A DNA stretch of 45,141 nt from Rhodobiaceae bacterium. GTDB taxonomy: Bacteria; Pseudomonadota; Alphaproteobacteria; RS24. Every line of letters begins with the position of its first letter. Position 1 is the stretch's first letter. Positions 1 to 45,141 of the stretch are shown one piece after another. The DNA is taken from assembly GCA_002721725.1 (NCBI GenBank), contig PBLK01000010.1:1-45141 (forward strand), written 5' to 3'. The position numbers and the translations under genes are program-made. A model generated the notes under the pieces. That model did no database searches. It was not told the DNA's origin and worked only from the letters and a program-made list of their open reading frames with translations.

Positions 1-415
1 TGGGCATGCTGTCAGGCGCAATGACCAGAGAGTGGTAGCGTGTGACAGTGAACGGGTTGGGCAAGTTATCAAACACCCCGTCACCGCCATGTTTAATATG
101 GCTCAGCTTGCCGTGCATGATTTTCTCAGCCCGCACAATCTCGCCGCCAAAAGCCTGCCCGATACATTGGTGACCGAGGCAAACGCCGAATATTGGCATA
201 TCTTCCGGAGCGGCTTTAATTAGATCGAGGCAAATACCGGCTTTGTTGGGGTCGCACGGGCCCGGCGACAATATGATGGCTTGTGGCTTGGCTGCGAGAA
301 TGTCTTCGGGCGTTGCCTTGTCATTGCGCACAACCTGACAATCGGCGCCCAAATCACCTATGAATTGCACCAGATTGAAGGTGAAGCTGTCATAATTGTC
401 AATAAGCGTAAGCAT
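1..415 (-). CDS. trpG: Anthranilate synthase component II (glutamine amidotransferase), partial
   Basis: Glutaminase subunit that passes ammonia from glutamine to TrpE for anthranilate synthesis, the first step of tryptophan biosynthesis; a shared role in p-aminobenzoate synthesis is possible, as in many bacteria. Translating the minus strand from 415 gives MLTLIDNYDSFTFNLVQF, the usual start of class I amidotransferases of this family. An ILSPGP loop follows, then the nucleophile elbow FGVCLGHQ with Cys79. The ATG overlaps the trpE stop by one base (TAATG), so the two are translationally coupled. The C-terminal part, including the catalytic His-Glu, lies outside the window. Identity is secure; the trpG versus pabA assignment rests on adjacency to trpE. 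Confidence 0.93.
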   Translation of the reverse strand, partial: MLTLIDNYDSFTFNLVQFIGDLGADCQVVRNDKATPEDILAAKPQAIILSPGPCDPNKAGICLDLIKAAPEDMPIFGVCLGHQCIGQAFGGEIVRAEKIMHGKLSHIKHGGDGVFDNLPNPFTVTRYHSLVIAPDSMP

Positions 416-1926
416 TAGGGGCGGTTCTTTCTATCAGCTGCCAGTTCCAACGCAATTTCTGCAGCGCGAAACAGGGCAGCGGCTTTGTTCACCGTTTCAT
501 CATATTCATATCGCGGAGTTGAATCATAGACCACGCCGCCACCCGCTTGCACATATAGCTTTTTGTCTTTCACAACCGCGGTTCGTAGGGCGATGCATGT
601 ATCCATATCGCCATTGGCGGAGAAATAACCGACACAACCGGAATAAATGCCGCGTCGTTCCGGTTCCAATTCATCGATAATTTCCATCGCGCGAATTTTC
701 GGCGCGCCCGAGACCGTGCCAGCGGGAAAGCCTGCCACCAGCGCATCAATTTCATCCAAGTCTTCACGCAAGGTGCCGGTCACGTCAGAGACAATATGAA
801 TAAGATGCGAGGTCTTTTGCAGACCGAAAGCCGTGTTTACTTTCACCGAACCGATTTTCGACACACGACCGACATCATTGCGCCCTAAATCGAGCAGCAT
901 AAGATGCTCGGCGCGTTCTTTTTCATCGGCCAGAAGCTCTGCGCTAATGGCTTTGTCTTCAGCCAGGCTTGCGCCACGTTTGCGCGTTCCGGCAATTGGG
1001 CGAATGTTCACTTCGCGGTCTTTTACACCAACTAAAACTTCGGGGCTGGAACCAACGACGGCGAAGTCGCGCATATCCAAAAAGAACAGATAGGGTGATG
1101 GATTGACGCGTCGCAGCGAGCGATAAAGGTCAAAGGGTGGCAGGTCGAAATCTATATTGAAGCGCTGGCTCAGCACGACCTGAAAAACGTCACCCGCTTC
1201 AATATATTCTTTGCCTTTTTTAACCATATCGAAATAAGCCTGCTGGTTCATATTTGATTGCGGCGCGGCAAATTCATTCGGCGAAGAAATGGGACTATCG
1301 AGCAGGGCCGCGCCCAGTTTCTCTTCTGCCGCTTCCAACCGTGCCAACGCATTTTCATAAGCATCATCGGCTGAGGTCGTGCCGGGGCGCACCGCGGTCA
1401 CCAAGCGGATATTGTCGGTGACACTGTCAAATACGGCAATCATTGTCGGACGCATAAACAGACAGTCCGGCACTTGCATGACATCAGGGTTGCTGTCAGG
1501 CAAATCTTCCATATGACGCACCATGTCATAGGCCATATAGCCAAATACGCCGGCCGACATAGGTGCGAGGCCTTCCGGCACATCGAGACGTGACTCCGCC
1601 AAAATGATACGCAAGGCATCCAGTGGTGCGCCGTCCATCTCTTCGAAGCTGTCGAGACTGTCTTGGGCCGAACGGTTGATTTCAGGCCGCCCGTTGCTGA
1701 CGCGAAACAGCAAGTCAGGTGCCAGGCCAATCATCGAATAGCGCCCGCGAATATCTCCGTCTTCCACGGACTCCAAAAGAAAGCTGAAGTCTTCGCTGTC
1801 TGCGAGTTTTAGATAAGTGGCAACCGGCGTTTCCAAATCGGCAATCAACTCTGTCCAAACAAGCTGCGCCGTGCCATCAGCATAGCCCGCGGCAAAGGTC
1901 GCGCGGTCCGGCGTAACTGTTGTCAT
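415..1926 (-). CDS. trpE: Anthranilate synthase component I
   Basis: Converts chorismate and ammonia to anthranilate together with TrpG. The 503-residue length fits the family. The chorismate-binding domain is clear in the C-terminal half: RPIAGTRKRG, the LLDLGRNDVGRV block, and PAGTVSGAPKIRAMEI followed by a YSGCVGY segment. The N-terminal half carries the domain involved in tryptophan feedback (LESVEDGDIRGRYSMIG; LLES-type motif). The start ATG overlaps the ppiD stop (ATGA) and the stop overlaps trpG ATG, giving one compact ppiD-trpE-trpG transcript, an order common in alphaproteobacteria. No leader peptide or attenuator is visible, as expected for an internal operon gene. Confidence 0.95.
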   Translation of the reverse strand: MTTVTPDRATFAAGYADGTAQLVWTELIADLETPVATYLKLADSEDFSFLLESVEDGDIRGRYSMIGLAPDLLFRVSNGRPEINRSAQDSLDSFEEMDGAPLDALRIILAESRLDVPEGLAPMSAGVFGYMAYDMVRHMEDLPDSNPDVMQVPDCLFMRPTMIAVFDSVTDNIRLVTAVRPGTTSADDAYENALARLEAAEEKLGAALLDSPISSPNEFAAPQSNMNQQAYFDMVKKGKEYIEAGDVFQVVLSQRFNIDFDLPPFDLYRSLRRVNPSPYLFFLDMRDFAVVGSSPEVLVGVKDREVNIRPIAGTRKRGASLAEDKAISAELLADEKERAEHLMLLDLGRNDVGRVSKIGSVKVNTAFGLQKTSHLIHIVSDVTGTLREDLDEIDALVAGFPAGTVSGAPKIRAMEIIDELEPERRGIYSGCVGYFSANGDMDTCIALRTAVVKDKKLYVQAGGGVVYDSTPRYEYDETVNKAAALFRAAEIALELAADRKNRP

Positions 1927-3818
1927 CGGGTCACCAATTCGCGCGTCGCGAGATTTAGGTTGGTTTCATTTATCGAAGTGCCATAATTGTCTTGCAAGCT
2001 AAGCACAAATTGATTGGTCAAATCTGTTTGATATTTGCGTTGCTCGCCTTCAAAGATAATATCGCGGGCAGCGCTGTCACCTGCTTCGGCCTCGATGATG
2101 TCGGCAGCCTGCATGACGATAATCTCACCGCCAAAGCCGACCCCGGCCCAGGCAAATTCATTTTTTTCAACACTAAAGAGCCGTGTTACGGCTTCCTCTG
2201 AAAATGTGTCATTTGAGATTTGGCGCGTCATCGGCTCTGAGACAAGCGGCTTGCGCTTGAAGCCTTCTGCTGCCGCCTTAAAGCTGCCAGTCTCATTGCC
2301 GACCTTTACCATATGCTCGGCCATTGCTTGCAACAATTTACTGCGTTCATCGACTTTCCATTCTGCGGTTACCGCATCGCGCACTTCCTTAAGAGGCGGC
2401 ACAACGGTCGGCGTGATTTCATTCAGGCGCAGCCAGATGAAAGTGCCGTCTTCCATTTCTTGCATGGGAATATCTTCACCGATGGCGCTGTCAAACATGA
2501 GGGTAGCTAATTGGTCATAACGCGCCATAATCACTTGCTGCGTGCCATCAAGGGATTTACCATTATTAGTAATATTTTCGATTTTGATAACATCGAGATC
2601 AAAACGCTGGCCGATATTTTCAAGCGTTTCACCGCCTGCCAATTCGTCTTCGACGGTTTCCGTGAAAGCCAGCATGTCTTCCAAAGCCCGGTCATAAATC
2701 ACGCGCTGACGCAATTGCTCTTCAACCGCCTCAAACGGCAGCACAGAACCCGGTTCAACGTCGCGCACCCGCAACACTACATATCCCAAAGGCCCTTCAA
2801 TCACGTCGCTGACTGCGTCTTTTTCCATTGCAAATGCAATCTCGGCCAAGTCGGCTGAAATCATATCGCTTCGCTTGACCTCACCGAGGTCTGAATTGTC
2901 CAAAGTCTGGCCAACGGCATCGACGATTTCAACAAAAGGCACGTCTTCGCCAATCAGCTTGCGGGCTTTTTCGGCTTCTGCATCATTTGACAGAACGAGC
3001 TGGTCGATTTTGCGAGTTTCTTCCACTGTGAAGTCGCTCATCGACAATTCATATTCTTCTTCCAAAGTGGCGCGGTCGATGGTGATGAGTTCGGCGAAGC
3101 GAGCCGGCGATACCACCAAAGCGTTACCGGAGCGGGTTTCAGGCTGGGCAAAGCGCAGTTTAGTCTCATTGAAAAAAGTCTCAAGCTCTTCACCTGTCGG
3201 TTCGCCGGTTTCGTCGGTTTGTTCCAAGGTCAAGATCATATAATTGGCGATACGCCGTTCAAGAAAATGTTTGTATAAGCTTTCGATCAGCAATTTAGGA
3301 ACCAAACCGCGATCAATGCTGGCATCGGTCAATTGATTGGTTATGTGGAAACGGCGTTGGTCTTCAACAAATAATTTCTCGTTTAAGCCATTTTGTGACA
3401 GAACGGCGCGAAAAGTTGGCTCGTCAAATTGCCCGTTTACTCCCGCAAAGCTTGGGTCTGCCAAAATGCTTTGCGCAATCGCATCATCGCTAAAGCCCAA
3501 GCCTAAATCATCCGCCGCCTCATATAATGCTGCGCTGCCCATCATATTAATGAGAACTTGTTGCGTGATGCCGAGATTGGCAGCATCGGCGGCCGACAGC
3601 GTGGTGCCCAATTGGCGCGAAAAATCGCGTGTCGCTTGCACATAACGTACTTGAAATTCTTGCCGCTGAATCTTCCTATCACCGACCGAGGCAATCACAC
3701 TGTTTGAAAAGCCGGTAAAAGTATCGGCGACACCCCAGAGGCCGAATGCAATCACAAGCAAGCCGATGAGAAGAATACCTAGCACACCGCTAGCTTTGCT
3801 GCGCAAGAATTTAAGCAT
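1923..3818 (-). CDS. ppiD: PpiD-type peptidyl-prolyl cis-trans isomerase / SurA-N periplasmic chaperone
   Basis: Inner-membrane-anchored folding factor for proteins leaving the Sec translocon. From the chosen start the product is 631 residues. MLKFLRSKASG precedes one transmembrane helix (GVLGILLIGLLVIAFGLWGV), then a SurA-like N-terminal region and a parvulin-like PPIase region (GDVPF-type to LGEVKRSDM and GPLGYVVLRVRDVEPG). The reading frame stays open upstream to 3905, but the ATG at 3818 has a purine-rich stretch upstream and gives the MLxFLRSK start typical of the family, so the 29 extra residues are probably untranslated. First gene of the ppiD-trpE-trpG unit and divergent from tpiA. 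Family assignment is strong; isomerase activity is not shown, and many PpiD rotamase domains are inactive. Confidence 0.87.
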   Translation of the reverse strand: MLKFLRSKASGVLGILLIGLLVIAFGLWGVADTFTGFSNSVIASVGDRKIQRQEFQVRYVQATRDFSRQLGTTLSAADAANLGITQQVLINMMGSAALYEAADDLGLGFSDDAIAQSILADPSFAGVNGQFDEPTFRAVLSQNGLNEKLFVEDQRRFHITNQLTDASIDRGLVPKLLIESLYKHFLERRIANYMILTLEQTDETGEPTGEELETFFNETKLRFAQPETRSGNALVVSPARFAELITIDRATLEEEYELSMSDFTVEETRKIDQLVLSNDAEAEKARKLIGEDVPFVEIVDAVGQTLDNSDLGEVKRSDMISADLAEIAFAMEKDAVSDVIEGPLGYVVLRVRDVEPGSVLPFEAVEEQLRQRVIYDRALEDMLAFTETVEDELAGGETLENIGQRFDLDVIKIENITNNGKSLDGTQQVIMARYDQLATLMFDSAIGEDIPMQEMEDGTFIWLRLNEITPTVVPPLKEVRDAVTAEWKVDERSKLLQAMAEHMVKVGNETGSFKAAAEGFKRKPLVSEPMTRQISNDTFSEEAVTRLFSVEKNEFAWAGVGFGGEIIVMQAADIIEAEAGDSAARDIIFEGEQRKYQTDLTNQFVLSLQDNYGTSINETNLNLATRELVTR

Positions 3819-3940
3819 AATATCTTTCGCTTTCTGGCGGAAATCGCCGTTATAATTTGGCGGCATCATAGTGCGCTGTGCCGCTTGTCGCAAGCGGGTG
3901 AACACGGTAAACAGGCACTCAGTTAATCAAGGAGAAAAAC

Positions 3941-4708
3941 ATGGCGAAGCGGCAATCGACCCCAAAAATCAAAGCGCTTGTGGCCGGTAATTGGAAAATG
4001 AACGGCATCGGCAAGCAGCTTGGGGAAGTGAGAAAGCTGGCAAGCGCCATTAATCGCAAAAAGCCAAACGCCGACGTCATGATTTGCCCGCCCGCAACAT
4101 TGTTAACACGTATGGCTGCTTTGAAGTTGAAAGGCGTTGCGCTGGGCGGGCAAGACTGCCATGCCGATATTGAAGGCGCGCATACCGGCGATATTTCTGC
4201 TGAAATGCTGAAAGAGGCCGGCGCAAAGGCAGTTATAGTCGGCCATTCTGAACGCCGCGCCGATTACGGAGAGAGCGATAAGGCGGTGCGCGCCAAGGTA
4301 GAAGCCGTACACCGCGCCGGTATGATGGCTATTATCTGCGTCGGTGAAAGCCTAAAGCAGCGCAGAGCAGGAGAAACATTGAAAATCGTAAAAGCGCAAC
4401 TGCGTGGTTCTTTGCCCGCCGTATGCATAGCCAAAAATACGGTAATTGCCTATGAGCCGGTTTGGGCCATCGGGTCGGGATTGACCCCGACGATCGCGCA
4501 GGTTGAAGAAGTTCACTCCGCATTGCGCAGCGCTCTGGTGCGCCGTTTTGACGATGAAGGCGCGAAAATGCGTATCCTTTATGGCGGATCGGTGAAACCC
4601 GCTAATGCGAATGAATTAATGTTGGTTCCCAATGTCAATGGCGCACTGGTTGGCGGTGCCAGCCTGACGGCGAAAGATTTTTGCGGTATTTTAGAGGCCT
4701 ATTTCTAG
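3941..4708 (+). CDS. tpiA: Triosephosphate isomerase
   Basis: Interconverts dihydroxyacetone phosphate and glyceraldehyde 3-phosphate in glycolysis and gluconeogenesis. The 255 residues form a full TIM barrel. AGNWKMN carries catalytic Lys19, IVGHSERR carries electrophile His102, and [11 protein letters not shown] carries catalytic base Glu172; the phosphate-binding LYGGSVKP and the VGGASL loop are present. The start is set by a good ribosome binding site (AAGGAG, about 7 bases before ATG). Divergent from ppiD, with 122 bases between the two starts; a plus-strand TATAAT at 3851-3856 could serve as a -10 element, but its -35 is poor. A hairpin follows the stop. Confidence 0.97.
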
Positions 4709-4722
4709 TTTTTCGCGACGGT

Positions 4723-4760
4723 GTCACTGATCGGCAAAAAGCCCGATTGGTGACGTTTTC
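4723..4760 (+). terminator. Hairpin terminator after tpiA
   Basis: Twelve-pair stem (4723-4734 with 4743-4754, two G-U wobbles) closing an A-rich loop, followed by GTTTTC. It lies 15 bases past the tpiA stop on the same strand. The T tract is short, so efficiency is uncertain. Confidence 0.6.
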
Positions 4761-5023
4761 TCTAGAACCACCGACAAATTGGCCGCGCCGGCTTAACCTT
4801 ATAACAGTCGTCTTAGGCCAGCCTATTTTCAACTTAAGAGTACTGCCGGTTTTTACCGCAAGAGGATTGGGTGGCGGTTCAATAGGCGGCAGAATTTTGT
4901 CAATAAAACAAAATCTCGCCACTGTCTGGCAGGTAATAAGGCAACAGGAGAAGCGGAAAAAGCGATATTGCGGCAACAGCTAACCGGCGTTGCATAATAG
5001 TTACAAAACTTCGGTAAGGCGGT
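4761..5023. other. Non-coding gap between tpiA and secG
   Basis: About 260 bases with no convincing gene. Short open frames on both strands run through it, but none has a ribosome binding site or recognisable protein. A weak AT-rich hairpin (ATTTTGT/ACAAAAT) lies near 4894-4914. I see no tRNA, small-RNA or riboswitch signature that I can name. Confidence 0.5.
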
Positions 5024-5052
5024 TTGCTTTTCGCTTATAAACGCGCTATACC
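5024..5052 (+). promoter_or_regulatory. Candidate sigma-70-type promoter for secG
   Basis: TTGCTT (5024-5029), a 17-base spacer, then TATACC (5047-5052), placed 26 bases before the secG ATG. Spacing is ideal and both hexamers are moderate matches to consensus; no experimental support. Confidence 0.4.
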
Positions 5053-5077
5053 GCGCGCTAGTTGGACGGAGAAACCC

Positions 5078-5419
5078 ATGACCACCATTCTTTTGGTTGT
5101 TCATTTAATGGTCGCAGTAGCGATGATTGTGCTCGTATTGTTGCAACGCTCAGAAGGCGGTGCACTGGGCATTGGCGGCGGTGGCGACGGCATGATGAGT
5201 GCGCGCGGACTAGGCAATGCGATGACACGGGCAACTGCCATTTTGGCCGGTGTGTTTTTCCTGACCTCTATCGGTTTAACAGTGTTGGGCACAATGGAAA
5301 ATCGTTCTTCCGTGCTTGACGGTGTTATTGAGACGGATGGCCCGTCGTCAAATACGCCTTTGGCACCGGCTCCTGTGCTCCCTGATTTACCGAGCAGCGA
5401 TCTCCCGACCCCCGAATAA
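5078..5419 (+). CDS. secG: Protein-export membrane protein SecG
   Basis: Small subunit of the SecYEG translocon that assists SecA-driven protein export. The 113-residue product has two hydrophobic helices (about 3-20 and 51-71) joined by the family loop LLQRSEGGALGIGGG, then a Pro/Ser-rich, acidic tail. The frame is open upstream to a TTG at 5024, but the ATG at 5078 has a clear ribosome binding site (GGACGGAGAAACCC) and gives the standard SecG start MTTILLVVHL. The tpiA-secG-pyrG order is common in alphaproteobacteria. Confidence 0.94.
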   Translation: MTTILLVVHLMVAVAMIVLVLLQRSEGGALGIGGGGDGMMSARGLGNAMTRATAILAGVFFLTSIGLTVLGTMENRSSVLDGVIETDGPSSNTPLAPAPVLPDLPSSDLPTPE

Positions 5420-5435
5420 GAATTTTTGTTAATAA

Positions 5436-7124
<1,689 letters not shown>

Positions 7125-7132
7125 GGGGCATT

Positions 7133-7981
7133 ATGGATACGCTCGAACTAAAAGATTACGGGATCAAAATCGGTGATGGCGAAAAACTGGTTATCATGGC
7201 TGGATTGAATGTGCTGGAAGATGAAGGCCTCGCGCAAGAAGTGTGTGCTGAGTTGAAGGTCATCTGCGCCGAATTGGACTTGCCTTATATTTTCAAAGCC
7301 AGTTGGGACAAAGCCAATCGCTCTTCCATTAACAGCTATCGTGGGCCGGGCATGGAAGAAGGCCTGCCAATATTAGAAGCCGTAAAGGCTAGGCACGGCG
7401 TGCCCGTTGTCACCGATTTGCACGAACCGGCGCAAGCACAAGAAGTCGCCGAAATTGCCGAAGTGTTGCAAGTGCCGGCTTTCCTCGTGCGCCAAACCGA
7501 TCTGGTGGTCGCCACCGCGCGCGCTGTTGCTGCCAAAGGCGGCTGGATGCATGCCAAGAAAGCGCAATTCCTCGCCCCTTGGGACTGTGCTAATATCATC
7601 ACGAAATCGCGAGAAGCCGCGCCCGATGCACAAATCATTTTGTGCGATAGGGGCACCAGCTTCGGCTACAACAATCTCGTCGTGGATATGCTGGGCATTC
7701 CAGAAATGAAAAAGCTCGGCGTGCCGGTGACGATGGATGCCACCCATGCCGTGCAATTGCCGGGTGCTGACCCACGCACCTCAGGGGCATCAACCGGCGG
7801 TCGTCGAGAAGGAGTTTCCGTGCTGGCGAAGTCCGCCATTGCGGCCGGGGCCAACGGGGTTTTCCTCGAATTTCACCCACGCCCTGACGAGGCCCTGTGC
7901 GATGCCCCAAGCTGCTTGCCGCTGAGCGATGCAAAAGAGTTGCTCGGCACGCTTAAGGAAATACATAGGGTCGTTTCCTAA
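7133..7981 (+). CDS. kdsA: 3-deoxy-8-phosphooctulonate synthase (KDO-8-phosphate synthase)
   Basis: Condenses phosphoenolpyruvate with arabinose 5-phosphate to form KDO-8-phosphate for the lipopolysaccharide inner core. The 282 residues match the family length. Recognised blocks are FKASWDKANRSS, the VTDLHEP strand, FLVRQTDLV, MHAKKAQFLAPWD, DRGTSFGYNNLVVDM, DATHAVQLPGA and a C-terminal EFHPRPDEALCD loop. It starts 8 bases after pyrG. Its presence implies an LPS-bearing outer membrane, consistent with the TonB receptor in the window. Confidence 0.97.
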   Translation: MDTLELKDYGIKIGDGEKLVIMAGLNVLEDEGLAQEVCAELKVICAELDLPYIFKASWDKANRSSINSYRGPGMEEGLPILEAVKARHGVPVVTDLHEPAQAQEVAEIAEVLQVPAFLVRQTDLVVATARAVAAKGGWMHAKKAQFLAPWDCANIITKSREAAPDAQIILCDRGTSFGYNNLVVDMLGIPEMKKLGVPVTMDATHAVQLPGADPRTSGASTGGRREGVSVLAKSAIAAGANGVFLEFHPRPDEALCDAPSCLPLSDAKELLGTLKEIHRVVS

Positions 7982-8042
7982 ATCATTGCACCCCTGCGTC
8001 AATTCGTTCAGACTTTTCAAAAGACAAAAGGGGAGGCGCGCC

Positions 8043-9527
8043 ATGGCAAGGCCAGGGTTTTTGAAATCGGGATTTAGTCAGCAAGGCCAGCTTTGGCGCG
8101 TCGTTCTGGGCATGGTGTTAGCCATACCGCCTTTATTTTTTGATATTGCCGGACTGTCTGTTGATGGCGAGCGCATGTTGGCCGTAGCCATTTTAATGGC
8201 CGCATGGTGGGCGCTGGAAGCCATGCCCTTGGCCGTGACGGCGCTGGCGCCGCTTTTGCTGATGCCGAGCCTCAATATCTTGCCGATGCAAGACACGGCG
8301 GGCAGTTATGCCCATCCAATTTTGTTTTTGTTGTTTGGTGGCTTCACGCTGGCTTTGGTGATTGAAAAATGCGGCCTGCATATGCGCGTCGCCTATAAGC
8401 TGTTGAGCATGTTGAGCGTGCATGCGCGCGATTTGATTGCAGGTCTGATGGTGATTGCCGCTTTTCTGAGCATGTGGATTTCTAATACCTCGACAACCAT
8501 CATGTTGCTGCCTGTGGCGATTTCCATCACGCTAATGGTACGCCAGCATTTTGCCAATCTACCGGCGCAGCAGCTTGATAATTTTGAAGCAGCGGTGTTT
8601 TTGGGGCTGGCCTATGGCGCAACGCTGGGCGGCATTTCTACCATGATCGGCACCGCGCCCAATGCTTATGCAGTCGGTTTTATTCAGAGCACTTATGGGA
8701 TTGAGGTCAACTTTCTCGATTGGATGCGCTTCGGCGTGCCGCTCATGCTGATTGTGGTGCCGCTGGTTTGGGCGGTTTTGACCTTTCTACTTTATCCGGT
8801 GGATTTTCGCATGACCGATGAGATAAGAGGCGTTATGCGTCGTGACTTGACCGCGCTTGGCTCGGTTTCCGCAACGGAGAAGCGCGTCATCATGGTATTT
8901 TTGGTGACCGTGCTGGCGTGGATGTCGCGCCCTTATATAGTCGGTACATTCGGCATCAGCGGCATATCTGACACGACCATTTCCATTGTGGCGGTGTTTT
9001 TGTTGTTCACCGTGCCGGCTGGCGACCGCGAAGGTGCGCTGCTGGAATGGGATGATATGGCGAAGCTACCCTGGGGCGTGCTGCTGTTGTTCGGTGGTGG
9101 CTTTGCGCTGGCAGCGGGCATAACCGTCTCGGGGCTAAGCGCGTGGATTGGCGGTCAGCTTACGCCTTTAAGCGGCATGCCGCTGCTCGTCATCTTATTT
9201 GCCATCGCTGCTGTGCTGATTTTCTTGACTGAGATTACGAGCAACACCGCCACCATCACCACTTTCTTGCCGATTATCGCCGCGTTGGCCGTGTCGCTTG
9301 GTCAACCGCCTTTACAGCTTATTGTGCCGGTCGCGCTGGCGGCCAGCTTCGCCTTTATGCTCCCGGTGGCGACACCGCCCAATGCGATTATTTTCGGCAC
9401 GGGGCGTATCAGGATGCAGCAAATGATACGCGCCGGTTTGGTGCTGAATGTGCTGAGTATTTTTGTGCTTAGCTTATTCGCCTATTATATTTTGCCGCTG
9501 ACGCTCAACCTTTCGGTCACGCCGTAA
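8043..9527 (+). CDS. DASS/SLC13-family anion (dicarboxylate or sulfate) transporter
   Basis: Multi-spanning inner-membrane protein of 494 residues resembling sodium-coupled divalent anion symporters. About a dozen hydrophobic helices alternate with two related Ser-Asn-Thr signatures: SNTSTTIMLLP in the first half and SNTATITTFLPI in the second. These are the substrate and sodium-binding hairpin motifs of the family. Reading is open upstream into kdsA, but the ATG at 8043 has a strong site (AAAGGGGAGG), so it is chosen. Substrate cannot be told from sequence: C4-dicarboxylate, citrate and sulfate are all possible. It lies between kdsA and eno, which are neighbours in many relatives, so it looks like an accessory insertion. 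Confidence 0.85.
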   Translation: MARPGFLKSGFSQQGQLWRVVLGMVLAIPPLFFDIAGLSVDGERMLAVAILMAAWWALEAMPLAVTALAPLLLMPSLNILPMQDTAGSYAHPILFLLFGGFTLALVIEKCGLHMRVAYKLLSMLSVHARDLIAGLMVIAAFLSMWISNTSTTIMLLPVAISITLMVRQHFANLPAQQLDNFEAAVFLGLAYGATLGGISTMIGTAPNAYAVGFIQSTYGIEVNFLDWMRFGVPLMLIVVPLVWAVLTFLLYPVDFRMTDEIRGVMRRDLTALGSVSATEKRVIMVFLVTVLAWMSRPYIVGTFGISGISDTTISIVAVFLLFTVPAGDREGALLEWDDMAKLPWGVLLLFGGGFALAAGITVSGLSAWIGGQLTPLSGMPLLVILFAIAAVLIFLTEITSNTATITTFLPIIAALAVSLGQPPLQLIVPVALAASFAFMLPVATPPNAIIFGTGRIRMQQMIRAGLVLNVLSIFVLSLFAYYILPLTLNLSVTP

Positions 9528-9530
9528 GAG

Positions 9531-9998
9531 CTACCTGCCCCGATATGATGGCACACCTTGGTCGGGGATAAACAGGCCTTCCGGCGGAAGAGAGGATTGC
9601 CAGAAAACGTCAATCGGAATGCCGCCGCGCGGATACCAATAGCCGCCAATGCGTAACCATTTCGGTTGCATGCACTCAATCAGGCGCTTGGCGACCATTA
9701 TAGTGCAATCCTCATGAAAGGCACCATGATTACGGAAGCTGCCCATAAACAGCTTGAAGCTCTTGCTCTCGACCAAATGCTGGTCGGGCACATAATCGAT
9801 AATCAGATTGGCAAAATCAGGCTGGCCGGTGACTGGACAAATGGAAGTGAATTCAGGCACGGCAAAGCGCGCCACATAAAGCGTGTCGGGATGCGGATTT
9901 GGTACCGCTTCCAACACCGCCTCATCGGGTGAGGCGGGGAGGCCGGTCATTTGGCCGAGCATGGTTGCGCCTGTTGTGTCGCTTCCCTTAGTGGACAT
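9531..9998 (-). CDS. queF: NADPH-dependent 7-cyano-7-deazaguanine reductase
   Basis: Reduces preQ0 nitrile to preQ1 amine, the last free-base step before insertion into tRNA as queuosine precursor. This is the short single-domain (T-fold) form of 155 residues. [13 protein letters not shown] holds the nucleophile Cys54 and Asp61, and the QueF motif ESKSFKL starts at Glu77. Start chosen at 9998, where AAGGA precedes ATG; an alternative 11 codons upstream would overlap queD more deeply. It overlaps the queD end by 11 bases and is the last gene of queC-queE-queD-queF, convergent with the DASS transporter. Confidence 0.94.
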
Positions 9999-10356
9999 GT
10001 TGGCTTCCTTGATAGAGGCAAGACTGACCAAGGCTGTCGCGAAACACTTCTACTGCGCTTATTTGTGGCAATCCGTTTTGCAAATTATCCCAAATGAACA
10101 GGCAGAGGTTTTCCAATGTCGGCTGCTCCAGCCCTTCAATCTCGTTGAGCATTTGATGGTCAAGCTGATTACGCAATTCGTTCAGTAAGCGACCCATTTC
10201 TTCCAAATCGACAATCTGCCCGTTTTCATCGGGCATTCCTTCCAGCGTTACGCGGGCGCGAAAGCTGTGCCCGTGCACGCGCGTATTGGCGTGACCTGCG
10301 GGATAATGGCCAAGGCTATGGGCGGCATCAAAGCTGAATTCGCGCGATAATTTCAT
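9988..10356 (-). CDS. queD: QueD-like 6-carboxytetrahydropterin synthase, catalytic Cys position changed
   Basis: Member of the 6-pyruvoyltetrahydropterin synthase/QueD family, expected to convert dihydroneopterin triphosphate to 6-carboxytetrahydropterin on the preQ0 route. The 122 residues show the zinc ligands His13, His28 and His30 (FDAAHSL, VHGHSF), the LDHQMLNE block (Asp66, His67) and PTLEN. The catalytic Cys of E. coli QueD (four residues before HGH) is Asn24 here ([10 protein letters not shown]), and the conserved C-terminal Glu (KET) is Asp107 (FRDS). Both were checked on the nucleotides. The ATG at 10356 is used; the frame continues only to a TTG at 10374. Context in the que operon supports the role, but the chemistry may differ from the textbook enzyme. 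Confidence 0.85.
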
Positions 10357-10397
10357 GCCCCGCTTATCGCGCAAAAGCGGAATCTCGTCAATTCGGC

Positions 10398-11045
10398 TTA
10401 ATCCAGACCGACGATTTTATGGCTTTGCAGGCTCAACCGCCATTGCGGGTTTTGCAAGCAATAGGCAATCGCCGCTTGCACATTGTGCCAACTTGTCTCT
10501 GCCTCGCTCGTATCCATTGGCTGCAAATAAAAATGCTCAAAATCCAGATCGGCGAATTGGTCAGGCGATAGCTCTTCCTGCGGATAAACGAATTTTAATT
10601 CATGGCCGTGCGTTTGCGCGAGGTCTGATCGCGGCTTGGGGCTGACGCAAATCCAATCGACTTCCTGTGGCACATCCAGCGTGCCATTGGTTTCAACGGC
10701 GCATTCAAAATTGCGCGCTTTCAGGGCTTGCAACAAGGGCGTGTCTAGTTGGAGGCATGGCTCGCCACCGGTGAAGACAACATACGCGTCAGGCCCCGCC
10801 GGGTCTTCCGGCCAAGAGCCGGCAATGGCATTGGCCAGGGCATCGGCATCGGGAAATTTGCCGCCATTTTGTCCGTCCGTGCCGACAAAATCCGTGTCGC
10901 AAAATGTGCATTGCGCGGTGGCGCGATCTTCTTCGCGGCCCGACCATAAATTGCAGCCCGAAAAGCGACAAAACACGGCGGGGCGACCGGCTTGCGCGCC
11001 TTCGCCTTGCAGGGTGAAGAAGATTTCTTTGACGCTGTAACTCAT
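10398..11045 (-). CDS. queE: 7-carboxy-7-deazaguanine synthase (radical SAM)
   Basis: Radical SAM enzyme that contracts the pterin ring of 6-carboxytetrahydropterin to 7-carboxy-7-deazaguanine. The 215-residue product has the non-classical cluster motif CX14CX2C seen in one QueE subtype: Cys31, Cys46 and Cys49 (SGCNLW, then QCTFCDTDF). [15 protein letters not shown] comes before it and FTGGEPCLQ after it, as usual. The start at 11045 overlaps the queC stop (ATGA), which decides it over an ATG four codons upstream. Part of a four-gene preQ1 operon; 41 bases separate it from queD. Confidence 0.94.
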
Positions 11046-11740
11046 GACGCTTTCCATTTCTCATATCCGGCGGCGCGCAATTCGCAAGCCGGACAGTCGC
11101 CGCAGCCATAGCCCCATGCGTGGCGGTTGTCGCGATCGCCGCGATAGCATGTGTGGCTGTGCTCCAGCGTAATCTCAACCAGCACATCGCCGCCAAGCTG
11201 TTGCACCAACGCCCATGTTTCGGCCTTGTCGATATGCATGAGCGGCGTGTCGATGCACATATCGCTTTCCATGCCTTTATTGATGGCTTTTTCAAGTGCG
11301 TCCAGCGTGTTGCGGCGGCAATCGGGATAGCCCGAATAATCAGTTTCGCACATGCCGCCGAGCAGCACACCCAATCCGCGCCGATAGGCCAGCGCCGCGG
11401 CATAGGTGAGGAACAAAAGATTGCGCCCGGGAACAAAAGTTGACGGCAGATTGTTTTCCATCATCTTAATTTCACCATCACCGATAAGGGCGGTGCCGCC
11501 AATTTCGGTCAGAGCGGGCAGAGGCAAAGTGTGGTCCTCACCCAGCTTTGTGCCCCAATTATGCAGTTTGCTGATTTCGCGGCGCAGTGCATCGCGGCAC
11601 TCAAGCTCTACTTTGTGGGTTTGCCCATAATCAAAACCCAGCGTTTCGACATGGGAAAACCTGTCCAACGCATAGGCCAGACAGGCGGTAGAATCCTGCC
11701 CACCGGAAAACAAAACCAAAGCTTTTTCTTGCGCGCTCAT
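11042..11740 (-). CDS. queC: 7-cyano-7-deazaguanine synthase
   Basis: ATP-dependent enzyme that turns 7-carboxy-7-deazaguanine and ammonia into preQ0. The 232-residue protein has an N-terminal PP-loop ([11 protein letters not shown], residues 8-18), the FVPGRN motif, and a C-terminal zinc site with HTCY and the CGDCPAC cluster. Start chosen at 11740, where AAAAGGAAGC precedes ATG. First gene of the minus-strand que operon, divergent from eno with 80 bases between starts. I looked in this gap for a preQ1 riboswitch and did not find one. Confidence 0.95.
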
Positions 11741-11784
11741 GCTTCCTTTTAGACCAATTTGCACAGGGTTGGGAATTAGGATAA

Positions 11785-13095
<1,311 letters not shown>

Positions 13096-13115
13096 GCCAT
13101 CTAATTCCGCAGGTT

Positions 13116-13150
13116 AAAAAAGGCCCCGTCGCAAGACGGGGCCTTTTCCT
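13116..13150. terminator. Strong bidirectional terminator between eno and the TonB receptor
   Basis: GC-rich stem GGCCCCGTC/GACGGGGCC closed by a GCAA tetraloop, flanked by AAAAAA on the left and TTTT on the right, so it can act for eno on the plus strand and for the converging receptor gene on the minus strand. Confidence 0.93.
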
Positions 13151-13167
13151 TGTTTGTCATTCTATTT

Positions 13168-15303
13168 CTAGAACTTGTACCGCGCGGTCAGGCGGATATC
13201 CTGTCCTGCTTCTGGCAATTTATCCTTCAGCGGGCTTGTGTGCTGACGGATCTCCTCATCGGTTAGATTGCGGATGGATGCATTAAGAGTTAGCCCCTCA
13301 TAAGCAGGTGGCTGATAGCTGGCCGAAATATCGACCGAGGTGTAACCGTCAGTTGCCAGTTCTTCCTCGCCTGTGTCGTCTTGGTCTGCAACCTGTTCGA
13401 CATCCAATTTTACATCAAATGCATTGAATGATGTGCCTATGCCGAAGCCAAACTTGTCGGCAGGGATCGCCGGCAAATTATCGCCATCGCTTAATTCACC
13501 AGTAACAGAGCTGTAGCTGAGAGATGCATTCCATAGACGACCCCCAAGCTTCAAGTCTGTTTGATAATCCAGTTCATAACCGTACAATTCGGCATCTGCC
13601 TGCACAAAATTAAATGTGCCGTGCGTGTCGGTCTCTTCAAGGAAGACAAAGTCGCTATAATCATTGTTAAAGATAGCGACGCGCATCTGGCTGTTTTGCC
13701 ATGCCTTACGGATATAAAGCTCGGTGGATAGTGAGCTTTCCTTGTCCAACTCTTCGTCACCGATTTCAGTTCGGCCGACCGCATGGTGTTCGCCATTAGC
13801 AAACAATTCGACCTGGCTAGGTGCACGTTCGGTTGAGGATACTGAGCCGCCGACCAACAGATTGTCGTCCAGTTTTTTTGCTAAACCGACAGAGATATTG
13901 GTCAAGGTAAAAGATACGGGACCTTCGTGGTCATGGTCATCATCTTGCTCATCCTCTTCCTCGTGCGCAGCTTCCAATTCGACTTCGTCAAAGCGAATAG
14001 CGGCTTCGGTGAGCCAGTCATTGCTCTCATGCTCTGCGAAGACAAACAGGCCATATTGAGTGCTTTCTGTGTTGGGCAAATAGCCATGTTCCTCTTCACC
14101 ATCATCGTTGCCGCCATCTTCGTCACCGTGTTCATGGTCCGGTGCAGTTAAATCGATATCTCGATACTCCAGGCCAACCAGTGTATTCCAGTCGTTGAAG
14201 ATGCCGGTGAATTCACCTCGCAGGTGCAGGCTATCCTGTTCAAACTCTGACCTTTCAATGCCGTCTTCTTCTTCGACAGTTTCAGTTTGCTCAAAGGCAG
14301 TTGATGTCAAGTCAGCACGAAAGCTATTGAATGGGCCAACTGCCCCATTGTGGGCTAAGCGGGCATGGAAGGTTTGTTGTTCAAGACTGATGTCGGCTCC
14401 GCCCGCTTCTTCATGGTGATCATCATCTTCATCGTCACCTGCATGACCGTTATCGTCATCGTCACCCTCATGGCCCTCATGATCAGAATGTTCATGCGGA
14501 ATAAGATAATCTATCTCACTGCTGCTAAACATTACCGACAATTTGGTTTCATCATCACCAAAGTGTCCAGCCGCCGTAAAGCCAAAGTTTTCTCTTTCGG
14601 TATTGGCTGCCTCTTGTTCGCCATCAACCAATTCATGGTCATCGTCACCATCATCTCCGGCTTCGGCTTCTTCGCGTTCATGATAAGCTTCGGATTCGCC
14701 ATGCGTTGGAATAGTGATGTTGTCGGCATCTTGCGAGAAGGCCGAAAGGCTGAATTGGCCTTGTCGCGTGAAGATACCGGAGATGGTTTCATCGGCATTG
14801 TCACCAAAGCCAACCAAAACATCGGTTCCCTCTTCCGTGTCAGCGTTTAAATGGCGATTGAAGCCGTTGACCACGCCGGTCGCGGCATAGGCGCCATACC
14901 GCAGTGCAGCAGGGCCTTTCAGTACTTCCACTTGCTCCGTTTCGAACAAAGACATAGTGTTGGTGTGGTCGCCACTAGTTGATGAGATGTCACCAATGGT
15001 CATGCCATTTTGCATGACATCAACCCGATAGCCGCCAACGCCACGAATGACCGGCTGGCCGACGGCAGGACCATAACCAGCACTGCTGACACCGGGCAGG
15101 CTGTCCAGAAGATTGCCAAGTGGGCCACTAATACTGCCCTCAATTTCTTCCGATGTCAGGACTTCGGTCGTTGAAATGACTTTCGAAGCAGCCTTTTTGA
15201 AAGGTGAGCTTAGGACGATAATCTCGTCGATTTCTTGCGCCCAAGCAGACGTGCCGAGCATGGTTGCGCCGAGCAGAGCGGCGACTTGCTTTTTGTGGTT
15301 CAT
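13168..15303 (-). CDS. ZnuD-like TonB-dependent outer-membrane receptor with acidic, His-rich loops
   Basis: Outer-membrane gated beta-barrel of 711 residues that probably imports a metal or metal complex using TonB energy. Signal peptide at 1-22 (LGTSAWA|QEID). The plug has LLDSLPGVSSAGYGP, QPVIRGVGGYRVDVMQNG and VEVLKGPAALRYGAYA, close to the plug pattern of zinc receptors of the ZnuD type. The barrel ends in a terminal Phe (LTARYKF). At least four long loops are packed with Asp, Glu and His (HSDHEGHEGDDDD, DHEHGDEDGG, EEEDEQDDDHDHEG and others), a possible metal-catching surface. Strong GAGGGAGG ribosome binding site before ATG. The small exported protein upstream (15339-15629) probably shares the transcript. 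Zinc is the best guess; nickel, copper or cobalt are not excluded. No Zur box was recognised. Confidence 0.88.
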   Translation of the reverse strand: MNHKKQVAALLGATMLGTSAWAQEIDEIIVLSSPFKKAASKVISTTEVLTSEEIEGSISGPLGNLLDSLPGVSSAGYGPAVGQPVIRGVGGYRVDVMQNGMTIGDISSTSGDHTNTMSLFETEQVEVLKGPAALRYGAYAATGVVNGFNRHLNADTEEGTDVLVGFGDNADETISGIFTRQGQFSLSAFSQDADNITIPTHGESEAYHEREEAEAGDDGDDDHELVDGEQEAANTERENFGFTAAGHFGDDETKLSVMFSSSEIDYLIPHEHSDHEGHEGDDDDNGHAGDDEDDDHHEEAGGADISLEQQTFHARLAHNGAVGPFNSFRADLTSTAFEQTETVEEEDGIERSEFEQDSLHLRGEFTGIFNDWNTLVGLEYRDIDLTAPDHEHGDEDGGNDDGEEEHGYLPNTESTQYGLFVFAEHESNDWLTEAAIRFDEVELEAAHEEEDEQDDDHDHEGPVSFTLTNISVGLAKKLDDNLLVGGSVSSTERAPSQVELFANGEHHAVGRTEIGDEELDKESSLSTELYIRKAWQNSQMRVAIFNNDYSDFVFLEETDTHGTFNFVQADAELYGYELDYQTDLKLGGRLWNASLSYSSVTGELSDGDNLPAIPADKFGFGIGTSFNAFDVKLDVEQVADQDDTGEEELATDGYTSVDISASYQPPAYEGLTLNASIRNLTDEEIRQHTSPLKDKLPEAGQDIRLTARYKF

Positions 15304-15338
15304 GTGAACCTCCCTCTAATTCAATTGAAATTTTGAAA

Positions 15339-15629
15339 TTAGAAAGAGTTGGGTGGCCCGCGCGGAGTCGCCTTTGAATGAGTTTTCTTAACATGACGCG
15401 CGGTGGTGGGAGGAAGGTCACGTTGCGGTGATTTGATGAATGCGGTAGCAAGCGGCGGCAAAGCGGACTTGGCTTGCGGTGTATCGGCGACAAGACAATC
15501 AGTGTCATCATGTTCAATGGCCAGCGCCGTCGGATTGAAGTCATGCAACTCGTGTTGCACTGCATGGGCGAAGCCCATTTGCAGTATCAGCAAGAGAAGG
15601 CCGACAGATAAATTCCGCATGTGATTCAT
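15339..15629 (-). CDS. Small exported protein upstream of the TonB receptor, function unknown
   Basis: 96-residue product with a hydrophobic N-terminal segment ending in AHA (MRNLSVGLLLLILQMGFAHA), read as a signal peptide. The mature part starts VQHELHDFN, contains EHDDTDC with a single Cys, and has a basic, Pro/Thr-rich tail. I do not recognise a named domain. It ends 35 bases before the receptor start on the same strand, and small His/Cys-containing exported proteins often precede metal-related TonB receptors, so a role in periplasmic metal handling is a reasonable inference. No ribosome binding site is evident; an ATG three codons further in (15620) is an alternative start. Confidence 0.55.
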   Translation of the reverse strand: MNHMRNLSVGLLLLILQMGFAHAVQHELHDFNPTALAIEHDDTDCLVADTPQAKSALPPLATAFIKSPQRDLPPTTARHVKKTHSKATPRGPPNSF

Positions 15630-15753
15630 GGCGCGACGCTAACACAAGGCCATGTGCCAGGCAAATGACCGAAAAAACCTATAAAATTCAATATGCGAAT
15701 CACTTTTAGCTTGACCGCGCGAATCAAATCGTGATTCGGTCAGCCCATGATTC
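15623..15753. promoter_or_regulatory. GANTC cluster between the receptor operon and ftsB
   Basis: Five GANTC sites in 131 bases: GATTC 15623-15627, GAATC 15697-15701, GAATC 15721-15725, GATTC 15733-15737, GATTC 15749-15753. The middle pair forms a perfect inverted repeat (CGAATCA/TGATTCG, 5-base loop), and the last one overlaps the ftsB start codon. The arrangement resembles the cluster before pyrG and suggests CcrM/GcrA-type cell-cycle control of the divergent promoters. Confidence 0.55.
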
Positions 15754-16103
15754 GTTTTGTGACATCACGGCCATCAAGCCGCACGGTTGGGCAAGAGCCG
15801 CTGCGCTTGCGCAGACTGATGCCGAGCTTTGTGCTGTTGCTGGCGATTGCCGGACTGACCATGCAGGCACTGCAAGGTGAACGCGGCTGGCGCGGGTGGA
15901 ATGATTTGCAACAAGAAAAAGCAGCTGTGCAAGAAGAGCTCGTAGCATTGAAAAGCGACAATGCCGAACTGCAAAAGCAGATCAAACTGCTGGGCAATGA
16001 TAATCTCGATTTGGATTTTCTCGATGAGCGGGCGCGCTTGGTGCTCGGCCTGGTCGGGCGCGATGAGACGATTGTTTTCAAAACCGACCCGCGATTGAAC
16101 TGA
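15747..16103 (+). CDS. ftsB: FtsB/DivIC-like septum formation initiator
   Basis: Small bitopic division protein expected to bridge the early and late divisome together with FtsL and FtsQ. The 118-residue product has a basic N-terminal tail, one transmembrane helix (about 25-43, PSFVLLLAIAGLTMQAL), a short heptad-like coiled coil (QQEKAAVQEELVALKSDNAELQ region, about 54-80) and a C-terminal LDFLDERARLVLGLVGRDETIV segment typical of the family. Start 15747 is assumed; an ATG at 15819 would leave almost no cytoplasmic tail. The eno-ftsB link is usual in alphaproteobacteria; here a receptor operon lies between. GANTC sites crowd the promoter. Confidence 0.85.
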   Translation: MIRFVTSRPSSRTVGQEPLRLRRLMPSFVLLLAIAGLTMQALQGERGWRGWNDLQQEKAAVQEELVALKSDNAELQKQIKLLGNDNLDLDFLDERARLVLGLVGRDETIVFKTDPRLN

Positions 16104-16168
16104 TAAGCCAGAAAAACAGCTTCACAATGTCTCTATAAATGCCGCGAAAATGCGCCTATATAGAGCTT

Positions 16169-17134
16169 ATGACTGTTGTGATTGACAATTTATCGGGTGA
16201 TCCGAAAAAACCGCGCCATCCTGAAAAGCAGAACAAGCCGGATAGCGAGGTTTTACGCAAGCCCTCATGGATACGCGCCAAAGCGCCGGGCTCCGCCGCT
16301 TATGCCGAGACGCGTGCCATTGTGAAGGAAAACAATCTTGTCACCGTATGCGAAGAGGCGGCATGCCCGAATATCGGTGAGTGCTGGGAACAAAAGCACG
16401 CCACTTTTATGATTATGGGCGAAACCTGCACCCGCGCTTGCGCCTTTTGCAATGTCGCCACCGGCGTGCCGCTGCCGCTCGATGCTTCTGAACCGGCTAA
16501 TGTCGCTGAAGCCGTGGCCAAGCTGGGGCTGCGCCATGTTGTGATTACCAGCGTTGACCGCGATGATTTAGATGATGGCGGGGCGCAGCATTTCGCTGAC
16601 ACGATTAATGCCATTCGCAATATGTCGCCCGGCACGACGGTGGAGATTCTGACCCCTGACTTCTTGCGCAAAGATGGCGCGCTGGAAATTGTCGTCGACG
16701 CCAAGCCCGATGTTTTCAATCACAATTTGGAAACCGTGCCACGGCTTTATCTTTCCATCCGCCCAGGCGCGCGCTATTTCCACTCGCTCAATCTGCTGCA
16801 GCGCGTCAAACAGCTTGACCCCGAAATTTTCACCAAATCGGGTATTATGGTCGGCCTCGGTGAAGCGCGCGAAGAAGTCATGCAAGTGATGGACGACATG
16901 CGCTCAGCTGATATCGACTTCATCACCATCGGGCAATATTTGCAGCCGACCCGCAAGCACGCGCCGATTGATAAGTTTTGGACACCGGAAGAATTTGACG
17001 GGCTAACCACGCAAGCCAATGCCAAAGGCTTTCTCATGGTATCGGCCACGCCACTAACGCGCTCATCGCATCATGCCGATGAAGATTTTGAGAAATTGAA
17101 AGCAGCGCGCATCGCCAAGCGCCAAAAGGCCTGA
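16169..17134 (+). CDS. lipA: Lipoyl synthase (radical SAM)
   Basis: Inserts two sulfurs into protein-bound octanoyl groups to make the lipoyl cofactor of 2-oxoacid dehydrogenases and the glycine cleavage system. With the start at 16169 the protein is 321 residues. Auxiliary cluster motif CX4CX5C is Cys61, Cys66, Cys72 ([12 protein letters not shown]); the radical SAM motif CX3CX2C is Cys87, Cys91, Cys94 (CTRACAFC). [12 protein letters not shown] and the C-terminal RSSHHADE with its conserved Arg-Ser-Ser are present. An ATG ten codons upstream lies inside a 7-base inverted repeat (CTCTATA 16131-16137, TATAGAG 16159-16165) and is less likely. ratA begins one base after the stop. Confidence 0.95.
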
Positions 17135-17135
17135 C

Positions 17136-17567
17136 ATGCAGTCGATTAAGTTGACGCGCCAATCTCCGTTTTCGGCGCAGCAAATGTTCGACCTGATTAC
17201 CGATGTTGATCGTTATGATGAATTCATACCCTATTGCACGGCGGCACGCGTGCGCGAACGCTCCGAAACCGAGATGCTGGCCGACTTGGCCGTCGGCTAT
17301 AAAATGCTTCGCGAAACCTATAGTAGTCGCATTGAGATGGGGGTGGCGCCGTTAACCGTCACCGTGCATCAGGCCAAAGGGCCGTTCGTGCATTTGTTCA
17401 ACCAATGGGTGTTTGAAGCTACGGAAACCGGCTGCGATGTACATTTTGAATTGCAGTTTGAGTTTGCCGTGCCGCTTTTGCGGCGCATTATTGAACCGAT
17501 AATGAATCGCGTGGTTGAGCGCTTTGTAGCCGCTTTTGAAGCGCGCGCGCTCGATATTTACGGCTAA
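17136..17567 (+). CDS. ratA: RatA/COQ10-type START-domain protein
   Basis: 143-residue SRPBCC (START-like) protein of the family that includes yeast Coq10, a ubiquinone-binding factor, and E. coli RatA. Seen features: the opening FSAQQMFDLITDVDRYDEFIPYC, which is the family signature, then a beta-strand region (SRIEMGVAPLTVTVHQ, LFNQWVFEAT) and a closing amphipathic helix. It follows lipA by one base, an order common in alphaproteobacteria, where a role in respiratory quinone handling is more plausible than a toxin role; that is inference. Its stop overlaps the end of the convergent cinA-type gene. Confidence 0.88.
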   Translation: MQSIKLTRQSPFSAQQMFDLITDVDRYDEFIPYCTAARVRERSETEMLADLAVGYKMLRETYSSRIEMGVAPLTVTVHQAKGPFVHLFNQWVFEATETGCDVHFELQFEFAVPLLRRIIEPIMNRVVERFVAAFEARALDIYG

Positions 17568-18055
17568 TCGAAGCGCGCCAGCAGCATTTCCATCGCCGCA
17601 TCAACTGTCGCCAAACGCACTTCTGTGCGGCCAATATCGCCAAATTCATGCTTTTTATGGATGACATCACCCTCATGGCAGGTCGCCATATGCACCAGTC
17701 CCGCCGGTTTTTCTGCTGAACCGCCGCCCGGGCCGGCAATGCCTGATACGGCCACCGTCAAATGCGCGGTCGTCATATCGAATGTGTTTTGCGCCATTGC
17801 GCGCACCACTTCTTCCGACACCGCTCCATGCTCGCGCAAGAGTTCTGCAGGCACTTGCAGAATTTCATGCTTGGCGCGGTTGGAATAGGTCACGAAACTG
17901 CGCCCGATAACGATCGATGAACCGGGGATTTCGGTCAGCAGGGCCGAGATGAGACCGCCCGTGCAGCTTTCCGCCGTGGCGACGCGCATATGTTTTCCAC
18001 CCGCCAGCTTGAGCAGTTTTTCTGCCTTATTGGTCAATCCTTGGCCGAACAACAT
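17564..18055 (-). CDS. pncC: CinA C-terminal domain protein (nicotinamide-nucleotide amidohydrolase, PncC-type)
   Basis: Stand-alone CinA C-domain, 163 residues, expected to deamidate nicotinamide mononucleotide to nicotinate mononucleotide in NAD recycling. Motifs: RVATAESCTGGLISALLTEIPGSS, which carries the Ser-containing active-site loop, FVTYSNRAKHEIL, and VSGIAGPGGGSAEKPAGLV. Start chosen at 18055, preceded by GGAGACAGAG; the frame is open 20 codons further without a ribosome binding site. It follows pgpA by 11 bases and is convergent with ratA. The N-terminal molybdopterin-binding half of full CinA is absent, as is usual for this short form. Confidence 0.9.
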   Translation of the reverse strand: MLFGQGLTNKAEKLLKLAGGKHMRVATAESCTGGLISALLTEIPGSSIVIGRSFVTYSNRAKHEILQVPAELLREHGAVSEEVVRAMAQNTFDMTTAHLTVAVSGIAGPGGGSAEKPAGLVHMATCHEGDVIHKKHEFGDIGRTEVRLATVDAAMEMLLARFD

Positions 18056-18066
18056 AGCTCTGTCTC

Positions 18067-18561
18067 CTATATCAAGCCGAATTCGCGCGCGGCCAGTAAA
18101 ACCAGCGCTGCCCATATGCCTGCCAAAACATCATCAAGCATTATGCCTGTCGCGCCGCCGACATTTTTATCGGCCCAGCGCACTGGCCAGGGCTTCACAA
18201 TATCGAACAGGCGAAACAGGATAAAGGCAAGTGCAATACCGAGCGGTGTTAGTGGCGCAAGGGTCAAAGTCAGCCAGAGACCGGCGACCTCATCAATAAC
18301 GATAGGCGAGGGGTCTTTATCCTTCGTGCCGTCGATCCATATGGTGCTGGCCCAGTGGCCGAAGCCATAGGCAAAAGCGGCGGCGATAATAAGTCCGGCC
18401 GCGCCGAAATTTTGCGCGATGAGCAGGCCGGGGGCGAGCGCGGCCAGTGAGCCCCATGTGCCGGAGGCCGGTTTCAACAAGCCGGAGCCGAAAAACGTTG
18501 CTATCCAAGCGGCCGGAGAAAGCGGCGATAAATGCGCCGGAAGTTTGTGCAAGCCGGCCAT
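18067..18561 (-). CDS. pgpA: Phosphatidylglycerophosphatase A
   Basis: Inner-membrane phosphatase that dephosphorylates phosphatidylglycerophosphate to phosphatidylglycerol. The 164 residues contain the family motifs FGSGLLKPASGTWGSLAAL at the N-terminus, DPSPIVIDEVAGLW in the middle and a closing KPWPVRWADKNVGGATGIMLDDVLAG, with several hydrophobic helices between. The start codon overlaps the ispDF stop by one base (TAATG), indicating coupled translation in ispDF-pgpA-cinA. Confidence 0.94.
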   Translation of the reverse strand: MAGLHKLPAHLSPLSPAAWIATFFGSGLLKPASGTWGSLAALAPGLLIAQNFGAAGLIIAAAFAYGFGHWASTIWIDGTKDKDPSPIVIDEVAGLWLTLTLAPLTPLGIALAFILFRLFDIVKPWPVRWADKNVGGATGIMLDDVLAGIWAALVLLAAREFGLI

Positions 18562-19736
18562 TATGCAGTCTCCGGAAGTAGGATGGTGGCGGTCGCTTGT
18601 GCTGCTATGCCTTCTCCGCGTCCGCTAAAGCCTAAGCCTTCTGTTGTCGTCGCTTTCACCGATACGGCGGAAAGCGGCAGGCCGGTCAACTCGCTCAGCT
18701 TTTCGCGCATGGCGCCGCGATGCGGGCCGATTTTCGGCGTTTCGCAAATAAGTGTCAGGTCAATATGTGTCAGGCGAGCGTGTTTGGCACTGGCAAGAGC
18801 GAGTGCATGAGTTAAGAAATCGGCCGAGGCACGGTCTTTATTGGCAGTATCGGAGGGCGGGAAATGATCGCCAATATCGCCCTCAGCCAGCGCTCCTAGG
18901 AGTGCGTCGGTAGTTGCGTGCAAACCGACATCAGCGTCGCTGTGGCCGATAATCTCTCGGTCATGCGGCACGGCCACACCGCAAAGCATAACGCTTTTAG
19001 CGCTGCCACTGTCGCCGAAGCGGTGCACGTCAAAGCCGGAACCGGTGCGCGGGAGCAGGTTTGAGGTCATGGCAAAATCTTCTTCTGTCGTCAGTTTGAT
19101 GTTTTCCACCTCTCCGTCAATCATACAAACCCGCAATCCAGCGTGTTCAGCAACGGCGGCATCGTCAGTCATGCCCTTTGGTGCATTTTCATGCGCGGTC
19201 AGAAGCTTGGTAAACTTAAATAATTGAGGTGTCTGGGCGCGGTAGAGCCCGTCACGCGGCACAGTTTCAGAAATTATCCCGTTTTCAGCTTTTTTAAGCG
19301 TATCCGTAACGGGCAAGGCCGGAATCACGCCGTCCGCATTAGTGATATTGTCGAGGCAGCGCTCAATCAGTTTTTGAGACACGAAAGGGCGTGCCGCATC
19401 GTGAATGAAAACGTGCTGAGCTTGTGTATCAGCCAGCGCTCGCAAACCATTTAAAACCGATGCTTGCCGGTCATCGCCCCCGAAAACATAATTTACTTTT
19501 TCAGAGTTTTTACAGGTATTTACAGATTTTTCATACAGCTTTACATCATCTTTATGGATAGCGATCCAGACGCTGGAAATAGCCTCATTATCGGCAAAGG
19601 CGGCGATGCTGCGCGCCAGCACGGAGCCGCCGCCGCCATCGGGCATGCCGCGGTATTGCTTGGGTTTTCCTTGTCCGGCGCGGGTTCCGCGACCGGCGGC
19701 AACAATCAGTGCAACTGTGGATAAACGCTCTTTCAT
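18561..19736 (-). CDS. ispDF: Bifunctional IspD/IspF (MEP cytidylyltransferase and MECDP synthase)
   Basis: Fused enzyme carrying two non-consecutive steps of the MEP isoprenoid pathway: CTP-dependent activation of methylerythritol phosphate (IspD) and cyclodiphosphate formation (IspF). Of 391 residues, the first ~230 are IspD (VALIVAAGRGTRAGQGKPKQY nucleotide-binding start, HDAARPFVS). The rest is IspF (GSGFDVHRF metal-binding Asp-His, GHSDADVGLHATTDALLGALAEGDIGDHFPP, then the TEGLGFSGRGEGI end). The fusion is widespread in alphaproteobacteria. The IspE step lies outside the window. Divergent from dusB. Confidence 0.96.
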   Translation of the reverse strand: MKERLSTVALIVAAGRGTRAGQGKPKQYRGMPDGGGGSVLARSIAAFADNEAISSVWIAIHKDDVKLYEKSVNTCKNSEKVNYVFGGDDRQASVLNGLRALADTQAQHVFIHDAARPFVSQKLIERCLDNITNADGVIPALPVTDTLKKAENGIISETVPRDGLYRAQTPQLFKFTKLLTAHENAPKGMTDDAAVAEHAGLRVCMIDGEVENIKLTTEEDFAMTSNLLPRTGSGFDVHRFGDSGSAKSVMLCGVAVPHDREIIGHSDADVGLHATTDALLGALAEGDIGDHFPPSDTANKDRASADFLTHALALASAKHARLTHIDLTLICETPKIGPHRGAMREKLSELTGLPLSAVSVKATTTEGLGFSGRGEGIAAQATATILLPETA

Positions 19737-19816
19737 GGTGGCTAATCTAGCCTGAGACGGGACATAAGGCGACAGAATTTTGGAATTTCGCTTGCCTTTC
19801 AGAGGTTATGCCTCCA

Positions 19817-19854
19817 TTTTAGGCATATCGGAATATTTCGGTTTTTGCCTAAAA
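19817..19854. promoter_or_regulatory. Inverted repeat immediately before dusB-ntrBC
   Basis: Perfect 9-base arms TTTTAGGCA (19817-19825) and TGCCTAAAA (19846-19854) separated by 20 bases, with the right arm ending one base before the dusB ATG. A third half-element, ATGCCT at 19808-19813, faces the left arm. No ribosome binding site precedes the ATG. It may be an operator for the dusB-ntrB-ntrC operon or an RNA hairpin limiting initiation; the binding factor is unknown. Confidence 0.45.
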
Positions 19855-19855
19855 A

Positions 19856-20845
19856 ATGACCATTCAGCTAGGGGATATAACGCTATCAGGGCGCGTGCTG
19901 TTAGCACCAATGTCGGGTGTTACCGATTTTGCCTTTCGTAAAGCAGTGGCTAAAGCCAGTCGCGTTTCTGTGGTTTCTGAAATGGTGGCCAGTGAAGAGT
20001 TAGTTAAGGCGCGCGCTGATGTGGTGCGTCGCGCCGAGGGGTTTGGGTTATCCCCCTTCATTATTCAATTAGCAGGTCGCGATCCGCACTGGATGCGCGA
20101 GGGCGCGAAGTTCGCTAGCGCTGCTGGTGCTGACGCAGTGGATATTAATATGGGTTGTCCGTCGCGACAAGTGACGGGCGGTTTATCTGGCTCGGCATTG
20201 ATGCGTGATGAAAGCCTCGCCGAAGCAATTATCGCGGCAACGGTGGAGGGCAGCAGCAAGCCGGTCACGCTGAAAATGCGTTTGGGCTGGGATCACAATC
20301 TTCTCAATGCCCCCTTGATAGCTGAGCGCGCTGAAGCTTTGGGGGTTCAGATGATTACCGTGCATGGACGCACGCGTTGCCAATTTTACAAGGGCGCGGC
20401 CGATTGGCATTCTGTGATCAACACGGTTGAGGCGGTGGATATTCCGGTTGTTGTCAATGGCGACATTATAGATGGCAAGACTGCCAAAGCGGCTTTGGAG
20501 GCATCCAATGCTGCCGGTGTTATGGTTGGGCGCGCTGTTATCGGCCGTCCGTGGCTGCCCGGGCAAATCGAAACATTTTTGGACACCGGCGTTTGGCCTG
20601 AAGCCCCGTGTGCGGCGCAACAATGGCGCATATTTGCTGATTGGTATGGCGACTGTTTGGCGCTTTATGGCGAAGGGCTTGGGTTGCGTGTGGCACGCAA
20701 ACATATCGCCGGATTTATTGAAAGCCTGTTTGGCGCTGAGGGAGGCAATGCGTATCGGGGCGAAATTTGTCGCTTGGAAGATCCTGCGCAGGTCATGCAG
20801 CGCATGCAAAACCTGTATGAAGTATCTGATAGCGAGGCCGCCTGA
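19856..20845 (+). CDS. dusB: tRNA-dihydrouridine synthase B
   Basis: FMN enzyme that reduces uridines to dihydrouridine in the tRNA D-loop. The 329-residue product starts with the flavin-binding barrel strand LLAPMSGVTDFAFRK. It has catalytic Cys101 in VDINMGCPSRQVTGG, then TLKMRLGW, the TVHGRTRCQFYKG segment and VMVGRAVIGRPWL, all typical of the DusB branch. Its stop overlaps the ntrB start (TGATG), the classical dusB(nifR3)-ntrB-ntrC operon of alphaproteobacteria. The ATG has no evident ribosome binding site and sits against a 9-base inverted repeat. Confidence 0.95.
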   Translation: MTIQLGDITLSGRVLLAPMSGVTDFAFRKAVAKASRVSVVSEMVASEELVKARADVVRRAEGFGLSPFIIQLAGRDPHWMREGAKFASAAGADAVDINMGCPSRQVTGGLSGSALMRDESLAEAIIAATVEGSSKPVTLKMRLGWDHNLLNAPLIAERAEALGVQMITVHGRTRCQFYKGAADWHSVINTVEAVDIPVVVNGDIIDGKTAKAALEASNAAGVMVGRAVIGRPWLPGQIETFLDTGVWPEAPCAAQQWRIFADWYGDCLALYGEGLGLRVARKHIAGFIESLFGAEGGNAYRGEICRLEDPAQVMQRMQNLYEVSDSEAA

Positions 20846-21966
20846 TGATTGCGACCAATGAAAAATTACTGCTCGATGCATTGCCACAGCCGGTCATTTC
20901 CATCGGCAGCAACCGCCATGTCACCTATGCCAATTTCGCCGCGCAAGAATTTTTCGGCTCCAGTCTGAATGTGCTTCGTCGCCAGCATATTGTCGATGTT
21001 TTGCCCTTTGGCAGTCCGGTTATCAGTCTGGTGGAACGATGTCTCGACGATAATTTGAGCTTTAACGAATATGGCATTGATTTGACAGCACCGGCGCAGA
21101 TTGGCGGCACAAATAGCGGTCGCATGGTCGATTTGCATGTAACGCCTACCGAACTTGAAGAAGGCGACCGGCAAGCGCTGATTGTCGTTCAGCCGCGTTC
21201 CATCGCTCATCATATTGACAGACAACTGACCCATAGGGGCGCGGCGCGCTCGGTTTCGGCTATGTCTGCCATGCTGGCGCATGAAATAAAAAATCCGCTT
21301 TCTGGCATTAAAGGTGCAGCGCAATTGCTGGAGGGCGATGCCGGTCCTGATGGTGTTGAGTTGACCCGTTTGATTTGCAGCGAGACCGAACGCATCACCG
21401 GTCTGGTTGACCAGTTTGAACAATTTACCGAAACTCATGCCGATATTGATAGTCCCGTGAATGTTCATGCGGTGCTGGAAAATGTGCGTCTTTTGGCCAG
21501 CAACGGATTTGGCAAACACGTTCGATTTGTCGAAAAATATGATCCGTCGTTGCCACAGGTGAAAGGCAATAAGGATTTGCTGACGCAAGTCTTCCTCAAT
21601 CTGGTAAAAAACGCGTCCGAAGCGGTGAGCGGCAATAAGGCTGAGATAAGATTGACCTCGTCATTTCGCCCGGGGGTGCGCCTTTCCGTGCCTGGGCGGG
21701 CGCGACCAGTCAGTCTGCCTATGGAGTTTAGCGTAATTGATAATGGCAGCGGTGTGCCGGAAGACATTAAAGCGCACTTGTTTGACCCGTTTGTGACGAC
21801 TAAATCTAGCGGTACCGGATTGGGGCTTGCTCTGGTCGCCAAAATTATCGGCGACCACGGCGGCACTATTGAGTGCAATAGCGAGCCGGGTCACACCGAA
21901 TTTTGTGTTCGATTGCCTATGGTTGATGAGGTCAGCGACCAAGAAGCTAAGGGAGTAGTGCAATGA
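20845..21966 (+). CDS. ntrB: Nitrogen regulation sensor kinase NtrB
   Basis: Cytoplasmic histidine kinase that phosphorylates or dephosphorylates NtrC according to PII signalling of nitrogen status. Of 373 residues, the first ~115 form a PAS-like sensor ([20 protein letters not shown]). The dimerisation and phosphoacceptor helix has [21 protein letters not shown] with His146, and the ATPase domain has [16 protein letters not shown] (N box), VIDNGSGVP (G1) and [15 protein letters not shown] (G2). No membrane segment is present, as expected for NtrB. It overlaps ntrC by four bases, so both are translated together. Confidence 0.95.
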
Positions 21967-23405
21967 GCAAGGGAACAGTACTTGTTGCGGATGATGACCG
22001 CGCCATTCGTACGGTGTTAACGCAGGCTTTGGGGCGCGCTGGTTTTGATGTGCGTGCGGGGGATACGGCGGCTTCACTTTGGCAATGGGTCAGCAATGGC
22101 GAGGGCGACGTCGTTATCACTGATGTTATGATGCCCGACCAAAACGCTTTCGATGTCATTCCGCGCATCAAAAAGTTACGCCCCGATTTGCCGATTATTG
22201 TCATCAGCGCCAAAAATACCCTCGGCACGGCCATTACGGCGGCGGAAAAGGGTGCATTTGATTATCTGCCAAAACCTTTTGACTTGAGCGAACTGACGGC
22301 ATTGGTGCAACGCGCCGTCGATACGCCAAGTGATGGCGTGACCCGCCAAACCGAAACCGGTGATGAAGATGGGTTGCCATTGGTCGGGGCTTCACCCGCC
22401 ATGCAGGAAATTTATCGCGCCGTGGCGCGCATGACGCAAAATGACTTATCGGTTCTGATTACCGGAGAAAGCGGCACGGGTAAGGAGTTGGTAGCCAAGG
22501 CCTTGCATGACTTTGGCACGCGCAAGCGCGGGCAATTTGTGGCGCTGAATATGGCTGCGATCCCGCGAGAGTTGATCGAAAGCGAGTTGTTTGGACACGA
22601 GAAAGGCTCGTTCACCGGCGCGAGTCAACGCATGGATGGGCGGTTTGCGCAAGCCGAGGGAGGCACGTTATTCCTCGATGAAATCGGTGATATGCCTATG
22701 GAAACGCAAACTCGCTTATTGCGTGTTTTGCAGGAAGGGGAATATACTACCATTGGCGGTCGACAGCCGATTAAAACCGATGTGCGGGTGATTGCTGCGA
22801 CGCACCAAGATCTGCGCCGCCTTATTCGCCAGGGACTGTTCCGCGAAGATCTCTATTTCCGCCTCAATGTTGTACCGCTTCGCTTACCGCCTTTGCGCGA
22901 GCGACTCGAAGATATTGAAGAGCTGGTACGCCACTTCATGGCGCGCGGTGCCGACGAAGGCTTGTCAGTAAAAAGCTTTGACCGAGAAGCCATTGATGCG
23001 CTAAAGGCGCACGGTTGGCCCGGAAATGTGCGCGAATTAGAAAATTTAGTGCGCCGATTGTCAGCGTTGCATGCAGACGAAGTGATCGGTGCAGAAGCCG
23101 TTCGGCTCGAGTTGAGCGATACTGATATGGCGGCTCCGCAAGGCCAGCAAGCGGGTAATAATCTGACCGAGAGTCTGCATTTTCACCTCAGCAATTATTT
23201 TAAAGGTCACGGCAATTCATTGCCACCGAATGGGTTGTATGAGCGGGTGATGCGCGAAGTCGAAACGCCGTTAATTGAATTGTGCCTCGAAGCCACGCGC
23301 GGGAATCAAATCAAAGCAGCGGAATTGCTTGGCGTAAACCGCAACACGCTGCGAAAAAAAATTCGTGATTTGAATATCGAAGTTTTGCGCAGTGGCAAGA
23401 AATAA
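21963..23405 (+). CDS. ntrC: Nitrogen regulation response regulator NtrC
   Basis: Sigma-54 activator that switches on nitrogen-assimilation genes when phosphorylated. Domains in 480 residues: receiver (1-120; acidic DDD 10-12, phospho-acceptor Asp54 in [14 protein letters not shown] after Lys104), AAA+ ATPase (about 140-375; Walker [14 protein letters not shown] at 166-178, [10 protein letters not shown] Walker B), and a Fis-type helix-turn-helix at the end ([17 protein letters not shown]). The sigma-54-contacting loop reads GSFTGA (215-220) where NtrC proteins usually have GAFTGA. In many relatives ntrY and ntrX come next; here ntrY is about 20 kb away. Confidence 0.95.
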
Positions 23406-23428
23406 ACGGTCTTGCTCACATTACCTGT

Positions 23429-23452
23429 CCTGTTAAACTCCCAACAGGTTTT
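23429..23452 (+). terminator. Possible weak terminator after ntrC
   Basis: Six-base stem CCTGTT/AACAGG with an 8-base loop, followed by TTTT, 23 bases past the ntrC stop. It is short and lies just before the ribosome binding site of the next gene, so it may be chance. Confidence 0.3.
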
Positions 23453-23465
23453 GGGAGGTTTCATC

Positions 23466-24590
23466 ATGGGTAAGGGTCCATTAAGCGGCGTTAAAATCAT
23501 TGAAATGGCAGGTATTGGACCGGGGCCTTTCTGTGCCATGCTGCTTTCCGATATGGGTGCCGATATTATTCGCATTGATCGCAAAGGTGGTGCAGGCGGT
23601 TATCCTTCGGACACCAATAGCCGAGGCCGCAAATCAATTGCGCTAGATCTGAAAAAGCCGGAAGCGATTGAAGCGGTGCTTAAATTGGTCGAGCAAGCGG
23701 ATGTTATTCAAGAGGGTTTCCGTCCTGGGGTTATGGAACGCCTCGGCTTGGGACCTGATGTTGTGCGGGCCCGCAATCCAAAAATCGTCTATGGTCGCAT
23801 GACCGGCTGGGGGCAGTTCGGCACGCTGTCGCAAGCGGCAGGGCACGATATTAACTACATCGCCTTAACCGGCGCGCTGGCCGCCATTGGCAAAGACAAG
23901 CCGGTGCCCCCGCTCAATCTGGTCGGCGATTTTGGCGGCGGTGCGCTTTACCTCGCAATGGGTATTTGCGCAGCATTGGTTGAGGCCAATAAATCGGGCA
24001 AAGGGCAAGTGATCGATTGCGCCATGACCGATGGCGCGACTTCGCTTATGGGCATGTTCTTCGGCATGAAGGCGGCGGGGATTTGGGAAAACAAACCGTT
24101 TGCCAATATGCTCGACGGCGCGGCGCATTTTTATGACACTTACGAGACCAAAGACGGCAAATTCGTTTCCATCGGTTCCATTGAACCGCAATTCTACGCC
24201 CTGCTTCGCGAGAAAGCCGGTTTTGACGATGGCGCTTTTGACGCGCAAATGGATAAAGCGGCCTGGCCTGATTTGAAAGCAAAAGTGGGTGAAGCCTTCA
24301 AAACCAAAACCCGCGACGAGTGGGACGAGATTATGCTGGGCACGGATATTTGCTATGCGCCGGTGCTCGATATGGATGAAGCATTTGACCATCCGCATAA
24401 TCGCGAGCGCGACACCATCACGGAGGCCTTTGGCATTAAGCAACCCAATGTTGCTCCGCGCTTTAGCGGTACGCCGAGTGAAATACAAGGGCCGCCGCCG
24501 AAAATTGGAGAGCATAATGACACTGCATTTGCCGATTGGGGGCTTGATGTCGATGTGCTAGAAGGGTTGAAATCGGCTGATGCGATTTAG
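23466..24590 (+). CDS. CaiB/BaiF CoA-transferase family, alpha-methylacyl-CoA racemase-like
   Basis: 374-residue family III CoA-transferase fold protein. The opening [31 protein letters not shown] matches alpha-methylacyl-CoA racemases, which interconvert the R and S forms of 2-methyl-branched acyl-CoAs in branched lipid breakdown. The racemase catalytic set is recognisable: His in [15 protein letters not shown], Asp in [14 protein letters not shown] and Glu in [10 protein letters not shown]. The frame is open 18 codons upstream, but the ATG at 23466 has GGGAGG at good distance. No fatty-acid oxidation genes are beside it, and it converges with the binding-protein gene with three bases between stops. 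Racemase is favoured over transferase, but the substrate is not proven. Confidence 0.85.
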
Positions 24591-24593
24591 CTT

Positions 24594-26372
24594 TTAATTA
24601 TCGTGGTTCATCCACCACGTATCGAGCCTTGCACCATAGGCGGAGTGGCGGCTTGGATGCTCGACATAATGCCAGCGCGCGACCCATTGCACAGGATTGT
24701 GGTAAAGCGGAATGAAATAGCGGCCGCTCATCAATGCCCGGTCCAGCGCCCGCGCAGCTGTCACAAAATCTTCTATTGATTCAGCGCGGGTGAGCGTTGT
24801 TGCGGCGGTATCGACAGCGAAATCTTTAATGCCGGCATAATTACGACTGCCCGGCGTGTCGGCCGCTTCGCTGCCCCAATAATAAATCTGCTCATTGCCC
24901 GGCGACAGCGAGGCATAATAATTATAAGAAATCAAATCAAAGTCGAAGCTTTGCAGCCGCCGCTGATATTGGCTAGAATCGATAAGGCGCACTTTCAAGT
25001 CAATGCCAATACCCGCCAACATGCGCCGCCATGACAAAGCGAGGCGTTCATCACTGCGACGTTGTACAAGAATTTCCAGCTCTACTTTCTGGCCGTTGGG
25101 GCTGATCAGGCTGTTGCCCAGCATTTCAAACCCCGCTTGCTCCAGCAATTGCATGGCCTCCGTGCGTTTGGTGCGGTCGCGGCCTGTGCCGTCACTTTCA
25201 GGCGCTTTGTAGCCAAGCTCCAGCTCGGTGCGTGGTATGAGGCTGCGGGACAACAGTTCGGCTTCGCCATCACTCATCGGTTTGCCGCTAGCGCTCAGTT
25301 CCGTATTGCCGAAATAGCTGTCGGTGCGGCGGTAAACATCGCCATAGAGAATTTTGTTTATCCATTGAAAGTCAAAGGTCAAATCCATCGCTTTTCGTAT
25401 GGCGCGGTTGGCCAAAAGCGGGCGACGCGTATTCATCACAAAGGCGCGTAAGCCTGATGGTGTGCCGAGGGTGATGTTTTCTTTGACAATGCGGCCATCA
25501 ATAGCGGCGGGGAAGTTATAGCCGGTGGTCCAGCGTTGCGGGTTGCTTTCAAACCAAATATCGAGGTCACCCGCTTTGAACGCCTCAAAGGCAGTTGCTT
25601 CGTCGCGATAATAATCTTCCAAAATTACCGCGAAATTATGCCGACCGAGGTTATGCGGCAATTTATCGGCCCAATAATCAGCGCGCTTTTCAAACCGCAC
25701 CTGCGCACCCGGCGTGACCTCGGTAATTTCATAAGGGCCGGAACCAAGCGGCAGATTGAGTGAAGCGGCCTGAATATCGCGCTCTCCATAAATATGTTTG
25801 GGCATTATCGGCATCAGGCCGATGATAAGCGGCAATTCACGGTCGGGCGGCGAGGGCTTGAAAGTGAAAGTGACGGTGCGGTTGTTAGGTGTCGTTAGCG
25901 TTTCCACTTGGTCATAATAATAGCGATGATTGGGACGGCCTTGATCGCGCAATAATTGCCATGAAAACGCGACATCAGCCGCGGTAACAGGCTGACCGTC
26001 GGCAAATTTGGCCTGCCGATGAATGGTAAAGGTTACGCTGCTGCGGTCGTCGTCGGCGGTCACTTTTTCGGCCAATAAGCCATAAAGTGCGAAGGGTTCG
26101 TCATAATGACGGTCGAGCAGGCTCTCAAACACGCGCTCTCGAATATTTTTTGCTGAATTACCTCGAATGGAAAAAGGGTTGAGGCTGTCAAAACTGCCGA
26201 TTTGCGCTTGTCTCAGCGTGCGCCCCTGTAACGCATTGGGGCTGGCATAATTGTAATTTTTGAAATCAGGCAATAATTGCGGCGCACCATGCATGGCAAG
26301 CGCATGGTCTTGCGCCAAAGCCCCGTGGCTTATCAAAAACAAACCAGAAATGAATGTCGCCAAGCGCATCAT
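24594..26372 (-). CDS. Periplasmic solute-binding protein, peptide/oligopeptide (SBP_bac_5, YejA-like)
   Basis: 592-residue family 5 extracellular binding protein with a signal peptide (LISHGALA|QDH). The sequence runs through the family landmarks: LRQAQIGSFDSLNPFSIRG, a FTIHRQAKFADGQPVTAADVAFSW block, GSGPYEITEV, and RPLLANRAIRKAMDLTFDFQWINKILY. The last two and the overall length resemble the YejA group, linked to peptide uptake. No ABC permease or ATPase gene is near, so it must work with a transporter encoded elsewhere or have another role. It starts directly after the acyltransferase stop (TAAATGATG); the second ATG (26369) is better spaced from AAGGA. Confidence 0.87.
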   Translation of the reverse strand: MMRLATFISGLFLISHGALAQDHALAMHGAPQLLPDFKNYNYASPNALQGRTLRQAQIGSFDSLNPFSIRGNSAKNIRERVFESLLDRHYDEPFALYGLLAEKVTADDDRSSVTFTIHRQAKFADGQPVTAADVAFSWQLLRDQGRPNHRYYYDQVETLTTPNNRTVTFTFKPSPPDRELPLIIGLMPIMPKHIYGERDIQAASLNLPLGSGPYEITEVTPGAQVRFEKRADYWADKLPHNLGRHNFAVILEDYYRDEATAFEAFKAGDLDIWFESNPQRWTTGYNFPAAIDGRIVKENITLGTPSGLRAFVMNTRRPLLANRAIRKAMDLTFDFQWINKILYGDVYRRTDSYFGNTELSASGKPMSDGEAELLSRSLIPRTELELGYKAPESDGTGRDRTKRTEAMQLLEQAGFEMLGNSLISPNGQKVELEILVQRRSDERLALSWRRMLAGIGIDLKVRLIDSSQYQRRLQSFDFDLISYNYYASLSPGNEQIYYWGSEAADTPGSRNYAGIKDFAVDTAATTLTRAESIEDFVTAARALDRALMSGRYFIPLYHNPVQWVARWHYVEHPSRHSAYGARLDTWWMNHDN

Positions 26373-27071
26373 TTATCCTTTTCGCGAAGGCAAAACGATT
26401 TGCCTTATCCAGGCAATGAAACCATTTCCCTTATGGTTTAAGTAATGAAGATAACGCATTGTTTTTTCATATTCTTTTATATTCTTAAACATAGCTTCGC
26501 GCTTTTTAATGGGGCGTCCCTTTTCAAGTTTGCGGAGCGGCTTGGCGGGATTGCCCGCCGCAATGACATTTGCTGGAATGTCTTTGGTAACAACCGACCC
26601 TGCACCAATAACACTATTTTTGCCGATTGTGACACCTTTGCAGATCTTCACACCTTCGCCAAGCCATACATTTTCACCAATATGCACGGGGGCTCGCGGG
26701 CCGGGCGAAGCGAGCCGGTCGTAGATTTCATGCCAATCGGAATCGGAAATATATACCCGGCTGGCAATCATCACATTATCGCCGATGGTGACATGGTCTG
26801 CTGAAACAATCCGCAAACCGGGTGTAAGTAACGTGTGGCTACCAATATCAATGCGGCCGTGCCCTCCGGTTTCATTTGGCCAGGTGCATAAGCGCGACAT
26901 CTGTCCCCGCGAGGTTTGAATATGCACATTGTCACCGAGGTGAATATCCTCGCCCCAAATTTCTAAACGATGCGGGCCAACAATTTCTAGACCGCCACCG
27001 ACTGAGGCAAATTGCGGATGCAATCGCCAGCGGGTGTAAAAGCGGCGCACGAAGTTGACAAGCAGACGCAT
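26373..27071 (-). CDS. Left-handed beta-helix (hexapeptide) acyltransferase
   Basis: 232-residue protein of the hexapeptide-repeat O-acetyltransferase superfamily. Repeats of the LGDNVHI / IGDNVMI / IGENVWLGEGVKICKGVTIGKNSVIGAGSVVTKDIP type fill residues about 50-175, and IPANVIAAGNPAKPLRKLEKG closes the helix; a basic C-terminal tail follows. These enzymes acetylate sugars or other envelope molecules from acetyl-CoA. The acceptor is unknown. The start is uncertain: 27071 leaves 16 bases after the upstream stop, while ATG at 27098 has AGGAGG further upstream and would overlap that gene. Its neighbours (YiiX-like hydrolase, binding protein) suggest an envelope role. Confidence 0.78.
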   Translation of the reverse strand: MRLLVNFVRRFYTRWRLHPQFASVGGGLEIVGPHRLEIWGEDIHLGDNVHIQTSRGQMSRLCTWPNETGGHGRIDIGSHTLLTPGLRIVSADHVTIGDNVMIASRVYISDSDWHEIYDRLASPGPRAPVHIGENVWLGEGVKICKGVTIGKNSVIGAGSVVTKDIPANVIAAGNPAKPLRKLEKGRPIKKREAMFKNIKEYEKTMRYLHYLNHKGNGFIAWIRQIVLPSRKG

Positions 27072-27087
27072 GGAATAAGGCTTGTGG

Positions 27088-27870
27088 TCACGACGCATGC
27101 GGGGTCTCAGCCTCCTCATCTGCCATTGTTTCGTCGGCTTGGCCCCACTTAAATAGCTTGTAATCAGGGCGCTTCTCGATGGTCGGCTTGACGATATTGA
27201 AATAGGGTGAGACATCAAAATCGCGCGGCGTGAACAGGGAATGGTGACGAATATGCATTATCTCGCGTTGATTTTCTCGGGTTACATCGGGCAAAATCGG
27301 ATAGTGAACGAATTGGAAAGCGCGGGCAATCAGCGTTGAACATATGGCCTGTGTCGGTTCACCGCTGCCCAGAGCAATCATGCGCCGCCGCCACCGCACC
27401 GGCACGGGCGGCTGCGGTAACAGATAGCGCGCCAAATCTATGACATTTTTGACATCGTAAGACTGCCCGATGGATTTGATGACGTAATCGCTGACAATGG
27501 CCCGGTCTTCTTCAGTAATCAGCGCGGGCCGACAAATGCGCGTATTGTAGCCGAGATATTTAGTCAGCGAGGCGGCAATAACACCATCGGTCAAATCGGC
27601 CTCGACCAATGCGGCAGGGTGGCCGTGCTTGTCGCGCAAACCGGCATCGCGGCCAACAAAATAGGCGGCATGCGACCAAGTTGATTGAGTGAGATATTTG
27701 ATGGCTGAGGAAATTCGCTGATTGCCCTCGACAAGCAGCACATCGCCGGGCTGCAAGCACGCTTCCAGCTCGGCCAGCGGAATAAATTGATAGGACCGAT
27801 AATTGAGTATCGGTTTTTCGAGATATTTGATAATCAGCCGCCCGAAAAAGCGCAGCACCGGTTTAATCAT
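27088..27870 (-). CDS. YiiX/YebB-like NlpC/P60-superfamily cysteine hydrolase
   Basis: 260-residue protein of the permuted NlpC/P60 (YiiX-like) group. Seen: LQPGDVLLVEGNQRISSAIKYLTQSTWSH, where His67 is the likely catalytic His, LVEADLTDGV, and QAICSTLIARAF with Cys177 as the likely nucleophile. No signal peptide; the N-terminus is basic and amphipathic (VLRFFGRLIIKYLEK), so membrane association is possible. Family members are thought to hydrolyse amide or ester bonds in lipid or peptide envelope substrates; the target here is unknown. Located between hspQ and the acyltransferase, all on the minus strand and closely spaced. Confidence 0.75.
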   Translation of the reverse strand: MIKPVLRFFGRLIIKYLEKPILNYRSYQFIPLAELEACLQPGDVLLVEGNQRISSAIKYLTQSTWSHAAYFVGRDAGLRDKHGHPAALVEADLTDGVIAASLTKYLGYNTRICRPALITEEDRAIVSDYVIKSIGQSYDVKNVIDLARYLLPQPPVPVRWRRRMIALGSGEPTQAICSTLIARAFQFVHYPILPDVTRENQREIMHIRHHSLFTPRDFDVSPYFNIVKPTIEKRPDYKLFKWGQADETMADEEAETPHAS

Positions 27871-27884
27871 GGCGAAGCGACACC

Positions 27885-28214
27885 TTAATGTGTTTTATCG
27901 ACCCGCACTTCATAGCGCGCACCGTCAAAGCTGCCGAAGATTTCATCGACTTGCGGATGGCGAACCGGCACTTCGCTCGTATCGCGCAGCAGATTTTGCT
28001 CGGAAACATAGGCGATGTACTCGGTCTCCTCATTTTCCGCCAAAAGGTGATAAAAAGGTTGGTCTTTGCTCGGTCGCACTTCGGCCGGTATCGATTGCCA
28101 CCATTCTTCCGTGTTTGAAAAAGTGGGGTCGACGTCAAAAATTACGCCGCGAAAATCGAAAAAGCGATGCTTAACCACGTCGCCAATTTGGTATTTTGCT
28201 TTTCTTTCAATCAT
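27885..28214 (-). CDS. hspQ: HspQ (YccV-like, hemimethylated-DNA-binding family)
   Basis: 109-residue member of the YccV/HspQ family, described in E. coli as a heat-shock factor that binds hemimethylated DNA and modulates Lon. The characteristic core is present: KYQIGDVVKHRFFDFRGVIFDVDP, EEWWQSIP, RPSKDQPFYHLLAEN and AYVSEQNLL. Start chosen at 28214 with CGGAGATCGG upstream; the ATG eight codons earlier lacks such a site. It lies 14 bases before the YiiX-like gene, as first gene of the hspQ-to-binding-protein unit. Confidence 0.92.
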   Translation of the reverse strand: MIERKAKYQIGDVVKHRFFDFRGVIFDVDPTFSNTEEWWQSIPAEVRPSKDQPFYHLLAENEETEYIAYVSEQNLLRDTSEVPVRHPQVDEIFGSFDGARYEVRVDKTH

Positions 28215-28322
28215 GCCGATCTCCGATGGCTTTCTCAACTAAATCTAGATATAGCACCAATTACTTGATTTTGTGATAGCGCTCTGCAAATTTGTTGCCA
28301 GATCTAACGAATGGATATCCTC

Positions 28323-29423
28323 ATGACACAATATTCTGCCTTGTTTTCACCCTTCACGCTGAACGGTCTTGAAATTCCCAATCGCATTGTGATGGCGCCG
28401 ATGACGCGTAGCCATTCGCCGGGCGGCCACCCGACTGAAGATGTCGCAGCCTATTATCGCCGCCGCACCGAGGGTGGTGTCGGCCTGATTATCTCTGAGG
28501 GCACAACCATTGACCACCCATCGGCCAGTATGGATCCGAATATTCCAGACTTTCATTCCCCCGAAGCGCTGGTCGGTTGGAGGCGTGTCGCCGATGAAGT
28601 GCATGATGCGGGCGGTTTGATTATGCCGCAGCTTTGGCACACCGGCTCAATGCGTCGCGACGGCACCGGCCTAAATCCTGAAGCCAGCACATTGTCGCCT
28701 TCGGGACTGAAATATCCTGGCAAAGAAGTCGGCGAGGCGATGACTAAGAAAGATGTTACTGATATTGCCGATGCCTTCGCCAAAGGAACAGAGGCCGCGC
28801 GTGAAGCGGGTTTTGACGGGGTTCAATTTCACGGTGCACATGGCTATTTGATTGATACTTTTTTCTGGGAAGGCACCAATATTCGTGATGATGAATATGG
28901 CGGAATATTGGAAGAACGCACGGCTTTCGCAGTTGAGATAATCGAGAAGTCGCGCGCCGCAGTAGGCAAGGACTTCCCGCTTATCATTCGCCTGTCGCAA
29001 TGGAAGCAGCAAGACTTTGAACATAAAATGGCAACTGACCCCGACAAGCTAAAGGCGTTTTTGCAGCCTATGGTCGATGCGGGTATTGACTGCTTTGATT
29101 GCTCAACACGCCGCTTTTGGGAACCGGAATTTGAGGGCTCTGATTTGAACTTTGCGGGCTGGACCAAAAAATTGATGGGCCTGCCGACCATTACCGTCGG
29201 CTCTGTGGGTTTAACTGGCGAGTTTGTTGCCGGCATGGGTGGCGAAAGTTCGGAGGCAGCGCCGATTGATGGATTGATTGAACGGCTGGAGCGCGAAGAG
29301 TTTGACTTGGTAGGTGTTGGTCGCGCTTTGTTAACTGATGCGGAATGGCCTAACAAAATTCGCGAAGGCCGGTTCGACGAGCTGAAAGCATTTGAGCAAG
29401 CTCATATGCTCAGCTTGTCTTAA
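28323..29423 (+). CDS. Old yellow enzyme family NADH:flavin oxidoreductase
   Basis: 366-residue FMN-dependent ene-reductase that uses NAD(P)H to reduce activated double bonds, such as those of alpha,beta-unsaturated carbonyls. The barrel starts FSPFTLNGLEIPNRIVMAPMTRS and has the WHTGS motif. The substrate-binding His pair is in VQFHGAHGYLIDTFFW, and VGVGRALLTDAEWPNKI binds the FMN phosphate. The ATG at 28323 gives the usual short N-terminus; one four codons upstream (28311) cannot be excluded. First of three closely spaced genes with a GST-like protein and a hotdog thioesterase, suggesting handling of reactive electrophiles or unsaturated acids. Confidence 0.9.
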   Translation: MTQYSALFSPFTLNGLEIPNRIVMAPMTRSHSPGGHPTEDVAAYYRRRTEGGVGLIISEGTTIDHPSASMDPNIPDFHSPEALVGWRRVADEVHDAGGLIMPQLWHTGSMRRDGTGLNPEASTLSPSGLKYPGKEVGEAMTKKDVTDIADAFAKGTEAAREAGFDGVQFHGAHGYLIDTFFWEGTNIRDDEYGGILEERTAFAVEIIEKSRAAVGKDFPLIIRLSQWKQQDFEHKMATDPDKLKAFLQPMVDAGIDCFDCSTRRFWEPEFEGSDLNFAGWTKKLMGLPTITVGSVGLTGEFVAGMGGESSEAAPIDGLIERLEREEFDLVGVGRALLTDAEWPNKIREGRFDELKAFEQAHMLSLS

Positions 29424-29441
29424 AGTTTATAGGGAGGAAAC

Positions 29442-30062
29442 ATGATTAAGCTTTTTACAGCGGTGAACGCACCCAATCCTCGAGCTTTGGAAAATATTAT
29501 CGCCATCAAACAGATTGAGGTTGAAACCATCACCATAGATTTGATTGGCGGCGAAAATCGCGGCGATGATTTCGTCAAAACGAACCCCGCGGGTCAGTTA
29601 CCCTGCATCGAATTGGAAGACGGGCAGGTGATTGCCGAAGTGGCGGCAATTGCCGAATATTTAGAGGAGTTGAAGCCCGACCCTGTGCTTGTTGGAAATA
29701 ATGCGGCTGAACGTGCCCATACGCGCATGCGCATGCGGCAAATTGATTATTTGATATTAGCCCCGGGTATGGCTGGTTTCCGCAATACTGAAGGTGCCGA
29801 TTTTTTCCGTTCCCGTATGCGTATTGATAAAACTATTGGCGAGCCGATGAAACGCAATACGGTGGACGGCTTGGTTTGGCTCAACAGCCAACTGGCTGGA
29901 CAAGACTTCATTTGCGGTGATCAATTGCGCTATGTCGATTGCATTTTCTATCCGCTGGCATTGTTTCTTTCCAAAGTCAGCATTCCGATTGGCGCTGAAT
30001 TGAAAAACCTAACTTCTTATATGCAGCGCTTGTCAGAGCACGACATTATCGGAGCAAGATAA
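29442..30062 (+). CDS. Glutathione S-transferase-like protein
   Basis: 206 residues with an N-terminal thioredoxin-like domain (MIKLFTAVNAPNPRALENI, NPAGQLPCIELEDGQVIAEVAAIAEYLEE) and a C-terminal helical domain. The NPxGQxPxxxxxxG core with following Glu-Val/Ala is the glutathione-binding pattern of GSTs. The usual Ser/Cys/Tyr position near residue 10 is Asn9-Ala10, so the catalytic residue is unclear. A strong GGGAGG site precedes the ATG. It lies 18 bases after the ene-reductase and overlaps the thioesterase start by one base, so it is cotranscribed and may conjugate products of the neighbouring enzyme. Confidence 0.83.
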   Translation: MIKLFTAVNAPNPRALENIIAIKQIEVETITIDLIGGENRGDDFVKTNPAGQLPCIELEDGQVIAEVAAIAEYLEELKPDPVLVGNNAAERAHTRMRMRQIDYLILAPGMAGFRNTEGADFFRSRMRIDKTIGEPMKRNTVDGLVWLNSQLAGQDFICGDQLRYVDCIFYPLALFLSKVSIPIGAELKNLTSYMQRLSEHDIIGAR

Positions 30063-30469
30063 TGCCGCTTAAAGGGTTCACGCCGGAAGTGACCAATTCC
30101 GAAATCGGCAAACTTATCGGACGCAAAATCATCAAGCTGGAGAAAGGCGAGAGCGAAGTGTCGTTTGAGATGACCGATGCATGGCTCAACATGCAGGGTA
30201 TTTTGCATGGCGGGGCCTTTGCGACCATGCTGGATACCGCTTGCGGCGCTGCCACTCGTAGCTTGTTGGATATGGAAAAATATCGGGGTCATGCAACGCT
30301 AGAATTAAAAACCAGCTATTTGAAGGCGGGCAGGCCTGGCCAGTATATCGCTAAAGGCAGGGTGCTGCGCATGGGGCGCAGCGTAGCCTATAGTGAGGCC
30401 AGCCTTTTTGACGGCGACGGCGTGTTGGTTTCAAAGGCCTCGGCAACTTTCAAATTATTGCCGAAGTAA
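30062..30469 (+). CDS. PaaI-type hotdog-fold thioesterase
   Basis: 135-residue single hotdog domain. The catalytic region reads GILHGGAFATMLDTACGAATRS, with the HGG turn and Asp in the long helix as in PaaI/YbgC-like acyl-CoA thioesterases. A TLELKTSYLKAGRPGQYIAKGRVLRMGRSVAYSEASLFDGDG strand set follows. It hydrolyses a CoA thioester, but the acyl group is unknown. The start overlaps the GST stop (TAATG); last gene of the ene-reductase/GST/thioesterase operon. Confidence 0.87.
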   Translation: MPLKGFTPEVTNSEIGKLIGRKIIKLEKGESEVSFEMTDAWLNMQGILHGGAFATMLDTACGAATRSLLDMEKYRGHATLELKTSYLKAGRPGQYIAKGRVLRMGRSVAYSEASLFDGDGVLVSKASATFKLLPK

Positions 30470-30490
30470 ACACTTGGTAAGTCGCTTATC

Positions 30491-30532
30491 GTCAATAGCG
30501 ATATTGACATAATAAGTGTCAATAATGATGAT
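30491..30532 (+). promoter_or_regulatory. Triple GTCAATA operator overlapping a TTGACA promoter
   Basis: Three GTCAATA elements alternate in orientation: 30491-30497 (forward), 30502-30508 (reverse), 30518-30524 (forward). The first two form a perfect 7-base palindrome with a 4-base spacer; the last two form an 8-base palindrome with a 7-base spacer. The middle element contains a consensus -35 TTGACA (30504-30509), followed 17 bases later by GATGAT (30527-30532). The DUF3604 gene starts 22 bases downstream. This looks like repressor control; the factor is not encoded next to it. Confidence 0.6.
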
Positions 30533-30553
30533 GAGAACACGGGGGATGTCGCA

Positions 30554-32788
30554 ATGTGGAAAAAACAAATTGCCACCAGCCTTGTGGCACTTTTTATCAG
30601 CACTGTCGGGCTTTATGTTTTTGCAGCCTATGATGACTGGTTCGGCCAGCCGCGTGGCAGCGGTCAAATTACCGGCGGCGAGCGCAGCGATGTTCTTACA
30701 AATGCCTTGGCGGCGGAGCAAGCGGCAATTGCGCGCGGCATGAACGAGCCCCCTGATAAACAAATTCTTTTCGGCGATTTGCACGTTCACACCACTTTCT
30801 CGACCGATGCCTTTTTATGGTCGCTGCCGATTTATGGAGGTGAGGGAGCGCACCCTCTGGCCGATGCGTGTGACTATGCCCGGCATTGTTCGGCGCTTGA
30901 TTTCTGGTCCATCACCGACCATGCCGAGGTGGCCACGCCTAGACGATGGGAGCAAACCAAACAGAGCATTCGCGCCTGTAATGCCATTTCAAGCAATGGT
31001 GAAAAGCCTGATATGGTCAGCTTTGTTGGCTTTGAATGGACGCAGGTGGGCCAGGTTCCGGAAGATCATTTTGGTCATAAAAACGTTATCTTCAAGGGCC
31101 TTGATGATTCTGAATTGGCCAAACGACCGATTGCATCGGGCGGTGTGGCGGTCAATACGCTGCGCACCAATGGAAAAGATTTGATACCTTTGCCGCTGGC
31201 TTTTAGTGACTTTAGAGGCCGACAAACATATTTTGATATCCGTCGCTTCCTGCAAGAGGCAGCCGAGGTTAGATTGTGCGACCCCAATGCTCCGATTACC
31301 GATTTGCCCGCGTCTTGTTTCGAGGTTGCTGAAACGCCAGGCGCGCTGGTTGACAGTCTGGAAGCCCAAGAGCTTGATCCGCTCATTATTCCACATGGAA
31401 CAACTTGGGGCTTTTACACGCCGGTAGGGGTGAATTTCGACAAGCATCTAAAGGCGGAAAACCGGCCCGAGAAAATGGAGCTGGTTGAAGTCATGTCGGG
31501 GCATGGCAATTCGGAGGAATATCGTTCTTTCCGTGGTGCCATTAATATCGATAGCGATGCTCTAACAGCGGATTGCCCCGTGCCAACGATTGATTATCTG
31601 CCTATGTGCTGGCGCGCTGGCGAGATTATCAAAGAGCGTTGCTTGATCGACGGCGATGATGTGGCTGAATGTGAAGTGCGTGCAAAACGAACGCGAGATA
31701 TTGCCGCCGTGTTTAGTGTCGCGGCCCATCTGTCAGTTCCCGGTACACACATTGAAGAATGGCTCGATGCGGGGCAGTGTCGCGATTGCTTTCTGCCAAG
31801 TTTCGGCTATCGCCCAGGTAATAGCGTGCAATATGCTCTGGCCATTCGAAACTTTGATGATCCGAATGCGCCAACCCGCCTGAATTGGGGTTTTATCGCG
31901 TCAAGCGACAATCACCGTGCCCGCCCCGGAACGGGCTATAAAAACGTTGACCGCACGCGCACAACAGAGGCGGTGCATCTGGAAGAAGAATGGCGCAAGC
32001 GGGTCTTCCCGAAGGGTAACAAAGCCAGCGAGCCACTGGTTCTGGATCGAGCTGAATTGATGGAGCGTGGTTTTGGTGCAACAGAACAAGAGCGGCAAGC
32101 CAGTTTTTGGACAACTGGCGGCCTTGCTGCCGTGCATGCCGAAGGGCGCACGCGCGAAGAAATATTTGAAGCCATAAAACGCCGCGAGACTTATGGCACG
32201 AGCGGCCCGCGCATTTTGCTTTGGTTCAATACCAAAGATGGTGTGCCGATGGGCGGCACGACCAAGCGCAGTGGCTCACCCATTTTCGAGGTGAAAGCGG
32301 TTGGTGCGCATAAGCAAAAGCAGGGCTGCGCCGATGAAACGGTGGCGGCTTTGGGGGCAGAGCGTATCCAAAAACTTTGCGCCAATGAATGCTTCAATCC
32401 ATCCAGTGAGCGCATGAAAATAACCCGGTTTGAAGTGGTGCGCATTCGGCCGCAAGTGAGCCCCGACGAGGCGGTTGAGAAGCTAATTGAAGACCCGTGG
32501 AAGGTCATTCCGTGCAACGATACGGGCAATGGCTGTCAGGCGACCTTCAGCGACCCCGAATTTGCCGGTAGCAATCGCATGGCAACTTACTACGTGCGCG
32601 CCATTCAAGAACCCTCCAAGAAAATCAATGCTGATAATTTACGCTGCACTTATGACGATGAAGGTAATTGTGTCGAGGTTAATATGTGCTATGGCGACGA
32701 CCGCACGCCGCGCGATGATGAGTGCTTGGGCGAGGTTGAAGAGCGTGCTTGGTCGTCGCCTATTTATGTCGAGCACAGCAAAGAGTGA
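30554..32788 (+). CDS. DUF3604 protein with PHP-like metal motifs, membrane-anchored or exported
   Basis: 744-residue protein with an N-terminal hydrophobic helix (about 6-25) serving as signal or anchor, so the bulk is probably periplasmic. It matches the DUF3604 family, distantly related to PHP metal-dependent phosphoesterases: FGDLHVHTTFSTDA at 73-86 with His77 and His79, and DFWSITDHAE with Asp122-His123, both typical of PHP metal sites. WGFIASSDNHRARPGTGY later in the chain is another His/Asp motif. Many Cys residues (for example CRDCF, CADE, CANEC) suggest disulfides. Substrate and role are not known. Transcribed alone from a promoter with a triple operator; a terminator lies 160 bases past the stop. 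Confidence 0.83.
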   Translation: MWKKQIATSLVALFISTVGLYVFAAYDDWFGQPRGSGQITGGERSDVLTNALAAEQAAIARGMNEPPDKQILFGDLHVHTTFSTDAFLWSLPIYGGEGAHPLADACDYARHCSALDFWSITDHAEVATPRRWEQTKQSIRACNAISSNGEKPDMVSFVGFEWTQVGQVPEDHFGHKNVIFKGLDDSELAKRPIASGGVAVNTLRTNGKDLIPLPLAFSDFRGRQTYFDIRRFLQEAAEVRLCDPNAPITDLPASCFEVAETPGALVDSLEAQELDPLIIPHGTTWGFYTPVGVNFDKHLKAENRPEKMELVEVMSGHGNSEEYRSFRGAINIDSDALTADCPVPTIDYLPMCWRAGEIIKERCLIDGDDVAECEVRAKRTRDIAAVFSVAAHLSVPGTHIEEWLDAGQCRDCFLPSFGYRPGNSVQYALAIRNFDDPNAPTRLNWGFIASSDNHRARPGTGYKNVDRTRTTEAVHLEEEWRKRVFPKGNKASEPLVLDRAELMERGFGATEQERQASFWTTGGLAAVHAEGRTREEIFEAIKRRETYGTSGPRILLWFNTKDGVPMGGTTKRSGSPIFEVKAVGAHKQKQGCADETVAALGAERIQKLCANECFNPSSERMKITRFEVVRIRPQVSPDEAVEKLIEDPWKVIPCNDTGNGCQATFSDPEFAGSNRMATYYVRAIQEPSKKINADNLRCTYDDEGNCVEVNMCYGDDRTPRDDECLGEVEERAWSSPIYVEHSKE

Positions 32789-32859
32789 GGGGGTGGCACG
32801 CATGCAAAAACAAATCGATCAGATTCTGGGTGTTGTTCACTCTGGCTCGCTCTCCGGCT
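32789..32859. other. Non-coding stretch between the DUF3604 gene and the tRNA-Ser remnant
   Basis: About 70 bases with no supported gene; an open frame here (to 32876) is a shadow continuing from the DUF3604 region. It marks the left flank of the suspected island. Confidence 0.4.
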
Positions 32860-32919
32860 TGGCCGCGGAGGTTTGAATCCTCGGTACGCGCAAGCGCTCA
32901 ACAGTTGTCAGGACTGCTA
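32860..32919 (-). pseudogene. Degenerate tRNA-Ser(UGA) fragment, 3' half
   Basis: Minus-strand sequence matches the intact tRNA-Ser at 37363-37452 in the anticodon arm, long variable arm and part of the T arm. The variable arm GAGCGCTTGCGCGTACC compares with GAGCGTTTGCGCGTTCC. The anticodon arm is GCAGT-CCTGACA-ACTGT against GCGGT-CTTGAAA-ACCGT, still with TGA as anticodon. Over roughly 37 aligned bases I count about six or seven differences. The D arm and acceptor stem are not recognisable and the T stem is shortened, so it cannot be a working tRNA. It has the same orientation as the intact gene and could be a decayed attachment-site copy. Confidence 0.7.
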
Positions 32920-32947
32920 ACTTAAAGGGGCCGCACATCATAAATTG

Positions 32948-32972
32948 GCTTAGACGTCTCCTGAGCTTTTTT
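32948..32972 (+). terminator. Terminator for the DUF3604 transcript
   Basis: Stem GCTTAG/CTGAGC (one wobble) with a 7-base loop followed by TTTTTT on the plus strand. It ends inside the stop codon of the convergent small secreted gene at 32971. Confidence 0.65.
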
Positions 32973-33315
32973 AATTGTTACATTTTACTGTGCCAGATGC
33001 AGAACCTGTTACAAAAATATATGCCTTAAATGGAGATACTTTGCGAATATCCAACTGAGCCTCTGTATCGGGCGTTAGCGTCAGAACTGAACCGAGCATG
33101 ACACCCGGAAGCAAATCTAATTCGTATTTCAGCTTGGCTTCTGCGGTTTCGCCAATTCCTACACTCGTTATATCACCGTCGGATAGAGGTGCATTAAATG
33201 TAAGGACGAGTGTATCTGGCGAGCACAAGGCACTTTGTAACGAAGCAGCCTTTACCGTTGAAATGGATGTCAATATTAGCGCTGCCAGGGTCAAAATCTT
33301 GTTGTTCGTTTTCAT
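32971..33315 (-). CDS. Small secreted protein A of the island, function unknown
   Basis: 114-residue product with a signal peptide (LILTSISTVKA|ASL). The mature chain is mostly predicted beta strands, with one Cys near each end (Cys31 in SALCSPDTLVLTFNA and Cys112 in GTVKCNN), suggesting one disulfide closing a small domain. It shares the opening pattern SxxSAxCS-TxxxTFNA and the C-terminal Cys with the next gene upstream, so the two are tandem paralogues. Strong AGGAGG ribosome binding site. Last gene of the island operon; no named family recognised. Confidence 0.7.
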   Translation of the reverse strand: MKTNNKILTLAALILTSISTVKAASLQSALCSPDTLVLTFNAPLSDGDITSVGIGETAEAKLKYELDLLPGVMLGSVLTLTPDTEAQLDIRKVSPFKAYIFVTGSASGTVKCNN

Positions 33316-33324
33316 TTAGGCCTC

Positions 33325-33726
33325 CTATTGGCACAAAACTGAAGAGGTAATATCTGATGCAGTGGCAGAGATAGACAACGGCCATATGTCCCAATTATTT
33401 ATGTCTCGGTAGTTTTCCAGGGTCGGGTAAACCGTGTAAACAGTATTTCCCGAACTCCACTCCCCGCCAACTGTATCAAGAGCGACCTTGTCAGACTCGG
33501 AAGATGAAGCAGCAGTTTTCTTAAAGCTCAGAGCTGACAACGCCGAATTATCCGTCTGTTCACTATCAGTCGTTGCTGTAACCGCATCTACTGCTGCATT
33601 AAATGTCACAATGACAGTGGGCGATGAGCAAGCGGCCGATACTATTGATTGTGCATGAGCAATCTGTAAGGAAGCAATAATTATTGCTGCGCCGCCCCAA
33701 AAAGATGTCTTTACTGATTTTCTCAT
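33325..33726 (-). CDS. Small secreted protein B of the island, paralogue of A
   Basis: 133 residues with a signal peptide (IIIASLQIAHA|QSI), then SAACSSPTVIVTFNAAV and a Ser/Thr/Asp-rich middle, ending SSVLCQ. Cys33 and Cys132 bracket the mature domain as in protein A. Start chosen at 33726, preceded by GGAGGAAATT; the frame is open 17 codons upstream into the lectin gene end, without a better site. It begins 13 bases after the lectin-like gene stop, so it is cotranscribed. It may be a secreted partner or subunit of the lectin-like protein; that is inference. Confidence 0.7.
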   Translation of the reverse strand: MRKSVKTSFWGGAAIIIASLQIAHAQSIVSAACSSPTVIVTFNAAVDAVTATTDSEQTDNSALSALSFKKTAASSSESDKVALDTVGGEWSSGNTVYTVYPTLENYRDINNWDIWPLSISATASDITSSVLCQ

Positions 33727-33739
33727 AATTTCCTCCAAA

Positions 33740-35908
33740 TCACCGATGGGTACAAAATTGCCCTTCGGTTGACACATTGTAAGTTTTCACCTCTGTAAGA
33801 TCGAGTGCTCCGCCGCCTACCTGTCCATAAATGGCGTCATTTCTAGGACCACCCCATTCAACGATATACCCATGAATTCGATTGTCTGTGACCTTATAGT
33901 CGTTCCATTTACCGTGACCGTAAACATGCAACATGTGTTCGTTTCGGCAGTTATTCGGCTCGAGCCTATTAAAGTTTTCATACGCCCCATCGTGAGGCGT
34001 AAAATTTTTGCCAGTTCTGCAGCCGCTATTATTGTCGGTTCCGATCGGAGTTCCACGTTCGGGCCCAGTGACCCAAACCCACTTACTTTCCCCCCGCCAA
34101 GAATTTGAAAAAGGCTTGCCATCCGTCCGATCCAAGTTGTCATCGAATTCGTCGTCGGCGACATCGCACCAGCCCCTCACATTAGAATTGTGAAGATGAT
34201 CACATCCGCCAATCCAACCCTGGCCTTGAATTTTAGGCTGAATATATAATTGCTCAGCACCAGAGGTAATGGTCGCTAGATAAGGTTTTAAACCAAACAG
34301 GTAATGGATATCAGACGGGTTTGAATAGCTATTATCGTTTACGTCATCCATAACAACATGAAAATCTACTTTTCTATCTGGAAAATATTCATAAAAATGC
34401 CAGCCACCTGTCTCAGGATGTAAGAAAGGAACTTTATTGCTCATTGAGAAAATGAGGCTGCGGTTCGTCTGCCCAATGGCTCCGGTCGAGTTGTAGATAA
34501 AACCAACCTTTTTAAAAATATTGACCCAGTTTGCCTCGCTGGTTGTTCCATAAAAGCGAAGAATACCTGAACTAGACGAGTATGTGGCGGTAATTCCTGA
34601 ATATCCAAAATTTGAGTAGCTTTTGCCATTCGCCGTTGACCTTGATGTCGCCCCCTTAACAAATAATAAATCCTTAGAATTATGATTTCCCGATATTGTA
34701 ACGGCAGCTCCCGAAATATTGCCAGCTGAGCCTGCATTAAAATCAGAGGCCGATATGCCGTTATTGACTACGCAACCCTCTTCATTGGTCACGGTCACTG
34801 TCAAATTGTTCAGCGTCTCGGCAAGGCCATAGGAATTCTCGTTGTTATCGGTAACCGTAACGGTGATATTATATGTTCCGGCATCAAGGTCGTGAATGTC
34901 ATCAACTCCAGAGGCGCCCGTATTAACAACAATATGACCATCGGGGTCTACCGTGAAAGGGTTGTCTGGATCACTGGCCGACCAGCTGGTCGGCCCCTTT
35001 GACACGGTAACAGCGAAGGTCACATTATTTTGCGCGGACGAGCAACCGCTCCCACCTCGCACTTTACACGATCCGTCATAGACGATGAGTGCGCTAGTTT
35101 GAGGTGTATTGTGGGCACCATCAAGTGTTAAAGATGATGGCGCTATTATTTGAGGCGGATTAACAACCCAGCCATTCCCGGCCGAAATTGCCGAATTAAT
35201 TTCACTGGCGGAAGGGTTTCCCCCTAGTGCTGCAAGTTCCTGCAAATAAGCACTTGCAAACAGGCCCGGGTCGCCAGCTGGCTGGATGACTGTAGCCGTT
35301 ATATTGGGATCAATAGCTAAAAGCGCCACAATTTCTGCGTTTTCAATTGAACCGTCATGATTGGTGTCGAAAAGCTGCAAATTATTGTCGACAACGGCTG
35401 TTGTTGCGGTATCAGCCGCATCTATAGTCTGGGCTAGGTTGGAGAGCGCAGACGAACCAGCATCTGAGAGGGACGTGCTTACGAAATTTTGCGCTGCTGA
35501 TGCCGCGCCTGCAAGGCAGGCATCGTCAACGATTCCGCAGGCATCAAGATGTTCCAGTATAAAAATAGCTTGCTCGGAAGATACCCCATTAAAGTTAGCC
35601 CCATATGACCAGCTCAGCGTATTATTTACTTCAGAGCATTCAAGCAAGCCGTCGGCATTTGCATCCATGAAAAAGATTGCTTCTGGAAAAATATTGGCAG
35701 AGCAATCCGCTTTTAGTTGGTTAATTGTCGAACTTAGATCAGCGGAAGGAACGTTTTCATAGCTGGCTAGACCATGAACAAAACTATTAGCTGATCCAGT
35801 TTCAAAAGCGCCCGTCCCGTATTCCGACGTTGAGAATTGTGCTCTTGCGGCGAAGCTTAAAGCTAGGGCGAACCCAAGTATCACTAAAGAAAACCGAAAT
35901 GAATTCAT
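33740..35908 (-). CDS. Large secreted protein with EF-hands, cadherin-like region and C-type lectin-like domain
   Basis: 722 residues, exported (signal peptide 1-23, LALSFAARA|QFS). Two textbook EF-hand loops are present, DANADGLLECSE (82-93) and DTNHDGSIENAE (181-192), so calcium binding is likely. Residues about 255-375 look cadherin/Ig-like (TYNITVTVTDNNENSYG), and about 380-495 resembles the bacterial module that often precedes lectin-like domains. From about 540, a C-type lectin-like domain follows: YLATITSGAEQLYI, GWIGGCDH, KWVWVTG, EPN at 650-652, KWNDY at 667-671 and GYIVEWGG. EPN and WND are the calcium and sugar-binding motifs of mannose-type lectins. Visibly more AT-rich than its flanks. 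Probable surface adhesin or carbohydrate-binding protein; the ligand is unknown. Confidence 0.8.
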   Translation of the reverse strand: MNSFRFSLVILGFALALSFAARAQFSTSEYGTGAFETGSANSFVHGLASYENVPSADLSSTINQLKADCSANIFPEAIFFMDANADGLLECSEVNNTLSWSYGANFNGVSSEQAIFILEHLDACGIVDDACLAGAASAAQNFVSTSLSDAGSSALSNLAQTIDAADTATTAVVDNNLQLFDTNHDGSIENAEIVALLAIDPNITATVIQPAGDPGLFASAYLQELAALGGNPSASEINSAISAGNGWVVNPPQIIAPSSLTLDGAHNTPQTSALIVYDGSCKVRGGSGCSSAQNNVTFAVTVSKGPTSWSASDPDNPFTVDPDGHIVVNTGASGVDDIHDLDAGTYNITVTVTDNNENSYGLAETLNNLTVTVTNEEGCVVNNGISASDFNAGSAGNISGAAVTISGNHNSKDLLFVKGATSRSTANGKSYSNFGYSGITATYSSSSGILRFYGTTSEANWVNIFKKVGFIYNSTGAIGQTNRSLIFSMSNKVPFLHPETGGWHFYEYFPDRKVDFHVVMDDVNDNSYSNPSDIHYLFGLKPYLATITSGAEQLYIQPKIQGQGWIGGCDHLHNSNVRGWCDVADDEFDDNLDRTDGKPFSNSWRGESKWVWVTGPERGTPIGTDNNSGCRTGKNFTPHDGAYENFNRLEPNNCRNEHMLHVYGHGKWNDYKVTDNRIHGYIVEWGGPRNDAIYGQVGGGALDLTEVKTYNVSTEGQFCTHR

Positions 35909-35923
35909 TTTAAATTCTCTATT

Positions 35924-36580
35924 TTAAGTTTGCGGAGTATTAGGAGTTGGGCACAAGTTAGGGTTATTTTTCAAGAAATTTTTTTGGCAATTTAGTGGAT
36001 CAGGATCAATAGAACAAAAGTCAGTAACATCAGTAGTATTGCAATAATCTTGATTGGAGCAGACGCATGTATAAATCTTGTAGTCGCCTTGCTTGAGAGA
36101 TGCAGAGCTATTCGCGCAAGCCACCATAACCATTCCTCGCGGTACGGAAATTACAGTTGCTGAAGCTGATGTAAAAGCACTCTTGAACCCGCATCCATCC
36201 AGCAAACCAGTTGAGGCATTTTTTATCACGCCAGGCCAATTAAGTGCTAAATTTCCGTTAAAGCCGCGTGGGCAGCTAGAATTAGCTGGGCTTTTCCCCT
36301 TCTGCACGACATTCATTTCATTTAGTATTTTTGAAACTTGGGTGCCGCAGCTAGTGGTGGCGGTTACACCCCTATTAATCTCACTAGGGCCGCCCCCGCC
36401 TTCGGTAATTAGTAAATTGTCCACATTGATAGCTCGTGCAACAGCAGTTTGGTTTGCTTTAGTTGCCTCGTCTTGCGTGGCTTCTAGGTATCCTTGATAG
36501 CCGACTGTTCCAATGGCCGCCAAAAGGCCAATGATTGCGACAACCGTTAGTAATTCAATAAGTGAAAAACCCGACCGCAT
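35924..36580 (-). CDS. Type IV prepilin-like protein with ten cysteines
   Basis: 218 residues beginning MRSG|FSLIELLTVVAIIGLLAAIGTVGYQGYLEA: a very short prepilin leader with Gly at -1, Phe at +1 and Glu at +5, then the N-terminal pilin helix, so processing by a PilD-type prepilin peptidase is expected. The globular part has ten Cys (including CVCSNQDYC), unusual for pilins, which generally have two to four. The frame extends only to a TTG upstream; ATG at 36580 with GGGA is chosen. No assembly ATPase, platform protein or secretin gene is present in the window, so it must use machinery encoded elsewhere. 15 bases separate it from the lectin-like gene. Confidence 0.82.
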   Translation of the reverse strand: MRSGFSLIELLTVVAIIGLLAAIGTVGYQGYLEATQDEATKANQTAVARAINVDNLLITEGGGGPSEINRGVTATTSCGTQVSKILNEMNVVQKGKSPANSSCPRGFNGNLALNWPGVIKNASTGLLDGCGFKSAFTSASATVISVPRGMVMVACANSSASLKQGDYKIYTCVCSNQDYCNTTDVTDFCSIDPDPLNCQKNFLKNNPNLCPTPNTPQT

Positions 36581-36691
36581 ATAAAATCCCAATTAGTAAA
36601 AGAAAGTTAGCCAAATGCGCGTCGGGCCTCAATCATTTTCTTGGATGTTAAAGCTGTATCAAATTGGGCTTTACACTGATCAATCTGTAAA

Positions 36692-37300
36692 TCACCGAGG
36701 CAAGATATATTTCAGCCTATCAACTACTCCCGCTCGACGGCCGACACTTTTTTCTAGAAAGTTCAGGTTCTCGCTGGAGTGATGATTAAGACCTTTTCCG
36801 CTCAAACGATCAATTTGACCAGATGAATTAATCACGCGAGGAGAATGATATGCCGCTCTTTGCATTTCAGTTTCACTGCTGGTTTCAATAAGGATGCGTC
36901 CGTAGCAACAACAAGTGCAAGTGCGGTTTTTTTCTTCATCCAATTCTGTATATAAGGCAGTACCTCGAATAGCTATTGTAGCATGACGGGTTATCACGGC
37001 GCGCTCCGCCACCGCTTCGGGATCAAAAACCGAATGCAAAGCGCCTTGAAGCAGATGGACGACTCGCACGGCCAGTCCATCATCAACCCTAAAGTTAGCC
37101 TTTGTGTTTGGAGCAAAAAGAAACGCACATTTTCCGAGCCGAAGAGCAGAATATGTACCTGGCGTCTGAACTATTATTTCACTTTCACCAATATCCAAAT
37201 CCAACTCACCCAATAAAACCTCAAGGTTATTTGCTTGGGCAGACAAAATACCCGCCAACGTTGTGGACAAGCAGCCTAACAAAAACTTTCTTCGATGCAA
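36692..37300 (-). CDS. FecR-domain-like exported protein with a CTCCCYG cysteine cluster
   Basis: 202-residue product with an Arg-Arg signal-like N-terminus (MHRRKFLLGCLSTTLAGILSAQA), possibly Tat-directed or a lipoprotein-like signal. The middle resembles FecR-type domains: TPGTYSALRLGKCAFLFAPNTKANF and HATIAIRGTALYTELDEEK. RTCTCCCYG follows, comparable to the CTCYG motif of a subgroup of FecR-like proteins but with extra Cys. It starts with TTG at 37300, preceded by TAAGGTAAA; no ATG is available nearby. It is the first gene of the island, about 60 bases from the tRNA-Ser 3' end. Role unknown; no sigma factor or TonB receptor partner is adjacent. Confidence 0.65.
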   Translation of the reverse strand: MHRRKFLLGCLSTTLAGILSAQANNLEVLLGELDLDIGESEIIVQTPGTYSALRLGKCAFLFAPNTKANFRVDDGLAVRVVHLLQGALHSVFDPEAVAERAVITRHATIAIRGTALYTELDEEKNRTCTCCCYGRILIETSSETEMQRAAYHSPRVINSSGQIDRLSGKGLNHHSSENLNFLEKSVGRRAGVVDRLKYILPR

Positions 37301-37362
37301 TTTACCTTACCCCTAAAAAGATACTCCAAACCCTGCGTTGCCTGCCGAGGTTTTTGGAATTT

Positions 37363-37452
37363 TGGCGGAGGGGGAGGGATTCGAACCCCCGGAACGCGCA
37401 AACGCTCAACGGTTTTCAAGACCGCCGCTTTCAACCACTCAGCCACCCCTCC
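37363..37452 (-). tRNA. tRNA-Ser(UGA)
   Basis: 90-base class II tRNA. Acceptor stem GGAGGGG (37446-37452) pairs with CCCCTCC, then discriminator G and encoded CCA (37363-37365). The D arm has GGCTGAGTGGTTGAAAGC, the anticodon loop is CTTGAAA (anticodon TGA), a long variable arm GAGCGTTTGCGCGTT follows, and the T loop is TTCGAAT. The layout is close to E. coli tRNA-Ser(UGA). It borders the AT-rich island at its 3' end, the usual side for integration. Confidence 0.96.
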
Positions 37453-37647
37453 TTTGGGTAGGCGAAACCGCCCTGACGACCCGAGTTAAGCGGATGTAAC
37501 TTAGCTTGATTGACGCCAAATTTCTAGCGGCCAAATCGGCTTATTTCAGCTTAGCTTGTTATTTATGCTGTACTTCTTAACCCTCAACGAATCTCCTATA
37601 TTTGGCCGGACTTGACGAGCGCGTGTCGGGATGCGGGATAAGACTTT
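37453..37647. other. Intergenic region between tRNA-Ser and rlpA
   Basis: No gene seen. It holds the tRNA promoter region (minus) and the rlpA leader (plus). Near 37577-37593, TTAACC (CtrA half-site-like) lies close to a single GANTC (37589-37593), which fits cell-cycle control of rlpA, but one half-site is weak evidence. Confidence 0.35.
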
Positions 37648-38532
37648 ATGAGGCAGAGGATTTTAACATTTCAACTTGGTTTTGTTGCCTTGCTGGTTGT
37701 CGGCTGCTCGTCGCTTTCTGACCGGCGCGCTGCGGAAGAGCAGGGGCGGCGCGTCGCCGCCGGTGGTATTTACAAAATCGGCACGCCCTATGAAATTCAG
37801 GGCGAATGGTATTACCCGCAAGAAGACGCGACTTATGACAATTCCGGTATTGCCTCTTGGTATGGCCCGAAATTCCATGGGCGGCGCACCGCCAATGGCG
37901 AAATTTTTGATATGGATTTGCTGACCGCCGCGCATCCGACCTTGCCTATGCCGGTGCGCGCCAAAGTGACCAATTTGGAAAATGGGCGCTCAGTGGTGGT
38001 GCGGATTAATGATCGTGGACCATTTGCCAAAAACCGCGAAATAGACATGTCGCGCCATGCTGCGGACCTTTTAGGGTTTAAGGAAAAAGGCACGGCGAAA
38101 GTGCGGGTGCAATATCTCGGTCGTGCACCACTTTATGACAGCACCGGTCGGCTAATTAAACGACAAGAGCCGGATCGCTTCATTGCCGATAAGCCGGTGA
38201 CACCAAAAGAAGACAGCAAAGTTGCCGCCGCGCCGGTCGCGCCTGTCGATGTGCGTTCATCTGACGGCAAGCGTTTGGTCAAGCCGGTGCCCGATGTGGA
38301 AGAAAAACGTTATGCGGTTCAGGTCGGTGTGTTTTCCCAGCGCAAAAACGCGGTGGCCCTGCAATCGCGCTTAGCGGCATTTGCACCTGTGAAAATCGTC
38401 AAAGTCGAAATGGGCGGTGCGACGCTCTACCGCGTGAAAATGGGCGGTGCCAATATTCGCGCCGATGCGCGATTGACGCTGGAGAGGCTGGTTGCTGCCG
38501 GTCACACCGATGCGGTGATTATCGAGCAATAG
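37648..38532 (+). CDS. rlpA: Septal ring lytic transglycosylase RlpA (lipoprotein with SPOR domain)
   Basis: 294-residue outer-membrane lipoprotein that cleaves peptidoglycan glycan strands lacking stem peptides, mainly at septa. Lipobox LVVGC gives Cys20 as the lipidated residue. The double-psi beta-barrel domain spans about 70-165 (GIASWYGPKFHGRRTANGE, RINDRGPF with catalytic Asp, REIDMSRHAADLLG). The C-terminal SPOR domain (YAVQVGVFSQRKNAVALQSRLA to the end) binds denuded glycans. First gene of rlpA-dacC-tmk-holB-metG; GGGATAAG before the ATG may be the ribosome binding site. Confidence 0.94.
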   Translation: MRQRILTFQLGFVALLVVGCSSLSDRRAAEEQGRRVAAGGIYKIGTPYEIQGEWYYPQEDATYDNSGIASWYGPKFHGRRTANGEIFDMDLLTAAHPTLPMPVRAKVTNLENGRSVVVRINDRGPFAKNREIDMSRHAADLLGFKEKGTAKVRVQYLGRAPLYDSTGRLIKRQEPDRFIADKPVTPKEDSKVAAAPVAPVDVRSSDGKRLVKPVPDVEEKRYAVQVGVFSQRKNAVALQSRLAAFAPVKIVKVEMGGATLYRVKMGGANIRADARLTLERLVAAGHTDAVIIEQ

Positions 38533-38542
38533 GAGGCTTGGT

Positions 38543-39676
38543 GTGCGATTGTTGAAATCATTATGGATCACGTTGCTGCTGCTGCCGATTTCGGCTCAGG
38601 CTATTGAAACCAAAGCCAGCTACGCCTTATTGCTGGATGTCGAGACGGGTGTCGCGCTGTTTGAAAAAAATGCCGATGCGCGGATGAGCCCGGCCAGCAT
38701 GAGCAAGCTGATGACGGTGCTGATGGCATTTGAGGCGCTGGAAAGTGGGGCGATTTCTGCCGATGAGGAATTTTTCGTCAGCGATGATGCTTGGCGGCGC
38801 GGCGGTGCTGGTTCAGGCGGCTCAACCATGTTTCTGAACGCGCGGTCGCGCGTTTCGGTTCTCGATTTGTTGCGTGGGGTTATTATTCAATCGGGCAATG
38901 ATGCCTGTATCGCTCTAGCAGAAGGTATGGCCGGCAGCGAACCGGCCTTCGCTGAGATTATGACCGAGCGGGCTCAAGAGCTGGGCATGAGCCGCTCGCG
39001 GTTCATTAATTCAACCGGCTTGCCGGATCCTGACCACAAAACAACGGCACGAGATTTGGCTATTTTGGCGCGCCAATTGATTAACAATCATGCTGATTAT
39101 TATCGCTTGTTCAGCGAGCGCGATTTCACCTGGAATAATATTCGTCAGACCAATCGTAACCCTTTGCTTTATGCTAATATTGGGGCTGATGGTCTGAAAA
39201 CCGGTCATACGCAAGAGTCTGGTTATGGGCTTGTGGCCTCGGCTGAGCAGAATGGGCGGCGATTGATTTTGGTTGTTAACGGGCTGAATTCAAAACGCGA
39301 GCGTGCCCGCGAGGCGCGTAAGCTGATGACTTTCGGCTTTCGTAATTTCCAGCGTGACTTGCTGGTTGAGGCGGGGCAGCAAGTGGCTGAATTGCCCGTC
39401 TGGCATGGCGACGAAGCGACGGTGAAGGTCACGACCAAACAACGTTTTGATATTGTCACGCCGCGCAGCGGGAGACGCAAAATGGTGGCGACAGTGACTT
39501 ATGAAAACCCAGTACTCGCCCCAATCAAAACCGGGGACAGACTTGGAAAGCTAAGGATTACTTTGCCTGGATTAGTGCCGCAAGAGGTCGATTTGGTCGC
39601 GGCTGAAAACATTGATAAAGGCAACATATTTGGTCGGTCCATAGACAGTCTGCTTTATATTATGGTGGGCGATTAA
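38543..39676 (+). CDS. dacC: D-alanyl-D-alanine carboxypeptidase (PBP5/6 family)
   Basis: Trims the terminal D-Ala from peptidoglycan stem peptides in the periplasm. 377 residues start at GTG, set by a perfect AGGAGG five bases or so upstream. Signal peptide 1-20 (LLLLPISAQA). The three penicillin-binding motifs are in order: SMSK (Ser52-Lys55), SGN (117-119) and KTG (219-221, GLKTGHT). A C-terminal beta domain (about 280-360) precedes an amphipathic end (FGRSIDSLLYIMV) that probably binds the membrane. Overlaps nothing, and tmk starts one base after its stop. The symbol is chosen by family and could equally be dacA. Confidence 0.93.
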   Translation: MRLLKSLWITLLLLPISAQAIETKASYALLLDVETGVALFEKNADARMSPASMSKLMTVLMAFEALESGAISADEEFFVSDDAWRRGGAGSGGSTMFLNARSRVSVLDLLRGVIIQSGNDACIALAEGMAGSEPAFAEIMTERAQELGMSRSRFINSTGLPDPDHKTTARDLAILARQLINNHADYYRLFSERDFTWNNIRQTNRNPLLYANIGADGLKTGHTQESGYGLVASAEQNGRRLILVVNGLNSKRERAREARKLMTFGFRNFQRDLLVEAGQQVAELPVWHGDEATVKVTTKQRFDIVTPRSGRRKMVATVTYENPVLAPIKTGDRLGKLRITLPGLVPQEVDLVAAENIDKGNIFGRSIDSLLYIMVGD

Positions 39677-39677
39677 G

Positions 39678-40301
39678 ATGCGCGGAAAATTCATCAGTTT
39701 TGAAGGCGGTGAGGGCGGCGGTAAGTCAACCCAAGCGGCACGTTTGGCAGGCTATTTGCGCAGCAAAGGCCTTGATGTCGTAGAAACACGCGAGCCCGGT
39801 GGCACCAAGCAGGGCGAGGAATTGCGCGATTTGCTGGTGCAAGGTGATCCCAATCGTTGGCATCCATATTCGGAATTGTTGATGATGACGGCGGCGCGTG
39901 TTGAACACGTCAATCGGCTTATTGAACCGGCATTGGCCGAGGGCAAATGGGTGATTTGCGACCGCTTTTTTGACAGCACGCTGACCTATCAGGGTATTGC
40001 CGGAGGTTTGGGGCTTGATGTGGTAAGCTCGATGCAGCAAATGGCTGTCGGAAAAACCGTTCCCGATGTCACCTTTCTGCTTGATTTACGCGAAGACGCA
40101 GGCTTGCAGCGGGCTGCCAAACGCGGTGGTGCGGCGCGGTTTGAGAAAAAAGAAGCCGGTTTTCACCGCGATGTGCGTGACGGTTTTTTGGCCCTGGCAG
40201 CGGAAGACCCGAAACGCATAATGGTGATTGATGCCGAGAACACCTTCGATGCAGTATGGCAGCAAATCGAAGATGTCATTCAAGGGCGTTTTAAACTCTA
40301 G
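39678..40301 (+). CDS. tmk: Thymidylate kinase
   Basis: Phosphorylates dTMP to dTDP for DNA synthesis. The 207 residues have a P-loop EGGEGGGKST (residues 9-18), the TREPGGT substrate motif and a CDRFFDSTLTYQG segment with the DR pair that contacts thymidine monophosphate; the LID-like AAKRGGAARFEKK follows. Position between dacC and holB is the conserved alphaproteobacterial order. Confidence 0.96.
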   Translation: MRGKFISFEGGEGGGKSTQAARLAGYLRSKGLDVVETREPGGTKQGEELRDLLVQGDPNRWHPYSELLMMTAARVEHVNRLIEPALAEGKWVICDRFFDSTLTYQGIAGGLGLDVVSSMQQMAVGKTVPDVTFLLDLREDAGLQRAAKRGGAARFEKKEAGFHRDVRDGFLALAAEDPKRIMVIDAENTFDAVWQQIEDVIQGRFKL

Positions 40302-40333
40302 CCGCGCTTTGCGCGACTGCCTATTGTAGGAAT

Positions 40334-41431
40334 ATGAGCTCTGCTGAAACCATTGAGGAACTGCCTGATATAGATGGCGATTATCCGCCGCGATTGACAC
40401 GCATTTTGACCGGTCACACCAAGCCGCAAGGGGAATTTCTCGCTGCGTTAAAAAGCGCGCGCATGCCTCATGCTTGGCTACTTACCGGCCCGAAAGGGGT
40501 TGGCAAAGCAAGTTTTGCCTATCTGGCGGCGCGGCTTGTATTAACGGGGGCCTCCTCCTCTGTCATGTCTCCAGCGCTTGAAAGTGATGACGCGCATTTG
40601 CTGGAAGAAGGCGCGCACCCCGATTTGTTTGTGCTGAAGCGAGAATATAATCCGAAAACGCAAAAGTTTCGAAGTGACATTCCCGTTGAGGCCGCGCGCG
40701 ACTTGAAGCAATCCTTCAACCTCAGCCCCGGTCGTAGTGGTTGGCGTGTGGCGATTATCGACAGCATTGACGATATGAATAAAAACGGCGTTAACGCTTT
40801 GCTCAAATTGATTGAAGAGCCGCCGGAGAAATCCCTTTTCCTGATTGTTTGCCAAAACCCAGGACGGGTGCTCGACACTATCACATCGCGTTGTCGCATG
40901 TTGCGGTTCAATGCGCTTGATGAGGTTGATTTGCAGTCCATTGTAAGCGCGCGCATGGAAAGCAGCGACCAAAATGAGATTGCAGCTTCGGCCTTTTTGG
41001 CGCAAGGCAGTGCCGGTTATGCGCTAACGCTTTGCGCAGAAGGGGGGTTTGATCTGTATCGAGAGATGATTGGAGTATTAGAAACCGTGCCTCAGCTCGA
41101 CGTCGAGAAATTGCACGGTTTAGCCGGCCGATTTAGCGCGCGCGCCGCGCCTGAACAGTTTTCAATATTCTGTTTTTTATTGTCCGGCTGGCTGCACCGC
41201 TTTGTGCGCTGTGCATCTATGGGGACAGTTTTTCAGCCTGTATTTGAGGGTGAGGAAGCGCTGGCTGCCCGCCTTTTGAGTACTGGTTTGGGGGTTGAAC
41301 CCTTCATTGCCTTGTGGGAGAAGGTGGAGCAAGACAGCCGCGCGGTTGCGGCGCTAAACCTTGATAAGAAGCAGGCGGTGCTGGAGTGGATGACCGATTT
41401 TGCCGATGCGAGCCGCAAGCAGGCAGTTTAG
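40334..41431 (+). CDS. holB: DNA polymerase III subunit delta prime
   Basis: Clamp-loader subunit that, with delta and the tau/gamma ATPases, loads the beta sliding clamp. 365 residues: AAA+ fold with LLTGPKGVGKASFAYLAARLVL (P-loop-like), an ARDLKQSFNLSPGRSGWRVAIIDSIDDMNKNGVNALLKLIEEPP block and the sensor NPGRVLDTITSRCRMLRF, as in HolB proteins. The zinc-module cysteines of some delta-prime proteins are not evident. Follows tmk by 32 bases; metG starts 9 bases after its stop. Confidence 0.93.
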   Translation: MSSAETIEELPDIDGDYPPRLTRILTGHTKPQGEFLAALKSARMPHAWLLTGPKGVGKASFAYLAARLVLTGASSSVMSPALESDDAHLLEEGAHPDLFVLKREYNPKTQKFRSDIPVEAARDLKQSFNLSPGRSGWRVAIIDSIDDMNKNGVNALLKLIEEPPEKSLFLIVCQNPGRVLDTITSRCRMLRFNALDEVDLQSIVSARMESSDQNEIAASAFLAQGSAGYALTLCAEGGFDLYREMIGVLETVPQLDVEKLHGLAGRFSARAAPEQFSIFCFLLSGWLHRFVRCASMGTVFQPVFEGEEALAARLLSTGLGVEPFIALWEKVEQDSRAVAALNLDKKQAVLEWMTDFADASRKQAV

Positions 41432-41440
41432 GAAGTTAAA

Positions 41441-43003
41441 GTGAAAAATCAGAACTTTTTTATAACTACTGCAATTTCCTATCCAAATGGCCGGCCGCAT
41501 ATTGGGCATGCTTATGAGATTTTGGCGACTGACGCGATTGCCCGCTACCACCGTCTAAATGGCGAAAACGTATATTTCTCGACGGGCACCGATGATCACG
41601 GGCAAAAAATGCTGCAAACAGCGCGTGAACAAGGCAAAACGGCGCAAGAATTGGCGGATGAGCTAACCCCGGCCTTTCGCGAAATGGCCAAGGCGTTGAA
41701 TTGCAGCCATGATGATTTTATTCGCACTTCTGAGGCGCGCCATCACGCATCGGTAAGCGAATTATGGCAGCGCATTGCTGAAAACGGCCGCGGTGACATT
41801 TATAAAGACAGCTATAAAGGCTGGTATTCGGTGCGCGACGAGGCTTTTTACGCTGAAGACGAACTGAATGAGGATGGTGAGGGTAACAAGTTTTCGCCGC
41901 AAGGTACGCCAGTGGAATGGCTTGAAGAAGACAGCTATTTTTTTCGCTTGTCGGCCTATGAAGACAAATTGTTGGCGCATTTTGAAGCACATCCAGAATT
42001 TCTGATGCCGGAAAGCCGCCGCAATGAAATTGTTTCATTTATCAAGGGCGGTTTGAAAGATTTGTCCATTTCGCGTACCGCATTTGATTGGGGCGTGCCG
42101 GTGCCGGGAGATAAAGACCATGTCATGTACGTTTGGATGGACGCGTTGACCAATTATTTAAGCGTTTTGGATTACCCTGACCGAGAAGGCCGGTTTTCGG
42201 AATTTTGGCCGTGCAATCTGCACGTTATAGGCAAGGATATTACGCGATTCCACACAGTTTACTGGCCAGCCTTCCTGATGGCGGCTGATTTGCCGTTGCC
42301 GAAACAAGTGTTTGCGCATGGATTTTTGACTGTGAAGGGCGAGAAAATGTCCAAATCGCTTGGCAACGTTTTGGACCCGATGGTGATGGCAGATCTGTAT
42401 GGCGTTGACGCTTTGCGCTATTTCTTCTTACGCGAAGTGCCGTTCGGGCGTGACGGGAGTTTTGCAGAAGAAGCTATCGTTAATCGCGTCAATGCTGACT
42501 TGGCAAATGACCTCGGTAATCTGGCGCAGCGCAGTCTCTCCATGATAGGCAAAAATTGCAATGCGAAGGTACCTACACCGCTAGAGTTTTCGGCAGAAGA
42601 TAAAGCGGTATTGAGCTTGTTTGACGGGCTGAAGGCGCATACGGATGCGGCGATGCGTGGGCATGAGGTGCATAATTACTTGACCACCGTGATGGACGCC
42701 GTGTCGGAAGCCAATCGCTATTTTGCAGCCGAAGAACCGTGGGCCCTAAAAAAGGAAAATCCTGAACGCATGGGCACAGTGCTATATGTTACCGCTGAAT
42801 TGGTGCGGCAGGCGGCGATTCTGCTTCAGCCGGTTATTCCGACAGGCTCATCTCAATTGCTCGATTTATTGGAAATCGACCCTGACAAGCGGTATTTTTC
42901 TGCTTTGGGAATCGAATATCGGCTTGCCCCAGGCATCTCTTTACCCCCCCCACAAGGTGTGTTCCCGCGCCTTTCAATACCGGAAAACAGTGCTGACTTC
43001 TAG
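41441..43003 (+). CDS. metG: Methionyl-tRNA synthetase
   Basis: Charges tRNA-Met, including the initiator. 520 residues, short form without a C-terminal tRNA-binding extension. Class I signatures: PHIGH (19-23) near the N-terminus and KMSKS in [12 protein letters not shown] near residue 305. The connective region lacks an obvious four-Cys zinc knuckle, matching the non-zinc subtype. Starts at GTG with GGAAG upstream. In many alphaproteobacteria tatD follows metG; here the next gene is ntrY, with a hairpin between. Confidence 0.95.
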
Positions 43004-43005
43004 AC

Positions 43006-43027
43006 TGTTGCAGCATTGCAACATTTT
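43006..43027 (+). terminator. Terminator after metG
   Basis: Perfect 7-base stem TGTTGCA/TGCAACA around a 4-base loop (GCAT), followed by TTTT, three bases past the metG stop codon. Confidence 0.6.
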
Positions 43028-43120
43028 GCTAGTTACGCATGTTGAAAATAGTTATTCTTCTGCAATGTGTATGGCAAATAAAGCGCATCTGTTTGCGGTG
43101 GGATTTAGAAGGAGTGGCGG

Positions 43121-45141
43121 TTGAGTGCCCAACATCCCATCGGTGTAATGCGGAAGCCGCATATATGGCTCAGCCGTCTCAAACTGACTGAGGTCACGCG
43201 TTTTTTGTCTATCCTGTTTGCAATCCTTGGAATTGCGTCGGGTGTTGGATCATATTTGGTCTTGACCAATGTAACCCCTATCGAAGCAGAGCCGAAGACG
43301 GTTTGGACGCTGCTTTCGTTTAATATTTTTATAATTGGCGGCCTGTTATTAGGTTTGGCTGCCCAAGCTTTGCGCGTAAGGCGGCGACAGCGTGCCGGAA
43401 CGGCTGGTGCACGGTTGCATGGGCGCATGATTGCGTTATTTTCAACAATTGCAGTTTTTCCGGCTATCTTGGTCGCCGTATTTGCGTTTGTAACACTTGA
43501 CCGCGGACTTGATTATTGGTTCTCCACTCGCACCAAAACCATCATTGAGAATACAACGGCGGTCGCCAATGCCTATTTGGCCGACCAAAGAGAAAGTTTG
43601 CGTTATGACTTGAATATCATGACCCGCGACCTTTCGAAGGCAAGCGAAGTATATAAAACCGACCGCCGTCGCTTTGCCAGATATCTTGAGGCGCAAGCGG
43701 GGATACGTGGCCTGCAACAAGCACTTCTAATAAATGAACGTGGTGACGTGCTGATGGCAGCTGAACCCGAAACCACCATTTTGACCATACGCCCGCCGAA
43801 CGAGGCCTTTATTGCGGCCTCAGACAAAACAGTCATTATCACCGCAATGGAGACCAGTCAGATTTTGGGCTTGCGACAAATTAAGGGCTTGGATAAGACT
43901 TTCCTCTATTCGGCGCGTCTGATGATGCCCAGCGTGACAGAACAATTGCTACGCACCGATGCTGCCGTCCGCGATTATTCTGCAATGGAGCAGCGTCGGT
44001 TTGAAACGCAGCTGACCTTCGCCTTAATCTACATCATTCTTACTTTAGTGATTTTATTGTCGGCTATTTGGCTTGGTCTATCGCTGGCGGACCGACTAGT
44101 TTCGCCTATCGGGCGGCTTATTTTGATGACCCAGCGCTTGGGTGAGGGCGACCTTGAAGCGCGGGTGGAAGCCGACAGTTTGCGTGGTAACGACGAAATC
44201 AAACATTTGGCAGAGACTTTTAACGAAATGGCCGAGCGTTTGGGAGAACAGCAGGCGGATTTGAAGGAAACCCATGCCGACCTTGATGAGCGGAACCGAT
44301 TTACCGAAGCTGTATTGGCGGGTGTTTCATCTGGCGTTATCGGCGTAGATGAGAACGGAATTATCAATCACGCCAATGATGTCGCAGGGGCTCTATATAA
44401 GCAAGCGGCAGAAGCGCTTATCGGCGAGCCGCTTAAAAAAGCCATGCCTGAATTTTCGGGCTTATTGGCGGCTTTAGGATCAGCACCGACACGCAGCGTT
44501 TCCAGCGAGTTTAATATCGACAATACAGCGCTAAAAGGGCATATCATTCGTGCCTCAGCACAAAAGACGCTTGGCTTGCATGGCGGGGCCATCATCACAT
44601 TTGACGATATTACCGACTTGCTGACAGCGCAACGCAATGCAGCTTGGGCTGACATTGCCCGGCGCATTGCCCATGAGATTAAAAACCCGCTAACGCCAAT
44701 TCAGCTGTCGGCCGAACGTTTGCAGGCTCGCTATGGTCGTGATGCCGATGGTGACCACGATATTTTCAAACAATGCACCGACACCATCATTCGGCAGGTC
44801 GAAGATATTGGCAATATGGTTGATGAATTTGCCTCATTTGCGCGCATGCCAGCGGCGCGGATGGATGCTGTCAATCTTGCTGACATTATTTCAGAAACCG
44901 TGTTGTTGCAGCGGGTCGCGCATCGCGACATTACCTATTCGGTAGGTGATGTGCCGCAGGTAAATCTGGTCGGCGACCGTCGGCTTATCAGTCAAGCTTT
45001 AACCAATATTTTGAAAAATGCCCAAGAGGCAGTGCGCCTTGCAAATGGCGAGAAATTGATAGTCCTTGAAGTATATGAGCGTCGCGGCGAGGTGGTTTTA
45101 TCGATTAGTGATACCGGTGTCGGTTGGCCGAAGACAAATCG
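43121..45141 (+). CDS. ntrY: Nitrogen regulation sensor kinase NtrY, partial
   Basis: Membrane histidine kinase, partner of the regulator NtrX. The frame opens at TTG 43121, preceded by AGAAGGAG, and runs off the window after 673 codons; a later ATG at 43148 is an alternative. N-terminal transmembrane helices (about 25-45, 60-80, 105-125) precede an extracytoplasmic sensor region, then another helix (LIYIILTLVILLSAIWLGLSLAD), a HAMP domain (LVSPIGRLILMTQRLGEGDLEA), a PAS-like domain and the phosphoacceptor motif [23 protein letters not shown]. The ATPase domain shows NILKNAQEAV and ISDTGVGWPK before the cut. ntrX presumably follows outside the window. Confidence 0.93.
   Translation, partial: MSAQHPIGVMRKPHIWLSRLKLTEVTRFLSILFAILGIASGVGSYLVLTNVTPIEAEPKTVWTLLSFNIFIIGGLLLGLAAQALRVRRRQRAGTAGARLHGRMIALFSTIAVFPAILVAVFAFVTLDRGLDYWFSTRTKTIIENTTAVANAYLADQRESLRYDLNIMTRDLSKASEVYKTDRRRFARYLEAQAGIRGLQQALLINERGDVLMAAEPETTILTIRPPNEAFIAASDKTVIITAMETSQILGLRQIKGLDKTFLYSARLMMPSVTEQLLRTDAAVRDYSAMEQRRFETQLTFALIYIILTLVILLSAIWLGLSLADRLVSPIGRLILMTQRLGEGDLEARVEADSLRGNDEIKHLAETFNEMAERLGEQQADLKETHADLDERNRFTEAVLAGVSSGVIGVDENGIINHANDVAGALYKQAAEALIGEPLKKAMPEFSGLLAALGSAPTRSVSSEFNIDNTALKGHIIRASAQKTLGLHGGAIITFDDITDLLTAQRNAAWADIARRIAHEIKNPLTPIQLSAERLQARYGRDADGDHDIFKQCTDTIIRQVEDIGNMVDEFASFARMPAARMDAVNLADIISETVLLQRVAHRDITYSVGDVPQVNLVGDRRLISQALTNILKNAQEAVRLANGEKLIVLEVYERRGEVVLSISDTGVGWPKTN

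Follow-up and report, generated by a model that had tools for sequence, protein, structure and literature searches.

Organization of the locus

In this work we describe a block of ~4.4 kb that lies between a gene encoding a DUF3604 protein and rlpA, within a window of 45,141 nt (the whole stretch of DNA that was analysed), and that holds five minus-strand open reading frames (ORFs), all with signal-like or prepilin N-termini. The block is bounded by an intact tRNA-Ser(UGA) gene on the right and a decayed partial copy in the same orientation on the left (Table 1); reading leftwards from the tRNA, the genes encode a FecR-like protein of 202 aa, a type IV pilin, a 722-aa protein and two small exported proteins. 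Positions 32920-37362 have a GC content of 0.452, compared with 0.525 in the remaining window, and the block genes have a GC3 of 0.38-0.43, compared with 0.51-0.63 in nine flanking genes. No integrase was found among the five ORFs, either in the ORF list or with Pfam and TIGRFAM-type profiles (including TIGR02532). In these respects the original prediction, made from the sequence alone, proved accurate: it had described the intact tRNA, the fragment and its orientation, the AT-rich interval with five genes for exported proteins and the lack of an integrase, and had proposed GC and codon usage as a check; GC and GC3 are both atypical in the block.

Table 1. Features of the locus and coordinates of related loci
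Feature	Position	Strand	Basis and remarks
DUF3604 protein, left flank	30554..32788	+	Pfam DUF3604; orthologues in family
Decayed partial tRNA-Ser copy, anticodon stem to T arm	32867..32917	-	Alignment; putative displaced fragment, left end of block
114-aa exported protein	32971..33315	-	ORF list; resembles 150-aa neighbour
Small exported protein, 150-aa ORF	33325..33777	-	Start probably further in, near 33732
722-aa exported protein	33740..35908	-	Weak EF-hand; by motif only, middle resembles cadherin and C-terminus resembles C-type lectin
Type IV pilin-like protein	35924..36592	-	Pfam N_methyl and TIGR02532, both above cut-off
202-aa exported protein	36692..37300	-	Weak FecR-domain similarity, Pfam E=0.0017, below cut-off
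Intact tRNA-Ser(UGA)	37363..37452	-	ARAGORN; right end of block; putative regenerated target
RlpA (DPBB + SPOR), right flank	37648..38532	+	Domain matches
Deletion joint in G007	L064 626-1097		DUF3604 start and GST-like end
mazG locus	L097 6652-6727; L137 11411-15175; L134 5698-9460; L135 3434-6835		

ARAGORN identifies this tRNA-Ser(TGA) as the single tRNA within the window. Its alignment with the fragment comprises 53 columns, with 42 identities, 9 mismatches (7 transitions and 2 transversions) and 2 gap columns, and reaches a local score of 30, compared with a maximum of 16 among 426 other 105-bp slices of the window; the pair also ranks first among direct repeats of the region (46 nt, 80% identity, spacing 4508). 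Nucleotides 28-80 of the 90 nt of the tRNA are aligned, starting at the anticodon stem and continuing across the variable arm and on into the T arm, and the last 10 nt have no clear match in the fragment, the alignment being internal. The sequence that closes the fragment, CCTCCGCGGCCA, could by eye be a damaged CCTCCG-CCA end. Rfam does not call the fragment as a tRNA, which is unsurprising for a partial copy. A short frame, MQKQIDQILGVVHSGSLSGLAAEV, extends from just past DUF3604 into the fragment (32802-32873); it found no match in relatives and could represent the beginning of a gene disrupted by the insertion.

Foreign DNA joined into the contig through an error of assembly or binning is an extremely improbable source of this arrangement: the assembly is in 26 contigs and about 90% complete, but here conserved genes lie on both flanks within one contig of 65.6 kb, and the end repeats, only 80% alike, are too short for a misjoin.

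Variation of the slot among relatives

The tRNA-Ser adjoining rlpA is kept across the family, in most family loci examined, and over its 90 nt is 100% identical in G002, G007, G008 and G009 and 94-99% identical in other family members. Unlike this junction, the stretch from DUF3604 to tRNA-Ser varies between relatives. G003, G007 and G009 carry neither block nor fragment and have the order DUF3604, GST-like gene (a name given by eye), tRNA-Ser and rlpA, a junction that is pieced together, as the contig is broken in G003 and ends in G009, and G007 has a deletion. Specifically, the GST-like gene directly follows DUF3604 in G003 and runs to the contig end, its tail lies near tRNA-Ser in G009, and in G007 the deletion leaves the DUF3604 start fused to the tail of the GST-like gene, which stops just before tRNA-Ser. 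This gene of the sister species is missing from the slot in the window, with no remains of it between DUF3604 and the fragment past the DUF3604 stop region. Elsewhere in the family, G001 and G010 have both flanks on one contig, separated by ~8-10 kb of other genes, G005 has the same slot module as these two, and G002, G008 and G011 have different genes in the slot.

No counterpart of the decayed copy was found at the DUF3604-flank loci of relatives, and no second full tRNA-Ser, which the original prediction had named as an observation that would weigh against it, was seen at the left site. The comparison of the DUF3604-rlpA junction that it had proposed came out broadly as anticipated, with neither block nor fragment in the three genomes; they do have the GST-like gene, however, which a simple insertion should have preserved in the window. 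We regard the slot between DUF3604 and tRNA-Ser(UGA)-rlpA as a likely tRNA-Ser integration hotspot.

Integrases in a congener and in the same genome

The strongest support for an integrase at the DUF3604 slot comes from G006, in which the 28 nt at the 3' end of tRNA-Ser recur (23/28 identical, ungapped) downstream of DUF3604; all other hits of at least 20/28 in the 1.47 million positions scanned are real tRNA-Ser genes. Located ~160 bp beyond this fragment is a tyrosine integrase ORF with arm-binding, central and catalytic domains. The fragment is oriented as expected with the intact tRNA-Ser off the contig to the right; placement in the slot is from the DUF3604 side only, the right junction being off the contig, and no rlpA was found in G006, whose genome is incomplete.

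The genome to which the window belongs has a phage-type integrase of its own on contig C14, beside tRNA-Ser(GGA), which is similar to that of G006. It is a tyrosine-type protein of 409 aa (L098 10797-12230) in an AT-rich stretch (41-46% GC) that follows the tRNA, and no matching 3' fragment occurs before the end of the stretch read.

Predicted cargo

The pilin has a prepilin cleavage/N-methylation motif, a hydrophobic helix and a conserved Cys, and a family alignment places it in a genus-wide Cys-rich family. The 722-aa protein found no relatives in viral contigs or plasmids; an EPNN...KWND stretch at its C-terminus aligns to mannose-binding protein C (E=0.14, a motif-level likeness), and AlphaFold models of the protein and of its C-terminus are uninformative about the fold (mean pLDDT 32 and 28, respectively). 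The two small exported proteins share 30% identity and have Cys in common. The FecR-like gene has distant matches in just 2 other genomes, with no close match, among 385 genomes of the class, and no relatives in phages. Judging from these sequence features, the cargo is most likely an alternative pilin together with a surface adhesin, served by the cell's own pilus machinery; PilB/PilC-like and PilT/prepilin-peptidase-like genes are present on contigs C2 and C4, as judged from reading their sequences.

A close copy in another genome and the age of the fragment

A scan of a genome collection identified one close copy of the block, in the 2.3 Mb alphaproteobacterial MAG G061, in which 3.36 kb spanning the pilin through the small genes is 84% identical at the DNA level; the sharing begins at the pilin and does not include the FecR-like region. 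Copies of the 722-aa protein and of a small exported protein in L105 are 89% and 88% identical at the amino acid level. Four-fold divergence (JC) is 0.52 for the 722-aa gene, below the 0.78-1.14 of core genes between congeners, although the pilin, at 1.68, has diverged further. MetG of the window finds only partial matches of 25-42% in G061, so that this MAG is probably not a close relative, or else MetG is missing from its bin.

The G061 pilin has upstream of it the 3' half of a tRNA-fMet, recognized by eye, of which that genome yielded no second copy. This half precedes the cassette, a mismatch with the layout of a simple single insertion that could be accounted for by a tandem array or by a free element. 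An extension that we consider rather unlikely is that pilin/lectin cassettes are habitual cargo of tRNA-targeting elements crossing distant Alphaproteobacteria, which would supply small-genome cells with exchangeable pilus and adhesin sets; if true, the association of the cassette with two different tRNA genes (tRNA-Ser in the window, tRNA-fMet in G061) would be its first sign.

With regard to age, the fragment differs from the intact tRNA at 9/51 positions (~0.2 per site), and four-fold divergence from G003/G007 is JC 0.78-0.90 for both lineages together, or ~0.4 per lineage; the former being the smaller value, a neutral copy postdating the G003/G007 split fits and is possible. A piece of a foreign tRNA is also possible; searches of phages, of viral contigs (by exact pattern) and of 385 class genomes returned no closer source than the tRNA-Ser of the genus itself. 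The tRNA-Ser(CGA) of G061 was rejected as a source, matching at 72% over 46 nt, below the genome's own tRNA. Compensatory changes that might mark a foreign functional tRNA amount to one clear anticodon-stem pair (by eye), too few to decide.

Origin of the block

Considering the geometry, the composition, the absence from sister species, the variable slot and the integrase with a tRNA-Ser fragment in a congener, we favour the reading, with a probability of about two in three, that the block is an old, trimmed tRNA-Ser island carrying a pilus/adhesin cassette, possibly through layered events. The close copy that follows half a tRNA-fMet in G061, a fragment divergence low enough for a neutral copy made after the G003/G007 split, and pilus-type genes at other places in the genome also speak for it; the position of that half tRNA upstream of the cassette speaks against it. 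An element would have entered the tRNA-Ser gene at the DUF3604/rlpA hotspot by recombination within the 3' part of that gene, restoring the tRNA on the rlpA side and leaving a 3' fragment on the DUF3604 side, and would have brought in the genes for the type IV pilin, the large cadherin/lectin-like protein, the two small exported proteins and the FecR-like protein. Subsequently the integrase would have been lost, the fragment would have decayed and the GST-like gene would have been deleted. The cell's own type IV pilus machinery would then probably display the alternative pilin together with the surface adhesin. Entry of this particular block by an integrase, the order of these events and the pilus/adhesin function are what we infer.

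The lack of an integrase, a match that ends 10 nt short and the loss of the GST-like gene are consistent with such an island, but a layered history fits them too. In that alternative, which we consider somewhat unlikely, an earlier element left the fragment as its scar, and the block came in afterwards through homologous or illegitimate recombination that replaced the GST-like gene. Rapid turnover of the slot, the replacement of that gene, the strong divergence of the fragment, the integrase-free block and a G061 copy that shares DNA only from the pilin onwards all agree with this scenario; set against it, ~50 bp separate the fragment from the block's last gene, and composition shifts close to the fragment and close to tRNA-Ser. 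For the same three reasons, the statement of the original prediction that the geometry fits exactly was too strong: order and orientation hold, whereas the fragment does not clearly extend to the tRNA 3' end and the integrase and the GST-like gene are missing, so that it was mostly right about the kind of element and too firm in detail.

The principle of tRNA islands is well known, and the block is an added example with pilin/adhesin cargo. Like islands of the Islander type, it has an intact tRNA at one end, a 3'-side fragment in matching orientation at the opposite end, atypical composition and a size of more than 2 kb, and the anticodon stem is where its fragment begins, close to the crossover class centred on the anticodon, the commonest in Islander counts (PMC4383910). 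Unlike them, it lacks an integrase, its strongly diverged fragment does not extend clearly to the 3' end, and the published filters would reject such an integrase-free, internal fragment (PMC4383910). Tycheposons and the flexible genomic islands that streamlined planktonic bacteria carry, as described for Methylophilaceae (PMC10872708), resemble the block in their tRNA-bounded variable cargo and in the presence of a tyrosine recombinase at the slot of a related genome, but most are much larger, and this copy has no recombinase. Our findings document a likely tRNA-Ser hotspot in a small-genome alphaproteobacterial genus with genes for surface structures, a pilin and adhesin-like proteins, among its contents, suggesting that these bacteria exchange surface traits by way of tRNA sites.

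Pilin modules elsewhere in the genus

A module of pilin, large exported protein and small exported protein is also found in several congeners at a locus with mazG and metallo-beta-lactamase-fold genes, names that were assigned from reading the sequences. The window's genome has no room for a module at this locus, G001, G003 and G005 retain pilin remnants, and the pilin/large exported protein module occurs in G009, G010, G011 and G015. Ambiguous bases (X in translations) are plentiful at L097 263-5481 and L110 7512-12000.

The wide occurrence of related pilin modules across the genus would agree with the block being native content lost in sister species, accompanied by a fragment from an unrelated tRNA duplication. 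We consider this quite improbable, however, since a search of 60 relatives returned no match to the 722-aa protein, GC3 is atypical and the sole close copy found belongs to a MAG that is apparently distant. The original prediction had named core genes of ordinary composition in relatives as evidence against it; by these searches neither the 722-aa nor the 202-aa gene is of that kind. Compared with the trimmed island that we favour, the modules at the mazG locus and on contig C13 of the window's own genome are alike in combining a Cys-rich pilin with large and small exported proteins, and C13 shares a FecR domain with the block; they differ in lying at other genomic sites, in large proteins that have no BLAST similarity to the 722-aa protein and in a TPR gene that is absent from the block. 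The stretch of C13 concerned (L109 3560-13129) encodes a cadherin-domain exported protein, a small exported protein, a pilin, a TPR protein and a FecR protein.
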